64,000 bases of DNA from a virus, in the IMG/VR virus record IMGVR_UViG_3300032931_001151, positions 62,001 to 126,000 of that record; one strand, given 5' to 3'. Of this stretch, positions 1 to 64,000 are shown in pieces. A program made the position numbers and the translations under genes. How positions within the stretch are numbered: position 1 is the first letter of the stretch; each line of letters opens with the position of its first letter. Under the pieces are notes generated by a model. That model was not told the DNA's origin and did not search any database. It saw only the letters and a program-made list of their open reading frames with translations.

Positions 1-38
1 AAGAAAAGAAACAAAATAACTCGTGAAAGGAGATTATT

Positions 39-218
39 ATGAAGTATATCGTAAGAAGCCGTACAACTGGTGGTAGATATCTCGTTGAGAGAGAAACCGG
101 AAAAAAGGCATACCGTTGGACCAAAAGAGCCGCTAAGGTTGCTCATCGTTTTACATCATATGATGCTGCCCAAAAAGCATCACAAAGATATAACGGCGAA
201 TTGATTAGCGTTAAGTAA
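39..218 (+). CDS. small basic protein, unknown function
   Basis: A 59-residue protein beginning MKYIVRSRTTGGRYLVERET and ending ELISVK. It is rich in Lys and Arg (net strongly positive) and has Tyr/Trp residues at regular positions, which would suit a small nucleic-acid-binding protein, but that is inference. The ATG follows a good ribosome site (AAAGGAG, about 8 bases upstream), and the stop is two bases before the next ATG, so it is translated with the zinc-ribbon gene that follows. No recognised family. Confidence 0.75.
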   Translation: MKYIVRSRTTGGRYLVERETGKKAYRWTKRAAKVAHRFTSYDAAQKASQRYNGELISVK

Positions 219-220
219 TT

Positions 221-409
221 ATGCCGAGATATGACTATCAATGTGAAAAGTGTGAACACATTCAAGAGGAATCGCATCCTATAAACGGACCTATTGAATG
301 TATTATTTGTGAAAATTGTAAGTCTAAAAAGATGGTAAAAGTAGTTTCCGCCCCCTATGTGCGATTCATAGGGGACTGGCAAACTAATGATGTTAGAAAA
401 ACTAATTAA
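221..409 (+). CDS. FmdB-type small zinc-ribbon protein
   Basis: A 62-residue protein with the N-terminal layout of FmdB/CxxC-CxxC zinc ribbons: MPRYDYQC at the start, then Cys8-x2-Cys11 and a second cysteine set at 27, 30 and 33, followed by the short KKMVKVVSAP beta segment. This family binds one zinc and is common in bacteria and phages as a small regulator or adaptor; its exact job in phages is not known. It sits directly behind the basic 59-aa gene and ten bases before the next one, within one early/middle operon. Confidence 0.75.
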   Translation: MPRYDYQCEKCEHIQEESHPINGPIECIICENCKSKKMVKVVSAPYVRFIGDWQTNDVRKTN

Positions 410-418
410 GGAAATACA

Positions 419-724
419 ATGAATAAAAAGATTTTTCTTGTAATGCGGGATCCCAAAACCGAACTAGAAACTCATATGGAATGGGAAGGACATGATTCAT
501 TAGAAGATGCCAAAAAAGAATATACCAATATTCGTAATATGTCTATGCAAGAAGGAGTAAAACCAATTGATGGTTTCGTGTATGAGGCCGATATCCCAGA
601 GTATGGCAATGTTGCCGAGAAACTTGATATGGCGGAATTAGCCAAACATTACGAGAATAAAGTAATGGATATGAACTTCTCGGATCCTCTTACTCCACAG
701 TTTGAAGTAATTAACAATGACTAA
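419..724 (+). CDS. hypothetical protein, 101 aa
   Basis: An acidic 101-residue protein (MNKKIFLVMRDPKTELETHM...). It has a beta-strand-like start followed by a helical, acidic body (DSLEDAKKEYTNI, EKLDMAELAKHYENK). The ribosome site AAGGAAAT lies just upstream. The 3' end overlaps the start of the following gene by eight bases, which implies translational coupling. No recognised family. Confidence 0.65.
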   Translation: MNKKIFLVMRDPKTELETHMEWEGHDSLEDAKKEYTNIRNMSMQEGVKPIDGFVYEADIPEYGNVAEKLDMAELAKHYENKVMDMNFSDPLTPQFEVINND

Positions 725-1238
725 TTACCTAAAAGGTAAAACGGTTTATTTGGCCGGAAGTATTCACCACAACGACGAAGATTCGGGTGTTGGTTGGAGA
801 GAATCTATAACCCCAAAATTAGAAAAATTTGGAGTTAATGTACAAGATCCATGTAAAAAAACTATTAATGGGGTTGGGGAAGTTGGCGACGATAAAAAAG
901 AATTAATAGATTTAATTAAAAGAAAGAAATTTTTGGATGTTAAAGAGAGATTTTTTCCAATACTAAAAGCAGATTTAAGATGTGTGGACATATCGCATTT
1001 CGTTATTGTCAATTATAGACCAAAAATTAGGCATATTGGAACCATCCATGAACTAGTTATGGCAAATATAGAACGCAAGCCTATACTTCTTTATTATCCC
1101 GAAAATGAATTAGAAGATTTCAATCCGTGGATAGCATGTCTTATTAAATCCAATCACATTTTCGACGATTGGAATAAAATGTTTGATTATTTAACTGAAG
1201 TAGACAAGGGAAACTTTGATACCTCTTTATGGTACTAA
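717..1238 (+). CDS. nucleoside 2-deoxyribosyltransferase-like protein
   Basis: A 173-residue protein. The N-terminus GKTVYLAGSIHH followed by WRESITPKLEKFGVNVQDP matches the Rossmann-like opening of nucleoside 2-deoxyribosyltransferases and DUF4406-type relatives (YLAGP/S... W+...l...G..v.dP). A later stretch, ADLRCVDISHFVIVNY...GTIHELVMANIERKPILLYY, matches the family segment around the catalytic Glu (here Glu in GTIHELVMA). Such enzymes cleave or transfer the N-glycosidic bond of nucleosides or nucleotides, which would fit phage nucleotide scavenging. The fold assignment is fairly safe; the substrate is not known. Confidence 0.6.
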   Translation: MTNYLKGKTVYLAGSIHHNDEDSGVGWRESITPKLEKFGVNVQDPCKKTINGVGEVGDDKKELIDLIKRKKFLDVKERFFPILKADLRCVDISHFVIVNYRPKIRHIGTIHELVMANIERKPILLYYPENELEDFNPWIACLIKSNHIFDDWNKMFDYLTEVDKGNFDTSLWY

Positions 1239-1248
1239 AAGGAACTAT

Positions 1249-1449
1249 ATGTTAAAAATACCATTACTAAAGGGTTGCGACGATTTAGATTTAATTAGAA
1301 TGAGATCCTTATTAGAATCTACTCTAAAATCCGTTGAAGTTGAAATATACGATAGACTAATTCCCAAACAAGTTGTAACTCACAATAGTAAAACGTTAAC
1401 TCTTCAATATATCATTGAAGACCATGAAATAGAACTTAATTTTAAATAA
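1249..1449 (+). CDS. hypothetical protein, 66 aa
   Basis: A 66-residue protein starting MLKIPLLKGC. I chose the ATG at 1249 because AAAAGGA lies just upstream; an in-frame TTG at 1216 would overlap the previous gene. The helix RMRSLLESTLKSVEVEIYDRL is followed by beta-type sequence (SKTLTLQYIIEDHEIELNF). No recognised family. Confidence 0.6.
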   Translation: MLKIPLLKGCDDLDLIRMRSLLESTLKSVEVEIYDRLIPKQVVTHNSKTLTLQYIIEDHEIELNFK

Positions 1450-1460
1450 AGGAATCTAAA

Positions 1461-1628
1461 ATGAAAATGAAGACAACCCAAATAGTATCGGTAACAAATG
1501 AAGAAGTTATTAGATACCTCACTAAAGTAGTTGAGAAGAAAACGGGAAAGAAAGTAGTTAAAGTAACCGAACCTTTTGATTTCCATCTTCAAGATGAGGA
1601 AGCCGATCTAGATAAGGAGCAAGCTTAA
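1461..1628 (+). CDS. hypothetical protein, 55 aa
   Basis: A short gene (MKMKTTQIVSVTNEEVIRYL... ending LDKEQA) between two well-supported neighbours. AAAGGAAT precedes its ATG, and the stop overlaps the region of the next start (TAATATG). Its N-terminal half is Lys-rich (VVEKKTGKKVVKV) and its tail is acidic (LQDEEADLDKE). No recognised family. Confidence 0.6.
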   Translation: MKMKTTQIVSVTNEEVIRYLTKVVEKKTGKKVVKVTEPFDFHLQDEEADLDKEQA

Positions 1629-1629
1629 T

Positions 1630-1917
1630 ATGCCTTATATCAAACAAGAAGATCGCACTAAGTTTAACGAAGATGCCGTTAGACTTGGAACAAAAGCGGA
1701 ATGTGCAGGCGATTTAAACTATGCCATCACCGTTATATTGCACACTTATCTTAAAAAGAAGGGTATTAGATACTCCAATCTCAATGAGGTAATTGGAATG
1801 CTTGATTGTGCAAAGATGGAATTATATAGATCAATTGCGGGTCCTTACGAAGATATTAAAATTAAAGAATCTGGTCTAGTAGGTCTAATATCCGAATTTG
1901 GCGGCCCAACCCCATAA
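1630..1917 (+). CDS. conserved phage protein (DUF6899-like)
   Basis: A 95-residue protein opening MPYIKQEDRTKF, with GDLNYAITVILHTYLKKKG in the middle and a helical segment GMLDCAKMELYRSIAGPYEDIKIKESG near the end. The MPYI...R opening, LNY, and A+.E.YR...pYE pattern is typical of a small conserved family in tailed phages that I recall as DUF6899; function unknown. The ribosome site AAGGAGC is directly upstream. A hairpin with an internal -10 box follows its stop. Confidence 0.6.
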   Translation: MPYIKQEDRTKFNEDAVRLGTKAECAGDLNYAITVILHTYLKKKGIRYSNLNEVIGMLDCAKMELYRSIAGPYEDIKIKESGLVGLISEFGGPTP

Positions 1918-1922
1918 TAATT

Positions 1923-1958
1923 AATCCCTTTTTGATATAATATATGTAAGAAGGGATT
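1923..1958 (+). promoter_or_regulatory. hairpin with TATAAT in the loop and SD in the 3' arm
   Basis: The arms AATCCCTT (1923-1930) and AAGGGATT (1951-1958) are a perfect 8-bp inverted repeat. The 20-base loop contains TATAAT (1936-1941). The right arm carries AAGGGA, the ribosome site of the gene starting at 1963. No -35 hexamer sits 16-17 bases before the TATAAT. RNA reading in from upstream would pair the ribosome site; RNA starting near 1948 would not. A terminator role is weak here because only three T follow the stem. Confidence 0.6.
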
Positions 1959-1962
1959 TGAT

Positions 1963-2217
1963 ATGGAACAACTTGTTTGTACTTTAGAATCGGTATCGGG
2001 ATGTGGGTTACAAACAATCCAAATATTTACTCCTAAAGTAATTAAAGTAAACGACAAACTAAATAATTTAATAGATTATTTAGTTTTTTGTAATGGAGAT
2101 GATTATATTTTAGTGTTACCACCTAGAGATATTCACAAAGAAGCATTAAAAATAAAATGTTTATATCCTCTATTAGAAGTCGAAGTTATAAATACAAGGA
2201 TAAAACTATCCTTCTAA
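1963..2217 (+). CDS. hypothetical protein, 84 aa
   Basis: An 84-residue protein (MEQLVCTLESVSGCGLQTIQI...) that looks mostly beta at the N-terminus, then helical, with a beta-type end EVINTRIKLSF. No recognised family. Its ribosome site lies in the 3' arm of the hairpin at 1923-1958, so its translation is probably controlled by which promoter made the RNA. Confidence 0.6.
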   Translation: MEQLVCTLESVSGCGLQTIQIFTPKVIKVNDKLNNLIDYLVFCNGDDYILVLPPRDIHKEALKIKCLYPLLEVEVINTRIKLSF

Positions 2218-2225
2218 AATATAAA

Positions 2226-2253
2226 TTGACAAATTATGTTTATGCAATAAAAT
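2226..2253 (+). promoter_or_regulatory. sigma70-type promoter
   Basis: TTGACA at 2226-2231, a 16-base spacer, and TAAAAT at 2248-2253 (five of six matches to TATAAT). It is in the short gap before the gene at 2273, whose ribosome site is AAGGAG. The same TTGACA-N16 geometry recurs at other gene starts in this window. Confidence 0.65.
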
Positions 2254-2272
2254 CATGTGAAGGAGAACACGA

Positions 2273-2719
2273 ATGACTAAAACAAATAAAATAGAAAAAC
2301 ATTATTTAGTGGTATGCGATGTAGGCCCACTTATTATGACCGAGAATAAAGATAAGGCTATTAATTCACTTAAAATAGCGAGACTAAAAGGTCATAGGGG
2401 GTATGTACAAGAAATAACAGCATCCACCGAAAGACTTAAAGAAATAGGGAAGAATCTTTTTAAACGAAAAATATCGCCCAATGAAAGAATGAATATACTC
2501 ATTACAAGAGGAAAAATAATTCGTGAATTCATTGATGTCCGTGATGATAATGATTTTACCGATGAAGTTGCTTGGAAAAAAGTTACAAAGAATAACCAAT
2601 TAACAGGATTTAGCGACTTGGACGATTTTAGTCAATGGACCCTTGATGTCCGTGAATTCAATCCCCACGACAACCCTAAATTACTATTAGACGAGGGAAT
2701 TGATGGATCAGATAATTGA
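2273..2719 (+). CDS. hypothetical protein, 148 aa
   Basis: A 148-residue protein (MTKTNKIEKHYLVVCDVGPL...). The first 50 residues are Lys-rich; the second half is acidic with two similar short motifs, FIDVRDDNDF and TLDVREFNPH, encoded by near-identical DNA (GATGTCCGTGA at both). No recognised family. It is first in a run of overlapping genes: its end overlaps the MazG-like gene by 17 bases. Confidence 0.6.
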   Translation: MTKTNKIEKHYLVVCDVGPLIMTENKDKAINSLKIARLKGHRGYVQEITASTERLKEIGKNLFKRKISPNERMNILITRGKIIREFIDVRDDNDFTDEVAWKKVTKNNQLTGFSDLDDFSQWTLDVREFNPHDNPKLLLDEGIDGSDN

Positions 2720-3032
2720 TAGAATAAATAAACTCTCTAAAAGTGATAATAAAAACTTACTAGAAACTTGTATAAAAATTCAGGAAGAAGTTGGAGAATT
2801 GTCCGCAGAACTTCTTAAAATAAGAGGTAAAAAAGGCTCTAATGGACAATTAAGGTTTCAAATTGAAGAAAATATACTAGAAGAATGTTGTGATGTGCTT
2901 ATTATGGCATTTTCTTTATTAAATAAATTTAAGTTCAATAGAACTAAGATTAAAAAAGCATTTAATAAAAAACTTGATAAAGCTGAGATTAACATTAAGA
3001 AACAAAAAATATGGAAGAAACAAATTAAATGA
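2703..3032 (+). CDS. MazG-like nucleotide pyrophosphohydrolase
   Basis: A 109-residue all-helical protein with the MazG-type metal-binding pattern: KIQEEVGELSAELLKI (the EExxE helix), then ENILEECCDVLIMAFSLL (the ExxD helix). The family hydrolyses (d)NTPs to NMP plus pyrophosphate; phage versions are thought to clean or rebalance nucleotide pools, or to lower ppGpp. I chose ATG 2703 over the TTG at 2700 because of GAGGGA upstream. It overlaps both neighbours and lies two genes before dCMP deaminase, consistent with a nucleotide-metabolism operon. Confidence 0.75.
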   Translation: MDQIIDRINKLSKSDNKNLLETCIKIQEEVGELSAELLKIRGKKGSNGQLRFQIEENILEECCDVLIMAFSLLNKFKFNRTKIKKAFNKKLDKAEINIKKQKIWKKQIK

Positions 3033-3271
3033 ATATTAATGATGCGATTAAAATTATGAAGTTTTCAGTTAAAAATGAAATTGCTAAAGCCTACTTAGAA
3101 ACACTAGAATACTCAATAGACGATCACGGAACCCATGGGTTAGTAAATCAGTTGAATTATATTATGTGCAATGTTTCCTCATGGAAAGGTTCTCAAGCAA
3201 AAGAAGTCAAAACCTTTGTAAAAGATTGGATTAAAGAAAAAAATGGAAATAATACAATCTCCCCCCGATAA
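3029..3271 (+). CDS. hypothetical protein, 80 aa
   Basis: An 80-residue, mainly helical protein (MNINDAIKIMKFSVKNEIAK...VKTFVKDWIKEKNG). Its ATG overlaps the stop of the MazG-like gene (ATGA), and its tail overlaps the dCMP deaminase start by 29 bases. Function unknown; context suggests it is co-produced with nucleotide enzymes. Confidence 0.6.
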   Translation: MNINDAIKIMKFSVKNEIAKAYLETLEYSIDDHGTHGLVNQLNYIMCNVSSWKGSQAKEVKTFVKDWIKEKNGNNTISPR

Positions 3272-3680
3272 GTGGATTAAACATTGGCTTAAAATAGCAC
3301 TTGTTACGTCCGAATTAAGCAAAGATCCTCGAACAAAAGTCGGCGCTTGCGTGGTAACACCTGACAATAGGCAATGTTCATTAGGTTATAATGGATTTGC
3401 TAATGGCATTGAAGACTTAGCAGAACGATGGAATAATAGAGCAATTAAATATGAATTTTGTATTCATGCCGAAGAAAATGCTATTATTAATAGCCCGTTT
3501 GACACTAAAGGGTGTACTTTATTTTGCACTCTTCAATGTTGCCATAAATGCATGGCAAGAATAGTTAGAGCGGGAATTAAAAAAGTTTACTATCTAAAGC
3601 CATATGACAATATAACTCATCTTGACATTATTGAAGCCCATTCAAAACTACTTGACGAGATAAGACAAGTTTCTATATAG
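3243..3680 (+). CDS. deoxycytidylate (dCMP) deaminase
   Basis: A 145-residue cytidine/dCMP-deaminase fold protein. The zinc site is visible as HAEEN (His75, Glu77 as proton shuttle) and a CxxC pair (Cys100 and Cys103 in CCHKCMARIVRAGIKKVYY). The DPRTKVGACVV opening and GYNGFANGIED segment are typical of ComEB/T4 Cd-type dCMP deaminases, which make dUMP for thymidylate synthesis. The usual PC before the second cysteine is QCC here. It pairs functionally with the dUTPase encoded at 56.6-57.1 kb, which supplies the same dUMP pool. Confidence 0.88.
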   Translation: MEIIQSPPDKWIKHWLKIALVTSELSKDPRTKVGACVVTPDNRQCSLGYNGFANGIEDLAERWNNRAIKYEFCIHAEENAIINSPFDTKGCTLFCTLQCCHKCMARIVRAGIKKVYYLKPYDNITHLDIIEAHSKLLDEIRQVSI

Positions 3681-3693
3681 ACTTACAAAGAAC

Positions 3694-3720
3694 TTGACTT
3701 TCCAAAAAGTACTATATAAT
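3694..3720 (+). promoter_or_regulatory. probable promoter upstream of rIIA
   Basis: TTGACT at 3694-3699 and TATAAT at 3715-3720, with a slightly short 15-base spacer, in the 76-base gap before rIIA. The ribosome site AAGAGGAA follows at about 3746-3753. Confidence 0.55.
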
Positions 3721-3756
3721 TACCCTCAAGATAACCAACATTATTAAGAGGAATTT

Positions 3757-5943
3757 ATGAAACTCGACTTTGATACTACAATTATTGAAAGATCCGAAGA
3801 CTTTGAGGAGCAAACTTTCGGATTCTCCGATGTTACAATAGTCATGGAAATTCTTAGGTCAAAACTCTATTCAAACCCTATTAAGGTGTTAGTTCAAGAA
3901 TATATGAGTAATGCCCGTGATGCTCATAGAGAAATTGATAATAATCAACCCATTGAAGTTCAATTGCCTTCCCACATTTCGCCACAATTTGAGGTTAGAG
4001 ATTTTGGCCCCGGAATAACACCAAAAAGAATGAGTAACGTATTCATTAAATATGCGGCATCAACAAAGCGAGACTCTAATAAGATGACTGGTGGGTGGGG
4101 ATTAGGATCAAAGAGTGGTTGGAGCTATTCCGACACTTTTAGTGTAATATCTATTACTAACGAAACCGGTGAAAATATTAAAAGAACTTATTCTTGCATC
4201 ATTGATGAAACTCGTAATGGTAAACTCGTGAAAATGTGCGACGACGCAAAAACCGAAGAACCATGTGGTACTCGTATCATTGTGCCGGCTCGTAAAGAAA
4301 ATTTCAATCAATTTAGAGACTATGCGGTTCAAACGGGAACCCTATGGGAAGTGAAACCAATAATTTTTGGCCAAACCATTAATAACCCATCCATCATTAG
4401 CGAAGGTGCTAATTGGAAGTATTTTGAGCGTCACACTGTTCCTACCGACTTTATATCTAATAAAGCATTTGTTGTATATGATGGGATTCCTTATCCTTTA
4501 AAAACCGAAACTTTAAAAAATTTGATTTCGGATGAGGTAATGGCTGTACTAAATAGTTCTTGTTTCGGTCTATATTTTAATATTGGCGATATTACTATCT
4601 CCGCTAACCGTGAGGAAATTCAATATACGGAGAAAACTAAAAACACATTAGCAACCCGAGTAAACGAGATGGTATCCGAGATAGCAAGTAAATTCTCGGA
4701 TACTATTCAACAAGAGCCAACATTCATTGACGCTCTTATGAAGTTTAATGACATTTCTAAAGAGAATGACGTAATCGCCAAACTTATTAGCAATTCGGTT
4801 GAATGGAACGGAACCAAACTCCACCGTATTAACCAACTTAATACTATGGATAAGGCTGTTAAAATTGAAAATTTCTATTACGATGATGGTAAACTATGCC
4901 ATATTAGGAATGCCTATGTACATCTAGAAAATAAAGATAAATTTAAAAAAATCTATATTAATGATGAAAAACTTCGTGGTGCTCCAATTTCTAAAATGCG
5001 TGGGTTGTTTTATTCTAGTTCTAAATCAGACCAGGAATCGTTTGATGTTTATGTTATCTCATATCAAACCAATAACCCCAAAGGTCTATCACAACAAGAA
5101 ATTGATAATGCAAATGTAAGTATTAATAAGTGGAATAAAGAAAACTTTATTGGTTTAATGGATCTACAAACTACATCATCCATCAAAAAATCAATAATCC
5201 CAAAAGGAATTTCTCAACCTAAAGTGATAGGAAAACTTGTAACCTATAGAGAGTTGAAATTAAACGTAGGATCCGATTATGCGGTTACTATAGAACATGA
5301 GGATATTGATAGCACATTAAGCGGATATTATACTCTAATACATGAAGGAAGATTTTCAATTGGAGGATCGAGATACAATATTAGAGATTCGTGGGAAATG
5401 AGAAATCTACACCGTAGATTAAAATTAGTTCTAAGCCACTTAAAAGTTGATAAAATTCTTTTATTTACTCAAAAGTACACGAAAAATATCTCCGAAAATA
5501 AGAATTTAATTCATTTGCCTATAGATATTTCAAAAGATATTGTAAATTCGTTTGATTCTAATAAGATAAAAGAATATACTAAGTATGTTCGTGGAGATAA
5601 AATGTATAATCACGAATTCTTTAAACTACTAAGTCCCATGAAACATATGGATAGATTTAATGTTGGTAGTAAGATTAGAGAGAAGTTAGAGTCAATGTTA
5701 CATAATGAAAAATATATTGCCACTCAAGAATATAAAGAAATGAATTCTTTATATGAAGAATTTAATCACGTTATTAAAGATCTATATAAAGTAGATGGCG
5801 ATTCCACCCAAGACGAAGACTCTTTTTCTAAAAAATATCCGCTTTTATCTGATAGGTATTATGGGTATCATACTAGTAGTAATGAAACATTCGTTGAGCA
5901 TGCGATTAACTATATTAATTTTGTTGACAATGGTAAAAATTGA
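3757..5943 (+). CDS. rIIA: rIIA-like protein (GHKL ATPase fold)
   Basis: 728 residues, almost the length of T4 rIIA (725). The N-terminal third has the GHKL ATP-binding motifs: the N-box QEYMSNARDAH (Glu48, Asn52, Asp55), DFGPGIT (residues 82-88) and GGWGLGSKSGW (112-122). This is the arrangement of rIIA proteins, which in T4 act at the membrane to protect against exclusion by prophages and help time lysis. Residues beyond about 330 are not recognisable from motifs but keep the family length. It is followed at once by rIIB, as in T4, with an rIIB promoter inside its last codons. Confidence 0.88.
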   Translation: MKLDFDTTIIERSEDFEEQTFGFSDVTIVMEILRSKLYSNPIKVLVQEYMSNARDAHREIDNNQPIEVQLPSHISPQFEVRDFGPGITPKRMSNVFIKYAASTKRDSNKMTGGWGLGSKSGWSYSDTFSVISITNETGENIKRTYSCIIDETRNGKLVKMCDDAKTEEPCGTRIIVPARKENFNQFRDYAVQTGTLWEVKPIIFGQTINNPSIISEGANWKYFERHTVPTDFISNKAFVVYDGIPYPLKTETLKNLISDEVMAVLNSSCFGLYFNIGDITISANREEIQYTEKTKNTLATRVNEMVSEIASKFSDTIQQEPTFIDALMKFNDISKENDVIAKLISNSVEWNGTKLHRINQLNTMDKAVKIENFYYDDGKLCHIRNAYVHLENKDKFKKIYINDEKLRGAPISKMRGLFYSSSKSDQESFDVYVISYQTNNPKGLSQQEIDNANVSINKWNKENFIGLMDLQTTSSIKKSIIPKGISQPKVIGKLVTYRELKLNVGSDYAVTIEHEDIDSTLSGYYTLIHEGRFSIGGSRYNIRDSWEMRNLHRRLKLVLSHLKVDKILLFTQKYTKNISENKNLIHLPIDISKDIVNSFDSNKIKEYTKYVRGDKMYNHEFFKLLSPMKHMDRFNVGSKIREKLESMLHNEKYIATQEYKEMNSLYEEFNHVIKDLYKVDGDSTQDEDSFSKKYPLLSDRYYGYHTSSNETFVEHAINYINFVDNGKN

Positions 5944-5951
5944 TATATAAT
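5924..5951 (+). promoter_or_regulatory. consensus sigma70 promoter for rIIB
   Basis: A perfect TTGACA (5924-5929), 16-base spacer, and perfect TATAAT (5946-5951), straddling the end of rIIA. The rIIB start is 27 bases downstream with ribosome site TAGGAGA. It would give rIIB its own transcript. Confidence 0.75.
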
Positions 5952-5977
5952 AAACAAATAACTTTTAGGAGAACACC

Positions 5978-6958
5978 ATGAGATATCTTATAACCCCCAA
6001 ATGCATTTCTTTAAATTACGATGGAAATACTAAAGTAGTTGAGAAAACGGATAGTCGTTTCCAACCAATTATAGACGCCATTAAAGCCAAAAACTTTGAC
6101 GTAATTCCCGGAATTATTGATGGACTTAAAAACGCCATTGCAACTAGTACAAATAAGGATTTTAAAGTTGATAATGGTTTAGTATATATTGATAATAAAT
6201 CAGTTGGTGGTAGAATTAGCGAAAAGATCGTTGAGTATGTAAATGCTGGACTAGATCCAATTAGCCTTGTTAATTTTTGGAGGAATTTACAATTAAATCC
6301 TTCATATAGAGCAAGAGAGGCGTTATTTTCCTTCCTTGAAAATGGGAATCATCCTATTACGGACGATGGGCACTTTATCGCATATAAGAAAGTACGAAGC
6401 AATATGAAAGACGGTCATAATGGGACTTTTGATAACTCTGTTGGGGCTAAACCATCAATGCCACGAGATCAAGTTGACGACGATCCGACACACACTTGCG
6501 CTCCAGGGCTGCATGTGGCGTCCTGGGAGTATGCACAAAACTATAGTGGAACGGTTCTTATTGATTGTAAGGTAAATCCCATGAATGTCGTTGCCGTCCC
6601 AATTGATTATAATTTTATGAAGATGCGTACTTGTGGATATGAAGTTATTGCCGTGGCTAAAGAGAAAAGGCAAGAGCTACATATTAGCGACAATAAAGAT
6701 ATTACTAGCGATGACGCTACGGATATTGATCCTGATGATATAAATCTAAATGATAATAATGAAGATTTTGACTATAATAATATGGATAATGTTGACTACC
6801 AACAAGGCGTGGACGACGCTAACGCTTTGATAACTTACTTCAAGTCAATTGGAAGAGAATATACTTACGACGAGTTCATTGAACTAAAGAGATTTGAGAA
6901 TAAATCGGATAGTTACAAATGTGGAATTGAGGAAGTGGCAGACGAAAAACTATCTTAA
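5978..6958 (+). CDS. rIIB: rIIB-like protein
   Basis: 326 residues, close to T4 rIIB (312). The conserved rIIB core is clear: LFSFLENGNHPITDDGHFIA with YKKVRSNMKDGHNGTFDNSVG, then CAPGLHVASWEYAQNY and the beta run NPMNVVAVPIDYNFMKMRTCGYEVIAV. After about residue 245 comes a very acidic linker (DDATDIDPDDINLNDNNEDFDYNNMDN) and a short helical tail. RIIB works with RIIA in membrane-linked resistance to exclusion systems. A hairpin terminator follows its stop. Confidence 0.88.
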   Translation: MRYLITPKCISLNYDGNTKVVEKTDSRFQPIIDAIKAKNFDVIPGIIDGLKNAIATSTNKDFKVDNGLVYIDNKSVGGRISEKIVEYVNAGLDPISLVNFWRNLQLNPSYRAREALFSFLENGNHPITDDGHFIAYKKVRSNMKDGHNGTFDNSVGAKPSMPRDQVDDDPTHTCAPGLHVASWEYAQNYSGTVLIDCKVNPMNVVAVPIDYNFMKMRTCGYEVIAVAKEKRQELHISDNKDITSDDATDIDPDDINLNDNNEDFDYNNMDNVDYQQGVDDANALITYFKSIGREYTYDEFIELKRFENKSDSYKCGIEEVADEKLS

Positions 6959-6975
6959 ATTTAAGTAGATTTTGG

Positions 6976-7011
6976 AATCCCCTTGGGTATAATTACTCAA
7001 GGGGATTTTTT
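6976..7011 (+). terminator. rho-independent terminator with TATAAT in the loop and SD in the 3' arm
   Basis: Perfect 10-bp stem AATCCCCTTG (6976-6985) / CAAGGGGATT (6998-7007) with a T run to 7011: a canonical terminator for the rII operon. The 12-base loop contains TATAAT (6988-6993), and the descending arm contains AAGGGG, the only ribosome site for the ATG at 7012. Full-length RNA both terminates and hides the ribosome site; RNA started about seven bases after the loop box would have neither problem, though its leader would be very short. Confidence 0.8.
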
Positions 7012-7677
7012 ATGGAAAATATTATTGAAATTGAGTTAAATCCGGAATTTCATATAAGCAAATTTCTAACCACTAACGTTAGAAAGTTGGCATTGTACAT
7101 TCCTACTATTGATCAATTAATGCCAACCGAAAGTAACTATTTTGGTCTAAAGGAGATGACATATGGTAATATCATATTAGATCAAGAAAGCGGATTGGTG
7201 GCTTTAACGGTTAGACAATTCTTTAAAGCATTACTTTCAAATATGCCATATGCGTATGAAATCGCTTGCACTCCCCATTCCAATATAGTAGCGGATTCCC
7301 AATTAGGATTTGAAATATTAAATTTCGGAAAAACCCATCTTATTTCTAAGCCCATTATAGATAAGTACTTAAAAAGCTTCACAGAAGATAAAATAACGGG
7401 GAATTATACAAGAGCATATAGAATCGGAACCGTTCTAAAGAGATTGTATAGAGGATTAAGAACTACCGAAATGACGAACGAAGAAACCGAATTATATAAC
7501 CACTTATTAAGTGATACCGTTAAATTAGAAGATATTGAATTTTCTTTAACGCATATGGATGTTGAATTCCAATCTATTGAGCCTACTATAAACTATAATG
7601 ATATATTTCCACCAATTGATATAAATTACATAAATCAATTTTTAATTCAAACCCATAAGGATTACTTAAAACTATGA
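7012..7677 (+). CDS. hypothetical protein, possible degenerate nucleotidyltransferase
   Basis: A 221-residue protein. The stretch SGLVALTVRQFFKALLSNMPYAYEIACTP and the later YTRAYRIGTVLKRLYRGLRTTEM resemble the body of phage/bacterial DNA-polymerase-beta-type nucleotidyltransferases (RlaP/YcgL-like, which have D.T..sl..F...L..gNP...E and K...H..RLL...e.L...G). The N-terminal catalytic GS...SDiD signature is not seen, so if related it has lost activity. The match is by eye and weak. Its translation is set by the hairpin at 6976-7011. The next gene overlaps by four bases (ATGA). Confidence 0.45.
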   Translation: MENIIEIELNPEFHISKFLTTNVRKLALYIPTIDQLMPTESNYFGLKEMTYGNIILDQESGLVALTVRQFFKALLSNMPYAYEIACTPHSNIVADSQLGFEILNFGKTHLISKPIIDKYLKSFTEDKITGNYTRAYRIGTVLKRLYRGLRTTEMTNEETELYNHLLSDTVKLEDIEFSLTHMDVEFQSIEPTINYNDIFPPIDINYINQFLIQTHKDYLKL

Positions 7678-8000
7678 CATTAGAAGAAGATGTTACTTGG
7701 ATTATGGAGAGATGTCCGAAATTAAACTCTTTAGCCGTTTTAGAGCCATCAGCACAAGCAATTGCTATTATGTTGGCAATCGGGGGAAATAACCCCTTCA
7801 ATGAACAAGAAATGGCTAAACTATCGCTTGTTGGCATCATAGCCATGCATTGCCGCAAAATAGATGAAGAAAGATTTCAAACGTTGTCTCCTTACGCTTA
7901 CTTACAAATTGCCAACGCTTATATAGATGAAAATGATACATCGGGGGTTAATTATAAGGAACTCGTAAATAAAATTAAAAATATTATAAAGTTAATTTAA
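7674..8000 (+). CDS. hypothetical protein, 108 aa
   Basis: A 108-residue, mainly helical protein (MTLEEDVTWIMERCPKLNSL...). It has an Ala-rich hydrophobic middle (PSAQAIAIMLAIGG) that is probably buried helix rather than a membrane span. The start overlaps the previous stop in an ATGA junction. No recognised family. Confidence 0.6.
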   Translation: MTLEEDVTWIMERCPKLNSLAVLEPSAQAIAIMLAIGGNNPFNEQEMAKLSLVGIIAMHCRKIDEERFQTLSPYAYLQIANAYIDENDTSGVNYKELVNKIKNIIKLI

Positions 8001-8004
8001 TTAA

Positions 8005-8012
8005 TATAAATA
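8005..8012 (+). promoter_or_regulatory. possible T4-late-type promoter (TATAAATA)
   Basis: TATAAATA, the T4 late-promoter consensus, lies between the stop at 8000 and the ATG at 8029, with no -35 hexamer. In DNA this AT-rich the octamer also occurs by chance, so only its position supports it. Confidence 0.3.
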
Positions 8013-8028
8013 GGTTTAGGAGATACAA

Positions 8029-8334
8029 ATGGATAATTTTTCTACTTGGTACTACAATAATAAGAATAAAAAAGTTGACGTATCAATGGCACCATCAGAA
8101 AAGATGTTTTTTGATGTTGTTGGTATAAAAATTCCATCTCTTAAGGCTTTCATATCTTGGTTAATATTGAAGAAATTGATTAATCCAATAATTAAAGAAA
8201 AAGATAAGAAAACATTGAATTTATTGTCCTTACCGGTTGAAAAAAAAGTTCATTATCTCGTTAGTAAATTGAAAGATATAGATAAACTAGCTAATGAGTA
8301 TAATAAAATATTTGGGGAATCGCCCAAAGAATAA
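8029..8334 (+). CDS. hypothetical protein, 101 aa
   Basis: A basic 101-residue protein (MDNFSTWYYNNKNKKVDVSM...). The hydrophobic stretch LKAFISWLILKKLI, around residues 45-58, is too short and charged at its end for a clear membrane span. Ribosome site TTAGGAGA. No recognised family. Confidence 0.6.
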   Translation: MDNFSTWYYNNKNKKVDVSMAPSEKMFFDVVGIKIPSLKAFISWLILKKLINPIIKEKDKKTLNLLSLPVEKKVHYLVSKLKDIDKLANEYNKIFGESPKE

Positions 8335-8368
8335 TTAAGTTTATCTTGTGAATTAATGAAAGGCTGTT

Positions 8369-8542
8369 ATGATATTATTCATAGGTATGATTTTATGCTC
8401 ATTGATTTTATGGGCATTCTCTCACTTTGGAATTAAAAATTACGAATACGATCACGAAGAAAGTATGCTTACTGCTAAAATAGTTAATTTAATAGTATTT
8501 GCTATATTGTTAACATTAATAAGTTTGAAGCATTTTTTATGA
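8369..8542 (+). CDS. small two-span membrane protein, 57 aa
   Basis: A short gene with AAAGG seven bases before its ATG. The product has a hydrophobic N-terminal segment (MILFIGMILCSLILWAFSHF, residues 1-20), a charged loop (KNYEYDHEES), and a second hydrophobic segment (KIVNLIVFAILLTLISL, residues 37-53). This is the profile of a two-span inner-membrane miniprotein, as often seen near rII and lysis-control genes. No family can be named. Confidence 0.6.
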   Translation: MILFIGMILCSLILWAFSHFGIKNYEYDHEESMLTAKIVNLIVFAILLTLISLKHFL

Positions 8543-8577
8543 ATTTGGAAGTATAATAACAATTAAGGAGAACATTT

Positions 8578-8805
8578 ATGTCATATGCTACATCACAGGG
8601 TAAAGCCTACACTCTAATGGATCTTGAAAGACTTGCAAAAGTTGAGACTTTCGGACAATTCACCGGAGCTATCTTAGGACTTATCCAAAGATCCAAACAA
8701 CTTGAAGCTGAAAACGCCTTCTATAAAAAGAATGCATTAGATGCCGAATCATATAAAAGCCAATTGATGGAATTAAGAAGAGAAGTAAACGAATTAAAGA
8801 AGTAA
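8578..8805 (+). CDS. coiled-coil small protein, 75 aa
   Basis: A 75-residue protein starting MSYATSQGKAYTLMDLERLA. The second half (RSKQLEAENAFYKKNALDAES, then QLMELRREVNELKK) has clear heptad spacing and is predicted to be a coiled coil. Ribosome site TAAGGAG. A TATAAT at 8552-8557 lies just upstream but has no -35. Function unknown. Confidence 0.65.
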   Translation: MSYATSQGKAYTLMDLERLAKVETFGQFTGAILGLIQRSKQLEAENAFYKKNALDAESYKSQLMELRREVNELKK

Positions 8806-8808
8806 AAT

Positions 8809-9939
8809 ATGAAAAGCGAACAAGTTAATTTATTTAAGAATATTCTTGAAATTAGTAGCGACTTACCTATATATCTATATGGTAAGTCGCTATTGTTTCT
8901 ATTTTTAAATAGAGAACCCAATTCTATTGACTTGTTCATAAAAAGCAAACACGTTTCAGAAGAAGTAATATTTAAATTAAAAAGTTTGAGTGATAAGATT
9001 AATGTATCTTTTGGAAAAGAACTAGTTTTTGATTCCGAAATATTCACAATTAATTGTATTTCTTGTGAATTGAGAAATGTTCTTGAAAAAATCGGAAGCA
9101 TTGAAGGTAAACACCTAACATTAAACGACCTTCAAAAAAGAATTATTAGATTTATTGATAAAGATGGATCATCTAAAAATCCTAAACATATTATGGAAGC
9201 CATACTATTTTCGGGAGAAATAGACTTTAATCTTGAAATAGATACAATGAAACATATCTTTGTTAATAAATCAATAGTTAAACAACTCGTGAAAAGAGAT
9301 ATATTTCACTTAATAAAAAACATATATTTTAAGAGTGAGAAACCAAGAAAAACAATATCATTACTTAATACTCTTGGTATATCATTTGAATTATTTGATA
9401 CTATATTAGTGGAATCGGCAGTTCTTAATAATCTTGGAAAGAAAGATGTTAATGAATTTTTCGCATTAATATTTAATAATATTGATGAAGAACAACAAGA
9501 AAAATTCTTTATTGAAAAGGTAGGATTTCATTTAAGGGATGTTGATAAGGTATTACAAGTAACTAAAATATTAAATAGTGTTAATTCCCAAGATCCTACC
9601 CCGTTAAATGCTCGAAAGATGCTAAAAGTATATGGTAAGGATAGGGCTATGAGTCTTTATAGATTATTTAAAGCTATAGGATTAATAGAGTTATCTCAAC
9701 TTATCAAGTCAGAAAAGAATTCCCCAATAGAAATTGGTGATTTGTGCATAGATAAAGATTATATTAGTAAAGCATTTGGTGTAAATGAAGATGTGGCCAA
9801 AAAACTACTTGATTTGGCAATTGATATCGTTATAATTCAACCTGAGTTAAACGAGCCGATAAAACTTTTAAATGCTATTAATAAAAACCCACTAAAAAGG
9901 AACTTTCTATGCCAAGAGGAAGAAAAAAGAATTCTTTAA
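8809..9939 (+). CDS. degenerate CCA-adding-enzyme/poly(A)-polymerase-like protein
   Basis: 376 residues. The order of motifs resembles class II tRNA nucleotidyltransferases: LPIYLYGKSLLFLFLNREPNSIDLFI (residues about 19-44) stands where the family has YLVGGxVRDxLLGR...DiDl; HLTLNDLQKRIIRFID and PKHIMEAILFSGEIDFNLEIDTM (about 103-147) stand where it has DL..g.ir...dp and DPLRiLRaiRFaa.l.f.i...T. The catalytic DxD is reduced to SxD, and the Gly-Gly/Arg-Asp nucleotide loop is altered, so it is probably not an active nucleotidyltransferase. The C-terminal 200 residues are helical. Assignment by eye; moderate confidence. The next gene starts inside its last 31 bases. Confidence 0.5.
   Translation: MKSEQVNLFKNILEISSDLPIYLYGKSLLFLFLNREPNSIDLFIKSKHVSEEVIFKLKSLSDKINVSFGKELVFDSEIFTINCISCELRNVLEKIGSIEGKHLTLNDLQKRIIRFIDKDGSSKNPKHIMEAILFSGEIDFNLEIDTMKHIFVNKSIVKQLVKRDIFHLIKNIYFKSEKPRKTISLLNTLGISFELFDTILVESAVLNNLGKKDVNEFFALIFNNIDEEQQEKFFIEKVGFHLRDVDKVLQVTKILNSVNSQDPTPLNARKMLKVYGKDRAMSLYRLFKAIGLIELSQLIKSEKNSPIEIGDLCIDKDYISKAFGVNEDVAKKLLDLAIDIVIIQPELNEPIKLLNAINKNPLKRNFLCQEEEKRIL
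8856..8892 (+). repeat. 12-bp inverted repeat inside the start of the CCA-like gene
   Basis: TAGCGACTTACC (8856-8867) and GGTAAGTCGCTA (8881-8892) are perfectly complementary with a 13-base AT loop, 47 bases into the gene. The stem is half G+C, unusual for this region, and is followed by the T-rich TTGTTTCTATTTTT, so the RNA could act as an attenuator or processing site. Confidence 0.55.
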
Positions 9940-10496
9940 AAAAGAAAAACTCTTCTAAAAATGTTTCTAAAGAAGTACAAGATATATTCTTTAATACAGA
10001 CATTAAAGACGAAGAAGAAATTGTTGATACTACAACGGAAGAGACAATAGAATCTCCGGAAGAGATCCTATCAACGCTAGATGAAGATAAAGAGGTTGAA
10101 GTACCCGAAACCGTGCCTATTCCAGATGGTAGCATTAACGATACCGAACAATTTACGGTAGTTGCTTCATATTCCGATGACGGCGAAGAAGTTAAAACTG
10201 TACAATGTATAAGAAAAAATCAACCACCACCCGAATCTACTTGGGCCGATAAAAAATGTAAGTTTAAGTGTGGACAAAAAATAATGCCTAGAGTAATAAA
10301 GAAAAAAGACATCCCAAATTATGAATGTGCCGTCGTTATTAGCCCCGGAACGTATCCCGACACATATATAATTAAAATATCTAGATCGTTAAATGAAACA
10401 CAAGTTATAGGAAATAATTGGGAAGAGGCAAGTGATAAATGTAAGCCATACGTTAGTTTTTGGGAAGCTAATTCACCACCAAAAAGGATTTTATGA
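9909..10496 (+). CDS. hypothetical protein with basic head and acidic linker
   Basis: 195 residues. The first 22 are very basic (MPRGRKKNSLKKKNSSKN), residues about 30-75 are acidic, and a compact C-terminal part contains CKFKCGQKIMPRVIKKKDIPNYECAVV, with cysteine pairs that could bind a metal. The start follows AAAAGGAA and lies within the end of the previous gene. It overlaps the kinase-like gene that follows by four bases. No recognised family. Confidence 0.6.
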   Translation: MPRGRKKNSLKKKNSSKNVSKEVQDIFFNTDIKDEEEIVDTTTEETIESPEEILSTLDEDKEVEVPETVPIPDGSINDTEQFTVVASYSDDGEEVKTVQCIRKNQPPPESTWADKKCKFKCGQKIMPRVIKKKDIPNYECAVVISPGTYPDTYIIKISRSLNETQVIGNNWEEASDKCKPYVSFWEANSPPKRIL

Positions 10497-10978
10497 TTGA
10501 TACTTCCAATCCCATAGTATTAGTAGGAGTTGGAGCGCCAGGTAGTGGAAAATCTACTTGGTGGAGTGAAGGATTGAAAAATGGACTAATTCCAAGACAA
10601 TCTACTAGAATAAATATGGATGAAATTAGATTACATTTAACGGGAAGCGAATCCGACCAAAGTCAAAATAATACTGTTGCTAAATTGGCCGAAGAACAAT
10701 TAAAATCTAATTTGTCAAACAAAACTCCGGTAATCTTTTGGGATAACACCTCGGCTAAACGGAAATATAGAAAATCTATAATTGACTTGGCTAAAATGTC
10801 TAATTATAAGATAATCGCAATATATTGGGATATACCACTACAAACTTGTTTGGAACGCAACAAAAGTAGGGCACGGATGGTCCCCGAAGATGTTATTCTT
10901 AAAATGTATAATAGCATTAAAGAGATTCCTCCTACTAAAAATGAAGGTTTTGATGATATAATAGTTATCAACAATTGA
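10493..10978 (+). CDS. P-loop kinase of the polynucleotide-kinase (PseT N-domain) type
   Basis: 161 residues, the size of a lone kinase domain. The Walker A motif GAPGSGKST is at residues 14-22, followed by RINMDEIR (Asp43 as likely base), the strand PVIFWDNTSAKRKYR, and the arginine-rich lid segment ERNKSRARMVPEDVI. This is the AAA_33/T4 PseT kinase layout; the phosphatase domain found in T4 PseT (301 aa) is absent. The likely reaction is phosphorylation of a 5'-hydroxyl on RNA or DNA, as in repair of cleaved tRNA, but another small substrate is possible. Confidence 0.7.
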   Translation: MIDTSNPIVLVGVGAPGSGKSTWWSEGLKNGLIPRQSTRINMDEIRLHLTGSESDQSQNNTVAKLAEEQLKSNLSNKTPVIFWDNTSAKRKYRKSIIDLAKMSNYKIIAIYWDIPLQTCLERNKSRARMVPEDVILKMYNSIKEIPPTKNEGFDDIIVINN

Positions 10979-10987
10979 AAGGGCTTT

Positions 10988-11500
10988 ATGGCAAACTTTG
11001 AAAATAAAGATACACCAAGCAAACTTGATACTGGATGGAAAGAAGGCGCTTATATTAAATCTATAATTGATATTGATAGCGGGGATCCATCATACGAAGA
11101 TAAAGATTGTACTACTTTATCATTTGCTTGGTTTAGAGTTGAATCAAATATGCAACCTTCTCAAAAAGAAGAAATAGAGAAACAAGAAGCAATGAAAAAG
11201 CAATACGACTTAAAAGTCATTAATAAGTATGGAATGCCATATGGCATGCCTATGCCAAAAGAAGTTAAAGATAAGATCCGTAAAATGGAAGAGGAACAAG
11301 CTCAAAAAAGTAATAAGTGGATGAAAAAGAGACAAAAACTTATAAACAAACAAATTGAAAAAGATATGAAGAAGAAGAAAATTGATGAGGAAAGACAAAA
11401 ATCAGCATTGCTAGTAGATAATAGCACGTCATCTAATACTAGTAACATAATTGACGCCAATAAACCAATATCACCAACATTGCTAACATTTTTGAAGTGA
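10988..11500 (+). CDS. hypothetical protein, Lys/Glu-rich helical
   Basis: 170 residues. After an N-terminal segment (MANFENKDTPSKLDTGWKEG) the protein is dominated by charged helix, including KDKIRKMEEEQAQKSNKWMK and QKLINKQIEKDMKKKKIDEE, probably a long coiled coil, between about residues 55 and 140, and ends in a Ser/Thr-rich tail. The short GMPYGMPMPKE repeat interrupts the helix. Function unknown. Confidence 0.6.
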   Translation: MANFENKDTPSKLDTGWKEGAYIKSIIDIDSGDPSYEDKDCTTLSFAWFRVESNMQPSQKEEIEKQEAMKKQYDLKVINKYGMPYGMPMPKEVKDKIRKMEEEQAQKSNKWMKKRQKLINKQIEKDMKKKKIDEERQKSALLVDNSTSSNTSNIIDANKPISPTLLTFLK

Positions 11501-11504
11501 TATT

Positions 11505-12152
11505 ATGAAATATATATTTTTATTTGGCCATAGACAACAACACGGAAAAGATACTTGTTGCAATATTCTTGAAAATATATTAAAGAAGAAGAAAATATCA
11601 CATGCACGTACATATTTTGCAAAATTACTTAAGAAACAAGTATCGGAAAGATATAATCTAAATTTTGAAAAAATGGAAAATAATGATTATAAGTTGTGGT
11701 GCCCACCACATATAAAAAAGAAAATTGTTAGAACTACTGAAGGTCTAACACACGAAGTTATGAGAACCGTTAGAGATATACTAATAGAAGAGGGATGCAA
11801 AGGTAGAGAAATTTGGGAAAATACTTGGGCAAATGCGGCATATATGGAGTTATTTAGAGCCAATCCGGAAATAGGAATAATAAGCGACTATAGATATCCC
11901 TCTGAGTATATTACATTTTCTGCATCATTTGAAACATTTGAGAAAGAATACGAGAAGATTGAAAGACCTATACCTATTAGAGTATTGGTCCATAGACCTA
12001 ACGGAGTATTCAAAACCGACGGGGCTGACGGGGAGTTGCCCGACATAGACCCAATTGCCTGGGATTATGTTATATTAAATGATAAAAGCGTTGGATGGGA
12101 AGAGCATTTGGAGAATCAATTAGAAGACATACTTAAAAAATTAGGAGTTTAA
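11505..12152 (+). CDS. deoxynucleoside-monophosphate-kinase-like protein
   Basis: 215 residues. The N-terminal P-loop variant FGHRQQHGKDT (residues 7-17) is the form seen in T4 gp1-type dNMP kinases, and RTVRDILIEEGCKGREIWENTWANA followed by IISDYRYPSEY matches the family's second conserved block. T4 gp1 (241 aa) phosphorylates dGMP, dTMP and 5-hydroxymethyl-dCMP. Together with dCMP deaminase, dUTPase and the MazG-like protein it makes a dNTP-supply set. The residues that would fix the substrate cannot be read here. Confidence 0.7.
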   Translation: MKYIFLFGHRQQHGKDTCCNILENILKKKKISHARTYFAKLLKKQVSERYNLNFEKMENNDYKLWCPPHIKKKIVRTTEGLTHEVMRTVRDILIEEGCKGREIWENTWANAAYMELFRANPEIGIISDYRYPSEYITFSASFETFEKEYEKIERPIPIRVLVHRPNGVFKTDGADGELPDIDPIAWDYVILNDKSVGWEEHLENQLEDILKKLGV

Positions 12153-12153
12153 A

Positions 12154-12441
12154 ATGGCCTTTAGATTTATAAAACTTAATAGAGCGAAGTGTTTGACTTG
12201 CGGCGATACTTTAATTTCAAAATCGGAAAGTGCAAGCACTCCGATTACTTGTAGTTGTGGAGGTTTAACCATTTCAGGTGGAGCAACCCATTCAATTAGA
12301 ACTGGTAAAAATTACAAAGATATGTGTATATTAGACTTTTCGGATTGCCCAGAAGTATCAATCGATACTCCAATCCCGCCTCCGGGAAGTGAAATAACTC
12401 CCGAAGAACTTGATGAAAGAAAGAGATACATCAAACAATAA
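12154..12441 (+). CDS. small zinc-ribbon-like protein
   Basis: 95 residues with Cys13-x2-Cys16 and Cys33-x-Cys35, suggesting a small zinc ribbon, followed by a segment (SIRTGKNYKDMCILDFSDCP) seen in uncharacterised phage proteins. The ATG is two bases after the preceding stop. Function unknown. Confidence 0.6.
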   Translation: MAFRFIKLNRAKCLTCGDTLISKSESASTPITCSCGGLTISGGATHSIRTGKNYKDMCILDFSDCPEVSIDTPIPPPGSEITPEELDERKRYIKQ

Positions 12442-12452
12442 AGGATCAACGT

Positions 12453-13067
12453 ATGTCATTCCAAGTAAAAACCCCGGAACAAGAAGTTAAAATTCCAGAA
12501 TATTGGAATGTTATATTTTTAAATGGTGAAATAAACGAAGGAACCGCTATTGATATATCTCAACGGTTGCTTTCAATTGATTTAATAAATCAAAATCTTG
12601 ATAAGCCTGAGCCAGTTAACTTAGTAATTAATAGTGGTGGCGGATCTTTAAATGCGGCTTGGCAAATTTGTGATATGATGGATTTTATAGATACTCCGGT
12701 CTATACAGTTGGTCTTGGAGTAATAGCTAGTGCGGCTCTTGTTATTTTTATGAACGGCAATAAAGGACATAGAATACTATCAAGTCGTTGCTCTTTAATG
12801 TCCCATCAATATTCATGGGGAGCGGTCGGAAATCACTCCGATTTATTAGCAGTTAGAAAAGAGCAAGATGTTACCATGGCAAAAATTCTAAAGCACTATA
12901 AAGAAACGACTAAACTATCGGAAAAAGTTATTACTGCCAATTTATTAAAAGAACACGATGTATGGTTAACACCCGAAGAAGCTATTAAATTTCACATAGC
13001 GGATAAAATCGTAACCACTAAAAAGAAAAAGAAAATAAATGGAAGAACGTCTAAAATCTCCAAGTGA
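12453..13067 (+). CDS. ClpP-like serine protease
   Basis: 204 residues, the length of a ClpP subunit. The catalytic triad can be placed: Ser93 in GVIASAALVIFMNG (family GxAaSm), His118 in SLMSHQYSWGAVGNHSD (family MiHQP.gg..G...D), and Asp169 in KEHDVWLTPEEA (family ERDRFLSAPEA). The opening IFLNGEINEGTA and NLVINSGGGSLNAAW are also ClpP-like. Cellular ClpP forms a tetradecamer fed by ClpX/ClpA; a phage copy may act in head maturation or redirect host proteolysis. No ClpX-like gene is nearby. The next gene overlaps its end by 29 bases. Confidence 0.85.
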   Translation: MSFQVKTPEQEVKIPEYWNVIFLNGEINEGTAIDISQRLLSIDLINQNLDKPEPVNLVINSGGGSLNAAWQICDMMDFIDTPVYTVGLGVIASAALVIFMNGNKGHRILSSRCSLMSHQYSWGAVGNHSDLLAVRKEQDVTMAKILKHYKETTKLSEKVITANLLKEHDVWLTPEEAIKFHIADKIVTTKKKKKINGRTSKISK

Positions 13068-13821
13068 GCTAATAGTACCAAACTTATCCAAATTAATACT
13101 TGATAATGATGAATTATCAAGTATTAATAAGTTTGAATCGGTTAATGTATCATTAGTTGCTCAAAATGGACTTGATATAGTTGAATCTATTAGAAATACA
13201 AATTTAATAACCGAAGAAGATGCGAAAAACATTAAGAATGCTCACGATTTCTTATTATCATCTTATACGGACGTTATTATCTATAACACAAGAATAGCAA
13301 AAGTAACTTCTATATTGTCTGATGGAAAATTCCCAACTAACGATTCTAAATTCTGGCAATGTAAAATGCAAGCGGAAGTTCATTTTAACGAATTTATACG
13401 AGCACTATATAAGTTAGATAGAGTAAAAATTGATATTGAAGAAATACAATATCAAATATTATGTCTTGATAATATGCTTAACAATGAAAATTCGGAAACT
13501 TCACAAATGGATAAAATAAAATTATCATTTGATAAGAGGCGGTTGGTTAATAAATTAAATCAATATATTCATGAAATGAAGTTACTTGAAAAAGATATTA
13601 AACAAAGACTCCGTGAAATAAACGATTGGTCAGAAATAGCGGAAGGATTTAAGAGTGCATGTGTGCATAGTACTTCCAATTATGAAGAACATACTATTAA
13701 TAGTCACATATTAGCATTACAAAATTATGTAAATAACGCTAAAACTCCCGAAGAAAAGAAGAACTTTGTTGACCAACTTAATACATTCTTAAGATTACTA
13801 GGAAAGCCGCCGATTAAATAA
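13039..13821 (+). CDS. hypothetical helical protein, 260 aa
   Basis: 260 residues, almost entirely helical with several coiled-coil-like stretches (KIDIEEIQYQILCLDNMLNN, KLLEKDIKQRLREINDWSEI). It starts inside the end of the ClpP-like gene and is the last + strand gene of the left block; its tail overlaps the tail of the convergent virion gene by eight bases. A 16-bp inverted repeat lies 53 bases into the gene. Function unknown. Confidence 0.6.
   Translation: MEERLKSPSELIVPNLSKLILDNDELSSINKFESVNVSLVAQNGLDIVESIRNTNLITEEDAKNIKNAHDFLLSSYTDVIIYNTRIAKVTSILSDGKFPTNDSKFWQCKMQAEVHFNEFIRALYKLDRVKIDIEEIQYQILCLDNMLNNENSETSQMDKIKLSFDKRRLVNKLNQYIHEMKLLEKDIKQRLREINDWSEIAEGFKSACVHSTSNYEEHTINSHILALQNYVNNAKTPEEKKNFVDQLNTFLRLLGKPPIK
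13092..13128 (+). repeat. 16-bp perfect inverted repeat just after the ClpP-like gene
   Basis: ATTAATACTTGATAAT (13092-13107) and ATTATCAAGTATTAAT (13113-13128) pair perfectly around a 5-base loop (GATGA). The repeat is 25 bases past the stop of the ClpP-like gene and inside the overlapping next gene. No T run follows, so it is not a classical terminator; RNA processing, mRNA 3'-end protection or a protein-binding palindrome are possible. Confidence 0.65.
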
Positions 13822-14536
13822 AAGACCCGTTCTCTAACGGTATAAATGGGTCACATGTAATTGGATACTCTATTGTTCCGGCGTTTCCAACCCAACTTAC
13901 AACTAATTGGCAACCATAATCTTGAACTAAAATTCCATTTCTTCCTATAAGAGATTTCATCAAGAAAACAACGTTGCTTTCCCCTGGAGTTCCGATAGTC
14001 CCATAATAAGTTCCTATTCCATACCCAGTGTTCTCAAATTGATATTTCCATGCTTGTAAGTATAGTGTACAATGACTATTAATAGTTTTATTATTTATTC
14101 CCCCATCATTCCAAATAAAATTTGAATCCAATCCACTAATAACAACCGTTCCATCGGTTGTTAAACTCTTAAATAGAGGTTTAGTTTTCATTGGTTCCGA
14201 ATAATCAACATTATATAAAATATTGTCACTTGGCCAATTTGAAGCATCACACGAAATAGCACTACATGGTCTAAAATCATACCATTTAGCATCTATTAAT
14301 ATATTAGAATCTACTGTATCAGCGGGATCCATTCTAATACAACTACCGGGTACTAGTGATGCTATTGATAGATAATATCCCGAAAAACAATTTTGATAGT
14401 ATTCATCGCTGTATGTTTTTTGAGAAAATGTCAAACTATTAGGAATTTTACCTAAATATACCATACCTTCATTTATACCCATATTATTGGCACTATATAT
14501 TTTATAAGGTAAATTTTGATTTATTAAAGTGGACAT
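13814..14536 (-). CDS. virion/tail-fibre accessory protein (paralogue of the next gene)
   Basis: 240 residues (MSTLINQNLPYKIYSANNMG...), beta-rich with scattered cysteines. Its C-terminal part, YYGTIGTPGESNVVFLMKS followed by a VQDYGCQLVVSW segment, matches YYGSIGTPGNSNVVWKFKE in the neighbouring 186-aa protein, so the two share a domain. It is the last gene of the late block and ends where the + strand block ends. Probably a peripheral virion protein; no named family. Confidence 0.6.
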   Translation of the reverse strand: MSTLINQNLPYKIYSANNMGINEGMVYLGKIPNSLTFSQKTYSDEYYQNCFSGYYLSIASLVPGSCIRMDPADTVDSNILIDAKWYDFRPCSAISCDASNWPSDNILYNVDYSEPMKTKPLFKSLTTDGTVVISGLDSNFIWNDGGINNKTINSHCTLYLQAWKYQFENTGYGIGTYYGTIGTPGESNVVFLMKSLIGRNGILVQDYGCQLVVSWVGNAGTIEYPITCDPFIPLENGSFI

Positions 14537-14549
14537 ATTGTTTTCCTAA

Positions 14550-15110
14550 TTAACAACAAGAAGTTGGATCCGCTACAATGGTAATAGTTCCTTGATCTTG
14601 CATAATAGAAATACAAGATGATTGTCCAACTACTTCCTTAAATTTCCATACTACATTGGAATTTCCCGGAGTTCCTATAGACCCATAATAAAATCCATTT
14701 ATACTACACACATTTTGAACATCGTATGTAAAAGTAGATAACCCTAGATTACATCCGTTATCCTCGATAGTTATAGACGGGTCACTATTAAGATTTCGCA
14801 AGACTAATCCTGTGTTGTCACCAGACTTCAATAAAGAAGTGGATTTATATTGTGGGCATTGTTGAGGTTCAACTTTACGAGTCTCTATGTATACATATGG
14901 GTCTGTTGTAGTTGGCCTAGTTACCTTAACATTCCGAGTACCAACAACACTTGCAAATAAATAAGTAGTTTTACATGCTGATACTTGATGTGGGTAGTAA
15001 TCAGTAGTATTAATGTTATTCGCTTTTGCCGAAATACCTAAAAAAACATTAACTCCCTTGGAGGATTCATTTTTTACGGTATAGGTAGTGAACGGAATGG
15101 AATTGGCCAT
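14550..15110 (-). CDS. virion/tail-fibre accessory protein, 186 aa
   Basis: 186 residues, beta-rich, opening MANSIPFTTYTVKNESSKGV. It carries the YYGSIGTPGNSNVVW motif shared with the 240-aa neighbour and ends in a Cys-Cys pair (VADPTSCC). Ribosome sites and spacing fit the same late operon. Likely an adhesin-associated protein; function inferred only from position and sequence style. Confidence 0.55.
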   Translation of the reverse strand: MANSIPFTTYTVKNESSKGVNVFLGISAKANNINTTDYYPHQVSACKTTYLFASVVGTRNVKVTRPTTTDPYVYIETRKVEPQQCPQYKSTSLLKSGDNTGLVLRNLNSDPSITIEDNGCNLGLSTFTYDVQNVCSINGFYYGSIGTPGNSNVVWKFKEVVGQSSCISIMQDQGTITIVADPTSCC

Positions 15111-15113
15111 AAA

Positions 15114-15521
15114 TTATACAACTCTCTTAATAACAACATATACGTTATCGGGAGAAAAAACTTTCATATATATGTAATTTTGGAAAGTTTGTATGGTATC
15201 AACCGTTATTTTGATGTAATTAGAGTCATATACTTCAACAATTACGCCCATTTGTAATGCTAAACTTAAATTAAAATTAGTAGGAATAGATACCGCATAT
15301 AACGCCTCTGTTGGTAGATACGTATAATTGGAAGTTTCAATTCCAACTACTATAGCGGGATCTAATACTAATTGACCCCCCGATATTACACCCATTAATT
15401 CTTTTAATTTAACACCAGGAACGAAATTGTCTCTAAATACCATATCACCGTCAAATGATTTGGTTATTATGACATTTGGATCATCTATTATAATACTAGT
15501 TGTTTTTTGTGGAGTAATCAT
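15114..15521 (-). CDS. virion-associated protein, 135 aa
   Basis: 135 residues. The opening (VIITKSFDGDMVFRDNFVPG followed by VKLKELMG) resembles the opening of the 411-aa neighbour (LSMDTSGNLLFKDDYVTNIL, then GITLKELY), so both begin with the same short beta module; the FKD/FRD...G..LKEL pattern is common at the start of phage fibre proteins. The rest is beta strand. Function unknown, probably part of the tail tip. Confidence 0.55.
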   Translation of the reverse strand: MITPQKTTSIIIDDPNVIITKSFDGDMVFRDNFVPGVKLKELMGVISGGQLVLDPAIVVGIETSNYTYLPTEALYAVSIPTNFNLSLALQMGVIVEVYDSNYIKITVDTIQTFQNYIYMKVFSPDNVYVVIKRVV

Positions 15522-15525
15522 TTTA

Positions 15526-16761
15526 TTATCCTATTGTAGTAGCATTTAAATTAGTTATGGTCCAATCTATAGACCCAGTAAATGGAAGCTCTGATACTAT
15601 TGTAAATCCAACATTTGTTTTTGATGTCCACCAACAATTTATATTTTGATCACAACTTAAAGAAATTGCATAGTTACTTGATGTTAACGGATTTTCAAAA
15701 GTTACTTGAGCAGTCTTTTGTGCCTTAAATTGAATAGTTGCGTTTCTTTTGCCATATGTTGCTTGAGGACTTGAATCAAAAATCATAGCCTCCATAGTAG
15801 ATTGGGCCACATATTCCCCATCAACTTCCATTCCAAATATACGGCTCCAATGATCTGTTTGATATCCACTCACATGAAATTGAACTTTTATAACTCTTGA
15901 TCCCGTATCATATTGTCTTTTAACTACTTGTGACGATTCTACTGTATTACAAGAGGCATCCCCGGTAGTACAAGATATATCAACGCATCCACAAGACTCA
16001 CGCAATGTGCAATTTGCTGGTGTTTCTAACTTGCCTTGCCAAGATAATGTTACTGGATATGACACTTCACATGGATTACATTGTACAATCGCTACCCTTG
16101 ATAGTTCTATATTATTAGTATCATCCCAAAGTCTAAATACAATTGGCTCTGAGGAATTATAAGCAACAAATGCTAATTTAGCAATTATTTGTGAAATCTT
16201 ATATTCGTCTATTATAGGAGGAAGAACCATAGCCAATCCTGGAACGTCATACCATATCCATTCACCATTCAATTGATTAACGAATAAATCTCCAAAAATT
16301 ATTTCATCCGAATTACATCTTGAATACACATTAGATTGTATTTTATTAAAGAAAAATCTATCAATGCTCCATAGTCTTAAATTATCGCTCGTTGACTCGG
16401 GTTTTCTTGGTATGTTGGCACATGGACTATGATTGGTTTGAACATTGCCCATCCACCATAACGCACCCGTTAATAGGTTATTTTTCCAACTACTACTAGA
16501 ATCAACTATCTCACTCAACGTATACGGTCTACTTAACGTGCTATCATTAAATATTAACTCACCATTACTATTTGAATAAACCCCTTTTGTTCTAGTGTAT
16601 AGTTCTTTTAGAGTTATACCATTAGGTTTATCTAAAATATTGGTAACATAATCATCTTTGAATAGCAAATTACCACTAGTATCCATTGATAATGTTAACG
16701 CAGCAACATTATCCGATCTTGAGGATAAATTTACTCCGTATGTTCTATATGGTACATCCAT
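15526..16761 (-). CDS. tail-fibre-like adhesion protein, 411 aa
   Basis: 411 residues. An N-terminal G.L.FKDDYV...G.TLKELY module (residues about 25-56) precedes a beta-rich body with a Cys-rich stretch (CTLRESCGCVDISCTTGDAS). At residues about 338-405 is a copy of the domain that recurs in other virion proteins here: NYAISLSCDQNINCWWTSKT, then GFTI and FTGSIDWTI. This type of C-terminal beta domain has an H-type-lectin-like look, which would suit receptor or glycan binding. Ribosome site AAAGGAAT. Confidence 0.6.
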   Translation of the reverse strand: MDVPYRTYGVNLSSRSDNVAALTLSMDTSGNLLFKDDYVTNILDKPNGITLKELYTRTKGVYSNSNGELIFNDSTLSRPYTLSEIVDSSSSWKNNLLTGALWWMGNVQTNHSPCANIPRKPESTSDNLRLWSIDRFFFNKIQSNVYSRCNSDEIIFGDLFVNQLNGEWIWYDVPGLAMVLPPIIDEYKISQIIAKLAFVAYNSSEPIVFRLWDDTNNIELSRVAIVQCNPCEVSYPVTLSWQGKLETPANCTLRESCGCVDISCTTGDASCNTVESSQVVKRQYDTGSRVIKVQFHVSGYQTDHWSRIFGMEVDGEYVAQSTMEAMIFDSSPQATYGKRNATIQFKAQKTAQVTFENPLTSSNYAISLSCDQNINCWWTSKTNVGFTIVSELPFTGSIDWTITNLNATTIG

Positions 16762-16772
16762 TTTTATTCCTT

Positions 16773-19700
16773 TTATAACTCGTAGAATTCGTCGTATGTT
16801 TGTTGTTCATCTAAATTGTCAATCTTATCACTTGGTATAGCATCTTCAAGATATATTGACCAATCTACATAACCAGAGAATTTCGCTTCCGCATTAATTG
16901 TAAATCCAGATGACGATTTATTTGACCACCAAACCTTTACGTTATCACTACACACCAAAGATATACTATATTTATCTTTATTTGGTAAGTAATCTGGTAT
17001 TGCATTTGTAAATTTCACCGCATAAGTAGTTATATTATTTTCAAACTTAGCACTACCTTGGCGCTCTACCGTGGTATTACTACCAACATCAAATATAGTA
17101 ACCCCAAGAGAACTTGTGGCACCCGCATTTTCACCACTTGAGAAGAATGGACTTAATGTTCTATACTTATAGTTATTATTAGAAGTATCCTCGGGTTGTA
17201 TTACTTTAGTATTCCATTTAAAAGTAACTCCAAATGTACTACTTTCCCACCAAGATTTACTCTTATGTAATTCACCATCGCCTGCTATAGCGTATCCACC
17301 TACTATAACCGAAGACTCAGTATTTCCTATAGCCGATTGGCCTATAAACCACTGATTTATTCTTTGGCAAGTAAATTCGGTATTTCCATCGAATAGATTT
17401 AATGCGGGAGCATCGCCACCCAAACCGACCCCATCTTGATACCTTCTCCATTGAGTAGGAACTATATCATTACTATTGATGCAATGTAATCCGATATACG
17501 TATTTGAATCCATATTACTATCAAGATTGTATTTGAAGAAATGCTTTTGCTCGGGATAACAAATGGAATCCTGTAAGCTTCTATATTCTTGAATAAAGCT
17601 CGTTGCCCATTCTACATATCCTTGATTGGTGTTTTGAAGTAATTGGATATTAAATGCAGAACATGGGTTAGTAGAGACATTACATGAATAACCATTAATT
17701 TGTTGTATTATAGGTCCACCAGAAACACTATTTAAGAATACGTTATTAACACTTGCTATCATATGATCCGAACAATCTATTCCATTTGACGAGTTTTCAT
17801 TTTCACTGTCTAGAATAGATTGTATTGCTTTTGCATTTCTATAATCGTCAAGGCAATAAATAAACTCATCGTAATTCACATAGACGGGTACATGAGAAGT
17901 TGAACCAGACAAATCATATGATGAGGTGGAAATAGAAGCAAAGTCATCAATAGCAACGGAAGCCGTCATTGATGCTAGTACAACGTGATCTCTATACTCA
18001 TTTACATGTAATCTTTGTCTTCTATAATTAGCCCAGACCTTTCCTTCCTCTAATGAGGTCCATAGAGTTACACCCCATCTTGGCTCTTTTCCAGTCGTTA
18101 GCCAAATATTAAACCCTTGTTCGCTATAAGGACCGGCGAAAGGGGATTCCATATATGGAGCAACCCATTCTTCGTGATTATGTTGCATCCATGGGGAGGC
18201 TGACGGACAATCGGTTACAAACGTTGAGTCACAAATGGAGCACGATATGCAATTTATATCAAATTGTGATACTAAATCAAGACCTTGAATAACATTTACA
18301 TTAGGACTAATTGATAGTGGTTCTAGTGGTAATGTGTATGCACCACTTATTTGAGTATTAAGAGAACTATCTATATATGTAGGTGAAGAATAATTAATTT
18401 TGTCTTTAGCCGACGAATTTATATTAACATTTGGAACGTTTTCTTGAATAATTTTTATATATAAATCGTAATATCTTTGCCCTTCTACCATATTAAGAGC
18501 CTCTTGTATTCCTTCACGGAAGCGAGTTCCTCTAATATCTTCAGTTAACAAATTATAATATTGAGATAGGCAAACTATACCATTTAAATTTGCTCCATCA
18601 ACTTCTTTCCAATTTGTTCTTGCTAGTGTGGTATTAAAGAATTCCGATTTCTTATCAGCACTAACTTTGATTATAGTATATAAATTCTTAAACTTATTTT
18701 GAGTGAAAGATACAAATTGCGAATCTATATATGGGTTTGTATTATTGATGTCCCCGATGGCTATCCAATAGTTTCCTTGACTATCAATCGCATCGGTATA
18801 ACCATTAGGTCCTAGTAATCCATCAAATCCCAATATATTCCAAGGCCATGCTTTATTTACTATAGCATCGTCGGGAGTTGTATCTAATGCCGAATTACTA
18901 AATTGCGAGTATTGACATGGGTTTCTTTGACCGCCATATAACAAACTTCCGCACATTGCAGTAGATTTGCCAAGTCCAAGACCACCTATTCCAAATGATT
19001 GTGGACCAGTTACATATGCACTTGAAACTATACCACCATCAACTTCCCCATTTGAATATCTATACGATCTAACTATTTCTGATCCCATGGAGTTATAATT
19101 CTGGTTGCACTCTGTCCATCCCAATATTGTGTAAGGAGCAACATATCCAGAAGGACTTGGTTGACCAAATGAGAAGAATCCTATAGAAGATAGAGGAATT
19201 GAAGATGCATTGACTAATCCGGAACTAATACACGGAATATTACCATTTATTATTTTAGAGGTGGAAACTAACAATTGACATACATTACTACTATATTGAT
19301 ATGAAGCGGAAGCGATATCAAATGATAAGCATTGCCCATTTACTCCTGGGTAATAACAACAAGCCGATGGGGCGGATGATACACTATGGCATATTGGAGT
19401 TAATGGCGGGAATCCGTCTATTATGCAATATCCACTACCAATTAAACTACTATTGGTAGTTGACATTCCGCTAATCGAACCTTGTAGTATTGAACTAATA
19501 GCAAAAGGCGAACTTTGTATAAAGAAGTTATCATTATTAAATGATAATCCAGTATTACCTATTGGAGCACTATAAATCCAAGTATCTTCATCAGATTCTA
19601 TAGTACAGAAATATCCTTTTCCATCTTGGATGTTATTTTTGTAATAACCTCCACTTAACATTTCACATATAGTTCCACGATTATAAGGATATAAATCAAT

Positions 19701-22700
19701 TGAACAACCCGAAGTTCCTTCTAATGAAGTTCTTCTCCAATTAATTGCATGAATACTATTTAACTCTTCGTTTTCCACCCACGTTTGAGTTGGGCCACTC
19801 AAAGGTTTATTATTGTAATTTAATAAATCAATCTTTCTTGGTTTTAATGCTGTACCGAATATATTATAATCAAATCCTTCTTTAGATCCAACAATTTCAG
19901 GACCCGCAACTTCATCATAAGTAATCTTATAATTTACAACTATATTTCCGTGCTTATCCTGACATGTTATTCTATAAGTCTCTCTATCATAAGTAGTTGG
20001 ATATAGAGAATTTATAGTTGATGGTGAAAGTTTTCTATGTAATGGGTCGGTGTTAGATGTTTGATCAAAGCAGAAAGTTGGGGTGATTTGGTCAATAGAA
20101 ATTACTTCTGCCGTCCAAATATTACCATTGACATCCCAATACCAAGTGGACGCTCCCAACGTTGGCTTATTAGATGCTTTTCCTGCTAATAAGTCGCACC
20201 AAGGCCACAAAGAAGCTCTATCACGAATTGAACTACTATTAGAAGATGGAATTATACTAAATTGTGATTGATGTGTTGTACCTCTTGGTAAGAAATATGG
20301 ACCGCCACTAGTTGGCCCATTAAAACTATCGTAAGTCATAGGATAGTAATGTGAAGAATATTTTTCTGGCAATGTATTATCAACCGATGTATTTAACCAT
20401 TCTCCGAGAGAAGAGAAATTACAAGAGGCGGAAGTTGTATTTGTTCCACTATTATAATAATTAGCAACTCTTGACGCCGAAGATATGTCAGCTTGAACTT
20501 TTGACATAGTAATGATAGCGTTAAGTATTGAAGATCCGTCTATTGAGCCATCCCATGATGTACTAAATTCTGGATATTCTATTTCTCCAACCGATAGCGA
20601 GCCATATTGGAAAATATTAGATTCGCTTAAAGGTATAAAATTCCCCGACCCATCATTATTTGTAATATACGGGGAAGAATCGTTGAAATTTAAAGTATCA
20701 AGAATGACATCGGTATGTGGGAACTTCCATCTCTCAACAAATGTATTTCTCTTGCTTCCATAGAAGAATTGATCTAATCCTACACCATCTCTTGAAATAT
20801 AGAACGAATAAGTGAATTTAGATGGTTTTATATAATCTTCTGGTAAACCAAAACTTAAAATATCGTAGAAATCTCTTAAGTTATTTAATCTATTAATATC
20901 ATTCGTTTGGGGTAAAGAGAAATTCCAATATGATGTTATGTCTTTAATTCCATATGAGCAAGTATTTGAGCCGCAGCCAGATATAGCAAACTCATTGGAA
21001 TAATATCCAGTTTCTCTTTGTAGATATGTCGCATCTTTTGCATGGACCCAATAGAATCCAGTACCGGATCCTGGAATTGTTATGACGTGACAACCCGAAG
21101 TCCACCAAGTTAAGCAACTATTTTCACACGATTCGCTATATGTTAATACTTGGAATCCTGAAGGTTTAGCACAACCATATAAGGCGTCTATTCTATCATC
21201 GAACCATCCAGTATGATAGAATACTCTCACGTCACCGGATGCACCAGATACGTTTGAAGTAAAACAATCACATTCATTTATATATAATCCACAAGGATTT
21301 AAATAAACACAACCACTTGTGCTAACACACCCATATTGAATTCCATCAGCACTAATGCAAATAGAAGTAGGAATAGATATTTCCTTATTGGATAATATGT
21401 TTCCCATATATCCCGAAGACCCAGTAATATTAGTGGTAGTGCAAATTATATCCGTTGGAATTGGTTGGAAACGAATAGCCAATCCGGGATGAATTATTCC
21501 AGTTTGATTATATGAAACTTCAACACCTTTAGTTCCATTACTATTTTGAATTCCGACTGTTGCATCACTAGGATCGTCAACTCTTTGATATAACAATGTA
21601 ATAGTTCCATCTCTATGAAGTTGAATTTGTGCGGTTAATAATAATGATCCGGTATTATCTCGATATAAAGTAGCCTTATTATATTGTATTACTATAGTAT
21701 CAGAGTCAATTTGTTTATAATATACCGCCGATGAACCCAATTGAAAGTTAAGATCGTCCCATAGTAAAGCAATAATATTTAGAACAACTGACGGCGATGG
21801 CAAATGGGTAGCACTAGGACTAGTACTTGTAGAACTATCCGTAAAACTAATAAATCCATTAGAACAAATATAAGCCGAATTAAAAACATTTCCATAGAAT
21901 GGAAAGTTTATTCCCAATGGTATTGATGTTGTAGAATCGTCGGCACCGGTTGATATAATCTTCGATCCGGTTCCACTAATATCTATCCATTCATAAGTTG
22001 GACCGTTTAATTGGTCACTAGTCATTACGTTGTATGGACTTTCAAATAGATAGTCGCAATTACCATTACAACAAGAAGAAACCGGTATTGATGGTATAAA
22101 CCAAACTTGATTGAAATAATCAATTGGAGTAAAGCATTTACTATTATACCCAACTAGATCGGCAGTAGGATTAACCGTATATGTAGGATATGCTGAACTA
22201 ATAGAGTTAGTTGAAAAGAAATTTGAATTATAATCTATTTGAATTGGCATAGATAAGCCAGATTCCATAGGCGAACCGGTTATAAACGATACGCCGGATA
22301 GAGGTGCTACATTTGATTGTATAGTTTCGTAAACATAGTCGAAATAAGTAGCCCAATTTGACGAAGGAGCAATTGTTAATGCCGTGTTTATGTCCGTAAC
22401 AATGCCCGTAACATTTATTTGATCAATACTAGTACCATTATCAATATATCCAACATAATGTTGAGTTGACGTAGTAGCGGGGCAAAGGATAACTCTTCTA
22501 AAATTATTTTTAGTATCCCAAGCATATAGATACGAATAAGAATTTCCATTTGCTAATTCTACATTTGATGACGGACCATTAATTAAATCGCAAAGACTAA
22601 TATATCCAAGTTTATATAAAGTTTCACGATCTGAAGCAACATTAGCATCAAGACAACCTATTTGTTTTCCAGATGGAGATAGTCTATTCGCTTTTGGTCT

Positions 22701-25700
22701 AAAATCTCCCATTGTCCATCTATAATTTCTTGATGTATTAGTTACACTAGCAAATCCTTGAGATTGCTCTTGCGTCGAATCCTGAAGTGTCAAGCAATCT
22801 TGAGCATCATACCAACAGATAGCAGAATGCAATCCAATATTTGTTTTAAATGATTGGTCTATCCAACTCTCATATGTTTGCCAAGTTCCGCTAATATGCT
22901 TAACATTGCAAGAATCATAATAATATTGGGGATTATCGTGTATATTTGTTGGGTGGAATAATTCTTCACCAGCGGTTGGTCTACTCCATAGCCACATTCC
23001 ACCATCGGTTGGATGGCCCGAATACTTATATTGACCAACAACATTAATATAGTTTTCTTTATTTGCAAAATATCCACTAATAGGGAATGCTGCTATTCCG
23101 TCTATAGAGTCATTTGGATTTGCCACATAATCTGGCTTATACGATTCAACAAATTGATTTGAATTTGGAGTTATATAATTTTGAGTAAAATATCCGACTT
23201 GATCTGTAAAATCTAGAGCAGACTCTCTTTCAGCATAAGGCAAGGTGGCATTTGAATTATTTAATTGTTCGTATTGTATTGCAGAACTTGTCCAACTTTC
23301 GCCGCCCGTAAAATATGTTATATTTAATAAATCGGGATATACGGAATTACTATTAGCATATGCTATTTGTGTTATATGTCCACTAGTTGCATTTACATAA
23401 GTAGACCAATCAACACCACTTAAATCCGGAATATTTCCACTATTTAAGTATTGAGTTGTATATAATATACCGCTAGTATTAGAATCTCTTAAATCTCCAA
23501 CTTTATAATATGTATTCTTAAAATAATCTTGATATAAAGTACTAAAAGAGGCGTATCTTTTCTCTCTATCTAATCCCGTTGTGCCTTTTTTATGCCAAGT
23601 TCCGCCAAATGATCCTATCATCTTCTCCCATTGTTCACAACCGGGATATGATACGGAAATATCTCCTGTTTCAACCGAACTATGGAGTCCACCGTAAATT
23701 ATTTGATGATTTACGTCACCGACGCCAGTATGAAAAGCAACACATTCTGGCATATTGTCTCTTCTAATCCAAGCCACGCCATTGTATTCATAAACTAAAT
23801 TTACTATAGAATTATTAAATTCGCTATATCTACTATCATCAAAGTACGAATAAAGTATATTATTTGTGGCATTTATAGAATTGGCCGGATTTAATGACAC
23901 CCCGGTCTTTCCGCCTGTAGCAACTCCAGAATTTTCATCTCCAAGATATAAAGTTCCCATAGTTTTTACGGGATAATTTCTTGTTGAATCCAAGAACCAA
24001 CCAACATTTGAATTAACCGAACTTTCAAGACTAATACCATTATTAGTTGGATTAGTAGATGATACTCCGTAAAAATTGACATTTGTTTGCTGCATATATT
24101 CAAATATATTAGTCAATTCAGAGTCTAGTATTCTATCTAATCCAAATGGATTAATGTCGCTTCCAGGAGTCCCTAATCCTGTAGTAGATGAATTTCCGCC
24201 GGCACCAATCCATCCATTAAATACCATTCCAATATTTGAGATAGCAACCGTAGTTATGGGTTTATCAGAAGAATTACTTGTGATGCCATTCATAGCATCT
24301 TTTATTTTTAATTGAGTTATAGCATCTATATGTAATAGTGTATTAGGGAATAAAGATGGATTTGAGTCTGCGGTGAATAGAACCGAAGGTAAAATTGGTG
24401 GAGTGTTACAAGTACCAGCAATATCACTTGTACCATTGAAGCTACCAGATGATGTTACAGTTGTAGTTTTTAAATATCCGGCAGGAGATACACGAGAATA
24501 GTTAGCATTATTTAAATGTGACCATATTCCATTTGACGTGATCCAAACTTGAGAAGTGGGGTAAAGAGTTTTAACTACTCCGTTATTCAAGAATTCGGCG
24601 TCATATACGCCAAATCCAATTATTTTTTCTTGATTAATTGTGCCGCCGCCGGCCAATCCCATCGCTTTAGGAGTTGGAATTGTAGTATTATTTTTCACAT
24701 ACCAATTATTTCCGTTCCACTCTTCTTCATAATATAAAGTAAACGCATTAGTTGTATTATAGTTATATCCACCGGGAGTTGCAATTTCATAGTATACGGT
24801 GCTATCTCCAATCAAATTCCAAGATTTTACGTTTAGAAAATTGTTTGGTATGTTAGTGGACGAGTTTCCGTTTAACGTGGAATTAAAAAATCCTCCACAA
24901 ACATACGCTTGCGAAGAGTCGCCGCCCGCATAATGGAACGCTCTTGGAACATTTAAATGTCCTATATTATATTCCTCTTCGCCCCATTCAGATATTAAAT
25001 CGCTAAATATATTTTTATAATCGGGAATATTTTGTATTCCAGTTGTCCATTGGATAGGATCTATAGTATTTACGAAATCTGATCCAGTAACATTAACTAT
25101 CAACGGATTAAGACGAATTTGTGGCATTATTTCGTGTACAATTCCTTGAACACTCTCATTAGCAACGCAATTGTCAACTTTTACAATTGTATTTGCACAC
25201 TTGTCTTGAATTATTTTCTCGCAGGGACTACAAGTTGCGGAAGCTGCATTACTTTCACTTGATGTGCCATATTGCATATTACCAGTATATGTTAAATCAA
25301 TTTGATTACCAACACATGATGCATTTCCATTTATAGCATTTTGATAATCAAATATTTGACCGGTGGTAGTATCCTTTACACGAACGCCGAAATCAACTAA
25401 CTTATTTTGAGAATTTAATTCGACTATACTACTTGAGTAATTCAAAATTAATTTTAATAGAATTCTCTTAGCATCTACTATTTTTCTTGTTCTAATAGAG
25501 AGAGAACTAGTCTCATCCACTACACCGAGGTCATTAGTAGATAATTGGTCTATATTAATCCATCCACCATTAATATAATCGGGAGAAACCAAAAATCCAT
25601 TATATGCGGGATATTGTTCGGGACATTGTGAATGTAATAAATCTATTTTATTTTTACGAACAATCTCATCATTTAGCATTTTGTCAAATGATACATATCC

Positions 25701-26360
25701 TAAAGCCGTTGCAACAGAAGAACAAATACTAGCATTAGCATTTGGATGCTCACCAAAATTTACTAATTTAAATTGAAAATCATATACTTTACCAAAATTC
25801 TTAATTTTATCCGAAGATTTTATAAACGCATTTTCCGAAGTTAATTGTATTAATGGTACGATACCCGAGGTTGAAACTGAACATCCCGAGTTATTAACCC
25901 CACCAACTTGAGAGTCTTTAAAAAATAGTTGATTTCCTACTTGATCGTAGATTATATTTGAATCTTGAGTAGATAAATCGGATATGGATATACTACTTAT
26001 AATATTTTTTTCGTCAAATTTTTCGGCTGAATTAGACCATTCATCCGAAAAAGTAATGGCTTCGGTAGAATCGGCATTGGTTTCTTTTCCTATCGTAGCA
26101 ACTAAAGTTTTAGCATTTATATTAGAAACCTCTATAGAAGATGCTAATGTATAATCAGAAGGAGTAATCGTAGGTTGTGTGTATACTATATCTTTATTAA
26201 TGTAATTTTTACTATTTACTAACGGAGAATTGCTATTTTGTATATCACTATTAGAAGAAGCAATAGAAACAGATTCAAGTGTTCCATTACTTGTTGAAGA
26301 ATTTGGATTTACACTTTTTAAGAACGCATTTGAAAATGGTGATGCTACTACGTTTGTCAT
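16773..26360 (-). CDS. giant virion adhesin, 3195 aa
   Basis: A single 9.6 kb gene. Visible modules: an N-terminal Ser/Asn-rich region; kelch-like motifs (PRAFHYAGGDSSQAYVCGGF near 475, PKAMGLAGGG near 565, VAFHTGVGDVNHQIIYGG near 875); a nidogen-type beta domain at about 1465-1635 (IPLGINFPFYGNVFNSAYIC, SNGFISF, IIALLWDDLNF, IQLHRDGTITLLYQ); many Cys pairs; and at about 3100-3170 a C-terminal copy of the domain shared with three other virion proteins (DNVKVWWSNKSSSGFTI, FSGYVDWSI). It is most likely a long adhesion fibre or side plate. No internal stop or frameshift is visible. Such modules bind surface polymers in bacterial proteins; ligand unknown. Confidence 0.65.
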   Translation of the reverse strand: MTNVVASPFSNAFLKSVNPNSSTSNGTLESVSIASSNSDIQNSNSPLVNSKNYINKDIVYTQPTITPSDYTLASSIEVSNINAKTLVATIGKETNADSTEAITFSDEWSNSAEKFDEKNIISSISISDLSTQDSNIIYDQVGNQLFFKDSQVGGVNNSGCSVSTSGIVPLIQLTSENAFIKSSDKIKNFGKVYDFQFKLVNFGEHPNANASICSSVATALGYVSFDKMLNDEIVRKNKIDLLHSQCPEQYPAYNGFLVSPDYINGGWINIDQLSTNDLGVVDETSSLSIRTRKIVDAKRILLKLILNYSSSIVELNSQNKLVDFGVRVKDTTTGQIFDYQNAINGNASCVGNQIDLTYTGNMQYGTSSESNAASATCSPCEKIIQDKCANTIVKVDNCVANESVQGIVHEIMPQIRLNPLIVNVTGSDFVNTIDPIQWTTGIQNIPDYKNIFSDLISEWGEEEYNIGHLNVPRAFHYAGGDSSQAYVCGGFFNSTLNGNSSTNIPNNFLNVKSWNLIGDSTVYYEIATPGGYNYNTTNAFTLYYEEEWNGNNWYVKNNTTIPTPKAMGLAGGGTINQEKIIGFGVYDAEFLNNGVVKTLYPTSQVWITSNGIWSHLNNANYSRVSPAGYLKTTTVTSSGSFNGTSDIAGTCNTPPILPSVLFTADSNPSLFPNTLLHIDAITQLKIKDAMNGITSNSSDKPITTVAISNIGMVFNGWIGAGGNSSTTGLGTPGSDINPFGLDRILDSELTNIFEYMQQTNVNFYGVSSTNPTNNGISLESSVNSNVGWFLDSTRNYPVKTMGTLYLGDENSGVATGGKTGVSLNPANSINATNNILYSYFDDSRYSEFNNSIVNLVYEYNGVAWIRRDNMPECVAFHTGVGDVNHQIIYGGLHSSVETGDISVSYPGCEQWEKMIGSFGGTWHKKGTTGLDREKRYASFSTLYQDYFKNTYYKVGDLRDSNTSGILYTTQYLNSGNIPDLSGVDWSTYVNATSGHITQIAYANSNSVYPDLLNITYFTGGESWTSSAIQYEQLNNSNATLPYAERESALDFTDQVGYFTQNYITPNSNQFVESYKPDYVANPNDSIDGIAAFPISGYFANKENYINVVGQYKYSGHPTDGGMWLWSRPTAGEELFHPTNIHDNPQYYYDSCNVKHISGTWQTYESWIDQSFKTNIGLHSAICWYDAQDCLTLQDSTQEQSQGFASVTNTSRNYRWTMGDFRPKANRLSPSGKQIGCLDANVASDRETLYKLGYISLCDLINGPSSNVELANGNSYSYLYAWDTKNNFRRVILCPATTSTQHYVGYIDNGTSIDQINVTGIVTDINTALTIAPSSNWATYFDYVYETIQSNVAPLSGVSFITGSPMESGLSMPIQIDYNSNFFSTNSISSAYPTYTVNPTADLVGYNSKCFTPIDYFNQVWFIPSIPVSSCCNGNCDYLFESPYNVMTSDQLNGPTYEWIDISGTGSKIISTGADDSTTSIPLGINFPFYGNVFNSAYICSNGFISFTDSSTSTSPSATHLPSPSVVLNIIALLWDDLNFQLGSSAVYYKQIDSDTIVIQYNKATLYRDNTGSLLLTAQIQLHRDGTITLLYQRVDDPSDATVGIQNSNGTKGVEVSYNQTGIIHPGLAIRFQPIPTDIICTTTNITGSSGYMGNILSNKEISIPTSICISADGIQYGCVSTSGCVYLNPCGLYINECDCFTSNVSGASGDVRVFYHTGWFDDRIDALYGCAKPSGFQVLTYSESCENSCLTWWTSGCHVITIPGSGTGFYWVHAKDATYLQRETGYYSNEFAISGCGSNTCSYGIKDITSYWNFSLPQTNDINRLNNLRDFYDILSFGLPEDYIKPSKFTYSFYISRDGVGLDQFFYGSKRNTFVERWKFPHTDVILDTLNFNDSSPYITNNDGSGNFIPLSESNIFQYGSLSVGEIEYPEFSTSWDGSIDGSSILNAIITMSKVQADISSASRVANYYNSGTNTTSASCNFSSLGEWLNTSVDNTLPEKYSSHYYPMTYDSFNGPTSGGPYFLPRGTTHQSQFSIIPSSNSSSIRDRASLWPWCDLLAGKASNKPTLGASTWYWDVNGNIWTAEVISIDQITPTFCFDQTSNTDPLHRKLSPSTINSLYPTTYDRETYRITCQDKHGNIVVNYKITYDEVAGPEIVGSKEGFDYNIFGTALKPRKIDLLNYNNKPLSGPTQTWVENEELNSIHAINWRRTSLEGTSGCSIDLYPYNRGTICEMLSGGYYKNNIQDGKGYFCTIESDEDTWIYSAPIGNTGLSFNNDNFFIQSSPFAISSILQGSISGMSTTNSSLIGSGYCIIDGFPPLTPICHSVSSAPSACCYYPGVNGQCLSFDIASASYQYSSNVCQLLVSTSKIINGNIPCISSGLVNASSIPLSSIGFFSFGQPSPSGYVAPYTILGWTECNQNYNSMGSEIVRSYRYSNGEVDGGIVSSAYVTGPQSFGIGGLGLGKSTAMCGSLLYGGQRNPCQYSQFSNSALDTTPDDAIVNKAWPWNILGFDGLLGPNGYTDAIDSQGNYWIAIGDINNTNPYIDSQFVSFTQNKFKNLYTIIKVSADKKSEFFNTTLARTNWKEVDGANLNGIVCLSQYYNLLTEDIRGTRFREGIQEALNMVEGQRYYDLYIKIIQENVPNVNINSSAKDKINYSSPTYIDSSLNTQISGAYTLPLEPLSISPNVNVIQGLDLVSQFDINCISCSICDSTFVTDCPSASPWMQHNHEEWVAPYMESPFAGPYSEQGFNIWLTTGKEPRWGVTLWTSLEEGKVWANYRRQRLHVNEYRDHVVLASMTASVAIDDFASISTSSYDLSGSTSHVPVYVNYDEFIYCLDDYRNAKAIQSILDSENENSSNGIDCSDHMIASVNNVFLNSVSGGPIIQQINGYSCNVSTNPCSAFNIQLLQNTNQGYVEWATSFIQEYRSLQDSICYPEQKHFFKYNLDSNMDSNTYIGLHCINSNDIVPTQWRRYQDGVGLGGDAPALNLFDGNTEFTCQRINQWFIGQSAIGNTESSVIVGGYAIAGDGELHKSKSWWESSTFGVTFKWNTKVIQPEDTSNNNYKYRTLSPFFSSGENAGATSSLGVTIFDVGSNTTVERQGSAKFENNITTYAVKFTNAIPDYLPNKDKYSISLVCSDNVKVWWSNKSSSGFTINAEAKFSGYVDWSIYLEDAIPSDKIDNLDEQQTYDEFYEL

Positions 26361-26368
26361 TATTTACC

Positions 26369-26839
26369 TTATTCGGCAAAGTTGAATATATTTGGATATA
26401 CCGTCGCCACTTGTCTATCGGTTATAAATGGTGGTTGCGATGCGCCTGGAGGGCCTAAACAAAAACAACCCGCCGCTTCTTGAGAGTTTATACGAAAAGT
26501 TGAAACTATGTTTTTAACGGCTATAACATTTGAATTTATTACTTCTTGAGATGCGTATAAATCGTCGGTATCTTTAACATTATCGTCAACTATAAAATAC
26601 GACGGAGTTATTATATATGTTGTATTTGTATTGGATATTTTAACAAATCCGGTGCCATTTGGGGCATTTATATTTGCAAAATAAAATCCGTTGCCTATTT
26701 CTGTAACAACACCTGTTGTAATGACTTCGGTATTAACTCTTCCGGTTATTAACCAACCAGTAGATGCTCCGCTTATTGCTGCACCACTTATATCCGTAAC
26801 ATAAACTGTATAATTTTTTGGACCCGCTTTAGATGACAT
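26369..26839 (-). CDS. Ig-like/carboxypeptidase-regulatory-like virion protein
   Basis: 156 residues. The first 95 are a beta-sandwich-like stretch, YTVYVTDISGAAISGAS...TGVVTEIGNGFYFANINAPNG, the pattern of carboxypeptidase-regulatory or Ig-like domains that decorate phage virions. Its C-terminal segment contains AAGCFCLGPPGASQPPF. It lies between the giant adhesin and the 311-aa protein, probably as a structural adaptor. Confidence 0.55.
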   Translation of the reverse strand: MSSKAGPKNYTVYVTDISGAAISGASTGWLITGRVNTEVITTGVVTEIGNGFYFANINAPNGTGFVKISNTNTTYIITPSYFIVDDNVKDTDDLYASQEVINSNVIAVKNIVSTFRINSQEAAGCFCLGPPGASQPPFITDRQVATVYPNIFNFAE

Positions 26840-26863
26840 ATCCTATTCCTTTAGTATTATTTA

Positions 26864-27799
26864 TTACGGTTGACCCGATGTTCCCGAAGTACCTGAAGTA
26901 CCCGGAGTGTTACACATACACTGTTGTAGTATCTTGGCTAATAATTCAACTGTAACTATATCACTTCCTTTAGCCATTTCATAACTTTCTGCAACTTTAT
27001 GTCCCATAACACTAGTTGAGGTTATCTTTGATATACCTCTTTCAAAATCATATAGTTCATTAATATCAATATTATTTTGAATATATCCTTGATATGGGAA
27101 TGTCATACCACCCAAAAACATCTTATTAATGAGTAAGAAATTCGTATTCACCGTTCTTGTTATTTTTATCTTTATAGACTGTGTATTTCTTGCCGTAACA
27201 AATGGTAAATGATATGTCAATATTTTAGGAACATTTTGTGGATTTGTATAATAATCAAAATTTTCCCACGGTCCTACTACTCCGAAATCAATAACATCTT
27301 GTTTTCCACCTAGAATCTGTATACCAATAGTTTCAGATATAGCATTAGATTCGCTATAAGTTGTCTCGGAGCAACCTGTTGCTTTTATAGAGAATATTAA
27401 CTCTTGATCTCTTAGTATTTCCGGTATATAAATCTCTCGCTCAATCCATTTTTCACGAGAATCCACCAAATTACTTTGGCCTTCATACACCAACATCTTA
27501 TTTACCGAGTCGTAACTTATTTCAGAGTCATTAGTTACAGCATTATCGGTTAAAGATGTCCAAACGTTACATTTTCTCAATGAATCAAATTGTCCACCGT
27601 TAAAGAGTATTCTTTTTCCACTTTCATTAAAATCAAATAGATTTCCATATAGTGCAGGTATTAATAACTTATTACCATTCAAAAAATTAAGAACATATTT
27701 AAAATTATTCTCTAACTCGGATAGTGGTAAATTTATGTTGTCATTATTGACTAAATCTGTTGGATTCACATAGTTTATGTTAGTTGTAAGATCAACCAT
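26864..27799 (-). CDS. virion protein with Gly-Thr-Ser C-terminal tail, 311 aa
   Basis: 311 residues. The N-terminus (MVDLTTNINYVNPTDLVNND...LPLSELENNFKYVLNFLNG) looks like the attachment segment of tail fibres; the middle (residues about 85-240) is a carbohydrate-binding-like beta sandwich; then comes a short helix and the C-terminal tail NTPGTSGTSGTSGQP. The same GTSGTSG repeat occurs in two other virion proteins in this window. Confidence 0.6.
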   Translation of the reverse strand: MVDLTTNINYVNPTDLVNNDNINLPLSELENNFKYVLNFLNGNKLLIPALYGNLFDFNESGKRILFNGGQFDSLRKCNVWTSLTDNAVTNDSEISYDSVNKMLVYEGQSNLVDSREKWIEREIYIPEILRDQELIFSIKATGCSETTYSESNAISETIGIQILGGKQDVIDFGVVGPWENFDYYTNPQNVPKILTYHLPFVTARNTQSIKIKITRTVNTNFLLINKMFLGGMTFPYQGYIQNNIDINELYDFERGISKITSTSVMGHKVAESYEMAKGSDIVTVELLAKILQQCMCNTPGTSGTSGTSGQP

Positions 27800-27814
27800 T
27801 TAATTCTTTCCCTT

Positions 27815-28648
27815 TTATATGAGATTCCACCAATCGACTCCGGTTTTTACTATAAAGTAATCAATATAGCAAGAGGCAGGATAACTAGTACCTATTTTAA
27901 CACAATTTGTACCTTTTTCTATATAATATGTATTTATATTTTCATTTGAAGAAATTACGACAGAATAATTATATTCTATATTTCCATTGCCATCTTTGAT
28001 AATATTTCCCTTGGAATCGGTTAATGGTTGGAATGCTGGAAGTGTTTGAATTCCATCATAGGTGCTATTGGGTTGAACGATATACTCATTTAAATACCAA
28101 CTACTACTTCCAAGTCCATTATAATGACTAGTATTTGATATATCTAACGTTTCTATTAATTTTCCGTTAGTATCATACATATTGGAAGCATTATTTGTTA
28201 TACTTCTTGTTCCTGCGAATATATTCCCAGATTTATTGAATCCGGTACTTGTTAATAATGTCTTATGGATAGCAAACCAAGTAATTTCGCTACCAAGAGA
28301 ATAACTACTATTAACTACTACTCTATTAGCATACTTTGTTGACCAAAATAATGTAGAATTGTCATTACTTCTAAAAAAGACATAATAATTTGTATCGGGG
28401 AATGATGTATCAAATCTAATTGTTGTGCTCTTTTTAGTTGATGCGATTTTTAGTACACCCGATTTGGTATATTTACTATCCACCGTTGTAGTTAATATCC
28501 AGTTAAATATATTTTCTGACCCATTCCAAGCACTATTAACGGTAAATGTACCATTGACATTTCTTTCGTACCAAGTATTAGCATTAAATCCGGCTTGGGT
28601 TAATACCCCACCCATTATTTTACTATTATCTATAATTTTAGAAGCCAT
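27815..28648 (-). CDS. tail-fibre-like protein, 277 aa
   Basis: 277 residues, beta-rich. Residues about 68-130 (IRFDTSFPDTNYYVFFRSND, then TLFWSTKYANRVVVNSSYSL and GSEITWFAIHK) are a diverged copy of the recurrent GFTI-type domain. Gly/Asn turns elsewhere (SKGNIIKDGNGNIEY) suggest repetitive fibre structure. The gene lies between the 1674-aa and 311-aa virion genes. Confidence 0.6.
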   Translation of the reverse strand: MASKIIDNSKIMGGVLTQAGFNANTWYERNVNGTFTVNSAWNGSENIFNWILTTTVDSKYTKSGVLKIASTKKSTTIRFDTSFPDTNYYVFFRSNDNSTLFWSTKYANRVVVNSSYSLGSEITWFAIHKTLLTSTGFNKSGNIFAGTRSITNNASNMYDTNGKLIETLDISNTSHYNGLGSSSWYLNEYIVQPNSTYDGIQTLPAFQPLTDSKGNIIKDGNGNIEYNYSVVISSNENINTYYIEKGTNCVKIGTSYPASCYIDYFIVKTGVDWWNLI

Positions 28649-28651
28649 TTT

Positions 28652-31600
28652 TTATTCTCCCGCCGAGGAATTTGATTCAACTAATAGCTGATTCATAGGT
28701 TGTACGCCTCTAATTTGCATAAAAGCGGGGGTGAAGAGTTTAACATTAGAAGTGATAAACTCCTCAACCATTGGTTCACGATTTCTATTGATCTTTGCAT
28801 CATCATAATAAATATCAAATTTATTACTCTTATAGAGTTTAGAATTTCCTAACATATATTGCTTATCAACTTGAGTAACATATGTTTTTCCATCATTCCT
28901 TGATACTATTAGTGCTTCCCCACCATTAAAGACCATAGTTCCATCGTATCTTAATCTATTTATATTTACTAATTTATTCATTCTCCAAGCCGCTATATGA
29001 TCATCAAATGGGTTCATATTGACTTGAGAATTGATATATTGCAAATCGCCATAATACATTAGCAATTTTTGCCCATTCCACCCATCAAGTTTTACCCATA
29101 GCGTCATAATATCTCTTTCACTATCATAAGAGTCTACTTTCCAAGATAATGGCTTTGTTCCACCCTCATAACTAAATGCAAAGTGGGGGTCGGCTATATC
29201 TATTTTATTAAACTCAAATATACTTCTTATTAGTTGAGAGTTATAAGTTGACGACACATTATAGGCGTTACCTTGAAGAACAATAGGAACAACTAACGAT
29301 TCGTTATTTTCCCAAGGAATATTATTAAATGTTATGGGTCTTCTAAATAAGAAGTTTTCAAATCCTCTATTGGAAACCGTATTATCGGATTCCGATCCTA
29401 ATTTTGCCCAATATACGTTTGAATATATTATAGACATTGCATTATTATACATTTGTGAATCGTCTAAATAATCTCTAACTTCCATATAATTTAATGACGA
29501 AGTAAATGAATTATCTTGATTGTATGTAACTACATAAGTATTTGTTGTATCAAAAGTATAAGACGAGTCTGTATATAATTTCTTCCCATTAACACATAGT
29601 TCAAAGTTTACAACATATCTCTTTCCACAATAATACCCATTTACTTGCTTTCTCGTAGTATTAAGAGTAACTACATTGGTGTAATTTGGAGAAATATTTA
29701 TATTACTTTGGGATATTATTACGGTTACTTGTTGAGCCTTATTATTAAAATAATTTAATATCCATTCTTGTTGATATGGATTATAAGCAACATCTAGAGC
29801 ATAGACTGAAGGGTTCCCATTACAATGTAATTTGACAATTCCCAAAGAAGAATCGACATATTGTTTAGATTGTGTTTCCAAACCTATTATGGTTTGTGGC
29901 ATTAATTCATCAACCACAACTTGAACCGTGTAATAATTTGCAATATAGTTTACTTCAGTTAAGTAGAAAATAGGAATTGAATACAAATCCGATATTATCG
30001 GTTGATTTGGACTACCCGAAGTTCCCGATGTGCCCGATGTACCAGATGATCCAGTTGTTGGACAATTTATAGAAAATATAAGTTGTTTTATTTCTGGATG
30101 TTCATCATAAATAAACACTCTATTGTCTTCAGTTATATCTTCTCTTATACAACCAAAAGCAACACTATAACCGTCATCACTTATATCTAATGATTCGCCA
30201 CTATACATTTGTGTAGTAGGAATTTTATTGAATTCAAAATATCTTCTAAAATATACATTAGAATTAAATTGCTTAACACTAAAACTACTCTTTGCGAATA
30301 TAATACTAGCATCTTGATTTGACTTGACGCTAATTCCAAAATTTCCATTAATGGCCGATTCTGGATCCGACACTATAATTTCTTGATACGGTATTTGTCC
30401 TATATTAAACCAATTCAAATTATTAAATATATGAACTAACCCGGCGCTATTCAATTCATTGGGACAACCGACTACTATAGTTGAGCCGTCTTTACTTAAA
30501 TCAATAGAGTATTTTGAAAATAACATACCCGCATATGAATTGCTTGGTATTAATTTTATCAATTTCAAAAGACTAGTAAAAATACAACGAGTATCAAATA
30601 TTGGTATATTATAAGCATAAACCGCACCACCATTTAAATAATTTTGGCTATCATTCTTAGCCGATACTATTATATTAGATGAGACATCATTAACTCTAAC
30701 TTGTTCTCCATATCTCTTTCCTTGTAATCCGTTTGCTAGACATTCCTTGTACGACATACCACCTATAGCCACATCGCTTGAATCGTATGGTATTAATCTA
30801 GCAATAAAATTCCAATTTGATCCACTAATAGTATCACCATAGATATAATCTCTACCAGAAATTGGGGTTGATGCTATATCTAAATCTTTTTGATCTATTA
30901 TGCCATCTTGATTCAAATCTAAAACTGGGTTCCACAATGGACTTGAAGAATTTGTTCCCAATGCGGCAGAAATATCAACTATACTTGCAGCGGTTAATGG
31001 GTTTGTAGTTACCATATAAACCGCACCATTATTACCAATATCAAATTCATCTAATAGAGCGCCGGTTGAATCATACTTTCTATAACTATAATACTCACTA
31101 GGAGATCCTATTAATAAGAAACTACCATCGTTAGAAGTTGATACTGAGCAACCAAATTCATAATTATTTACTATATTTCCAAAATAATCGGTTGAAGTTA
31201 AATATGATTGTTGTGAACTAGGCAATATATCATTAGTTTGTATAACTTGTTGATTATAAGAATGCCATTCATTATTTGTTGTATATGTTCTAACAACATA
31301 TCCGGTATAATTAAATTGCTTTCCAAATGGTATTATATTTCCAACATCTTTATTTGTTGCCACTGAAGATATTACTACAAATGATCCATCAAAATTAATA
31401 TCTATTTTTTCCTCGTCCGAAATTTCAAGAAATCTATTTAAATTAAATATATCATGCGACGAAGGTTTAATCTCGTTAATAAATCTCCATTGCGATCCAC
31501 ATCGTTTATATATAAGGACTCTTGAGGTGGGGACATTATATATTGGAACACCAATATTATTAGTGAATACGTAATTCTTTATAACTATAACGGCGGTATT

Positions 31601-33676
31601 GCCATCACCCGAAAGTTTTACTATTCTGCCGAAATCTATTGAATTTTTAAGAATACTATGTGTTGGGACTATTTCTTGTAAATTGGCGTAATAGTTTTCC
31701 GTATACTGATTGCCGGTAAGTGGAACGACTTCTACAAAAGGATTCACGTTTTCAATTTGAATTCCATCTTGTCTTATTTGTTGAGTAGTATATGATACTC
31801 TTTGTTCTGCTTGATACACCGGAGTAAATTCGGTGTATTTATCATATACCGAATCTAAAAGTATATGTTTATGTGGAGCATAATCATCATCAAAGGTATT
31901 AGTTCCAACTATATTTGTATCAATAGATGTTTGAATTGACGTTTCGTTTATATTAAATGCTACGGTGTATGACATATCATCAACTATATTAGTTGAGTCA
32001 AATGAAACCGACGAACTTCCTATTTTTATTTCTTTCTCATGCGGTGAGCCTAGTTGTAAATATTGTATTCCATCATTTAACGTTTTTATTTGCCTTGAAC
32101 TATTAAAATTTTCTTTATCTATTTTAGTTATATCGTCAAATACTAAATATGCTTCCCCTATTCCGTGATTTTCGACCGATAAAAGTTGTGTGCTTGAAGT
32201 TTTAGGAACAAACGTGGTTGTCAATTTAGGGGAATCATGTATAATATCTTTTTCCCAAAGATAATTTATATAACTCTTTTTATTGTCAATTTTACAGTCT
32301 TCTATTTCATATCCAACTATAGTAAACAAATCGTCTTGTAATATTACGGACGAAGCGAAAAAGTCTTGTTTTAATATGAAAACGCCAGAAGAATCTAATA
32401 CTGATATATTTTTCTTATTCAAATATCCAGCCAATATATTCTCAAATTCGGCATCATTGGAGAAACTCAAATCAACTTTTATAACTCCAAAATTCCAACT
32501 ATAACTAATATGATTATATTTTTGTTCATATTTTGGATCGTTGCTTATAGGAAGCAATTCATTAAAGAATATATAACAGTTAGAAATATCTTTTTTATTT
32601 GATGGGATTATACTTGTTATAAATTTGGTATGTAGGTATGGAACAAGTTGGTTATTAACTTCACCAAAATATTGAATATTCCCATTTAAACACTCGGTTA
32701 CACGAGCGAATGCATAATTTGCATTACTTGATATCGCTTGCGTCACGGTACTAAAATCGTAATCAATAAATTTATTAAGAGATACATCCTCATAATTTTT
32801 AACTATAAGATCGTGTATTTTGTTGGAATCGTCTATATAGAATATATTCGTATACCCATTTTTATCTACTATTTGTACAATTTCTTTATATGTTGCTTGT
32901 ATTGGTATTAATTCTTTCAAATCAACTTCCGAACTACTACCGAGACTTCCCAAATATACTTTGGAAATGTTTAGTCTTCCGCTATTTCTTTCAATATTAC
33001 TTATTACAAGATCGTTAATAGAATAGGTATAAGAATATCCTGTTATATCTATAATATTCTTATCTTCGTCACATTCTCTTTTTATCCATATTTTTAAATA
33101 CTCACCAGGCATTAAGTAGTCATTGTAAGCAATAGATGATTGCCAAGTTCTTCCAGATGCTACAACTAAATTTTGAAGTTCGTCAATACTATCAAGTTCA
33201 TTTGTTATAGTAAATGTATTTTTACTTGATTGTATATTATACTTTCCCTCATACCATATTGACAATTTAACACTATTTGTTAGATATGTTATGGCTTCGG
33301 GTATAGTCATTCCGACAGGAATATTAGTTGGAGTTGTAAAAGAAACGCTTGACGAAATATTATCTATATATTCCAAAAAATTAGAATTAGATATTCCCGA
33401 ATCCGCTTCACAACCAATATAGATACATCTATAAGTGGTAGCACCTTTAATGAAGTCAAAGTCTGTTACGCTATTGTAAAACCAATTTGACGACTGTTGT
33501 CCAGGAAGAACTTCTGAATTAGATATTAATTTTGAATCAACTTTATCAAAAGGGAATGATGTTAATGATTTTTCTTTTACTATTGCCCCACCCAATGATT
33601 GGCCAATCCAATACCCGCTAGTATTGATATTTACTGGATTGGTCGTATTACCTGATGATGGGCGATATATAATCAT
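28652..33676 (-). CDS. large virion adhesin with beta-propeller and DUF2341-like domain, 1674 aa
   Basis: Module order: N-terminal beta-rich region (about 1-650); an FG-GAP-like beta-propeller at about 680-1190 with repeated D.S.DG...VG.. blades (VKLSGDGNTAVIVI, VSTSNDGSFLLIGSP, VRVNDVSSNIIVSA, IDLSKDGSTIVVGCP, LDISDDGYSVAFGC); a dockerin-like EF-hand insert, DLNQDGIIDQKDLDIA, near 918-935; a GTSGTSGTSG linker near 1210; and a DUF2341-like domain at about 1445-1550 (FRRPITFNNIPW...VWVKLDGW-type...LMYYGD). FG-GAP and DUF2341 modules bind calcium and carbohydrates or proteins in cellular adhesins. Here they probably form the host-recognition apparatus next to the baseplate. Confidence 0.65.
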   Translation of the reverse strand: MIIYRPSSGNTTNPVNINTSGYWIGQSLGGAIVKEKSLTSFPFDKVDSKLISNSEVLPGQQSSNWFYNSVTDFDFIKGATTYRCIYIGCEADSGISNSNFLEYIDNISSSVSFTTPTNIPVGMTIPEAITYLTNSVKLSIWYEGKYNIQSSKNTFTITNELDSIDELQNLVVASGRTWQSSIAYNDYLMPGEYLKIWIKRECDEDKNIIDITGYSYTYSINDLVISNIERNSGRLNISKVYLGSLGSSSEVDLKELIPIQATYKEIVQIVDKNGYTNIFYIDDSNKIHDLIVKNYEDVSLNKFIDYDFSTVTQAISSNANYAFARVTECLNGNIQYFGEVNNQLVPYLHTKFITSIIPSNKKDISNCYIFFNELLPISNDPKYEQKYNHISYSWNFGVIKVDLSFSNDAEFENILAGYLNKKNISVLDSSGVFILKQDFFASSVILQDDLFTIVGYEIEDCKIDNKKSYINYLWEKDIIHDSPKLTTTFVPKTSSTQLLSVENHGIGEAYLVFDDITKIDKENFNSSRQIKTLNDGIQYLQLGSPHEKEIKIGSSSVSFDSTNIVDDMSYTVAFNINETSIQTSIDTNIVGTNTFDDDYAPHKHILLDSVYDKYTEFTPVYQAEQRVSYTTQQIRQDGIQIENVNPFVEVVPLTGNQYTENYYANLQEIVPTHSILKNSIDFGRIVKLSGDGNTAVIVIKNYVFTNNIGVPIYNVPTSRVLIYKRCGSQWRFINEIKPSSHDIFNLNRFLEISDEEKIDINFDGSFVVISSVATNKDVGNIIPFGKQFNYTGYVVRTYTTNNEWHSYNQQVIQTNDILPSSQQSYLTSTDYFGNIVNNYEFGCSVSTSNDGSFLLIGSPSEYYSYRKYDSTGALLDEFDIGNNGAVYMVTTNPLTAASIVDISAALGTNSSSPLWNPVLDLNQDGIIDQKDLDIASTPISGRDYIYGDTISGSNWNFIARLIPYDSSDVAIGGMSYKECLANGLQGKRYGEQVRVNDVSSNIIVSAKNDSQNYLNGGAVYAYNIPIFDTRCIFTSLLKLIKLIPSNSYAGMLFSKYSIDLSKDGSTIVVGCPNELNSAGLVHIFNNLNWFNIGQIPYQEIIVSDPESAINGNFGISVKSNQDASIIFAKSSFSVKQFNSNVYFRRYFEFNKIPTTQMYSGESLDISDDGYSVAFGCIREDITEDNRVFIYDEHPEIKQLIFSINCPTTGSSGTSGTSGTSGSPNQPIISDLYSIPIFYLTEVNYIANYYTVQVVVDELMPQTIIGLETQSKQYVDSSLGIVKLHCNGNPSVYALDVAYNPYQQEWILNYFNNKAQQVTVIISQSNINISPNYTNVVTLNTTRKQVNGYYCGKRYVVNFELCVNGKKLYTDSSYTFDTTNTYVVTYNQDNSFTSSLNYMEVRDYLDDSQMYNNAMSIIYSNVYWAKLGSESDNTVSNRGFENFLFRRPITFNNIPWENNESLVVPIVLQGNAYNVSSTYNSQLIRSIFEFNKIDIADPHFAFSYEGGTKPLSWKVDSYDSERDIMTLWVKLDGWNGQKLLMYYGDLQYINSQVNMNPFDDHIAAWRMNKLVNINRLRYDGTMVFNGGEALIVSRNDGKTYVTQVDKQYMLGNSKLYKSNKFDIYYDDAKINRNREPMVEEFITSNVKLFTPAFMQIRGVQPMNQLLVESNSSAGE

Positions 33677-33686
33677 TCATTGACCT

Positions 33687-36600
33687 TTAAACATCGTTGA
33701 AAGTGACATAGAGATTAGACGGAGTAGCATAAATATCTTCTATTTCTCTACTTGTCCACAATAGATATTTATAGATGTGATCTGTATTAAAGTAGTTATC
33801 TTTAACGTAAACATTTTGGATATTTGTAAAATTCTCGTCTATTATTGATAGAGTTAACACATTATTTGAATTAAACTTTATAACTATTTTATTATTTGAT
33901 ATGTATATATTTTCAACATTTTCATATCGTTTTATTACAAATTTATTTGGCATTTTGTGGAATAGGTCTGTTCCATATTGTACTATTACTCCACCATTTA
34001 TAGTCTTCCCAATCATTTCAACTATCCCATTAGTTGTATAGTTATTCTCTATTTCCAATATTATACTATTTAAATCCACCAATTCGTTAGCTGTAGTAAA
34101 CGTCTTATCATCTTGAATTAATGCTGTATATGTTACATTTTTCACATAAGTATATGGATTAAATAACTTTATACCGGCATATAATCCTAACGGTCTTATA
34201 TTTGCCGCCCAAGTTTCATTCCAATTATTAGTGTAGAATGTATCACCTGCTATAGATTGTAGGTTATTAGGATATGTTATTTTAAGATTTTCAAGGCCCG
34301 TCACTAGATATACTAATTGTTCAAATTCACCATTAAGATATCTATTAACATCATATTGATAATTTATATCAATATCATACTTTATAACCATTCTATCATC
34401 GTCTTTTTCTTCATTGAATATAATTCTAATAAACTTTGAATCAACTAATACTTTTAATTTATACCAAGTATTAGTTGATATATTATTTGAATTATAATTC
34501 CCAAATCCAGCTAAGAATGTCTTATCCATAGTATTAGTTGCAGGATTATATTTAGCAACACCCAATGCTACATCAAAATTATAGGTTCCTATTCCTACAA
34601 AGTAATAGGAAGATAATATGTATGTATTAGTTTTAGGATTAAAATCGGTTTCAGTTTTAATTATGTATTCGAAATGCTTGCCGTTATATCCTTTTAACGA
34701 ATTTAAAGCATCATCAAACCATACTAATGTTTCTAATTGGAACGAATCGTGTTGTTCGTCAATTAAAGATAGTGTTGGAGTATATCCACCATTAGAATCT
34801 TTTGAAATAGACGTTGAGTTATTATAAGATACACCACTTAATAACGGGTCATATTTATTAATTGTATTTCCTTGAGTACTATGTAAAACGTGAATTCCAT
34901 TAAAATTGGTTATTTTTAATAAAGGATCGGTGCCGGAAGTAAACAGAACCTCACTTGGATTTCTAATGACCAATTCAAGAATATCTTTATAATTGTTTTC
35001 TTGATAGTTAATCCAATCTATTTCACGAGTAGAATAGAAATCGTCAACTAATATTACTTTATTTACACTATCACTAAAAATATCATCAAATGATACACTC
35101 ATATTCATACTACCAGATTCTAATACATTGTAGATATTATCGTTACTAAGTGTTAATGTATTATTTGATATAGTATATAAATTTAATGGAATCACATAAT
35201 TTGAAACTTTTATGCTTTCAACGTCTTCAGTCCAATTTACTAATCTATATAAAGCATTAGGAATATTAAAGTAATAAGAATTATATCCTTGTGGATACAT
35301 AGTGACGGAATCAATAACTTTCCAATCTAAATCTCCAGCATTATAATTTATAACTATTTTAGCACTATTTGCCGGAGCATATTTACTTACAAACCCAAAA
35401 TCATTATATAATTTGTAAGCAGAGGATGGTATAAGTTCAGCTATATATTCAATATTAACAAATTGCATGAATCTATCATTCCAATCTTGTATAGTCCATC
35501 CCGAAGTAACTTGAGATATATCTATAGAATTGAAATTAGCATTAGTAGAATTCATAATTAAATATGACATTAATCCATACGGTGTTAATGAAACTGAAGG
35601 AGAATTAACATCCCCATTAGTACCTTTTATGTAATTACCCCATTGAATTACATTATCCGATGGCAATTCACTTTCTGGATACCAAGAAATTGGAACGTAA
35701 AAATCAATACAATCTGCCACCGGAGCTGGCATACTATTTAAGTATTTTGAAGATTTTCCACCAACAGTTACAAGTTGACTTGCTTCTAATGCGGATAGTG
35801 GTCTTGCGGGTTTTACACTACCGTCAACCAACGACGCATTTCCTAACAATAATTCGTCAAATCCGCTCCAACTCATTTTAAACTTGACTTTGGCATAGTA
35901 AGTTGTATATGGGGTTATAGGACCATCTTTTATTTTTATTCTTAAAGAGTTTACTTGAGAATTAGAATTTACCTTCGTCCCATAAAAATACTTATCCGAC
36001 GAAGAATCATAGTTTAATCCCGTAGCAACATCAAATTTTGAGTCCAACTTGAGAACATCAAAGTCTCTCTTTCTCCACAATTCTTTTGGAATCCACCAAA
36101 GATATGAATCAAAAGAAACATTCGATTTATCTAATCCATCAAGCATTTTTCTAAAGTCATAATTCATCATATATTTAGTAGATATGCCTTCGCTAACTAC
36201 TTCATAGTCATTTAGATTTGTGGCTAATTGTAATTCAGCACTCCAATAGTATCTGCATTTTAGAGATTTTGAGTCATCTTCATACGGATTTAAAGAAGGC
36301 AATACTAATATGCTATCTTGCTCCTTATAAGTCATAACATCTCTTGGGATTCTTGTATAAACACTATCTAATATTATAGAAGTTGCACCACTATTGTTTA
36401 TGTCGTGCATATATTCGGTGCCGAGAGAATAATTTTGAATTTCGGAATTCAACGCACCCAAAGGCACAAACATTTTAACTATTACCGTATTTTGATCATC
36501 GGCAAATACTTCAAGGTTTTTATTTAACTCTGGTCTAAATTTTATAGCTTCTATTGGTAATTGTAAAATAAATAATCCATACAACTGAATTGATTCCGTT

Positions 36601-39422
36601 CCACCCGCCGATACTCTTGATATTATATTTGATATATCCGAGCAATTTCTAAATCTAACACCCACAACCCTTTGATTGTTTGCGTTATTTACGACTATAG
36701 GATAGAATAAAATATTATTATATGCAGTTCCATCTTGATTAACTTCTATTCCACACATTGAATCATTAGAAAATATAGTGGAATTTGGACAAACCTCTTC
36801 AAATAACCCCAAAACTCTATTTTGATTATTTGATAGTTTATACTGTTGTATTTTATCATTTGCTTGGAATTCGCTACTCAATAAAGTCGTCTTTATGTCC
36901 CTATTGTCAATTCTCGTGACTGAGGAAAAAGCATCAAATGGTTCGGTTTTATATAAACCCAAAGTAGTAGAAACGTTATATACGAAATAACCCGGAGTGT
37001 CTATAATATTTGGAGCATCTACGGTTCCAAAATCATGATTTGAAGTAGTTTCTCCAAAATAATTCAAGTAGAAATCTCTATCGTATACTCGACTTTCAAT
37101 AGCAAACCACGACGGTTGACTTCCAAATGGAACTATTATCTTATTCATAACATCTTGTTCATTAACGAAATTGGTCTTAATCCAATCGCCGTCAAATGAT
37201 ACGGTATATCTACTTGCCAATTCTTCTGTTACCGGAGAATTATCAAAATATAAATGTTTGAATGCCGAAGTTTCGTTTGATTGTAGAGCATATGTTTTTA
37301 CATTAGGATCAAACGTTTCACTTAGCGTAATGCTAAAAGTATCATTTTTATGTTGATCAAACGAGTTAAACGATAATAATTTACTATTTTGCCATTCTAG
37401 ATACTTTGGTTTTAGATCTAACTCTTTTTGTGTATCATTATACAATGTATCTTCGAGATCAAGATTGTTCAAATAAATTTCAAATATTTCCACTATGCTA
37501 TTTTTAACACCTACTCCATAAAATCCACTTGATAAGAGTGCTTTATATTGATATGATGGGATTATTTGTCCCGTACTATCAATAGATAATATGTTTGAAT
37601 CGGACACGTTTATATCAACATTTTCAAATAGTGGAACCCAGGTTGATAGGGTTTGACCAAACGGAACTTCACCCTCGTTAGATTCAATTTTTTGTGTTAT
37701 AGTGTCATACTCTAATGCTTCTCTATAATAGGCTGAAACCAATGAATCTACAATAGACAATTTCAATTCATAAAATGTATTGAACTTAAAAGCTTTAACA
37801 TCATCATCATTTTCTATTATAAGTTTAGAAAATATAGGATTGGTAGAGTCGGACTGATTCAAATTTATTTGTTGGGTTACTATTTCCCCATTAGCAGAAT
37901 TCAAAATAACTTTTGATAAAGAGATGGTCGAATTCTTGGCATTTAGCGATAATCTATAATATTCGTTGAAATTATAATAACTTGAATCGTCGGTTTTTTC
38001 TCCCCTAAAAGTCAAAAATATTTCATTATCCGGTATTTTAAAATTATTATCTTCATAAGTTGATGGAATTGATAGATATTTAAATCTAACAGTATAGTCC
38101 ATATTCTTAACAATAGCATCAGTCGTAGCAACGAGAGAATCTATGGACTCATTTGATGTTGTTTCGTAATTAATAGATATCTTATCGCCATCCGTGAGAT
38201 AACTAGTTTTTATTTTTAACAAGTAAGGATATACCGATCTCGTTTCAGTGTCAGCATTAGGAATTATGTCATAATAATCCGATGTTATTTCTTCCGAGAC
38301 AATCATGTTACCATTATTTAGTCTAATATCTTTGAATATAGGAGTGCTATGATATATTCTAAAATAAGCATATTCATCTGGATCCATATCATCATCGTCA
38401 CTATCTAAAGTATCAGTCGGAAAATCTAATTTTTGAACTGTATGATAATTGTCTAGAGTAAAAGAATTAAACTCTTTTACTAAATGACCCACGTCGTTAT
38501 TGTTTCCTATTACGAGTAAATCTTCCCATTTTAATCCAAATTTATTATCTGTGAAGTTATCATAGCCGACAAAATTATCATCTATTATACCTTTTGGTAT
38601 TAATCCCCAATATTGGGTCCACAAGTCCATTGATTTGGCATCAATTGAAAATAGCGATAAGAATTGTTTTATTTGGTTTGGCGTACCACCCGTCTTGAAT
38701 ATATCAACGCTTAATAGCAAGAACTGTCTAAATGCATTTATTTCCGATGTAGTTGCAACATTATTATTTATTTTTTGAAATATATCATATTGCTCAAAAG
38801 TGTCATCATTGGCATTTCCACCTATTTTTCTCGCATAATCTACATTATGTCCTAATGTAAGGGCCAAATAATTAAAATATTTAGGATCTACTTTTTCAAT
38901 ATCAATTAGATTATATATTCCTTGTATGTCACTATAGATACTATCAAAAAACTTTGATGCTGAATTAATAAGATCTACGTTTGCTTGATTGTTTGCTCCA
39001 TACTCCCACATTGGGTTATTTTTGACAATCATTTTATAGAAAAACGAATTTACATCAACATTTTGTATGTATGTATACGTAAATTGGAAAGGTATTCCAT
39101 TATAGAACTGTTGTTCCGATGTAATAGTTATAGATATGGTATAAGTACCGGATGTTTTAAAACAATGAGTTATTGATTGGGTTGAATAAAAATAACCATC
39201 TTGAGTACTCCAACTATACTTTGTTGCCTCATTAATAGAATAATTGTAGTATATTGGTATTATGTCTTCTTTATTGACATTGCCAACTATTTGCATGGCA
39301 TTAGAAGTGATTTGACTTGACAATATTGGACCAGGAGTAAATTCGGCATTAAAATACAACTTATCGTTTGCGTAATTCGCCGTTCCGCCATTGCCATTAG
39401 TTATTGTTACATCAAAAGCCAT
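33687..39422 (-). CDS. baseplate protein with P2 gpI-like domain, 1911 aa
   Basis: Residues about 60-125 look like a PKD-type Ig domain (KYSWSTQDGYFYSTQSITHC followed by FKTSGTYTISITI). Residues about 140-290 carry the tail-protein-I (P2 gpI) pattern: VDPKYFNYLALTLGHNVDYA, then FRQFLLLSVDIFKTGGTPNQ with IKQFLSLFSID. GpI-family proteins are baseplate wedge components that join the fibres to gp6/J. The remaining 1600 residues are beta-rich, with a LamG-like stretch near 1600-1720 (FQLETLVWFDD, YIIKTET, WYKLKVLVDSKFIRIIF). It lies directly after the gp6/J gene, as gpI follows gpJ in P2. It is far longer than P2 gpI, so it is probably a wedge protein fused to adhesive domains. Confidence 0.65.
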   Translation of the reverse strand: MAFDVTITNGNGGTANYANDKLYFNAEFTPGPILSSQITSNAMQIVGNVNKEDIIPIYYNYSINEATKYSWSTQDGYFYSTQSITHCFKTSGTYTISITITSEQQFYNGIPFQFTYTYIQNVDVNSFFYKMIVKNNPMWEYGANNQANVDLINSASKFFDSIYSDIQGIYNLIDIEKVDPKYFNYLALTLGHNVDYARKIGGNANDDTFEQYDIFQKINNNVATTSEINAFRQFLLLSVDIFKTGGTPNQIKQFLSLFSIDAKSMDLWTQYWGLIPKGIIDDNFVGYDNFTDNKFGLKWEDLLVIGNNNDVGHLVKEFNSFTLDNYHTVQKLDFPTDTLDSDDDDMDPDEYAYFRIYHSTPIFKDIRLNNGNMIVSEEITSDYYDIIPNADTETRSVYPYLLKIKTSYLTDGDKISINYETTSNESIDSLVATTDAIVKNMDYTVRFKYLSIPSTYEDNNFKIPDNEIFLTFRGEKTDDSSYYNFNEYYRLSLNAKNSTISLSKVILNSANGEIVTQQINLNQSDSTNPIFSKLIIENDDDVKAFKFNTFYELKLSIVDSLVSAYYREALEYDTITQKIESNEGEVPFGQTLSTWVPLFENVDINVSDSNILSIDSTGQIIPSYQYKALLSSGFYGVGVKNSIVEIFEIYLNNLDLEDTLYNDTQKELDLKPKYLEWQNSKLLSFNSFDQHKNDTFSITLSETFDPNVKTYALQSNETSAFKHLYFDNSPVTEELASRYTVSFDGDWIKTNFVNEQDVMNKIIVPFGSQPSWFAIESRVYDRDFYLNYFGETTSNHDFGTVDAPNIIDTPGYFVYNVSTTLGLYKTEPFDAFSSVTRIDNRDIKTTLLSSEFQANDKIQQYKLSNNQNRVLGLFEEVCPNSTIFSNDSMCGIEVNQDGTAYNNILFYPIVVNNANNQRVVGVRFRNCSDISNIISRVSAGGTESIQLYGLFILQLPIEAIKFRPELNKNLEVFADDQNTVIVKMFVPLGALNSEIQNYSLGTEYMHDINNSGATSIILDSVYTRIPRDVMTYKEQDSILVLPSLNPYEDDSKSLKCRYYWSAELQLATNLNDYEVVSEGISTKYMMNYDFRKMLDGLDKSNVSFDSYLWWIPKELWRKRDFDVLKLDSKFDVATGLNYDSSSDKYFYGTKVNSNSQVNSLRIKIKDGPITPYTTYYAKVKFKMSWSGFDELLLGNASLVDGSVKPARPLSALEASQLVTVGGKSSKYLNSMPAPVADCIDFYVPISWYPESELPSDNVIQWGNYIKGTNGDVNSPSVSLTPYGLMSYLIMNSTNANFNSIDISQVTSGWTIQDWNDRFMQFVNIEYIAELIPSSAYKLYNDFGFVSKYAPANSAKIVINYNAGDLDWKVIDSVTMYPQGYNSYYFNIPNALYRLVNWTEDVESIKVSNYVIPLNLYTISNNTLTLSNDNIYNVLESGSMNMSVSFDDIFSDSVNKVILVDDFYSTREIDWINYQENNYKDILELVIRNPSEVLFTSGTDPLLKITNFNGIHVLHSTQGNTINKYDPLLSGVSYNNSTSISKDSNGGYTPTLSLIDEQHDSFQLETLVWFDDALNSLKGYNGKHFEYIIKTETDFNPKTNTYILSSYYFVGIGTYNFDVALGVAKYNPATNTMDKTFLAGFGNYNSNNISTNTWYKLKVLVDSKFIRIIFNEEKDDDRMVIKYDIDINYQYDVNRYLNGEFEQLVYLVTGLENLKITYPNNLQSIAGDTFYTNNWNETWAANIRPLGLYAGIKLFNPYTYVKNVTYTALIQDDKTFTTANELVDLNSIILEIENNYTTNGIVEMIGKTINGGVIVQYGTDLFHKMPNKFVIKRYENVENIYISNNKIVIKFNSNNVLTLSIIDENFTNIQNVYVKDNYFNTDHIYKYLLWTSREIEDIYATPSNLYVTFNDV

Positions 39423-39431
39423 TGCGTTTCC

Positions 39432-42400
39432 TTATTGTTCTAGTTCTAGTATTATATTTCCAAGTTGAGGAAATTCGTATGGTCCTAATATGATTTTCAA
39501 ACTATAGTCCCAACTCGTTGTCCCGTTAGTATTTAGTGAACTAAATAGTGGTTGGAATATTCTAACAAGTGATGGATCTTTTGTAACTAATTCCATTAGT
39601 TTATTTCTTCTAGCTATATCGGTTTGTTCTTGTGTAGAATATATAGTATTTATAGATGCAACATAATCGGATGGAGTAAGCTTATTGTCGGGATTCTTAT
39701 TTAACATTACTTCAAACGAATCCACCGCATCAATAGCACTTATTAAATTTCCAATATATGAGTTCTCTATAGTTTCACCTAGATTGTGATTAGTATAGTT
39801 GAAATAATCTCCTATAGATTGTTTTATTTGTGATTCAATAATATCCGGATTTCCATAACTTTTTGCTTTATATCTAACAAGAACATCAATTGGAACCCAA
39901 GTTGCGGGAATTACGACGTGCTTTTTCCCAATAACTTTGACTGGATCACTATCAAGAGTATTAACTATTAAATCGTTTAAATTCTTACTGATAGTATTAG
40001 TGCCATCTTTGTTCAATATAATGACGAACACATAATTAAAGAAATAATTAGAATTTTCGGTTGAACTTATTAATCCTGCAGATTTAGCTTCTTCGTAATC
40101 CAAAACTTTTGCTCTTACTACGTAATCATTAAATACTTGTTCAACATAATTTAGCGTATCGTTAACCGAAACGTTTCTACCTTGACTCGTAAAGTAGTTT
40201 GTTGCATTTCTTCTTAACTCGTCAACCGTTTCTACATTATTTCCGCCAAATGCATTTTGATTTTGAATAATAGTCAAGTCGGTCGTTTGTAGTTTTGTTC
40301 CCTCAGAATCTACTAATCTTGTTTCAGGTGAAGACCCATTAAAATATTGTTGAGTCTTTAATCCCAACAATTCAACGAAATTATCTTCAAATTTAATATC
40401 TGTTTGGTCGTTTCCTAAAATATATTGCGAAACAATTATTTGATCGTTGAGAGTTGATTTATTGATATTGCCATCATTTCCAACAGAATTTAATCCAATA
40501 ATAAAAGTTTCTTTATCTAATGGCGAGGATCCATAGTTAACACCATCCCCAAAATCAATAGTAATTAATTGATCGGGGTTTGCTCTAACGAAAAATACTT
40601 GTTGCCCAACTGCTATATCCGAATTAAACCCAGTCCCCGAGCGTTTCCACTCATCCCATGTCCCAGAATCGTTTTTAACGAAAACTCTTAAGCTATTAAT
40701 AGATATATTTGAGTTATTAACTATATATCTAACATCATTGTCCGACAATCTTGATGGATCTATAGATATATTTAATCCATTATTGTTTGTATCTATGTTA
40801 GTACTTTTATCAATATATGTAAATGTAATTTGTCCTTGTAATAAATTATTAATGGCAAAAGTTTCGGGGACGTTCGTGAATCTTAAACCGGGTATAGTAG
40901 CAGCACTTGAGGTGCTTCCAGAAAAATCTATTTCGCCATGGCGTTGGAATGCGTATCCAGTACTACTATCAACATACCAATTTATAGTAACCACTTGATC
41001 TGTTATACCTGGCTCAATATTAATAGTAAACCCACTTGAACTCTTATTAGTATAATAGGTAACTAAATTAGCATCTGGAACTAGTTGTATAGCATAATTT
41101 GTATCGGTAATAGGAGTCTTGAGTTGTATGGCACCACTCGTTTCTCCTGGACGCAATACTATAGTTCCAATTTGTCTATATCCGCTTTCTGGTTCCGATG
41201 GAATGGTATCATTTTGGAAGAAATTGAAAATACTCCAACTTATCTTACCCGAAAAAGATTTTTCGGTTTTTACAGAGAACCCAGTTGTTCCAGCATTCTC
41301 ATACCATACTTGAATGTTATCATTAGGAGTTAATTGAACCATATAATTAGAAGTTAGACCATCTTGACTTATTCCTAATGGCATAGGTGTGTCAAATACT
41401 ACATCTTTTTGTTTAACATTCTCTTGAACTATTCTAGTAGCCGACCAACCAATAGTTCCAGCAAATTGTGTATTTGGTTCAACATATATAGTAAATCCGC
41501 TCTCATCCGAATTAGAATACCAAGTTCTAACATTATCTGAAGGAGTTAATTGAATGCTATATTCAACTTTAACTTCATTAGGATTTAACACGAAAGCACT
41601 ATTAAAATACACTTTTTGCGATGTTACTCCACTTCCAAATGTAACTTGGCCAGCTTTTTGTTCAGACGTTTGTATTGGCTCAGGTTCAACAACTTGGAAA
41701 TTTCCAAATTTTGTACTATTTGAAGTTGCTAATGCTGACGTTGAGGTTGTTGAATCTATGAAATTTGTAGTAATAGTAGCAATAGTAACTTGATTAGATA
41801 AAGGAGCATTAGCCGTTACTTCTAATCTAGCACCATAGTTGTTTATTGAATCGGTTTCATCTGCAATGACCAAATTAATATTATATGTAGGAACGTCGGA
41901 GCTAAAGAAGTTCTTGTCAAATTGTTGACTTGAAATAGTCCCGCTACTAAAAGTATAAAATACACCATTAATCAACACGGTTAATGGAGATTGAGATCCA
42001 TCTTTATTAACTACCAAATTTATTTGCTTTATAGCATTTGGAACATCTTGAAAATAAGAGAATTCAAGCTTAGTGCTATCTAAATTCTGTAGCCCTAAAA
42101 CTCCAGTAAAAAATCTATTAATTGTGCCATCTTCATAGAATTTTAATGAATAATTCATATTAGTATTGTCGGTTGGTTGAAGAATAATTGCTACTAATAT
42201 ATCATTTGCTTTTTCACCTAGGGTAGTCTTATCTTCCGCTATACTAATATATGGTGATGATGTATTCTTATCCCAATTGAATATTAAGTAATACGGAGTA
42301 TTAGGCACCATCGTCTTACTATACGCTATCGTTGGGATAGTTTGGATGAATGGTTGCCCAACCGAATTTGGATTACTTGGGTCAAATAATGGATAATTAG

Positions 42401-43046
42401 TAGTATCAAAACCTCTATAATTATTACTATCTGGTAAATTAATAATACTTAATGGCTTTTGAAGTGATAAAGGTAAACCTAATCCCGTAGGATTAATTGT
42501 TATATTACCTAATGAATCCGAGAAGAAACTTGCGGGAGCCTCAAATGGCAAGGCATAATTATTATAACTAATATCTGTTATATCTATTGGGGAAATACCA
42601 AACGCTTTAACTAATTGAACATGAGATGTTGTATTCGTGAAATTAAAATTAGTATTTGACGTAGTTGGTTTAGTTGAAGGGAATATTGAATATGCTGGAA
42701 TTTCAATATACTTTCCAGCTTTACCGTAAACGTATGACGGAGTTAGTGCTCCTAATACGTTCAATGATGCTGAAGTTACACCACGAGCGTCATATCTAAG
42801 CATTTGGGCTATCTTATTGAGATTCTTATATCTCTTGGCAGTCGGTAAGAATACTTCGTTAGCCGCCGAATTTATATAATACCCATTTAGCGATCCAATC
42901 CAAGCCCATATAGTTACTAATGTATTAATATTAGATTGAGTTAGATCGGCATCTTTATATGTTTGGGTTTGTTGTAAATAAGTAATTATGTCACTTTTTA
43001 GAGCGTCTATATCATAACTAGTATAATCAATTGTCGTTTTCTGCAT
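39432..43046 (-). CDS. baseplate wedge protein, gp6/J family, 1204 aa
   Basis: The N-terminus (LKSDIITYLQQTQTYKDADL, then INTLVTIWAWIGSLNGYYIN and FLPTAKRYKNLNKIAQML) and the C-terminal part (VDELRRNATNYFTSQGRNVS near 940, VNDTLNYVEQ, and IESQIKQSIGDYF near 1110) match T4 gp6/P2 J baseplate proteins, which form the ring holding the wedges. T4 gp6 is 660 aa; the extra length includes three tandem copies of the recurrent beta domain between about 469 and 700 (NVRTWYSNSDESGFTI, NIQVWYENAGTTGFSV, NLVTYYTNKSSSGFTI). It follows gp25 closely, the usual order. Confidence 0.82.
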   Translation of the reverse strand: MQKTTIDYTSYDIDALKSDIITYLQQTQTYKDADLTQSNINTLVTIWAWIGSLNGYYINSAANEVFLPTAKRYKNLNKIAQMLRYDARGVTSASLNVLGALTPSYVYGKAGKYIEIPAYSIFPSTKPTTSNTNFNFTNTTSHVQLVKAFGISPIDITDISYNNYALPFEAPASFFSDSLGNITINPTGLGLPLSLQKPLSIINLPDSNNYRGFDTTNYPLFDPSNPNSVGQPFIQTIPTIAYSKTMVPNTPYYLIFNWDKNTSSPYISIAEDKTTLGEKANDILVAIILQPTDNTNMNYSLKFYEDGTINRFFTGVLGLQNLDSTKLEFSYFQDVPNAIKQINLVVNKDGSQSPLTVLINGVFYTFSSGTISSQQFDKNFFSSDVPTYNINLVIADETDSINNYGARLEVTANAPLSNQVTIATITTNFIDSTTSTSALATSNSTKFGNFQVVEPEPIQTSEQKAGQVTFGSGVTSQKVYFNSAFVLNPNEVKVEYSIQLTPSDNVRTWYSNSDESGFTIYVEPNTQFAGTIGWSATRIVQENVKQKDVVFDTPMPLGISQDGLTSNYMVQLTPNDNIQVWYENAGTTGFSVKTEKSFSGKISWSIFNFFQNDTIPSEPESGYRQIGTIVLRPGETSGAIQLKTPITDTNYAIQLVPDANLVTYYTNKSSSGFTINIEPGITDQVVTINWYVDSSTGYAFQRHGEIDFSGSTSSAATIPGLRFTNVPETFAINNLLQGQITFTYIDKSTNIDTNNNGLNISIDPSRLSDNDVRYIVNNSNISINSLRVFVKNDSGTWDEWKRSGTGFNSDIAVGQQVFFVRANPDQLITIDFGDGVNYGSSPLDKETFIIGLNSVGNDGNINKSTLNDQIIVSQYILGNDQTDIKFEDNFVELLGLKTQQYFNGSSPETRLVDSEGTKLQTTDLTIIQNQNAFGGNNVETVDELRRNATNYFTSQGRNVSVNDTLNYVEQVFNDYVVRAKVLDYEEAKSAGLISSTENSNYFFNYVFVIILNKDGTNTISKNLNDLIVNTLDSDPVKVIGKKHVVIPATWVPIDVLVRYKAKSYGNPDIIESQIKQSIGDYFNYTNHNLGETIENSYIGNLISAIDAVDSFEVMLNKNPDNKLTPSDYVASINTIYSTQEQTDIARRNKLMELVTKDPSLVRIFQPLFSSLNTNGTTSWDYSLKIILGPYEFPQLGNIILELEQ

Positions 43047-43058
43047 TTTAGTGTACCC

Positions 43059-43448
43059 TTAAAGTTTCGCTATTACTATTTTTGCGGTGTCGTTTTCTTG
43101 TAACTCTTGAATAAAGTAATTAATTTCAATATCTATTTTATTATTATCCGAATCAACGTTAACCTTAACATAGTTAATTACAATTCTATTCTCATAGGTA
43201 TTTAGAGCATTCTTTATACTATTTTGAATACTTATTGATGTTTTATCATCTATTAATTCAAATAAGTAAGAAGTTGCCGTACAACCGAAGCCCGGATCAA
43301 AAAGCCTTGACCCTAAAGGAGTTAGAACAATTGTCTTAACGGCTTGTCTAATAGAATCTAAATTTATAACCTTACTCGCATCACCAAAATGATTTAATAT
43401 TGGATTAAATGCCAAATCGGAATAAATTTCAGGTTGGGTGGTTGCCAT
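43059..43448 (-). CDS. baseplate wedge protein gp25-like
   Basis: 129 residues, close to T4 gp25 (132). The conserved core is present: DSIRQAVKTIVLTPLGSRLF with DPGFGCTATSYLFE (family ..i..I..iL.T..GeR...P.fG...). Gp25 joins gp6 and gp53 in the wedge and primes sheath assembly. Its ribosome site AAAAGGA is within a small hairpin that also holds a TATAAATA box. Confidence 0.85.
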   Translation of the reverse strand: MATTQPEIYSDLAFNPILNHFGDASKVINLDSIRQAVKTIVLTPLGSRLFDPGFGCTATSYLFELIDDKTSISIQNSIKNALNTYENRIVINYVKVNVDSDNNKIDIEINYFIQELQENDTAKIVIAKL

Positions 43449-43460
43449 ACAATAATAGAA

Positions 43461-43487
43461 TCCTTTTTGTTTATTTATATAAAAGGA
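43461..43487 (-). promoter_or_regulatory. late-type promoter box inside a hairpin before gp25
   Basis: Plus-strand TCCTTTT (43461-43467) and AAAAGGA (43481-43487) form a 7-bp inverted repeat with a 13-base loop. Read on the - strand, the loop contains TATAAATA (43479 to 43472), the T4 late-promoter octamer, and the 3' arm contains AAAAGGA, the gp25 ribosome site. The stem is short, so this is the weakest of the clear-arm cases. Confidence 0.45.
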
Positions 43488-43490
43488 ATA

Positions 43491-45125
43491 TTATATCTTT
43501 GAAGATATATCTGGATTACCCGCCTTGTCAACACCATCGTCTTTTTCTAATGACGTTACATCTAAAGCTACTTTATCTTGTTTAGGACTATTAACGAAAC
43601 TACTTGGAGTAATTGGCGTAGTAGGATTGGCAGGCGAGGCTGGAGACGCTACACCAATATAAGGAGTAGACGGCCCTGCACCAGGGCCGGGAAAACACCC
43701 GACATGAAGAGCGTTTGATATAGGAACAGACATTTGAATGTTTCCACCAAAACCACCCGGATCAACTTTAAATGAAGATCCCGCATTTATAACAAATTGA
43801 GAATCTATATTCATAGTTGATGCTGCACCAGAGAATTTCAATGCTTGAGCATTCATATCAATTGTTTGTGCTGTCACTTTTAATGCGGAACAAATTATAC
43901 CTATCTCGTTAGATGATTGAAGTGCTATATTACCAGAAGCAATGATTTTAGTGTCCCCGGTTGAATTTAAACTCGTATTTCCCATAACGGTTGCCGACAT
44001 ATTATTATTAACGGTGGCATCAACATTGCCCCCAACTTTCATTATAACATCTTTATCTACTTGGACTTGCATATTGCCACCAATATGAGCATTCAAGTTT
44101 CCAGAAGATACTTCAACGTTAGCATGACCCTTCTCAACAACTATATCAATATCCCCCTCTCGAACGACAATCCCAACATTCTTTTTAACATTCAATTGAC
44201 AATGTTCTTCGCCTTGAATGAATATATTACCTTGAGCAAATAAATCATAATCGCCTATAATGTGTAATTCCTTATGTCCCGCAACTAATTCTTCATCATT
44301 ACTATTAATGGTACTTCCTGCCGATTTAGTAGTACCTACAATAGTTTTTCTATGACCGTATTCGCTTACAAAGGTGGTCGTACCCTTGTTTATTAAATAA
44401 TATCTTTCTTTCCCATCTTGATTGACTACTATGAATGTAGTACCATTTTTTGAAGTAAATGAGGTTACATCCTGTTGGTTAATATCATCAATTGGATATA
44501 CGTTGACTCTAGGCTTACTACAATAGGTTTGCACTAAAGCATTTTGAGCGGGAATAGATCCATTGTGAGCATTTTTATCCGGCGTAAATCCGGTTCTTAA
44601 GTTACTTACATCATTAATAGTATCGTTTACGTCTTGTGTTAATTTTCTTTGTTGTTCTTTCCAATCTTGTTGTTTTGGGCTTGTAGCCCAATATTGGGGT
44701 CTATTATGATTGCTAGAGTCAAAAAAGACCCATACTATAGTTCCCTTACGAGGAACCGTAAAGAATCCACCAGTTCCACAATCATCTTCTACCGGATCCG
44801 TGAATTTCCCACTATTAGGAGTTAACTGAGTTGCGGACTTTCCTGGCATAGTTTTTTCGTCGCCACTTGGTCTATATCTATCCGAAGATGTATCATTATT
44901 TTCTATATTATGACCACCTGACCAATATACTCCAAGACAAGGCTCGGCCCAAGGAAGGTGTAAGGTGGGAGTTTCAGCCGCAAATGGGCTATGTAGGCCA
45001 AATATTCTTACTTGTACTCTACCAGCTTTTTTCGGATCTACATTATTTTCTACAATAGCTCTATAATTCCCATTAAAGTGAGAATCGTCTTTCGTAAAAT
45101 CATCGTATTCTTGTCCAAATCCCAT
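43491..45125 (-). CDS. baseplate central spike, gp5-like, without lysozyme domain
   Basis: 544 residues. An N-terminal OB-fold (YRAIVENNVDPKKAGRVQVR, IFGLHSP, then GGFFTVPRKGTIVWVFFDSS and the segment ending RPQYW, residues about 19-150) is followed by a linker and a triple-stranded beta-helix (residues about 255-440) with short V..V..G repeats: GDIDIVVEKGHANVEVSSGN, LNAHIGGNMQVQVDKDVIMK, VGGNVDATVNNNMSATVMGN. This is the T4 gp5/VgrG/P2 V spike plan. T4 gp5 has a lysozyme between the OB-fold and helix; no such domain is seen here. The Pro/Ser-rich C-terminus (SPASPANPTTPITPSS) is unlike T4. Confidence 0.85.
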   Translation of the reverse strand: MGFGQEYDDFTKDDSHFNGNYRAIVENNVDPKKAGRVQVRIFGLHSPFAAETPTLHLPWAEPCLGVYWSGGHNIENNDTSSDRYRPSGDEKTMPGKSATQLTPNSGKFTDPVEDDCGTGGFFTVPRKGTIVWVFFDSSNHNRPQYWATSPKQQDWKEQQRKLTQDVNDTINDVSNLRTGFTPDKNAHNGSIPAQNALVQTYCSKPRVNVYPIDDINQQDVTSFTSKNGTTFIVVNQDGKERYYLINKGTTTFVSEYGHRKTIVGTTKSAGSTINSNDEELVAGHKELHIIGDYDLFAQGNIFIQGEEHCQLNVKKNVGIVVREGDIDIVVEKGHANVEVSSGNLNAHIGGNMQVQVDKDVIMKVGGNVDATVNNNMSATVMGNTSLNSTGDTKIIASGNIALQSSNEIGIICSALKVTAQTIDMNAQALKFSGAASTMNIDSQFVINAGSSFKVDPGGFGGNIQMSVPISNALHVGCFPGPGAGPSTPYIGVASPASPANPTTPITPSSFVNSPKQDKVALDVTSLEKDDGVDKAGNPDISSKI

Positions 45126-45137
45126 TAATATGCCTTT

Positions 45138-45398
45138 TTAATAAAAGAGTACTAACCAAACTATCTTTTCAACATGAGTTTCGGGATCGGCTTTAACGGT
45201 TTCAAGAACATTCAACCCATTATAAAACCAATGCTCACGAGCATATGACATCAACTCATTATATTTATCGGGGGTTGGTTCAAGTTCTACTATATCACCT
45301 ATGACATCTTCATATTTTGCCCATTCGGATTTAGGCAAAGTTCCTTTAAGAACCATTCGAGATGTATCTTTAGATGTTTCTATGGCTATTGAAGACAT
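45138..45398 (-). CDS. hypothetical protein, 86 aa, next to the spike
   Basis: 86 residues: MSSIAIETSKDTSRMVLKGT, then PKSEWAKYEDVIGDIVELEP, and a helical end (HWFYNGLNVLETVKADPETH, VEKIVWLVLFY). It sits 12 bases before the spike gene in the same late operon, so a small baseplate or assembly role is likely; no family recognised. Confidence 0.6.
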   Translation of the reverse strand: MSSIAIETSKDTSRMVLKGTLPKSEWAKYEDVIGDIVELEPTPDKYNELMSYAREHWFYNGLNVLETVKADPETHVEKIVWLVLFY

Positions 45399-45399
45399 A

Positions 45400-46035
45400 T
45401 TATTTGACTATACTAATATCATCATTATCTAAAGAAACATTATTCCAATCTTGGATTATTTTTCTAGTAACAACTCTACCGTTAATCATGGTATCAAAAT
45501 ATGCGGCGACTTGTAGTATCCCATTCACAACCCTAGTTTCAGTTTGAAAATATCCTTCGGATTGTGTACTCTTTATTGGAAAAGTATCACTTGGTTTATC
45601 TACTATTCCCAAATTAGCACTAATTCTTTTAGAAGTTTCTTCGTCTACTTTATATTCTCCTGGAATATTCTCCGGAATCTTAACTGGGCCTGATATATAT
45701 CCGTGTATATCAGTCATACATTCATATTCTTTTTCCAAATCAGCAATAGAATTTGAACCCGTTGCTTTTTTTGTAGATGCTAATAAAGTGTTATATTTCT
45801 CAAGAAGTACCTTGATTTCACCGTCTTTATCATTAAGTTTACTTTCAAGCACCTTATTAGCATCTTTTAAGATTGCAACTTCTTCATTAGTATGGGCTTC
45901 TAGATCGGATCCATGAGTAAGATTACTTACGAATTTTATTATTCCACCCTGAGAAGTAATATTAGAATAAATTTCTTTATCTTTAAGGGCCGATGTTAAT
46001 ATTGAATTATATAATTCTTGGGGTATGTCTAACAT
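45400..46035 (-). CDS. hypothetical late protein with coiled coil, 211 aa
   Basis: 211 residues. Residues about 60-95 (EVAILKDANKVLESKLNDKD followed by GEIKVLLEKYNTLLAS) form a coiled coil; the C-terminal half is beta-type (YFQTETRVVNGILQVAAYFD, then TMINGRVVTRKIIQDW). The ribosome site AAGGAGA lies in the 3' arm of the 17-bp hairpin at 46042-46082. First gene of the late baseplate block; a virion or assembly role is inferred from position. Confidence 0.6.
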   Translation of the reverse strand: MLDIPQELYNSILTSALKDKEIYSNITSQGGIIKFVSNLTHGSDLEAHTNEEVAILKDANKVLESKLNDKDGEIKVLLEKYNTLLASTKKATGSNSIADLEKEYECMTDIHGYISGPVKIPENIPGEYKVDEETSKRISANLGIVDKPSDTFPIKSTQSEGYFQTETRVVNGILQVAAYFDTMINGRVVTRKIIQDWNNVSLDNDDISIVK

Positions 46036-46041
46036 ATAAGA

Positions 46042-46082
46042 AATCTCCTTCGTGATATGACTATTATATCACGAAGGAGATT
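46042..46082 (-). promoter_or_regulatory. 17-bp hairpin with TATAAT at the loop and SD in the 3' arm
   Basis: AATCTCCTTCGTGATAT (46042-46058) and ATATCACGAAGGAGATT (46066-46082) pair perfectly over 17 bp with a 7-base loop. On the - strand the loop edge reads TATAAT (46068 to 46063), without a -35 hexamer, and the 3' arm holds AAGGAGA, the ribosome site of the gene starting at 46035. RNA from the HNH gene upstream would lock the ribosome site away; RNA started near 46056 would expose it. Confidence 0.78.
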
Positions 46083-46088
46083 AACTTT

Positions 46089-46622
46089 TCACCAAAGATT
46101 TACATTATTCTCTTTAAGCCAATCAATCCAATTTGACCTCTCAACCGATGAGACTCCTTTAATATAAACGGCAAGCCTTTCACTATCACTTAGCTCTTTT
46201 GGTTGGAATCCCATTTTTAATCCGGCTTGATCGGGTGTACGGTTGCTCTTTTTTGTGTTGCAATTTTTACAAGTCGCAACTATATTAAAACTTTTATTGG
46301 GTCCATTTTGACCTAATGGAATTATATGATCTCTATTTCCATTTTTAATAGTTAATTTACATCCACAATAGCAGCAAGTATATGAATCTCTAGCAAGAAT
46401 GTATCGGAGAGATGTAGAAGCATTTCTTCTTCTTTTTGAAACATCTTTGTATTTCTTTAGAACAATGATACTAGGAACTTTCCAAGTACAAAATTGTGAT
46501 CTCATTACTTTATCGTAAGCATGAACAATTTCAGCTTTTCCTTCAAGATACATTACAAGAGCATCAAAGCTATTTATTATGTTAATATAGGTGTAGTCGG
46601 CATTAAGTACGAGCGAACGCAT
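46089..46622 (-). CDS. HNH endonuclease
   Basis: 177 residues. The HNH core with two zinc-binding CxxC pairs is clear: YTCCYCGCKL (Cys83, Cys86), NRDHIIPLGQNGPNKSFNIV (Asp98-His99) and CKNCNTKKSNRTP (Cys118, Cys121). The N-terminal part (MRSLVLNADYTYINIINSFD with ALVMYLEGKAEIVHAYDKV) is the one typical of the MRS-L-NAdy family of phage and bacterial HNH nucleases. Likely a free-standing homing endonuclease or packaging-associated nuclease; position among homing-type genes favours the first. It has its own consensus promoter. Confidence 0.85.
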   Translation of the reverse strand: MRSLVLNADYTYINIINSFDALVMYLEGKAEIVHAYDKVMRSQFCTWKVPSIIVLKKYKDVSKRRRNASTSLRYILARDSYTCCYCGCKLTIKNGNRDHIIPLGQNGPNKSFNIVATCKNCNTKKSNRTPDQAGLKMGFQPKELSDSERLAVYIKGVSSVERSNWIDWLKENNVNLW

Positions 46623-46646
46623 TTTTATCCTTTCTATTATTTTTAT

Positions 46647-46674
46647 ATTATAAATGAAAAATAAGCTTTGTCAA
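46647..46674 (-). promoter_or_regulatory. consensus promoter for the HNH gene
   Basis: On the - strand: TTGACA (46674 to 46669), 16-base spacer, TATAAT (46652 to 46647). Both hexamers are perfect. The HNH ATG at 46622 follows after AAAGGAT. Confidence 0.75.
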
Positions 46675-46729
46675 GATTTTTCTTAAAAATCATTTTTCTC
46701 GTATATATAGTGTATAGGAGAAATACACA

Positions 46730-46894
46730 ATGAGAAAAGAACATCAAATCCATATCCGAGTTAATGATGAGGAAAAACAAAAAATGATTTTAAAGTCAAC
46801 TAAGCTTGGATTTAAACAATTAAGCGAATATCTACGATTTATTGGATTAAATTCTGAAACTAAAGTGGAAATTGACATAAAGGAAAAAAATTAA
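46730..46894 (+). CDS. ribbon-helix-helix (MobC-like) small DNA-binding protein
   Basis: 54 residues: HQIHIRVNDEEKQKMILKST followed by KLGFKQLSEYLRFIGLN has the beta-strand then two-helix pattern of ribbon-helix-helix proteins, close to the MobC/plasmid-relaxosome type. These bind DNA as dimers, often as repressors of their own operon. The stop overlaps the next ATG (TAATG), so it is coupled to the endonuclease gene. TAGGAGA is the ribosome site. It may control expression of the endonuclease or of the divergent HNH gene. Confidence 0.65.
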   Translation: MRKEHQIHIRVNDEEKQKMILKSTKLGFKQLSEYLRFIGLNSETKVEIDIKEKN

Positions 46895-48054
46895 TGATTG
46901 CTAAACTAACCCAAGAAGAATTTGTATATAAAGCAAATAAAATACATAATAACAAATATACATATGATAAAACTGAATATGTTAATGCTAAATCAAAAAT
47001 AACAATAACGTGTCCCGTTCATGGAAATTTTACCCAACTTGCTAATAATCACATTAATGGTTATGGATGTAAGAAGTGCGCTAAAGAAGAACTATACTCT
47101 AATAATACTATGACAATTGACGAATTTCTATCCAAGTCAAACAAAATACATAATAATTTTTATATATACACTAAAACTAAATATATAAAAAGTTATAAAA
47201 AAATTATTATAACTTGCCCAAAACACGGAGATTTTGAACAATTACCCTACGTTCACATAAGGGGATTTGGTTGTATAAAATGTAGCAATGAAAAGAAATC
47301 TCTTCAATATACACATTCAAACGACGACTTCATAAAAAAAGCAAATGTGATACACAATAAGCTCTACGACTATTCAAAATGCATCTATAAAGGAACTCGT
47401 GCAAAGATATGCATTATTTGCCCAATACATGGGGAATTTCACCAAATAGCACATAACCATTTAAATGGGATGGGGTGTAAAAAATGTGCTATGATATCTC
47501 AAAAGAGTATTATTACAAAATCTAACAAAGAATTTATTGATAGATGTAGAAATGTTCACGGAAATTTATATAATTATGATAAAACCAACTATAAAGGTAG
47601 TAAATATAAAGTTTGTATTACCTGTAATAGCCATGGACCGTTCTATCAATCCGCAGGAGGACACCTAAAAGGACAAGGATGTCCAAAATGCAACAACTCT
47701 AAAGGTGAAAACATAATAAATAATTTCTTAATTCGCAATAATATAGAATTTATACCAGAAAAAACATTCCAAGGCTGTAAATTTAAAAAATTGTTACCAT
47801 TTGATTTCTACATTCCATCTCATAACTTATGTATTGAATTTGATGGAAAGCAACATTTTGAATCTGTTGACTATTTTGGAGGGGAGAAGCATCTTAAATA
47901 TATTAAAAACAACGATTTAATTAAAACCAATTATTGTATTAGTAATGGAATAAAGTTGCTTCGTATAAAATATACGGATTTTGATAATATTGAGTTTATT
48001 TTAAATACTCAATTGAATATCACTACCGCAACACCCGAAACTATTTTCAAGTAA
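46894..48054 (+). CDS. homing-type endonuclease with four DUF723 repeats and a VSR-like nuclease domain
   Basis: 386 residues. Four tandem repeats of about 70 residues (starting near 1, 66, 135 and 211) each read F..KaN.IHNN.Y.Y.KT.Y....KI.I.CP.HG.F.Q....H..G.GC.KC, the DUF723 DNA-reading module with one CP.HG and one C..C zinc site. The C-terminal domain (GENIINNFLIRNNIEFIPEK near 273, then LPFDFYIPSHNLCIEFDGKQ and HF) is a PD-(D/E)xK nuclease of the VSR/DUF559 type. This layout is found in free-standing homing endonucleases of large phages. It is inserted between the late tail block and the glycosyltransferase cluster. Confidence 0.8.
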   Translation: MIAKLTQEEFVYKANKIHNNKYTYDKTEYVNAKSKITITCPVHGNFTQLANNHINGYGCKKCAKEELYSNNTMTIDEFLSKSNKIHNNFYIYTKTKYIKSYKKIIITCPKHGDFEQLPYVHIRGFGCIKCSNEKKSLQYTHSNDDFIKKANVIHNKLYDYSKCIYKGTRAKICIICPIHGEFHQIAHNHLNGMGCKKCAMISQKSIITKSNKEFIDRCRNVHGNLYNYDKTNYKGSKYKVCITCNSHGPFYQSAGGHLKGQGCPKCNNSKGENIINNFLIRNNIEFIPEKTFQGCKFKKLLPFDFYIPSHNLCIEFDGKQHFESVDYFGGEKHLKYIKNNDLIKTNYCISNGIKLLRIKYTDFDNIEFILNTQLNITTATPETIFK

Positions 48055-48079
48055 CTAATAATTATCTAAATTTTCATAC

Positions 48080-48107
48080 TTGACATCTCCAAAACATATG
48101 CTATACT
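48080..48107 (+). promoter_or_regulatory. promoter for the secreted-protein gene
   Basis: TTGACA (48080-48085), 16-base spacer, TATACT (48102-48107). The -10 is preceded by TGC, making an extended -10. The ATG at 48129 has ribosome site AAGGAGA. Confidence 0.7.
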
Positions 48108-48128
48108 CCGTCACACAAGGAGAAAGAA

Positions 48129-48785
48129 ATGCTCAAATCCATCACCCTCGCCCTTTTAGTCGGAAGCCTCTTCGGAGCCGACCAAGCCCCGCCTAAAGTG
48201 GCTGACACTATCTATGACAAGGCAGTGGCCGACAATATCAAAGATGCCCAAAGGGGTTATGAAGCATATCAAAAGGCCCTTGAATTGGCTAACCAGAAGA
48301 TTCTCAAGAGTCTTGAGGCTGCCAAGACCGATCTAAATAATCCACAGAAGGGGAAGTTGACCATCAAGGAGCGATCACAGGCGATTGATGAGATTGATAC
48401 TAAAATCGCATCATTGAAGGCCGGAGCATTGGCAGATCTTGTTGTCCAAAAGGCGAAAGAGGGGCTTATGGGGGATGGGGGAAATGGGAAAATTGATGAA
48501 AATAAATATCTTGGGACATTTACTACCAACGAACTTGGAGACTTTTCCATACAAATGAAAGATGGAAGTTTGTACTTAACGGAACTATCAACATCAAATC
48601 ATAGTGTTTCTTCAAAAATAATTGATGGAACCGTAGTGTTTCAATGGTCAAATAACAACGGCATACTTGTAGCAAAGGTAATTAAACCAACAGTCACATT
48701 AAATTACTATTCCAAAGCATACAAGGGTTCTCTAATTGTCCCACAAACCTCCCCAAGTTGGTCATATCAAGGCAAATTTAAATAA
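48129..48785 (+). CDS. secreted or periplasmic protein of chimeric composition, 218 aa
   Basis: 218 residues. The N-terminus MLKSITLALLVGSLFGA is a typical cleavable signal peptide. Residues about 25-115 are helical and Ala/Lys-rich (YDKAVADNIKDAQRGYEAYQ, KALELANQKILKSLEAAKTD). Residues about 130-218 are a beta-type domain (DFSIQMKDGSLYLTELSTS...GTVVFQWSNNNGILVAKV). The first 350 bases are visibly richer in G+C than anything nearby, while the last 300 return to phage-like AT-rich DNA, which suggests a host-derived 5' half joined to a phage-type 3' half. Function unknown; export suggests action on the host envelope. Confidence 0.65.
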   Translation: MLKSITLALLVGSLFGADQAPPKVADTIYDKAVADNIKDAQRGYEAYQKALELANQKILKSLEAAKTDLNNPQKGKLTIKERSQAIDEIDTKIASLKAGALADLVVQKAKEGLMGDGGNGKIDENKYLGTFTTNELGDFSIQMKDGSLYLTELSTSNHSVSSKIIDGTVVFQWSNNNGILVAKVIKPTVTLNYYSKAYKGSLIVPQTSPSWSYQGKFK

Positions 48786-48786
48786 A

Positions 48787-49557
48787 TCAATAATTACAAA
48801 GTTCATCATATTTTCTTGACATTATATCGAGCCTATTCTTAAATCCCGCATAATGTCTTAAAATATTTGTACCTTTTTTATCATAACGAAAGGAGACAAA
48901 TGAATCGTCTCCTTTTGTTGATTTGATTAGACCGCTTCGTATTATATAATTCAGTGAGGGTTGATCATACCACCATTTATAAATTTTATCATTATGATTA
49001 AAAATGGTAGATCTCCATATATCGTAAGTGCCGGTATATATAGAGTCTCTACTAATTATGTATTGTCCGGAGTTTATACCTCTAAAATCTTTTAATAAAA
49101 ATAAATCTCGATGATTAAAATATCTTGAGAAAAATGGTTTGTTGATATTCATTGTGCTCTCATAATACACGAAATCATTTGTTGGCTCGTTGAAATAATT
49201 AGTTATTTTGTTTTCACATATTATGTCGTCGTCAAGAACCATTATTTTTGAATATTTCCCAACGTCTATGTGTTCATCAATATACATTTTTAAGAACGCT
49301 GGATGAAAAACATGTTTAGGTTCTATGGTTGAAACATCATATTTGGAGAATTCTCTATGGTTATCGGTTATTACGAGAATTTCATCTTTATACTCTCCAA
49401 ATTTACGAAGACTCTTAATAAGTATTTTCGCCATATCGTAATGTTCGCAGTGTGAAGTTGATATGATACAAATTAAATTCTTCTCATTTCCGCCCAACTT
49501 TTCTAACTTATTTTTGATTATTTCTGGGTGTATCTGTGTATCTCTAATTATTCTCAT
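48787..49557 (-). CDS. GT-A-fold glycosyltransferase, 256 aa
   Basis: 256 residues. ICIISTSHCEHYDMAKILIK (near 29), KILVITDN-type strand (DEILVITDN) and VLDDDIICENKI (Asp109-111) give the GT-A nucleotide-sugar and metal site. INSGQYIISRDS and WWYDQPSLNYII are typical acceptor-side motifs of GT8-like enzymes. The first residues, MRIIRDTQIH, resemble the starts of the two GT25-like neighbours (MKVIRDSNLH, MKILHETPKL), hinting at a shared leader. Probable role: modification of host surface glycans, phage DNA or virion proteins; the target cannot be told. Confidence 0.65.
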   Translation of the reverse strand: MRIIRDTQIHPEIIKNKLEKLGGNEKNLICIISTSHCEHYDMAKILIKSLRKFGEYKDEILVITDNHREFSKYDVSTIEPKHVFHPAFLKMYIDEHIDVGKYSKIMVLDDDIICENKITNYFNEPTNDFVYYESTMNINKPFFSRYFNHRDLFLLKDFRGINSGQYIISRDSIYTGTYDIWRSTIFNHNDKIYKWWYDQPSLNYIIRSGLIKSTKGDDSFVSFRYDKKGTNILRHYAGFKNRLDIMSRKYDELCNY

Positions 49558-49560
49558 TTA

Positions 49561-50283
49561 TTATTCTCCCGTTAGCAAATCTTTATAATCATCCTTATGT
49601 TTAAATCTTTTCATCACTTTACCTTCTATGTCTGAATAGTCATCAAGTTGTAGAGCATATTCTTTTCCTGTACAATATGTTATTAGTCCACTATTAACTA
49701 AAGTATAATCTAACCCGTTCTTATCCGTTTCTTTCTTCTTCATATGACTGTATATCTTCTCCAAATTATTTAAATATAAACATTGTGTACACCATGGCTT
49801 ACGGCTCATTCTTACTACAATCTCTTTCATTTGTTCGTTAGTTAATTTGTGTATTTGTGGATTATGGAAACAAAGTATCTCACAATCAGTCTCCCTAACT
49901 GCCTCCATTATGCTTCCAATATCATCTAAAATACATTTCCTGAATAGAACATCATCTTCTAAAAACAATATACGCTTCTCACCTCTACTCATAGCCAATT
50001 CAAGGATTTTGATGAACGATAGTTTATTCCCAACCGACCCATCTTTGTGCCTTATGGCATTGAATAATGTATAAGTAGAATTTAGTTGCTTGAATTGCCT
50101 ATTGAGGATTTCAAGCCTATCAGTCCGTTCTTCAAGATGATTGACATAAATGTTGTCAAAATATGCATTTAGGGAGTTGCTTGAAATATTAACGATACTA
50201 TCTCTCTTATCTCTCAACTCCTTTAAAATGCATTCTAAAGTTCCTCTATGAGTATGTAGATTTGAATCTCGAATCACCTTCAT
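49561..50283 (-). CDS. GT25-family glycosyltransferase, copy A
   Basis: 240 residues. The GT25 pattern is clear: IYVNHLEERTDRLEILNRQF (near 45; family vInL..r.dR), FNAIRHKDGSVGNKLSF, and the metal motif LEDDV (Glu109-Asp111) after RGEKRILF. GT25 enzymes add galactose or glucose to lipopolysaccharide or proteins. Residues about 36-135 are almost identical to copy B next door; the ends differ. The start overlaps the stop of copy B (ATGA). Confidence 0.72.
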   Translation of the reverse strand: MKVIRDSNLHTHRGTLECILKELRDKRDSIVNISSNSLNAYFDNIYVNHLEERTDRLEILNRQFKQLNSTYTLFNAIRHKDGSVGNKLSFIKILELAMSRGEKRILFLEDDVLFRKCILDDIGSIMEAVRETDCEILCFHNPQIHKLTNEQMKEIVVRMSRKPWCTQCLYLNNLEKIYSHMKKKETDKNGLDYTLVNSGLITYCTGKEYALQLDDYSDIEGKVMKRFKHKDDYKDLLTGE

Positions 50284-50957
50284 AACAAATCCTCATAAAT
50301 CCGCCTATGGTCAAATCGTCTCATAATCCTATTTTTAATATTTGAATAGTCGTCCAATTGTATGGCATATTCTTTACCCGTACAATATGATATTAGTCTA
50401 CTATAAACTAAAGTGTAATCTAAACCATTCGTATTGGATTCTCTTTCCTTCACATGCTCATAAATCTTCCCTAAATTACTCAAATATAAACACTGATTAC
50501 ACCAAATCTTATGCTTTCGTCTCACGATAAGCATTTTCTTTTCGTCTTCCGTTAGTTTAACTATTTGAGGATTATGGAAACAAAGTATCTCACAATCAGT
50601 CTCTCTAACTGCCTTCATTATGCTTCCGATATCATCTAAGATGCACTTCCGAAATAGTACATCATCTTCTAAAAACAATATACGCTTCTCACCTCTACTC
50701 ATAGCCAACTCAATAATTTTGATGAAAGATAGTTTATTCCCTACCGATCCATCTTTATGTCTTATGGCATTGAATAATGTATAAGTAGAATTAAGTTGCT
50801 TGAATTGCCTATTGAGGATTTCAAGCCTATCAGTCCGTTCTTCAAGATGATTGACATAGATGTTGTCAAAATATGCATTTAGGGAGTTGCTTGGAGTAGC
50901 CTTCATCTCCTTTGTAGTCGGTATGATCAATTTAGGAGTTTCGTGGAGTATTTTCAT
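50280..50957 (-). CDS. GT25-family glycosyltransferase, copy B
   Basis: 225 residues from the ATG at 50957, chosen because it overlaps the previous stop as ATGA and gives MKILHETPKL, similar to the neighbours' first residues. The central part (SNSLNAYFDNIYVNHLEERT onward through LFLEDDVLFRK and the CEILCFHNPQI segment) is nearly identical to copy A at both protein and DNA level, so this is a recent tandem duplication or gene-conversion pair. The C-terminal 90 residues have diverged (LTEDEKKMLIVRRKHKIWCN), which may mean different acceptors. Confidence 0.72.
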   Translation of the reverse strand: MKILHETPKLIIPTTKEMKATPSNSLNAYFDNIYVNHLEERTDRLEILNRQFKQLNSTYTLFNAIRHKDGSVGNKLSFIKIIELAMSRGEKRILFLEDDVLFRKCILDDIGSIMKAVRETDCEILCFHNPQIVKLTEDEKKMLIVRRKHKIWCNQCLYLSNLGKIYEHVKERESNTNGLDYTLVYSRLISYCTGKEYAIQLDDYSNIKNRIMRRFDHRRIYEDLL

Positions 50958-51328
50958 TCTTTCCGTTCCCACCATTTTTCAACTTTGTATTCATCGTAAT
51001 TCAATACACAATCCCAATATTCTTCTTTACTTCTATAAACCCACATAGGAATTCTAAATCCGGCGGCAATAAAACATGGACCGGATTGGGGTGTAATAAG
51101 TAAATCTAGGCTTCGTATCATTTCTACTATCCATTTAATATCACCTTTAGTTGGCCTCCAATCTTCGACCCCTTTAGGGATATATGTATTATCTTTATTT
51201 CCTATGGCAATTATAGTATGATCTGGATATTGCTCATGGGCTTGGGCGACCATTTCATCTACTATATGATTTGGAATATCCCCTTGAGTATTTGAGTGAG
51301 TTATTAAGCCAATTAGTTTGAGTCTCAT
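50954..51328 (-). CDS. GT9-like glycosyltransferase fragment, 124 aa
   Basis: 124 residues from the ATG at 51328, which lies two bases after the preceding stop. KLIGLITHSNTQGD, MIRSLDLLITPQSGPCFIAA and GFRIPMWVY match the C-terminal half of GT-B enzymes such as heptosyltransferases (GT9: D..i..dSGp.HiAaalg.P...l). The N-terminal Rossmann half is missing, so it is either a minimal stand-alone domain or a remnant. Overlaps copy B. Confidence 0.55.
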   Translation of the reverse strand: MRLKLIGLITHSNTQGDIPNHIVDEMVAQAHEQYPDHTIIAIGNKDNTYIPKGVEDWRPTKGDIKWIVEMIRSLDLLITPQSGPCFIAAGFRIPMWVYRSKEEYWDCVLNYDEYKVEKWWERKE

Positions 51329-51330
51329 AA

Positions 51331-52065
51331 TTATTCCATATCCCAATATTTCTTGACCAAAATAGTATACTCTTCATTTAATTCTTTATCTAATTCTTTA
51401 TTGTATTTCTTTTTTAGTTCATAATATAATTGCGAAATTCTTTTAAACCATTTCCATTTATATTTTGCATCATTTATTAATTCCCGCACCATTTCGACGT
51501 TGCTATCATATAATTTAAATAAAATAATTTTTATTAGATCTTGGGCATTCGTACCACATACTTCTTCAAATACTTTTCCGGATTTTAACTCTTTCTCTAT
51601 TGAATTTGCCACCTCTTGATAATATGCATTAAACTCTCTATCATTGTTATACTCAGAAGATGTAACCGAACGTGGATGATAATTATCTTTCCATCCCATA
51701 TAGTTTAGAAAATGCACCACTTCATGGAATAGATCGTCTTTCATTTTCTCTACGATTTTATAGTATTCTTTATTTTCAAATTCAGCACCTAGTCCTCTTG
51801 ATATAGCATTTAAATTTATCATTGGATATTTATTACGATCTAATACCGTGAAATATCCCGGAACATTAATTCTATTTTTATTATTAGTTATGCCGACCAA
51901 AAGCGAATATTTAACTAAATATACATCTTTCTTTCCACTATTCTTGAATTCTTTTAATATATCATCAACAATATCATTTACTTGATTTCTAAAATTTTCA
52001 TCATCTATTCTTTCCACTAAAAAATGCCCATTTATATAATTCTCATAAAATTCACTAAATTTCAT
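51331..52065 (-). CDS. putative zinc metalloprotease-like protein (HExxH)
   Basis: 244 residues. I chose the ATG at 52065 (AGAGGAAAT upstream). Residues 109-124 read KDDLFHEVVHFLNYMG, with His114, Glu115 and His118 forming an HExxH zinc motif in a helix. The third ligand cannot be assigned by eye. The rest is helical and Lys-rich, with a long charged C-terminus (YELKKKYNKELDKELNEEYT). It lies inside the glycosyltransferase operon with tight spacing. Peptidase activity is inference from the motif alone. Confidence 0.55.
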   Translation of the reverse strand: MKFSEFYENYINGHFLVERIDDENFRNQVNDIVDDILKEFKNSGKKDVYLVKYSLLVGITNNKNRINVPGYFTVLDRNKYPMINLNAISRGLGAEFENKEYYKIVEKMKDDLFHEVVHFLNYMGWKDNYHPRSVTSSEYNNDREFNAYYQEVANSIEKELKSGKVFEEVCGTNAQDLIKIILFKLYDSNVEMVRELINDAKYKWKWFKRISQLYYELKKKYNKELDKELNEEYTILVKKYWDME

Positions 52066-52066
52066 T

Positions 52067-53227
52067 TTATTTCCTCTCACAATTAAAATGTATATCAAAC
52101 GATTTAGGATTTGTCATGGTTGGATCCATAAATCTATAAAATCTCTTCACTCCATTCATTGTAGGCCATTCTTCTAATTTTGGATTACAACCACAATCAA
52201 TAGCATACGGTATATTTTCTCTTGGAACCCACTCAACCCCGTCAAAATACTCTAAAATACCCTTGCGAGACTCTTGGAACCACACTTTAACTGGCTTACC
52301 CGTCTTTATATAATACAAATGAGCCGCAGCAACAAACCCTATAACATCTCCAAGTAACGAGTGACCACACCAAAATCCTCTATTATTAGGTGATATATAT
52401 TTTTTATCATATTCGGCTATTAATGCATCTTTGGATCTCATACAATGAACTATTGATGGCTTTACAATCCTCTTATCGCCATTCATATAATCTTCAAATA
52501 CCCACGGTTGATACGAGGGTAGTCCACCTTTCCAATAATTAGTCCAATCGGAACACCAAAGATGTTTAGTTTTATCTAAGGTTCTTTCATATGGATCTTG
52601 CATAATATGACCAACATAAGCTAATGCGGGTTCTTCCGTGAAGTTTTTGTATCCTTTATTGTGAGCATCTTCAAAAAACTTCGTAGTTCTTTGATAGAAC
52701 TCATCAATAGCATCTTTAGAAATACCCCAAAATCCCGCATTAGTATTCCAATATTTATTTGTTGTAACCCCGTGTTCTTTCAATAGATTACAATAATCTT
52801 CTAATTTACACCCCCACCAATTGTCTCTATGTTTTGAGTTTATTGGGTTAACTTCATTCTCCATTTGTACGAAAACTTTACTATTTCCAATTTCTTTAGT
52901 CAAATCTCCGGGATTAGCAACGAAGTAACAGTCCGCATCGAGAAACACATAATAATCATAATTAAGTTTACTTACTTCATTTTTGAGGAAATGGAACTTA
53001 AACATATATAGCTTTTTATCAAATTTACCACAAGGATGCACTATAGCACCTTCAATTGAAGGTAAGTCCGTAAAAATGTGGAAGTCTTGAGTTACCCCTA
53101 CTCGTCTTGCCGATTCAACCATAGTAGAAGCCATTTTCCCATGATTCTCGGAGGCAACGGTCCAATAGCAGAATGTTTTTTTATTACTTCTTGTTATTAT
53201 TTTACCAATTGATTCTGGAAGATTCAT
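52067..53227 (-). CDS. GT-A-fold glycosyltransferase, 386 aa
   Basis: 386 residues. KTFCYWTVASENHGKMASTM, then DFHIFTDL and DYYVFLDADCYFVANPGDL (Asp97-x-Asp99) is the standard GT-A donor and metal site; WNTNAGFWGISKDAIDEF is an acceptor-side motif. The C-terminal 120 residues are rich in Trp, Tyr and Cys (FWCGHSLLGDVIGFVAAAHL, WFQESRKG). The start overlaps the nuclease stop (ATGA). Donor and acceptor unknown. Confidence 0.68.
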   Translation of the reverse strand: MNLPESIGKIITRSNKKTFCYWTVASENHGKMASTMVESARRVGVTQDFHIFTDLPSIEGAIVHPCGKFDKKLYMFKFHFLKNEVSKLNYDYYVFLDADCYFVANPGDLTKEIGNSKVFVQMENEVNPINSKHRDNWWGCKLEDYCNLLKEHGVTTNKYWNTNAGFWGISKDAIDEFYQRTTKFFEDAHNKGYKNFTEEPALAYVGHIMQDPYERTLDKTKHLWCSDWTNYWKGGLPSYQPWVFEDYMNGDKRIVKPSIVHCMRSKDALIAEYDKKYISPNNRGFWCGHSLLGDVIGFVAAAHLYYIKTGKPVKVWFQESRKGILEYFDGVEWVPRENIPYAIDCGCNPKLEEWPTMNGVKRFYRFMDPTMTNPKSFDIHFNCERK

Positions 53228-54012
53228 TTAATTCTCTTGCCTTTCCCATTGCCTTTGCACACTTGAGGTTCACAATTCTGGTATTCACACCAACTACATA
53301 GAACTGATGGGCATGGCTTCCATTTTGACACATCATCAACGTCAAGGGCTAATATGGTGTTTATACCATTCCCTATTCTATTTTCAGCATCTTCAATGGA
53401 ATCAGCTTCTAAAATTTCTTCTTTTACAAAATCGTCTATCTCAAATCCCGAACCAGCACATAGATATACTCCTTGAAATTTAAGTTTTTTAGGAGTCTTA
53501 CCTGTTACTTTAGATATAAGATAATAATAGAAAGCAAATTGTGCCGTATGATCTCCCGTTTTTTTAGAAGTTTTATAATCTACCACACACCAATTCTCTT
53601 CTTCATCTCTATATAAAACGTCTATTTTTCCGGTTACATCTATATAAGGACTTAAAGCAATTCTAAATTCCTTTTCATGATAAACTTTTGAACTATTTGC
53701 CAATTTAGCATTATAAAACGCTTCAATTCTCTTAAAGGCTAATGGGAGTTTAGCCGCATATTCTTGAGTTAATATATATTTTTGATTATATAAATTAAAT
53801 AATCTTTTAATTTCATCTTGACCACCACCAAAGTAATTTTCCGCAATTTCATGGCATAAATTGCCGAAATCTGTAACATCATTATCTTTCTCTACTCGCT
53901 TCTTTTCTACATATTTTAAATACCAAGAATACCGACACTTTTCTATAGCACCCAAACTAGAGTGAGATAATGTAAATACTGTAGTATCGTGAGTGGTCTT
54001 AGTTTTTTGCAT
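53224..54012 (-). CDS. RecB/Cas4-like PD-(D/E)xK nuclease
   Basis: 262 residues from the ATG at 54012, chosen for the AGGAAAT ribosome site; an upstream in-frame ATG at 54042 lacks one. LSHSSLGAIEKCRYSWYLKY (Cys26), DFGNLCHEIAENYF (His54-Glu55) and GKIDVLYRDEEENWCVVDYK with T (Asp and Lys of the active site) are RecB-family motifs. The C-terminal LCSWCEYQNCEPQVC, together with Cys26, could hold a 4Fe-4S cluster as in Cas4 and AddB. A DNA-end processing role in replication or recombination is likely. Confidence 0.8.
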   Translation of the reverse strand: MQKTKTTHDTTVFTLSHSSLGAIEKCRYSWYLKYVEKKRVEKDNDVTDFGNLCHEIAENYFGGGQDEIKRLFNLYNQKYILTQEYAAKLPLAFKRIEAFYNAKLANSSKVYHEKEFRIALSPYIDVTGKIDVLYRDEEENWCVVDYKTSKKTGDHTAQFAFYYYLISKVTGKTPKKLKFQGVYLCAGSGFEIDDFVKEEILEADSIEDAENRIGNGINTILALDVDDVSKWKPCPSVLCSWCEYQNCEPQVCKGNGKGKRIK

Positions 54013-54030
54013 AATATTTCCTATTATGCT

Positions 54031-54058
54031 ATTATACCTCAAATTATATGGATTTCAA
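54031..54058 (-). promoter_or_regulatory. promoter for the RecB-like nuclease operon
   Basis: On the - strand: TTGAAA (54058 to 54053), 16-base spacer, TATAAT (54036 to 54031), inside the end of the preceding gene and 19 bases before the nuclease ATG at 54012. Confidence 0.6.
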
Positions 54059-54278
54059 CACCCATTTCAGTTAATTCAAGAATATCTTCGGTAAAGTATT
54101 TCGACTCTATTACTAATGTATCGGTTTCAAATATATAATCATCAAGATCATCACCCGATACTTCTTCAAAATCTTTCCCATATACATCCGACATAAACAA
54201 TAATATCTTTTTTGTTTTAGATTCATTTTCTTCAAATATAGCAAATGAAGTTTCTTCTAAATCGGAAAAGTAAAGCAT
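54039..54278 (-). CDS. hypothetical acidic protein, 79 aa
   Basis: 79 residues, strongly acidic (MLYFSDLEETSFAIFEENES..., EEVSGDDLDDYIFETDTLVI). Likely a small alpha/beta protein. Ribosome site AGGAGATT just before the ATG. No recognised family; acidic DNA-mimic function is possible but unsupported. Confidence 0.55.
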   Translation of the reverse strand: MLYFSDLEETSFAIFEENESKTKKILLFMSDVYGKDFEEVSGDDLDDYIFETDTLVIESKYFTEDILELTEMGVEIHII

Positions 54279-54287
54279 TGTAATCTC

Positions 54288-54716
54288 CTAGTAAAAGAAA
54301 TGTAAATGGTTGTTATTGCTATTTATTATAGAAATGCCATTATAATGAAATTTATTATCTCTCATTTCTTTTATAAGCTCTTTATACTTACTACTTTTTA
54401 TTACTTTTCCTATTACATCATATCTATATTCACTCTCGGGGGTCTTTTTAATAGTTTCTTCAATCTCCTTAAAGTTGCTATTGATTTGTCTCCAAGAATT
54501 AATTAACGTATTTATTTCTACGATGTGTTCAATTATGCAACAAAATTCCCATAATCTGGCCTTAGAATCTATTGTTCCATTTTTAGTATATTCTTGTATA
54601 TCTTTTTTGTCTTCATCTAAAAGATATTTATTTTCAATAAAGATGTTTCTAAATGATGAAATAAACCTAACCATCTTTAGAATGGTTTGAATATCTATTA
54701 GGAGTGGTTCAGGCAT
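54288..54716 (-). CDS. hypothetical protein, 142 aa
   Basis: 142 residues, mainly helical (MPEPLLIDIQTILKMVRFIS...). A basic or acidic alternating pattern (EETIKKTPESEYRYDVIGKV) and a His/Asn-rich end (SNNNHLHFFY). Its start overlaps the end of the 78-aa gene by eight bases. No recognised family. Confidence 0.55.
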   Translation of the reverse strand: MPEPLLIDIQTILKMVRFISSFRNIFIENKYLLDEDKKDIQEYTKNGTIDSKARLWEFCCIIEHIVEINTLINSWRQINSNFKEIEETIKKTPESEYRYDVIGKVIKSSKYKELIKEMRDNKFHYNGISIINSNNNHLHFFY

Positions 54717-54945
54717 TTTGAAGAACTTCTATCAAATAATCTATTTGAGATGAAATAAGAGTTTTTGAATATTTTCCATTTTCAAATTTATAATCAACTA
54801 TAAAAAACTTATTAAATACATTGTAAACCATATTACAATTATAATATTCAAGTACGGTTAAATTTGGATGTATTCTACTTCTTTTTCCTTTTTCAAGAGT
54901 AATATATTCTTCTTGAATCGGGATTGTGTTAATCATTATTTGCAT
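54709..54945 (-). CDS. hypothetical protein, 78 aa
   Basis: 78 residues, beta-rich in the first half (MQIMINTIPIQEEYITLEKG), then NCNMVYNVFNKFFIVDYKFE. It starts two bases after the upstream stop. No recognised family. Confidence 0.5.
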   Translation of the reverse strand: MQIMINTIPIQEEYITLEKGKRSRIHPNLTVLEYYNCNMVYNVFNKFFIVDYKFENGKYSKTLISSQIDYLIEVLQNA

Positions 54946-54947
54946 AA

Positions 54948-55226
54948 TTATGCCTTTTGTATAAGTTCTTCAACCTTTTCTTTCGGAATATTAACTTTAA
55001 AAGCAAATCTAATATCTTCAATATGTCTTAAATCAAGTACAACGTCCACCGAATGAATATCAACTTCTCCTATTCTTTTTTTAGCTTCATTCGTTATCTT
55101 AACTCTTAAGTAGTGTAAAGTATCAGCACTAAAGAATTTAGACTCTTTAGAGTATTCGGAGAGAACTTCGTCAATTATCTCTCCTAATATTTTTTGCTTT
55201 TCTGGTTCTAGTTTAAATTCTTCCAT
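54948..55226 (-). CDS. hypothetical protein, 92 aa
   Basis: 92 residues (MEEFKLEPEKQKILGEIIDE...LHYLRVKITNEAKKRIGEVD...VVLDLRHIEDIRFAFKVNIP). Helical start then alpha/beta. Ribosome site AAAGGAT. No recognised family. Confidence 0.55.
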   Translation of the reverse strand: MEEFKLEPEKQKILGEIIDEVLSEYSKESKFFSADTLHYLRVKITNEAKKRIGEVDIHSVDVVLDLRHIEDIRFAFKVNIPKEKVEELIQKA

Positions 55227-55238
55227 ATATCCTTTCTA

Positions 55239-56579
55239 TTATTTCACGGGGAGCGGTGGAACCGCATTATCTAATCCTTCTTCCTCTGGAGTTGCTTCTG
55301 GAGTTTCTGGTGTTGCTTCAGGAGTTGCTTCGGTAGGAGTTTCCGATGTTGCTTCGGGTGTTGCTTCAGGTGACTCCCCTTTAGTCGGCGTCGTTTCGGC
55401 GGCAACTTCCTCTGGCTTGGACTCTTCTTGATCTTTTATATCACCTTCGCCTAAGTTCTGAGAATTAAATATAACATATACTTGACCCATAGAACCCGAT
55501 TCTTGATTATATACACTCGTTAACGTTCTAAAAATATTACTTCTAACGAATATAGGATCTTCTTTATTTGATTTTATAAACTCGTGTACTAATGACGGAA
55601 CCATTACGTTAACTTTATCGAGTGGAATCTTATAGTTCTCACCTTCTTCAGTAACCATTGCCCCTATATCAATCAAATTTGCTCTAATAGCTGGAGCATT
55701 TGAGAAGTTTATTTTGATAGTTCTCAAAAAGTTTATAGCCTTTGATTTATCTTGCCAATTCTTTCCGAAATTCGTTTCAAGGTATGCATTTATTTTATCA
55801 TATGCTTGGCGTTTCATATCGGTTGAAAGTTCATTGTTAGCATTATATATTGGAACATTGGAATTATGAATTATTATGTTCTTCTCTCTCTTATCCATTA
55901 AAGGGTATGTTTTTCTTAATTCTCTATTTTTATCTCTTAACATATCTCTTTGAGAAGGAGTAAGTAAATTCATAACATCTTTAGAAGAGATTCCAGATTT
56001 TAAATCGTCTTCTGGTATAAGTTTCTTCAAATCAAGTCCGACATTGACATATTTAAATTTTTCTAATCTAATATTGTTTTCATTGGTTAAGCTATAATCA
56101 ACATCTACGTCTCCACTATCAGCGAACATCTTTGTTACTTTTTGCTCAGGGGTTTCTTGCGGTTCAACTGGAGATTCGGGGGTAATTTCAGGCTCTACTG
56201 GAGCATCTTCCGTTGGTAGTTCTTTCGTATCATCTTTAGTTTCTTTAGGTGGTGGAGTTTCATCTTTACTTATCTCAGCGTCTATCATATCATCTAAAGA
56301 TTCTTCCCCTTCTGCCTCAATTATTCCAAATTGAGTTTCGCCTGGCTCTTTGGCTACACATATTGGACCCGCATAACCACCGCCTCCACCTTCCGATTGA
56401 CTTAATGACGATTGACCGGTTCCATATAATTTTGGACCAGCGCCGAATAATACACCCTCGGCAATTATGGCCTTCACTTTATTTCTAACTGGTGGTTCTA
56501 TCACGACTTGAGTCTTAACCGGCTCCAATTTGATAGGTTTAGGTGACTCATAAAATAATGATTTAATTTTGTTCGACAT
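55239..56579 (-). CDS. Pro/Glu/Thr-rich protein with central folded domain, 446 aa
   Basis: 446 residues. The N-terminus contains a glycine run (SEGGGGGYAGPI, near 64-75); residues about 100-150 and 390-440 are disordered Pro/Glu/Thr segments, the second built of TPEAT-type repeats. The middle (about 165-385: YVNVGLDLKKLIPEDDLKSG, VMNLLTPSQRDMLRDKNREL, NFLRTIKINFSNAPAIRANL) looks folded and alpha/beta. The layout resembles virion or scaffold-associated proteins, but no family is recognised. A TATAAATA box and a small hairpin lie upstream, suggesting late expression. Confidence 0.55.
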   Translation of the reverse strand: MSNKIKSLFYESPKPIKLEPVKTQVVIEPPVRNKVKAIIAEGVLFGAGPKLYGTGQSSLSQSEGGGGGYAGPICVAKEPGETQFGIIEAEGEESLDDMIDAEISKDETPPPKETKDDTKELPTEDAPVEPEITPESPVEPQETPEQKVTKMFADSGDVDVDYSLTNENNIRLEKFKYVNVGLDLKKLIPEDDLKSGISSKDVMNLLTPSQRDMLRDKNRELRKTYPLMDKREKNIIIHNSNVPIYNANNELSTDMKRQAYDKINAYLETNFGKNWQDKSKAINFLRTIKINFSNAPAIRANLIDIGAMVTEEGENYKIPLDKVNVMVPSLVHEFIKSNKEDPIFVRSNIFRTLTSVYNQESGSMGQVYVIFNSQNLGEGDIKDQEESKPEEVAAETTPTKGESPEATPEATSETPTEATPEATPETPEATPEEEGLDNAVPPLPVK

Positions 56580-56580
56580 G

Positions 56581-56626
56581 GTTAAAAGTACCTTTTTGTA
56601 TTATAGCCTCTTTTAACTTATTTATA
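56581..56626 (-). promoter_or_regulatory. late-type box and hairpin variant before the 446-aa gene
   Basis: Plus-strand GTTAAAAG (56581-56588) and CTTTTAAC (56610-56617) are an 8-bp inverted repeat. On the - strand the loop holds TATAAT (56605 to 56600) and the ribosome site AAAAAGG; just upstream of the stem is TATAAATA (56626 to 56619). Unlike the other hairpins, the ribosome site is in the loop, next to the 3' arm, not in it. Confidence 0.4.
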
Positions 56627-56632
56627 TAATAT

Positions 56633-57082
56633 TTATTGACCAGACGACCCGAATCCTTTAGTCCCTCTAGAATCATTGGTTGGCATAGCATCAAGTTGTT
56701 TCAATGTAACTTGAGGTACTCTTTTAAAGATCATTTGGGCTATTTTTGATCCTTTTGGTAGGTTTACTACTTCCTTACTAGTATTCAATAGAATAACCTT
56801 AATATTATTATGGTAAGTGTAATCTATAGTTCCAGGAGTATTTACTATAGTTAACCCCAATTTTAGAGCATTTCCGCTCCTTGGGCGAATTTGAGCTTCC
56901 CAAATATCATTTGAAGTGGTCATGTCAACTACGACCCCCGTATCTACTAACTTTCGTTCTCCTGGATTAATAGATACTTCCTCAACGGAGGACAAATCCC
57001 ATCCCGCATCCGTAGGATTGGCCTTGGATGGCATTTTAGCATCCAAATGATTTAAATAGACTCCGAAAGTAATATCTTCCAT
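56633..57082 (-). CDS. dut: dUTPase (dUTP nucleotidohydrolase)
   Basis: 149 residues, the usual length of trimeric dUTPases. Five motifs in order: DAGWDL (25-30), RPRSGNALKLGL (66-77), NTPGTIDYTY (81-90, with Asp87 as catalytic base), LPKGSKIAQMIF (108-119) and SRGTKGFGSSG (138-148). The usual uracil-site sequence after motif 3, Y.GE, is YHNN here, and motif 5 has Lys where Gly is common; otherwise intact. It hydrolyses dUTP to dUMP and pyrophosphate, keeping uracil out of DNA and feeding thymidylate synthesis with the dCMP deaminase at 3.2 kb. Confidence 0.9.
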   Translation of the reverse strand: MEDITFGVYLNHLDAKMPSKANPTDAGWDLSSVEEVSINPGERKLVDTGVVVDMTTSNDIWEAQIRPRSGNALKLGLTIVNTPGTIDYTYHNNIKVILLNTSKEVVNLPKGSKIAQMIFKRVPQVTLKQLDAMPTNDSRGTKGFGSSGQ

Positions 57083-57108
57083 AATTATTTCCTTAATTGG
57101 GTTTTCTA

Positions 57109-57117
57109 ATTATAGCA
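57109..57117 (-). promoter_or_regulatory. extended -10 promoter for dUTPase
   Basis: On the - strand: TGC directly before TATAAT (57117 to 57109), no good -35 hexamer. It is the mirror image of the box facing the other way at 57159-57167. Confidence 0.6.
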
Positions 57118-57158
57118 TAAAAATAAATCCAAAATATAAAAAATTTGTACTAGCTCTA

Positions 57159-57167
57159 TGCTATAAT
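57159..57167 (+). promoter_or_regulatory. extended -10 promoter for the tandem glycosyltransferases
   Basis: TGC directly before TATAAT (57159-57167), no good -35 hexamer, 28 bases before the ATG at 57195; ribosome site ATAGGAA. The surrounding TATGCTATAATT (57157-57168) is the exact reverse complement of 57108-57119. Confidence 0.6.
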
Positions 57168-57194
57168 TGCTACATCTTAATATAGGAAAATAAT

Positions 57195-58109
57195 ATGATA
57201 AAGGCAAAATTCTATCTAATAAATCTTGAAAAAGATACCGCTAAATTAGAGTGGTGTAAAAAAGTAATTGGCGATAGATTTGAATTTGAAGTATTTAAGG
57301 CTATTGAAGTGGGAGAAAAAGAAGATATAAAAAACTTTAAAACTAAGGGAGAATATGGGTGCTTCCAAAGTCATATGAAAGTAATGGAAAAGTGTCTAAA
57401 AGAAAAAGATAGTTATGATTTATTTTTCATCATGGAAGATGATATATTATTTGTAGAGAATTTTGATAAGTATTTCAACGATGTTGTGGATAAACTTGTT
57501 AAAACCGACTACGATGTATGTTTGTTTTATGATTGGTCTAAAACCGACGATTTAACAGAAGATATAATTTCACTTAAAAAAACCGATTCGTTATATTTAC
57601 ATTTTTATGCTATACATCCTAATAAAATAGGAAAAATGCTTTGGTATGGTAATACATATTGGTGCCCATTAGATTATATTATAAAGCATGAAAGTAGTCA
57701 AGGAAATATAAACGCAATAACAACATCTAAAATTCTTGTTAAACAAAATAGATTTTTTGATTCTGCATTAACTGGATATGGATTTAGAGGAGAGCTAAAC
57801 GGCGTTCTTGATTGTGTATATCCGTATGATGACATGTATTCTAAAGAATGTGAATTAATTGGAAAATGGAAACTTTACAAGACTAATTTTAGAGATATAT
57901 TAGAATTTTTTATTGACGGATCCGTTACTTGCGAACAATCAAAACTTACGGGTGGGAGATGGAGAATGATACACAACGAGGTAATAATAACATTTTTACA
58001 ACCCGAAGTATTTGAAATAATCTATTTAAAAAATAATAAAGTATATAGTAAAATGCCGGGAGAAAGTTGGGATACTATGAAAACTTTTATTATAAAAGAG
58101 GGAAAATGA
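57195..58109 (+). CDS. GT25-like glycosyltransferase with C-terminal beta domain (one module)
   Basis: 304 residues. GT25 motifs: FYLINLEKDTAKLEWCKKVI (6-25), GEYGCFQSHMKVMEKCL (52-68, the GC..SH motif), FFIMEDDILF (77-86). After residue about 210 (YPYDDMYSKECELIGKWKLY) comes a separate beta domain of about 80 residues with LIGKW, a GGRWR core and a GESW end. The same two-domain unit is repeated twice in the following gene. Role probably glycosylation with the beta domain as a binding or assembly module; both are inference. Confidence 0.7.
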   Translation: MIKAKFYLINLEKDTAKLEWCKKVIGDRFEFEVFKAIEVGEKEDIKNFKTKGEYGCFQSHMKVMEKCLKEKDSYDLFFIMEDDILFVENFDKYFNDVVDKLVKTDYDVCLFYDWSKTDDLTEDIISLKKTDSLYLHFYAIHPNKIGKMLWYGNTYWCPLDYIIKHESSQGNINAITTSKILVKQNRFFDSALTGYGFRGELNGVLDCVYPYDDMYSKECELIGKWKLYKTNFRDILEFFIDGSVTCEQSKLTGGRWRMIHNEVIITFLQPEVFEIIYLKNNKVYSKMPGESWDTMKTFIIKEGK

Positions 58110-59884
58110 GAATTAAATTCTATCTAATAAATCTTGAAAAAGATATATCTAAACTTAATTGGTGCAAAAAAATAATAGGAAATATGTTTGAATTTGAAGT
58201 ATTTAAAGCAATTGTACCCAAAAGTAGAGGAGAATTCCCATCCATAGGGATTCGTGGTTGTTTTGAGAGCCATTTAGCATTATATAAAGAAATTGATAAA
58301 ATTAAAAATGATATAGATGTTGCTATTATAATGGAAGACGATATATGTTTTTCTAGTGAATTTGAATTAAATTTTAAATCTCTAGTTGATCGATTGCTAT
58401 ATAAAGAATATGACATATGTCATTTTTATGATGTACACCAAAAAGATATTGACTGGCCTATTACATTTAGAGAAAGTAATACCCACAATACTCATTTTTA
58501 TGCCATAAACCCAAAAAGTGCTCTAAAAATATTCAATAAAATAAAAGATTATGACGTTGATATTGATCATGTGTTGCATACTAAAAGTAAATTAAAAGAA
58601 ATAAATACACTGTCAACAACTAAAACCATAGTTAAACAGAATAGATATTTTATGTCTAGTGTTACTGCCCAAGGTTTTAGAACCGATATACAATATAGTT
58701 ATGATTTTATATATCCATATGATGATCTTTTCAAAGATGAATGTCCTTTAATTGGAAAATGGCATTTCTCAAAAATAAATTATAAAGAAGAATGGATTTT
58801 TAATGAAAACGGATCTATAATTTGTAAAAATACAGGTGGAAGATGGAGAATAATTAACGGAGTTCTTTCAATTACATTTGATGACCCAAGATATTGGGAA
58901 ACGTTTCCAATTAAAGATGGAAAATCATATACAGCAATGAAAGGATCTAGTTGGGATAATAGAGACATCTATTTAATTAAAGACTCTTCTACGTACAAAG
59001 AAAGTGGAGTAAAATTCTTTTTAATAAATCTTGAAAAAGATAAAGAAAAATTAAAATGGTGTAAAAAAATAATAGGAGATAGATTTGAATATGAAGTATT
59101 TAATGGGATTGTGCCGGAGGACAAAGGTGAATTCCCAACTATAGGAATGAGAGGATGTCACGAAAGTCATACTAAAATATGGGAAATGGCAAAAAATATG
59201 ACAGATTGTAGTTTAGTCATAATAATGGAAGATGATATAGTGCTATCCAATAGTTTTGATTCTAAATTTAAAATGGCTTTGGCGGCAATGAAGCAACAAG
59301 ATTTTGAAATAGGGCTATTTTACGATTGCTTCCGTGAAGAATTTACGGAAGAAAATATATTCTTAGTTGAAAGTTCTTCGTATAATTTACATTTTTATGC
59401 AATTAAACCTCACACCGTAGAAAAATGCCTAGATTTAGTAAAAGGGTCTTGTTGCGATATAGATCACACTTTACATATGGGTTCTATAGATAAAAAAATA
59501 AGAATGGTATCAACTTCACGAAATCTTGTTGCTCAAAATAGATATTTTGATTCTAATGTAACAAAAACGGGATATAGAGAGGAAAATAGAAGCTTTCCTT
59601 TTATATACCCATATGATGACATATATTCAAAAAAATGCCCATTAATAGGAAAATGGTATTTTAGAAAAATTAATTTTAGAGATACGTTTGAATTTAAAGA
59701 GAATGGGACCGTAAAATGTATGGCACCCGGAGGAAGATGGAGAAAAGTTGGAAATGAAATCGTTATAACTTTTGAAAATAGTCAATGGAAAGAATACATA
59801 TATTTGCTAGAAGGAAATACTTACACCGTAATGCAAGGGGTAAGTTGGGATAAAAACAATATTATTGTAACTAAATTAAATTAG
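58106..59884 (+). CDS. double GT25-like glycosyltransferase (two tandem modules), 592 aa
   Basis: Starts at ATG 58106, overlapping the previous stop (ATGA), with GAGGGA upstream; an in-frame ATG at 58067 would be inside the previous gene. Two modules of about 295 residues, each a GT25-like domain followed by the LIGKW...GGRWR...SWD beta domain. Module 1: FYLINLEKDISKLNWCKKII, IRGCFESHLAL, IIMEDDICF, CPLIGKWHF, TGGRWRI. Module 2 (from about 300): FFLINLEKDKEKLKWCKKII, MRGCHESHTKI, IIMEDDIVL, CPLIGKWYF, GGRWRKV. Both keep the EDD metal motif and GC..SH, so both look active. With the upstream gene this gives three copies in tandem, evidently by duplication and fusion. Its stop overlaps the stop of the convergent virion gene. 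Confidence 0.72.
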   Translation: MRIKFYLINLEKDISKLNWCKKIIGNMFEFEVFKAIVPKSRGEFPSIGIRGCFESHLALYKEIDKIKNDIDVAIIMEDDICFSSEFELNFKSLVDRLLYKEYDICHFYDVHQKDIDWPITFRESNTHNTHFYAINPKSALKIFNKIKDYDVDIDHVLHTKSKLKEINTLSTTKTIVKQNRYFMSSVTAQGFRTDIQYSYDFIYPYDDLFKDECPLIGKWHFSKINYKEEWIFNENGSIICKNTGGRWRIINGVLSITFDDPRYWETFPIKDGKSYTAMKGSSWDNRDIYLIKDSSTYKESGVKFFLINLEKDKEKLKWCKKIIGDRFEYEVFNGIVPEDKGEFPTIGMRGCHESHTKIWEMAKNMTDCSLVIIMEDDIVLSNSFDSKFKMALAAMKQQDFEIGLFYDCFREEFTEENIFLVESSSYNLHFYAIKPHTVEKCLDLVKGSCCDIDHTLHMGSIDKKIRMVSTSRNLVAQNRYFDSNVTKTGYREENRSFPFIYPYDDIYSKKCPLIGKWYFRKINFRDTFEFKENGTVKCMAPGGRWRKVGNEIVITFENSQWKEYIYLLEGNTYTVMQGVSWDKNNIIVTKLN

Positions 59885-62019
59885 TCACAATCTATCGGAA
59901 TCCAAGAGGGTAAATCTACATCCGGAGCAATTATAACATTATAATCGGTTTGGATTAGTTTACTTGCAACGCAACTATTAGTTGGACTCCAATCAATATC
60001 TTCTAATTTATCAACTGCCGGAATTGGCCCTTCCATTGAAACTTCCCAAGCACCCACTCCATTATTAGTAGTTGGATTCCATGTTGATGTATACCACCAA
60101 TTCTTGTATGAATATACTATAGTATTTGCCGAAACGCTTAAACCGGTTAATGTACTTCTAGTATTAGATACGAACATCATCATATTATAATAATCATCGT
60201 AAGAAGAGCTACTAGACGAAACACAACAGTCTGTATCTGGTGGTGGATCCGTATTAACATCATAGTAATCGTCAAATGTTTCGTATATATCGGTGCCGGT
60301 AGGAATATAAACTACTAATTTATATTGTATAGCGGGACCTTCACCGCAAGGATAATCTTCCCAACTTCCATATATTGTTCCGTATGGAGTATCTTGAGAA
60401 AAATCATATGATCCTAATACGACTGCCGTCCCAGTACTAACATCGTCTATACTAATATCCCAATCTGGTAGATCCCAACAATTCACATAAAAGTAAACAT
60501 CATACGTGTCATATAATATAGAAGGACCCGTGCTACTAGAAGATGAACTAGAAGAAGAAGAAGAAGATGAACTAGAAGAAGATGAACTTGAGGATGAGCT
60601 AGAAGATGAACAACAATTGGTTCCACCATTTAATACTATAATTTTACCTTTATTTTCCGTATTTATACTTGCACATCCTTGAACATTTATACTTTTAAAT
60701 AAAAAGGTATATGATGGCCTTCCATAACTTTCATATTTTTTATCTTTACCATAATAAACCGATGCGGTATTAGTAGTTAAAGTTCTATTATTCCCATAAA
60801 CTAATGATTCATTTATAAATAACCCGTTATTTTTAAAATAGTTCATTAAATTTGAGTTACTACTTGTGGCTGGACACACACTTACTACGGTCATCCCCGA
60901 ACTTGATAAAGAACTAGCATCAATACTATCCAAAATCTTATCAACATCACTACAAGAAGCACAATCATATATTGGAGTGCTTAATTCTATATAACACCCA
61001 TTTTGGTTTATATTCACTGAAGGATAGCCTCGATATAAAGCTCTATTCAAGAAGCTATCCGATGGAGTTGAAATATCAACTATTAATCCACTATTATTAG
61101 TTACTTCCGAGTATACCGTATTTGATATATCAATATCACCAACACAATTAATATTTAGTTGACTCGTCGAACAATTATTAGTACATGCCGGAGTCAATTT
61201 TCCAGTAGTAGTATATGAATCTATATAATAATCATTATTAACCGAATTATTAACCGTTCTATTGATATTGCTAATTCCTTTAAAAAACCATATAGATCCA
61301 AATTGCCAAGTATATCTTTCCGGAATTACTTCAAGTATACTTTTGTTTGAATGTATTTCTGATTCTTTATCCGCCCACTTTTTAGTCCCTAAGCCAACCC
61401 CGTTTCCGGTAGTTAACGAATAAAAGTTTCCATTATACCAAGTATCAATTTCTTTAACGGCACTTACAAAATTAGCCCCTTTACCACATGATGTTATTGT
61501 GAAACATGGTTCGGACACAACGATATTTGGAGAGCAATTTTGTTCAACGGAAATAGAGTTATTAGTAATTGAAGGGCTAATTCCCGCATTAGGAAAGCTA
61601 CATTGTGGTATTTCTTGCCCTTGTATATTAGCAAAGAAGAATATTTTTTCACAATTTGATTGATTGGAAGTACTTCCAAATATAGAATCACTTGGATCGT
61701 ATACCGTTGGACTAGCATATAAAAATTGAGGATCGGGATTTCCGGGAGAACCTAGAAATATAGGAGCATATATATTTGAATTTATTGTTTTAAAACAAGT
61801 CCCAGGTAAATTTGTATTACTTATATACGATAATGATTCTTTTATTTTCTTAAGATTATTAACTGGAGGCATAGCATTGGCAAAAACTAACTCATTTTGT
61901 GGCAATATATCATTTGTTCTATACGGTGTTTGTGTACTAGCATCTAACAAACTACTATTTTTATTAGTAGTCGTCGTATTTAGAGATGTTAATCGCTTTT
62001 TATTTCCGTATAATGACAT
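59881..62019 (-). CDS. fibre-like virion protein with poly-serine linker, 712 aa
   Basis: 712 residues, beta-rich with many Cys pairs in the first 470. Then comes a run of about 26 consecutive serines (plus-strand 60532-60609) after a Cys-Cys pair, a compact domain of about 100 residues (YDVYFYVNCWDLPDWDISID, YKLVVYIPTGTD), a second CC followed by VSSSSSS, and a C-terminal domain (LTGLSVSANTIVYSYKNWWY). The serine run uses mixed serine codons, so it is not a simple DNA slip. This is a modular tail-tip or decoration protein; ligand unknown. Confidence 0.6.
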   Translation of the reverse strand: MSLYGNKKRLTSLNTTTTNKNSSLLDASTQTPYRTNDILPQNELVFANAMPPVNNLKKIKESLSYISNTNLPGTCFKTINSNIYAPIFLGSPGNPDPQFLYASPTVYDPSDSIFGSTSNQSNCEKIFFFANIQGQEIPQCSFPNAGISPSITNNSISVEQNCSPNIVVSEPCFTITSCGKGANFVSAVKEIDTWYNGNFYSLTTGNGVGLGTKKWADKESEIHSNKSILEVIPERYTWQFGSIWFFKGISNINRTVNNSVNNDYYIDSYTTTGKLTPACTNNCSTSQLNINCVGDIDISNTVYSEVTNNSGLIVDISTPSDSFLNRALYRGYPSVNINQNGCYIELSTPIYDCASCSDVDKILDSIDASSLSSSGMTVVSVCPATSSNSNLMNYFKNNGLFINESLVYGNNRTLTTNTASVYYGKDKKYESYGRPSYTFLFKSINVQGCASINTENKGKIIVLNGGTNCCSSSSSSSSSSSSSSSSSSSSSSSSSSTGPSILYDTYDVYFYVNCWDLPDWDISIDDVSTGTAVVLGSYDFSQDTPYGTIYGSWEDYPCGEGPAIQYKLVVYIPTGTDIYETFDDYYDVNTDPPPDTDCCVSSSSSSYDDYYNMMMFVSNTRSTLTGLSVSANTIVYSYKNWWYTSTWNPTTNNGVGAWEVSMEGPIPAVDKLEDIDWSPTNSCVASKLIQTDYNVIIAPDVDLPSWIPIDCD

Positions 62020-62021
62020 TT

Positions 62022-62681
62022 TTAAACCTTTTTAATAACATATCTATCGGATGGAACTATACCGGAATGCACCCATGTAATTGGTAATATAATCTTATCC
62101 GGTTCACTTTCTTTTAGTTGAATTTGGCCTATTGATGCGGGATGTAAATCTTTTATTTCCATTTCAAATACTTTTTCTTGGTGATTATTCAATATAAGTA
62201 ATGTGCCATTTACATAGAATCTCTTATAATACTCATATTCTTGAAACTTCATATGTTCTTCGGGATTATGTGCCGCCAATAACCAAAAATACATTAATCT
62301 ATATACAAACCAATCTTCATCATTCATTACATTCATTGTTAAATCGCCAAACTCCAATTTACCCATAACATGCTTTACCGTAGCCATTTGAGTTTGCATA
62401 GATGCATACCCCACGTTCATTTCTGGCAAGTCTACATTTTGTACAAATAATAAAAAGTTTTTAAGGTCAGTATTTCGTTCTACGAAAACTTCTTGTCTTA
62501 TTTTCTCTAACTCTATATTATTCTTTCCAAATTGCAATTGTAAGTTTAATAAATATTCATCTGTAAATTTAGAAAGAAGATAACTAGTTGGAATGGAATC
62601 TAATATGAATATATACTTATTAGTATGAGATTCATTAATGAGTAACTCTGAATTAAATACTATTTGATCACAAATGGCCAT
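62022..62681 (-). CDS. probable tail tube protein (gp19-like)
   Basis: 219 residues. LLFVQNVDLPEMNVGYASMQ (near 78), then VMGKLEFGDLTMNVMNDEDW with FVYRLMYFWLLAAHNPE, and a C-terminal beta part (YVNGTLLILNNHQEKVFEME, then LPITWVHSGIVP) resemble T4 gp19-type tube proteins (nVnLPg...G, gd.l.f.dl.v.f..DE.......i..W). T4 gp19 is 163 aa, so an N-terminal extension is present. A tail-completion protein of the same fold is the main alternative. Confidence 0.5.
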   Translation of the reverse strand: MAICDQIVFNSELLINESHTNKYIFILDSIPTSYLLSKFTDEYLLNLQLQFGKNNIELEKIRQEVFVERNTDLKNFLLFVQNVDLPEMNVGYASMQTQMATVKHVMGKLEFGDLTMNVMNDEDWFVYRLMYFWLLAAHNPEEHMKFQEYEYYKRFYVNGTLLILNNHQEKVFEMEIKDLHPASIGQIQLKESEPDKIILPITWVHSGIVPSDRYVIKKV

Positions 62682-62690
62682 AAAATATCC

Positions 62691-63077
62691 TTAATAAAGA
62701 TCCATTAGTCTAAAATAAGTAACTTTTACATCACTCATAGTAGTTGAAGGTGCTCCAGAAGTACCAGAAGTGCCGGATGTCCCCGATGTTCCGGGGGTTA
62801 AGGTGGTTGTAAGTCTAACTATAACTCGATATACGCCTTTAATCCACGATTCATCAGTTTGGAGTCTATATGAGTACCATCCAGGTCTTGAATATATTTG
62901 ATCCATTTGCGTGGAAACTAATAAGTTATCTTCAGTGTCATGAATCTCTATGGTAGCTCCGTCTGCCCAACGATAATCATTGGACTCGGGGGGAATAGAT
63001 TGGTCAACATATGGCTTATTACTCACTTCAATGGTAACACTCTGTCCAATTCGTATTGCGATATCTTTTGCGTACAT
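62691..63077 (-). CDS. small Ig-like virion protein with Gly-Thr-Ser linker, 128 aa
   Basis: 128 residues. ATIEIHDTEDNLLVSTQMDQ followed by RPGWYSYRLQTDES and KGVYRVIVRL is the BppU/Ig-like pattern (a..G.Y.Y.....G.Y.v.v) found in phage decoration and fibre-joining proteins. Near residue 92 it has a linker of three to four Gly-Thr-Ser repeats, then a short C-terminal strand region. Member of the late block at the right side. Confidence 0.55.
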   Translation of the reverse strand: MYAKDIAIRIGQSVTIEVSNKPYVDQSIPPESNDYRWADGATIEIHDTEDNLLVSTQMDQIYSRPGWYSYRLQTDESWIKGVYRVIVRLTTTLTPGTSGTSGTSGTSGAPSTTMSDVKVTYFRLMDLY

Positions 63078-63086
63078 ATAAGTCCT

Positions 63087-63293
63087 TTAGGCAATAAAGT
63101 ATATATCTATTTTATTAGTTTCAAAAATTATTAAATCTGATATTAGTGGTTGATATTTTGTTGTATCTTCTATGGGGATAATAGGAGTTACTGGAACTAT
63201 AGGAGTTGGACTAATGCATTCCTCAACCTCATGGGTATTGCCCCAATCGGCCCACCAACTTCTATTATTAGCATTAGGTACTTCGTCCGTCAT
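63087..63293 (-). CDS. hypothetical Pro/Ile-rich protein, 68 aa
   Basis: 68 residues: MTDEVPNANNRSWWADWGNT, a PTPIVPVTPIIPIE stretch, then a strand region YQPLISDLIIFETNKIDIYF. The last motif (ISDL...) also follows the Gly-Thr-Ser linker of the 1674-aa protein (PIISDLYSIPIFYL), so the two may share a small module. Starts two bases after the upstream stop. Probably a small virion protein. Confidence 0.5.
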   Translation of the reverse strand: MTDEVPNANNRSWWADWGNTHEVEECISPTPIVPVTPIIPIEDTTKYQPLISDLIIFETNKIDIYFIA

Positions 63294-63294
63294 A

Positions 63295-64000
63295 TTAACT
63301 ACCTTTAAGTTGTGAATTAGAGGATAAGGTACTTATCCTTGGTATAAAGTTATTTATCCGTTTAGAATCTATTAAGAAGTATGAATCTCTAACTAATTCA
63401 ATCTCGGATACGGCTTTACCACTTGAGGATATCTTATCGGTAATACTCCATATAACCCAATCCCCCGAATTCATTAAGTCTATCCCAACCGATTTATCGG
63501 AACTTGGTAATGTTATATTTACTTTTTCTCCTGGATTTCTAAATTCATTTGCATAGGAATATATAACTATTCTATTTGCTCCAAGCATTATTCTTTTACT
63601 ATATAAATTTCTAAAGTAGTTTTGTACTTGATTTGTATCATATGAGGTAGCACCCATAAATGTATTGTTAATGGAAGACCATTGATTTCCCCAAGATTTC
63701 TTATTTGCTTCCTTTTGATACACACTCCACATGCCCAATCCAGAATATGATTGTAAGAAATTCTCAAATGTGGTTGAGAAATATGAAGTTCCCCCTATTG
63801 CATCTCTACCTACAATAGTTTCCCCATTCATACCAAAGAAAAGCATACTACCATCGAATGATTTTTGCATTCTACCTAAAATAACATCTTGAGGACTATA
63901 ATCTTTGTCTTTTCCATCGGCTGGAGATTTGAATTGTTGTGGAGTTGTATTTTCCGTGCCCGGAGTAGGATCACGGAGCATTTGGTCAGATCTTTGAGAA
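63295..64000 (-). CDS. partial virion protein, C-terminal part, gene continues past the window
   Basis: The reading frame stays open to the window edge: codons before the internal ATG at 63981 continue without stop to 64000, and that ATG has no ribosome site, so this is probably the C-terminal 230-odd residues of a longer protein. GDWVIWSITDKISSSGKAVS followed by EIELVRDSYFL fits the end of baseplate-hub-type proteins (sG.yli..i.h......y.t.l.l.rds). YFSTTFENFLQSYSGLGMWS is unrecognised. Baseplate or tail role is tentative. Confidence 0.5.
   Translation of the reverse strand, partial: SQRSDQMLRDPTPGTENTTPQQFKSPADGKDKDYSPQDVILGRMQKSFDGSMLFFGMNGETIVGRDAIGGTSYFSTTFENFLQSYSGLGMWSVYQKEANKKSWGNQWSSINNTFMGATSYDTNQVQNYFRNLYSKRIMLGANRIVIYSYANEFRNPGEKVNITLPSSDKSVGIDLMNSGDWVIWSITDKISSSGKAVSEIELVRDSYFLIDSKRINNFIPRISTLSSNSQLKGS

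Follow-up and report, generated by a model that had tools for sequence, protein, structure and literature searches.

The 53 bases that separate rIIB from the next gene of a 214,200-bp phage genome (IMG/VR record IMGVR_UViG_3300032931_001151; GC content 32%) house a hairpin, a TATAAT hexamer, a Shine-Dalgarno (SD) sequence and a T run, which together appear to form a composite insulator (6975-7011): read-through RNA would be terminated or kept from translation, whereas RNA that begins within the element would expose the SD. We put the probability of this reading at roughly 60%. From the sequence, the predicted structure, the terminator score, the predicted accessibility of the SD and the recurrence of the arrangement, we infer termination, initiation near 7000 and the outcome for expression. 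Positions are those of the window, the 64,000-nucleotide stretch analysed (bases 62001-126000 of the record), except where genome positions are given (Table 1); the gene behind the hairpin is called the 7012 gene.

Table 1. Coordinates of the insulator candidate, its neighbours and related elements
Feature	Position	Strand	Remarks
rIIA	window 3757-5943		PHROGs E 5e-87
rIIB, co-directional gene 5' of the hairpin	window 5978-6958	+	PHROG RIIB, E 2.8e-62
Hairpin	window 6975..7008	+	about 14-15 pairs, 6975-6989 with 6994-7008; loop TAAT 6990-6993
TATAAT, -10-like hexamer at hairpin apex	window 6988..6993	+	predicted start ~7000
SD AAGGGG in right arm	window 6999..7004	+	7 nt 5' of ATG 7012
TTTTTT, putative terminator T run and SD-ATG spacer	window 7006..7011	+	abuts ATG, partly within right arm
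7012 gene, 221-aa ORFan behind hairpin	window 7012-7677	+	overlaps next ORF 7674-8000
Sister SD hairpin AATCCCTTTTT/AAGAAGGGATT, TATAAT inside	window 1923..1958	+	before ORF 1963-2217 (genome 63963+); not terminator-like
Sister SD hairpin AATCTCCTTCGT/ACGAAGGAGATT, TATAAT inside	window 46042..46082	-	before ORF 45400-46035 (genome 108035-); weakly terminator-like
Gene starts of the eight best SD hairpins	genome 69012, 205855, 108035, 211471, 8323, 63963, 56169, 166033	+, +, -, +, -, +, +, -
TTTTTGGA-N2-TATAnT sites	genome 143935, 166082, 168156, 174360, 181093, 183027	-, -, +, +, +, +
Near-identical 55-bp cassettes before different genes in two related IMG/VR phages	L095/L100, L096/L099, L097/L098

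The mechanism that we propose has two branches. RNA arriving from the rII genes would fold the hairpin, and RNA polymerase would stop at the T run; any RNA that read through would keep the SD of the 7012 gene buried and would not be translated there. RNA polymerase starting at the apex -10 would instead make RNA from about position 7000, which, because the left arm is missing, would neither terminate nor hide the SD, and the 7012 gene would be translated.

The hairpin is built around a perfect 10-bp core, in which AATCCCCTTG (6976-6985) pairs base for base with CAAGGGGATT (6998-7007). The minimum free energy of 6940-7060 is -31.4 kcal/mol (z -3.7), and none of 200 shuffles was as good. A preliminary description of this DNA had recognised a canonical terminator with a 10-bp stem after rIIB, whose right arm is the only ribosome site of the next gene and whose T run leads directly into the ATG. 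This is borne out, except that the stem is longer. AAGGGG is the sole SD before the ATG, and the GC-rich stem with a T run immediately after it is that of a predicted intrinsic terminator by sequence and by score (d=32.8, where six stand-alone terminators of the same genome score 19-55); a generic terminator scan did not pick up this hairpin. The description also had TATAAT in the loop: the hexamer does lie within the hairpin, but it overlaps the apex and does not sit in an open 12-nt loop, because the fold has 15 pairs and the loop is only TAAT. In the folding model, the SD core is unpaired with a probability of 0.00 in read-through RNA versus 0.56 in RNA started at 7000. Translational coupling from rIIB was considered and rejected; the rIIB stop precedes the ATG by 53 nt and the hairpin by 16-17 nt, and a ribosome that terminates there would not be expected to unfold the hairpin.

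The 221-aa product of the 7012 gene has no match in Pfam, among PHROGs or by tblastn against phages. No close relative of the phage or the locus was found by DNA or protein search, and phages with related rIIB genes (approximately 40% identity) carry intergenic structures that differ from this hairpin. A 12/12 consensus promoter, TTGACA-16-TATAAT, lies at 5924-5951, overlapping the end of rIIA and directly upstream of rIIB.

The apex TATAAT has no consensus -35 (GTAGAT stands at 17 nt, and the best match, 3/6, at 16 nt) and no TGn extended -10. Because the consensus -35 is missing, we can only infer an internal promoter here. The hexamer is nonetheless placed so that its predicted RNA would be free of the left arm, with a leader of about 12 nt and the SD at its extreme 5' end. 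TATAAT alone is not significant, as 37-53% of other intergenic upstream regions have a -10 in the equivalent interval. The proposal that the 7012 gene is on only from this promoter is plausible and fits the class described below, but the absent -35 and TGn and the short leader count against it. The companion proposal, that the gene stays silent in rII read-through RNA, is a prediction that structure and recurrence support well.

Other promoter types were sought at the site. The phage's early class, TTGACT-17-TATAAT, was rejected, there being no -35 at 16-18 nt from the hexamer. The motif TTTTTGGA-N2-TATAnT was also rejected: TTTTGGA is present at 6970-6976, but 2 nt on stands the hexamer CCCCTT, with TATAAT at a distance of 11 nt. 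The T4-type late promoter TATAAATA is absent at the 7012 site, where TATAATTA is found instead; a gp55-type late sigma factor is encoded elsewhere in the record, and a late-sigma reading of TATAATTA is possible, though off consensus. A search for the gp33 family had no hit anywhere and is uninformative. Elsewhere in the genome, TTTTTGGA-N2-TATAnT recurs at 33-64 nt before gene starts that lie for the most part in the structural/replication half, and probably represents an additional class of promoter in this phage.

These features invite the explanation that the hairpin sequesters the ribosome-binding site and terminates transcription, with no working internal promoter, the TATAAT being a chance occurrence in AT-rich DNA and the 7012 operon being held at a low level and expressed by leaky read-through or opening of the hairpin. 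The lack of a -35 and of TGn, the frequency of -10 hexamers in equivalent intervals and the strong terminator score all suit it. We consider it rather unlikely, since it offers no way for the 7012 gene to be expressed and is at odds with the -10 in every SD hairpin of this genome and with the full consensus promoters of the cross-phage versions, both described below.

We called 256 genes across the whole record, gene starts in the phage records being derived partly from our own caller, and carried out a blind search for hairpins with a right arm that spans the SD zone. Seven SD-sequestering hairpins score at least 22, where 0.27 are expected (200 dinucleotide shuffles, at most two in any). The hairpin at genome position 69012, which is the 7012 site of the window, tops the genome-wide list; when the sequences at all gene starts were dinucleotide-shuffled 200 times, no hairpin equalled its score. 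The observed hairpins that contain a -10 number seven, versus 0.015 in the shuffles. When a weaker eighth is included, all eight have TATAAT or TATAAATA (the latter in three sister elements) inside the hairpin or at its edge; the corresponding chance frequencies, 37-53% each in other intergenic starts, give a product of 0.0018. The preceding gene is co-directional in 8/8, versus 75 of the 107 starts with a gap of at least 30. The 7012 site, which had been taken as an isolated oddity, is thus part of a class that extends across this genome and, as shown below, to other phages.

The sisters are not uniform. In most of the models the SD becomes free when RNA begins at the -10. Modelled RNA started at the -10 raises the unpaired probability of the SD core to 0.87 at 63963 and from 0.16 to 0.97 at 166033, whereas the SD at 205855 is still paired in the shortened RNA and that at 8323 barely changes. 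Only 69012, 205855 and, weakly, 108035 are terminator-like; the other five are not. Judged by sequence, the common property in this phage is SD sequestration with a putative internal -10, and the terminator tail is something extra. A simple intrinsic terminator that ends the rII operon, whose right arm doubles as the SD by chance and whose silencing is an unselected by-product, would account for a score like those of stand-alone terminators, and some other phages do have terminators after rIIB. It fits poorly with sister elements most of which sequester the SD without being terminators, and with the polarity of the hairpins at gene starts, which is always that of the SD: none whose right arm is without GG scores 20 or more. 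We regard it as improbable.

HNH endonuclease-like genes account for two of the eight genes behind SD hairpins (genome 205855-206163 and 211471-212097, both on the + strand), recalling the ribosome-site hairpins of homing endonucleases in T4-like phages. The upstream neighbour of the sister hairpin at 46042..46082 is also an HNH gene (46089-46622). The gene at genome position 8323 (- strand) is that of a papain-like cysteine protease (PF00112, E 8e-14), and the SD hairpin in front of it contains the late promoter TATAAATA.

Recurrence in other phages was examined by searching IMG/VR for the exact arms ATCCCCTT/AAGGGGAT and ATCTCCTT/AAGGAGAT around TATAAT, with a scrambled -10 (TAATAT) between the first arm pair as the control, so that the cross-phage sample is defined by two arm sequences. 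The raw counts (TATAAT 8, control 7) do not separate; only two features that were not part of the search pattern do. An ATG follows the right arm by 3-7 nt in 27 of 65 matches, versus 0/7 in the control, and 19 of those 27 have a -35 of at least 5/6 at 16-18 nt, again versus 0/7. The usual layout is TTGACA followed by the anti-SD arm as the promoter spacer. The 37 distinct gene starts (either orientation), which are not all independent and one of which (L083) derives from the control pattern, lead into 24 unrelated families of downstream proteins, and in 17 of these families the promoter reaches at least 10/12. A T run of at least five separates SD and ATG at 20 of the 37 hairpin starts, versus 0/11 starts that have this SD but no hairpin (p=0.0012). 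In these loci, 3/7 hairpins built from other arms have a 12/12 promoter; among other starts, 35 of 740 reach at least 10/12.

Two related phages, G001 and G002, provide a finer comparison. Across five different arm sequences pairing is always kept, and neither TTGACA nor TATAAT varies. Between the two phages, matching cassettes share 93-98% identity, with different genes behind three of the four and dissimilar upstream flanks, as expected of recombination cassettes; the three near-identical pairs in Table 1 are a sign of module shuffling at the cassette. Repeated cassettes as recombination boundaries were seen for G001 and G002 only; the phage studied here has no close relative in which to see them.

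Several known systems resemble this arrangement in part. Work by Arbiol in 2010 and Comeau in 2014 reportedly described the PeSL (promoter-early stem-loop) of T4-like phages, lying between genes with its -10 within the stem-loop. Like a PeSL, the element at the 7012 site is a putative promoter-terminator stem-loop between genes, with a predicted terminator score (above) in keeping with that role, and its cross-phage versions lie at module boundaries. A PeSL has a strong sigma70-like promoter, with -35 and -10; the cross-phage versions have both, whereas the 7012 site has no -35. In the sequence of RB49, stem and -10 overlap and the SD lies outside the stem, whereas here the right arm is the SD. 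PeSLs are promoter-terminator cassettes that are reported to mediate shuffling in T4-like phages, in work cited in PMC4503421. In T4 itself, hairpins at e, soc, 49 and I-TevI silence early read-through RNA and are bypassed by late promoters (PMC3014915). The 7012 site shares with these an SD that is buried in upstream RNA according to the folding model. Their promoter, within or beside the hairpin, gives RNA without the left arm, and the TATAAT of the 7012 site is placed so that it might do likewise, albeit with no -35; the site differs in having TATAAT and a terminator-scoring hairpin where the T4 e type has the late promoter TATAAATA and no terminator T run. Applied to annotated T4 starts, our search recovered e, 49 and I-TevII, cases documented or predicted previously (PMC3014915). 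The same search found early-type promoter sequences inside SD-sequestering hairpins at T4 regB, denV and alc (NC_000866). We found no description of this last arrangement in the literature.

Fold-back inhibition of a similar kind operates at IS10 and IS50, where the terminal repeat prevents translation of transposase read-through RNA but leaves RNA made by the element itself translatable; these are transposon ends, for which no terminator role is claimed. In Bacillus subtilis sigG, a hairpin that blocks the ribosome-binding site occurs only in upstream-operon RNA, since RNA that the promoter of sigG itself produces is unable to form it (PMC5942855), a logic shared with the 7012 site, although sigG is bacterial, its hairpin has 20+ bp, and fusion to a terminator tail is not reported in that paper. 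A post-transcriptional site, at which an RNase processes the RNA or a phage protein makes the SD accessible or blocks it, in the manner of RegB or gene 32/43 control in T4, has precedents in RegB cleavage of early T4 SDs and in operator hairpins on some T4 mRNAs (PMC3014915), but is very improbable, because across phages the hairpin goes with a promoter and not with a cleavage or binding motif, and because all Rfam matches are below the gathering score, so that no known RNA family could be assigned.

Returning to the composite insulator, we note that the missing -35 and TGn, the commonness of TATAAT, the 12-nt leader, the five non-terminators among the eight sisters and the SDs not freed at 205855 and 8323 all count against it. 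On its sequence, the element, like its fuller versions in other phages, is a fusion of putative terminator, candidate promoter and SD in one palindrome, combining the ideas of the T4 e-type hairpin and the PeSL; the original PeSL papers may already mention that the SD is part of the fusion.

There is, we judge, about an even chance that these elements are a widespread class of phage cassette of approximately 45-60 bp. In such a cassette the anti-SD would serve as promoter spacer, the loop would contain the -10, the right arm would provide the SD, and the terminator T run would space SD and ATG. The three functions would then be inseparable within one palindrome, which would shield exchangeable genes from their neighbours and travel as a boundary for shuffling; the rII/7012 site would belong to the class but lack a -35 or use another sigma factor. 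This suggests that phages have solved the insulation of "plug-in" genes with a single palindrome, and that a gene preceded by one of these cassettes, wherever it has landed, is silent in transcripts of any operon upstream and active from a start of its own. If true, it would help to explain how ORFans shuffle between operons without mistimed expression, would provide a sequence signature for finding insulated genes, and would represent a compact natural design with insulator, promoter and ribosome site in one.

Follow-up and report, generated by a model that had tools for sequence, protein, structure and literature searches.

A perfect 17-bp hairpin that hides an SD and nests an extended -10 promoter: a probable self-insulating module in a phage genome

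Background

When T4 genes e, soc and 49 are transcribed from upstream promoters, the SD is hidden in a helix of the RNA, while transcription from an internal late promoter gives an RNA that lacks the helix (PMC3014915). The same hairpin device is found at the endonuclease genes of I-TevI, I-TevII and I-TevIII, T4 segB and Aeh1 mobE and, according to one review, the T4 genes with such hairpins are all late (PMC2988022).

Here we describe a comparable hairpin in a 64,000-nt window (positions 62001-126000) of a 214.2-kb viral record. The T4-like genes of this record include those for sheath, TerL, portal, DNA polymerase, a gp5-like hub, gp25, rIIA and a gp55-like late sigma.

Results and discussion

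Hairpin and surrounding genes

The hairpin at 46042-46082 is the longest perfect inverted repeat in the window. An inverted-repeat search showed that its arms pair over 17 of 17 nt (100% complementary) with 7 nt between them, while a longer 20-nt pair at 2051-2091 is just 85% complementary. The minus-strand sequence is AATCTCCTTCGTGATAT-AATAGTC-ATATCACGAAGGAGATT-TCTTATATG, and the coordinates of its parts are listed in Table 1. No stem of at least 14 bp arose in 30 simulated genomes matched in dinucleotide content; the real record contains 11 maximal stems of at least 14 bp, this hairpin among them. A perfect 17-bp stem is far past chance expectation, in agreement with a sequence-only reading of this DNA, which had picked out the repeat as the strongest in the window and as not due to chance. 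The isolated hairpin has a predicted fold of -24.0 kcal/mol and is still predicted within 221 nt of surrounding read-through RNA. An Rfam scan of the window gave 0 matches.

An HNH endonuclease gene and a 211-aa ORF flank the hairpin; they are co-directional with a gap of 53 nt. Another endonuclease gene, of HNH/homing type (phrog_559; window 46894-48054), adjoins the HNH gene divergently. In IMG/VR, no relatives were found of the 211-aa ORF, gp5, gp25 or a 1204-aa protein; the 211-aa ORF had no match among phage records, and the relatives of the HNH gene were partial ones only. The hairpin had been read from the sequence as the boundary between an early-type endonuclease gene and a late block. 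The first part of this reading is supported by the consensus promoter of the HNH gene; the second, a late block, is not supported in that form, the nested promoter not being of the late type of this phage. Late expression of the 211-aa ORF is expected from function (a gp5-like gene is in the operon), not from its promoter.

Table 1. Coordinates of the hairpin, its neighbouring genes and related elements (window positions unless marked as record, contig (L) or G).
Feature	Position	Strand	Remarks
Hairpin 5' arm	46066-46082	-	anti-SD TCTCCTT at 46080-46074
Hairpin loop	46059-46065	-	7 nt, AATAGTC
Hairpin 3' arm	46042-46058	-	AAGGAGA at 46050-46044, SD of the 211-aa ORF
Extended -10 promoter TGATATAAT	46063-46071	-	upper 5' arm into loop; TG 46071-46070, TATAAT 46068-46063
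HNH endonuclease gene, 177 aa	46089-46622	-	6 nt from gene end to hairpin
HNH gene promoter	46647-46674	-	consensus sigma-70-type TTGACA-16-TATAAT, 12/12 match; proposed source of read-through RNA
211-aa ORF	45400-46035	-	proposed controlled gene, ATG at 46035; no recognised family
86-aa ORF	45138-45398	-	next in operon after the 211-aa ORF
gp5-like baseplate hub/tail lysozyme	43491-45125	-	phrog_430, 8.5e-34
Sister hairpin with nested GGTATAAT	6976-7007	+	SD AAGGGGA of ORF 7012-7677; T6 tail, terminator shape d=32.8
Sister element AATCCCTTTTTGATATAATATATGTAAGAAGGGATT	1922-1958 (ends approximate)	+	before ORF 1963-2217
12-bp terminator-like hairpin, HNH gene SD (G205855)	L011:822-851 = record 205822-205851		TGATATAAT directly before 5' arm
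TATAAATA-nested hairpins	G8323, G211471, G213544, G137354, G150596, G56169	-, +, -, -, -, +	G56169 beside TATAAT
TATAAT-nested hairpins	46042-46082, 7012, 1963, G166033, G33695	-, +, +, -, -	
Examples from outside the record	L067, L070, L110, L161		L067: CTCCTTTATGTTATAATTTTAAAATAACATAAAGGAG..ATG

The nested promoter

As also noted from the sequence alone, TATAAT is at the loop edge and AAGGAGA is in the 3' arm; both can be read directly on the minus strand. The -35 element of the nested promoter, GTGAAA, is a poor match with an 18-nt spacer. The predicted start is 46056 +/- 1, which is 7 nt past the hexamer, where the 3' arm has just begun. The earlier description holds in that a hairpin with a promoter inside it sequesters the SD and lies between the HNH gene and the next block.

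The record has more than one class of promoter. TATAAATA is a late-type motif, with 28 of its 40 genome copies located upstream of genes, and a gp55-like late sigma is encoded in the record. Copies of TGNTATAAT occur 15-70 nt before starts in 22 of 42 cases (1.5 expected), most of them without a -35, and a good TTGAC-type -35 accompanies 28 of the 79 TATAAT sites before genes. Members of the extended -10 class precede the late sigma, dUTPase, UvsY-like, glycosyltransferase and epimerase genes, as well as one baseplate hub gene. Functions of the late sigma, dUTPase, UvsY, glycosyltransferase and epimerase kind are largely pre-late in T4. No MotA-like box was found, as the TATAAT sites without a -35 share no conserved -30 motif. 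A T4-type middle promoter is one with a MotA box centred at -30 beside a sigma-70 -10 element (PMC2988021), and the class to which the nested promoter belongs, with no -30 motif, falls outside this definition. The nested promoter is probably middle-like in its timing rather than gp55-dependent late.

Because the nested element TGATATAAT belongs to the extended -10 class and is not a TATAAATA late promoter, the status of the controlled gene as a late gene is unproven, and the earlier claim that the hairpin blocks early translation of late genes is weakened: its timing may be wrong, the inner promoter not being late-type. A safer reading is that only transcripts from the gene's own promoter can be translated.

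Predicted effect on the ribosome site

Based on folding, the SD of the 211-aa ORF costs 16.8 kcal/mol to open in read-through RNA and 1.8 kcal/mol in RNA from its own promoter. Shuffling the 26 nt upstream never gave a difference of this size in 40 trials, and the short own-promoter RNA has no strong predicted structure at the SD. In the mechanism that we propose, RNA reading through from the HNH unit would contain both arms and fold, leaving the 211-aa ORF untranslated, while RNA from TGATATAAT would begin where the 3' arm begins, within a base or two, carry no anti-SD and be translated. The product of the 211-aa ORF would then be made solely from its own promoter. We infer the start site, the occurrence of read-through, the translational effect and the timing of the nested promoter, and translational insulation is our best reading of the energy, geometry and recurrence of the element. 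It is likely that this promoter-nested, SD-hiding hairpin is a self-insulating module of promoter and ribosome site.

Similar hairpins in the genome

The 46042-46082 hairpin had been described as one of several alike, the two other cases probably being the elements at window 6976 and about 1922, and it proved to belong to a genome-wide class: all 12 of the SDs that are costliest to open (at least 8 kcal/mol) have an exact TATAAT or TATAAATA, compared with 67 of 199 others, where a -10 motif was counted if its transcript would start upstream of the SD. The association is weakened by a control for spacer length (p=0.02-0.03), with 11/11 versus 45/69 (p=0.03) when the comparison is limited to spacers of at least 40 nt. 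Similarly, when the segment before the promoter was shuffled, 22 of 85 promoter-SD pairs surpassed their shuffles at p<=0.05, where about 4 would be expected, and gene-specific complementary runs of at least 8 nt were seen 8 times, versus 1.6 with permuted pairings (maximum 5 in 300 permutations). The hairpin of the HNH gene G205855 is related to this class and differently arranged, its 5' arm coming immediately after the -10. The sister element at window 6976-7007 is a promoter inside a strong terminator shape overlapping the SD.

The gene at G211471 encodes an HNH-like/HTH protein and another hairpin gene, in the TerL locus, encodes a homing endonuclease. The hairpin genes show no genome-wide excess of co-directional upstream genes (11:4) over other promoter genes (51:13). 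Several of them are located between divergent genes, where symmetric promoters give inverted repeats trivially. The divergent pairs at record 158320-158741 and 213116-213839 have overlapping promoters in 64-nt spacers, and the symmetry pairs with both SDs. At the record end (L011:3510-9082), thirteen tRNA genes are interspersed with hairpin-controlled genes. Other perfect inverted repeats include one of 17 bp (13-nt loop) at L003:7346-7392, just downstream of a C1-peptidase gene (itself equipped with a late-promoter hairpin), and an AT-rich one of 16 bp at window 13092-13128, inside ORF 13039-13821.

TerL is split at L007:8860-12157 (record 134459-137756, minus strand). Its N-part consists of the N-extein and a 33-aa intein-like start (GRQSGK/CVQSQQ...), and is followed by a homing-endonuclease ORF (zf-C2H2, phrog_3339) with a late-promoter hairpin and then by the intein C-part (...NGLVSHN/TTTSC) fused to the remaining TerL. 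The order is the same in L014, and TerL is uninterrupted in L012 and L015. The hairpin of the homing endonuclease is not kept in the diverged contig L014; this, the poor -35 of the nested promoter and the lack of a co-directional excess all count against the self-insulation reading. We take this arrangement to resemble that of a "fractured gene" split intein, a type reportedly described by Dassa et al. in 2009.

Alternative explanations

The hairpin might instead serve the HNH gene as an intrinsic terminator overlapping the next SD, with the nested promoter possibly restarting transcription; insulation would then act on transcription, or at both levels. The stem (-22 kcal/mol) is followed by the tail TTTCTTATAT, its d-score of 5.7 puts it in the genome's top ten terminator-like sites, and real T tracts mark two sister elements, those at window 6976 (d 32.8) and G205824 (d 18.8-28.2). 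However, the T tract at 46042-46082 is broken and the score is marginal compared with the clear terminators of this phage, which score 20-55, and most class members have the SD/anti-SD geometry without a T tract (d -34 to -83). Termination is an unlikely explanation for the element, although the hairpin may have a marginal terminator function as well, and termination may add to insulation in a few class members.

A DNA-level palindromic operator, in which a dimeric repressor or endonuclease would bind the repeat over the promoter and the RNA hairpin would be incidental, seems quite improbable. The symmetric element does span the -10 and the start region, CGTGATATAAT is common to one other locus (G209319), and there is a precedent in I-TevI, which represses its own late promoter via an operator (PMC2988022). 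Against this, arms of 17 bp are long for an operator, and they differ among class members, each matching its own SD. Among the 215 outside loci listed, G-U versus A-C mismatches in interrupted stems numbered 14:5 (p=0.06), which weakly favours RNA.

There is very little to recommend the original version, in which a late promoter in the hairpin silences a late baseplate gene early, for although the geometry is identical to that of T4 e and I-TevI, a gp5-like hub gene is downstream and about six other hairpins in the genome contain TATAAATA, the nested TGATATAAT is in the class that precedes the late-sigma, dUTPase, UvsY and glycosyltransferase genes, and the minus strand from 46100 to 43480 contains no exact TATAAATA, only GATAAATA at 45269, the nearest exact copy being at 43479, upstream of gp25.

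Occurrence in other phages and bacteria

Public viral and bacterial contigs were scanned for the pattern CTCCTT..TGNTATAAT..AAGGAG. Because the match numbers listed by two viral pattern scans do not allow a comparison, extension of the stem past the six fixed pairs was measured instead, and partners swapped between loci served as the control. Among the matches listed, at least 4 extra pairs were found at 27 of 98 viral loci, against 3.6 expected, and at 15 of 117 bacterial loci, against 3.7 expected, and at least 6 extra pairs at 10 viral (0.7 expected) and 7 bacterial loci (0.4 expected); these figures describe the matches listed, some of which are possibly related loci, and are not frequency estimates. 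At several outside loci, a -35 is located just before the anti-SD, which places the anti-SD inside the promoter spacer. G-U pairs counted over all positions were not above the swap control at the outside loci listed, with a hint in interrupted stems only. Co-directionality at the outside viral loci listed was 17:8 for strong stems versus 19:26 for weak ones, which is suggestive only.

The relatives identified via TerL comprised nothing longer than 4-6 kb apart from two diverged contigs (27 kb and 306 kb). In the diverged 306-kb contig, 3 of 16 late sites and 2 of 30 sigma-70-type sites have hairpins at p<=0.05, and the 211-aa ORF has no match there.

Because the outside sites pair more locus-specifically than chance, the variant looks general, and the sequences suggest that the extended -10 SD-hairpin architecture occurs generally in phages and bacteria. 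We propose tentatively that sigma-70-type promoters which encode the anti-SD of their own gene in the spacer or -10 region form a self-insulating module that has evolved independently and is widespread in phages and bacteria, rather than being confined to T4 late genes; this phage would use it roughly a dozen times, with promoters of two classes. The classic T4 device would then extend to non-late promoters, and promoter-nested SD hairpins are a suggested general route to genes deaf to read-through transcription. Such modules would be overlooked by expression models in which the promoter and the ribosome site are each scored on their own.

Comparison with known systems

The folds of T4 e, 49 and I-TevII, used as controls, have the same geometry as the 46042-46082 hairpin, and a control scan of T4 picked out I-TevII blind. 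As in T4 e, soc and I-TevI, the SD is in a stable predicted stem of upstream-initiated RNA, motif and geometry point to a promoter in the 5' part whose predicted transcript omits the 5' arm, and the 211-aa ORF is downstream of an earlier-class unit, the HNH gene. In contrast to T4 e, soc and 49, the hairpin contains an extended -10 promoter of sigma-70 type and not the gp55-type TATAAATA, which is present in other hairpins of this genome, and the stem is longer and perfect. Some hairpin genes of the phage are HNH or homing endonucleases, as with I-TevI, I-TevII, I-TevIII, segB and mobE; unlike in those systems, the hairpin here is 3' of the HNH gene and would guard the next gene rather than the endonuclease.

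In IS10 and IS50, a fold-back shields the transposase mRNA from external promoters, and the transcript from its own promoter exposes the ribosome site. The likeness is that read-through RNA would hide the ribosome site while the gene's own transcript would not, and that the promoters are sigma-70; the IS10 and IS50 elements differ in being transposon ends, with the promoter outside a short hairpin loop and no phage developmental switch. The insulating logic is already known from T4 e, soc, 49 and I-TevI, and by analogy with these, the variant at 46042-46082 would lie in its host-type promoter.
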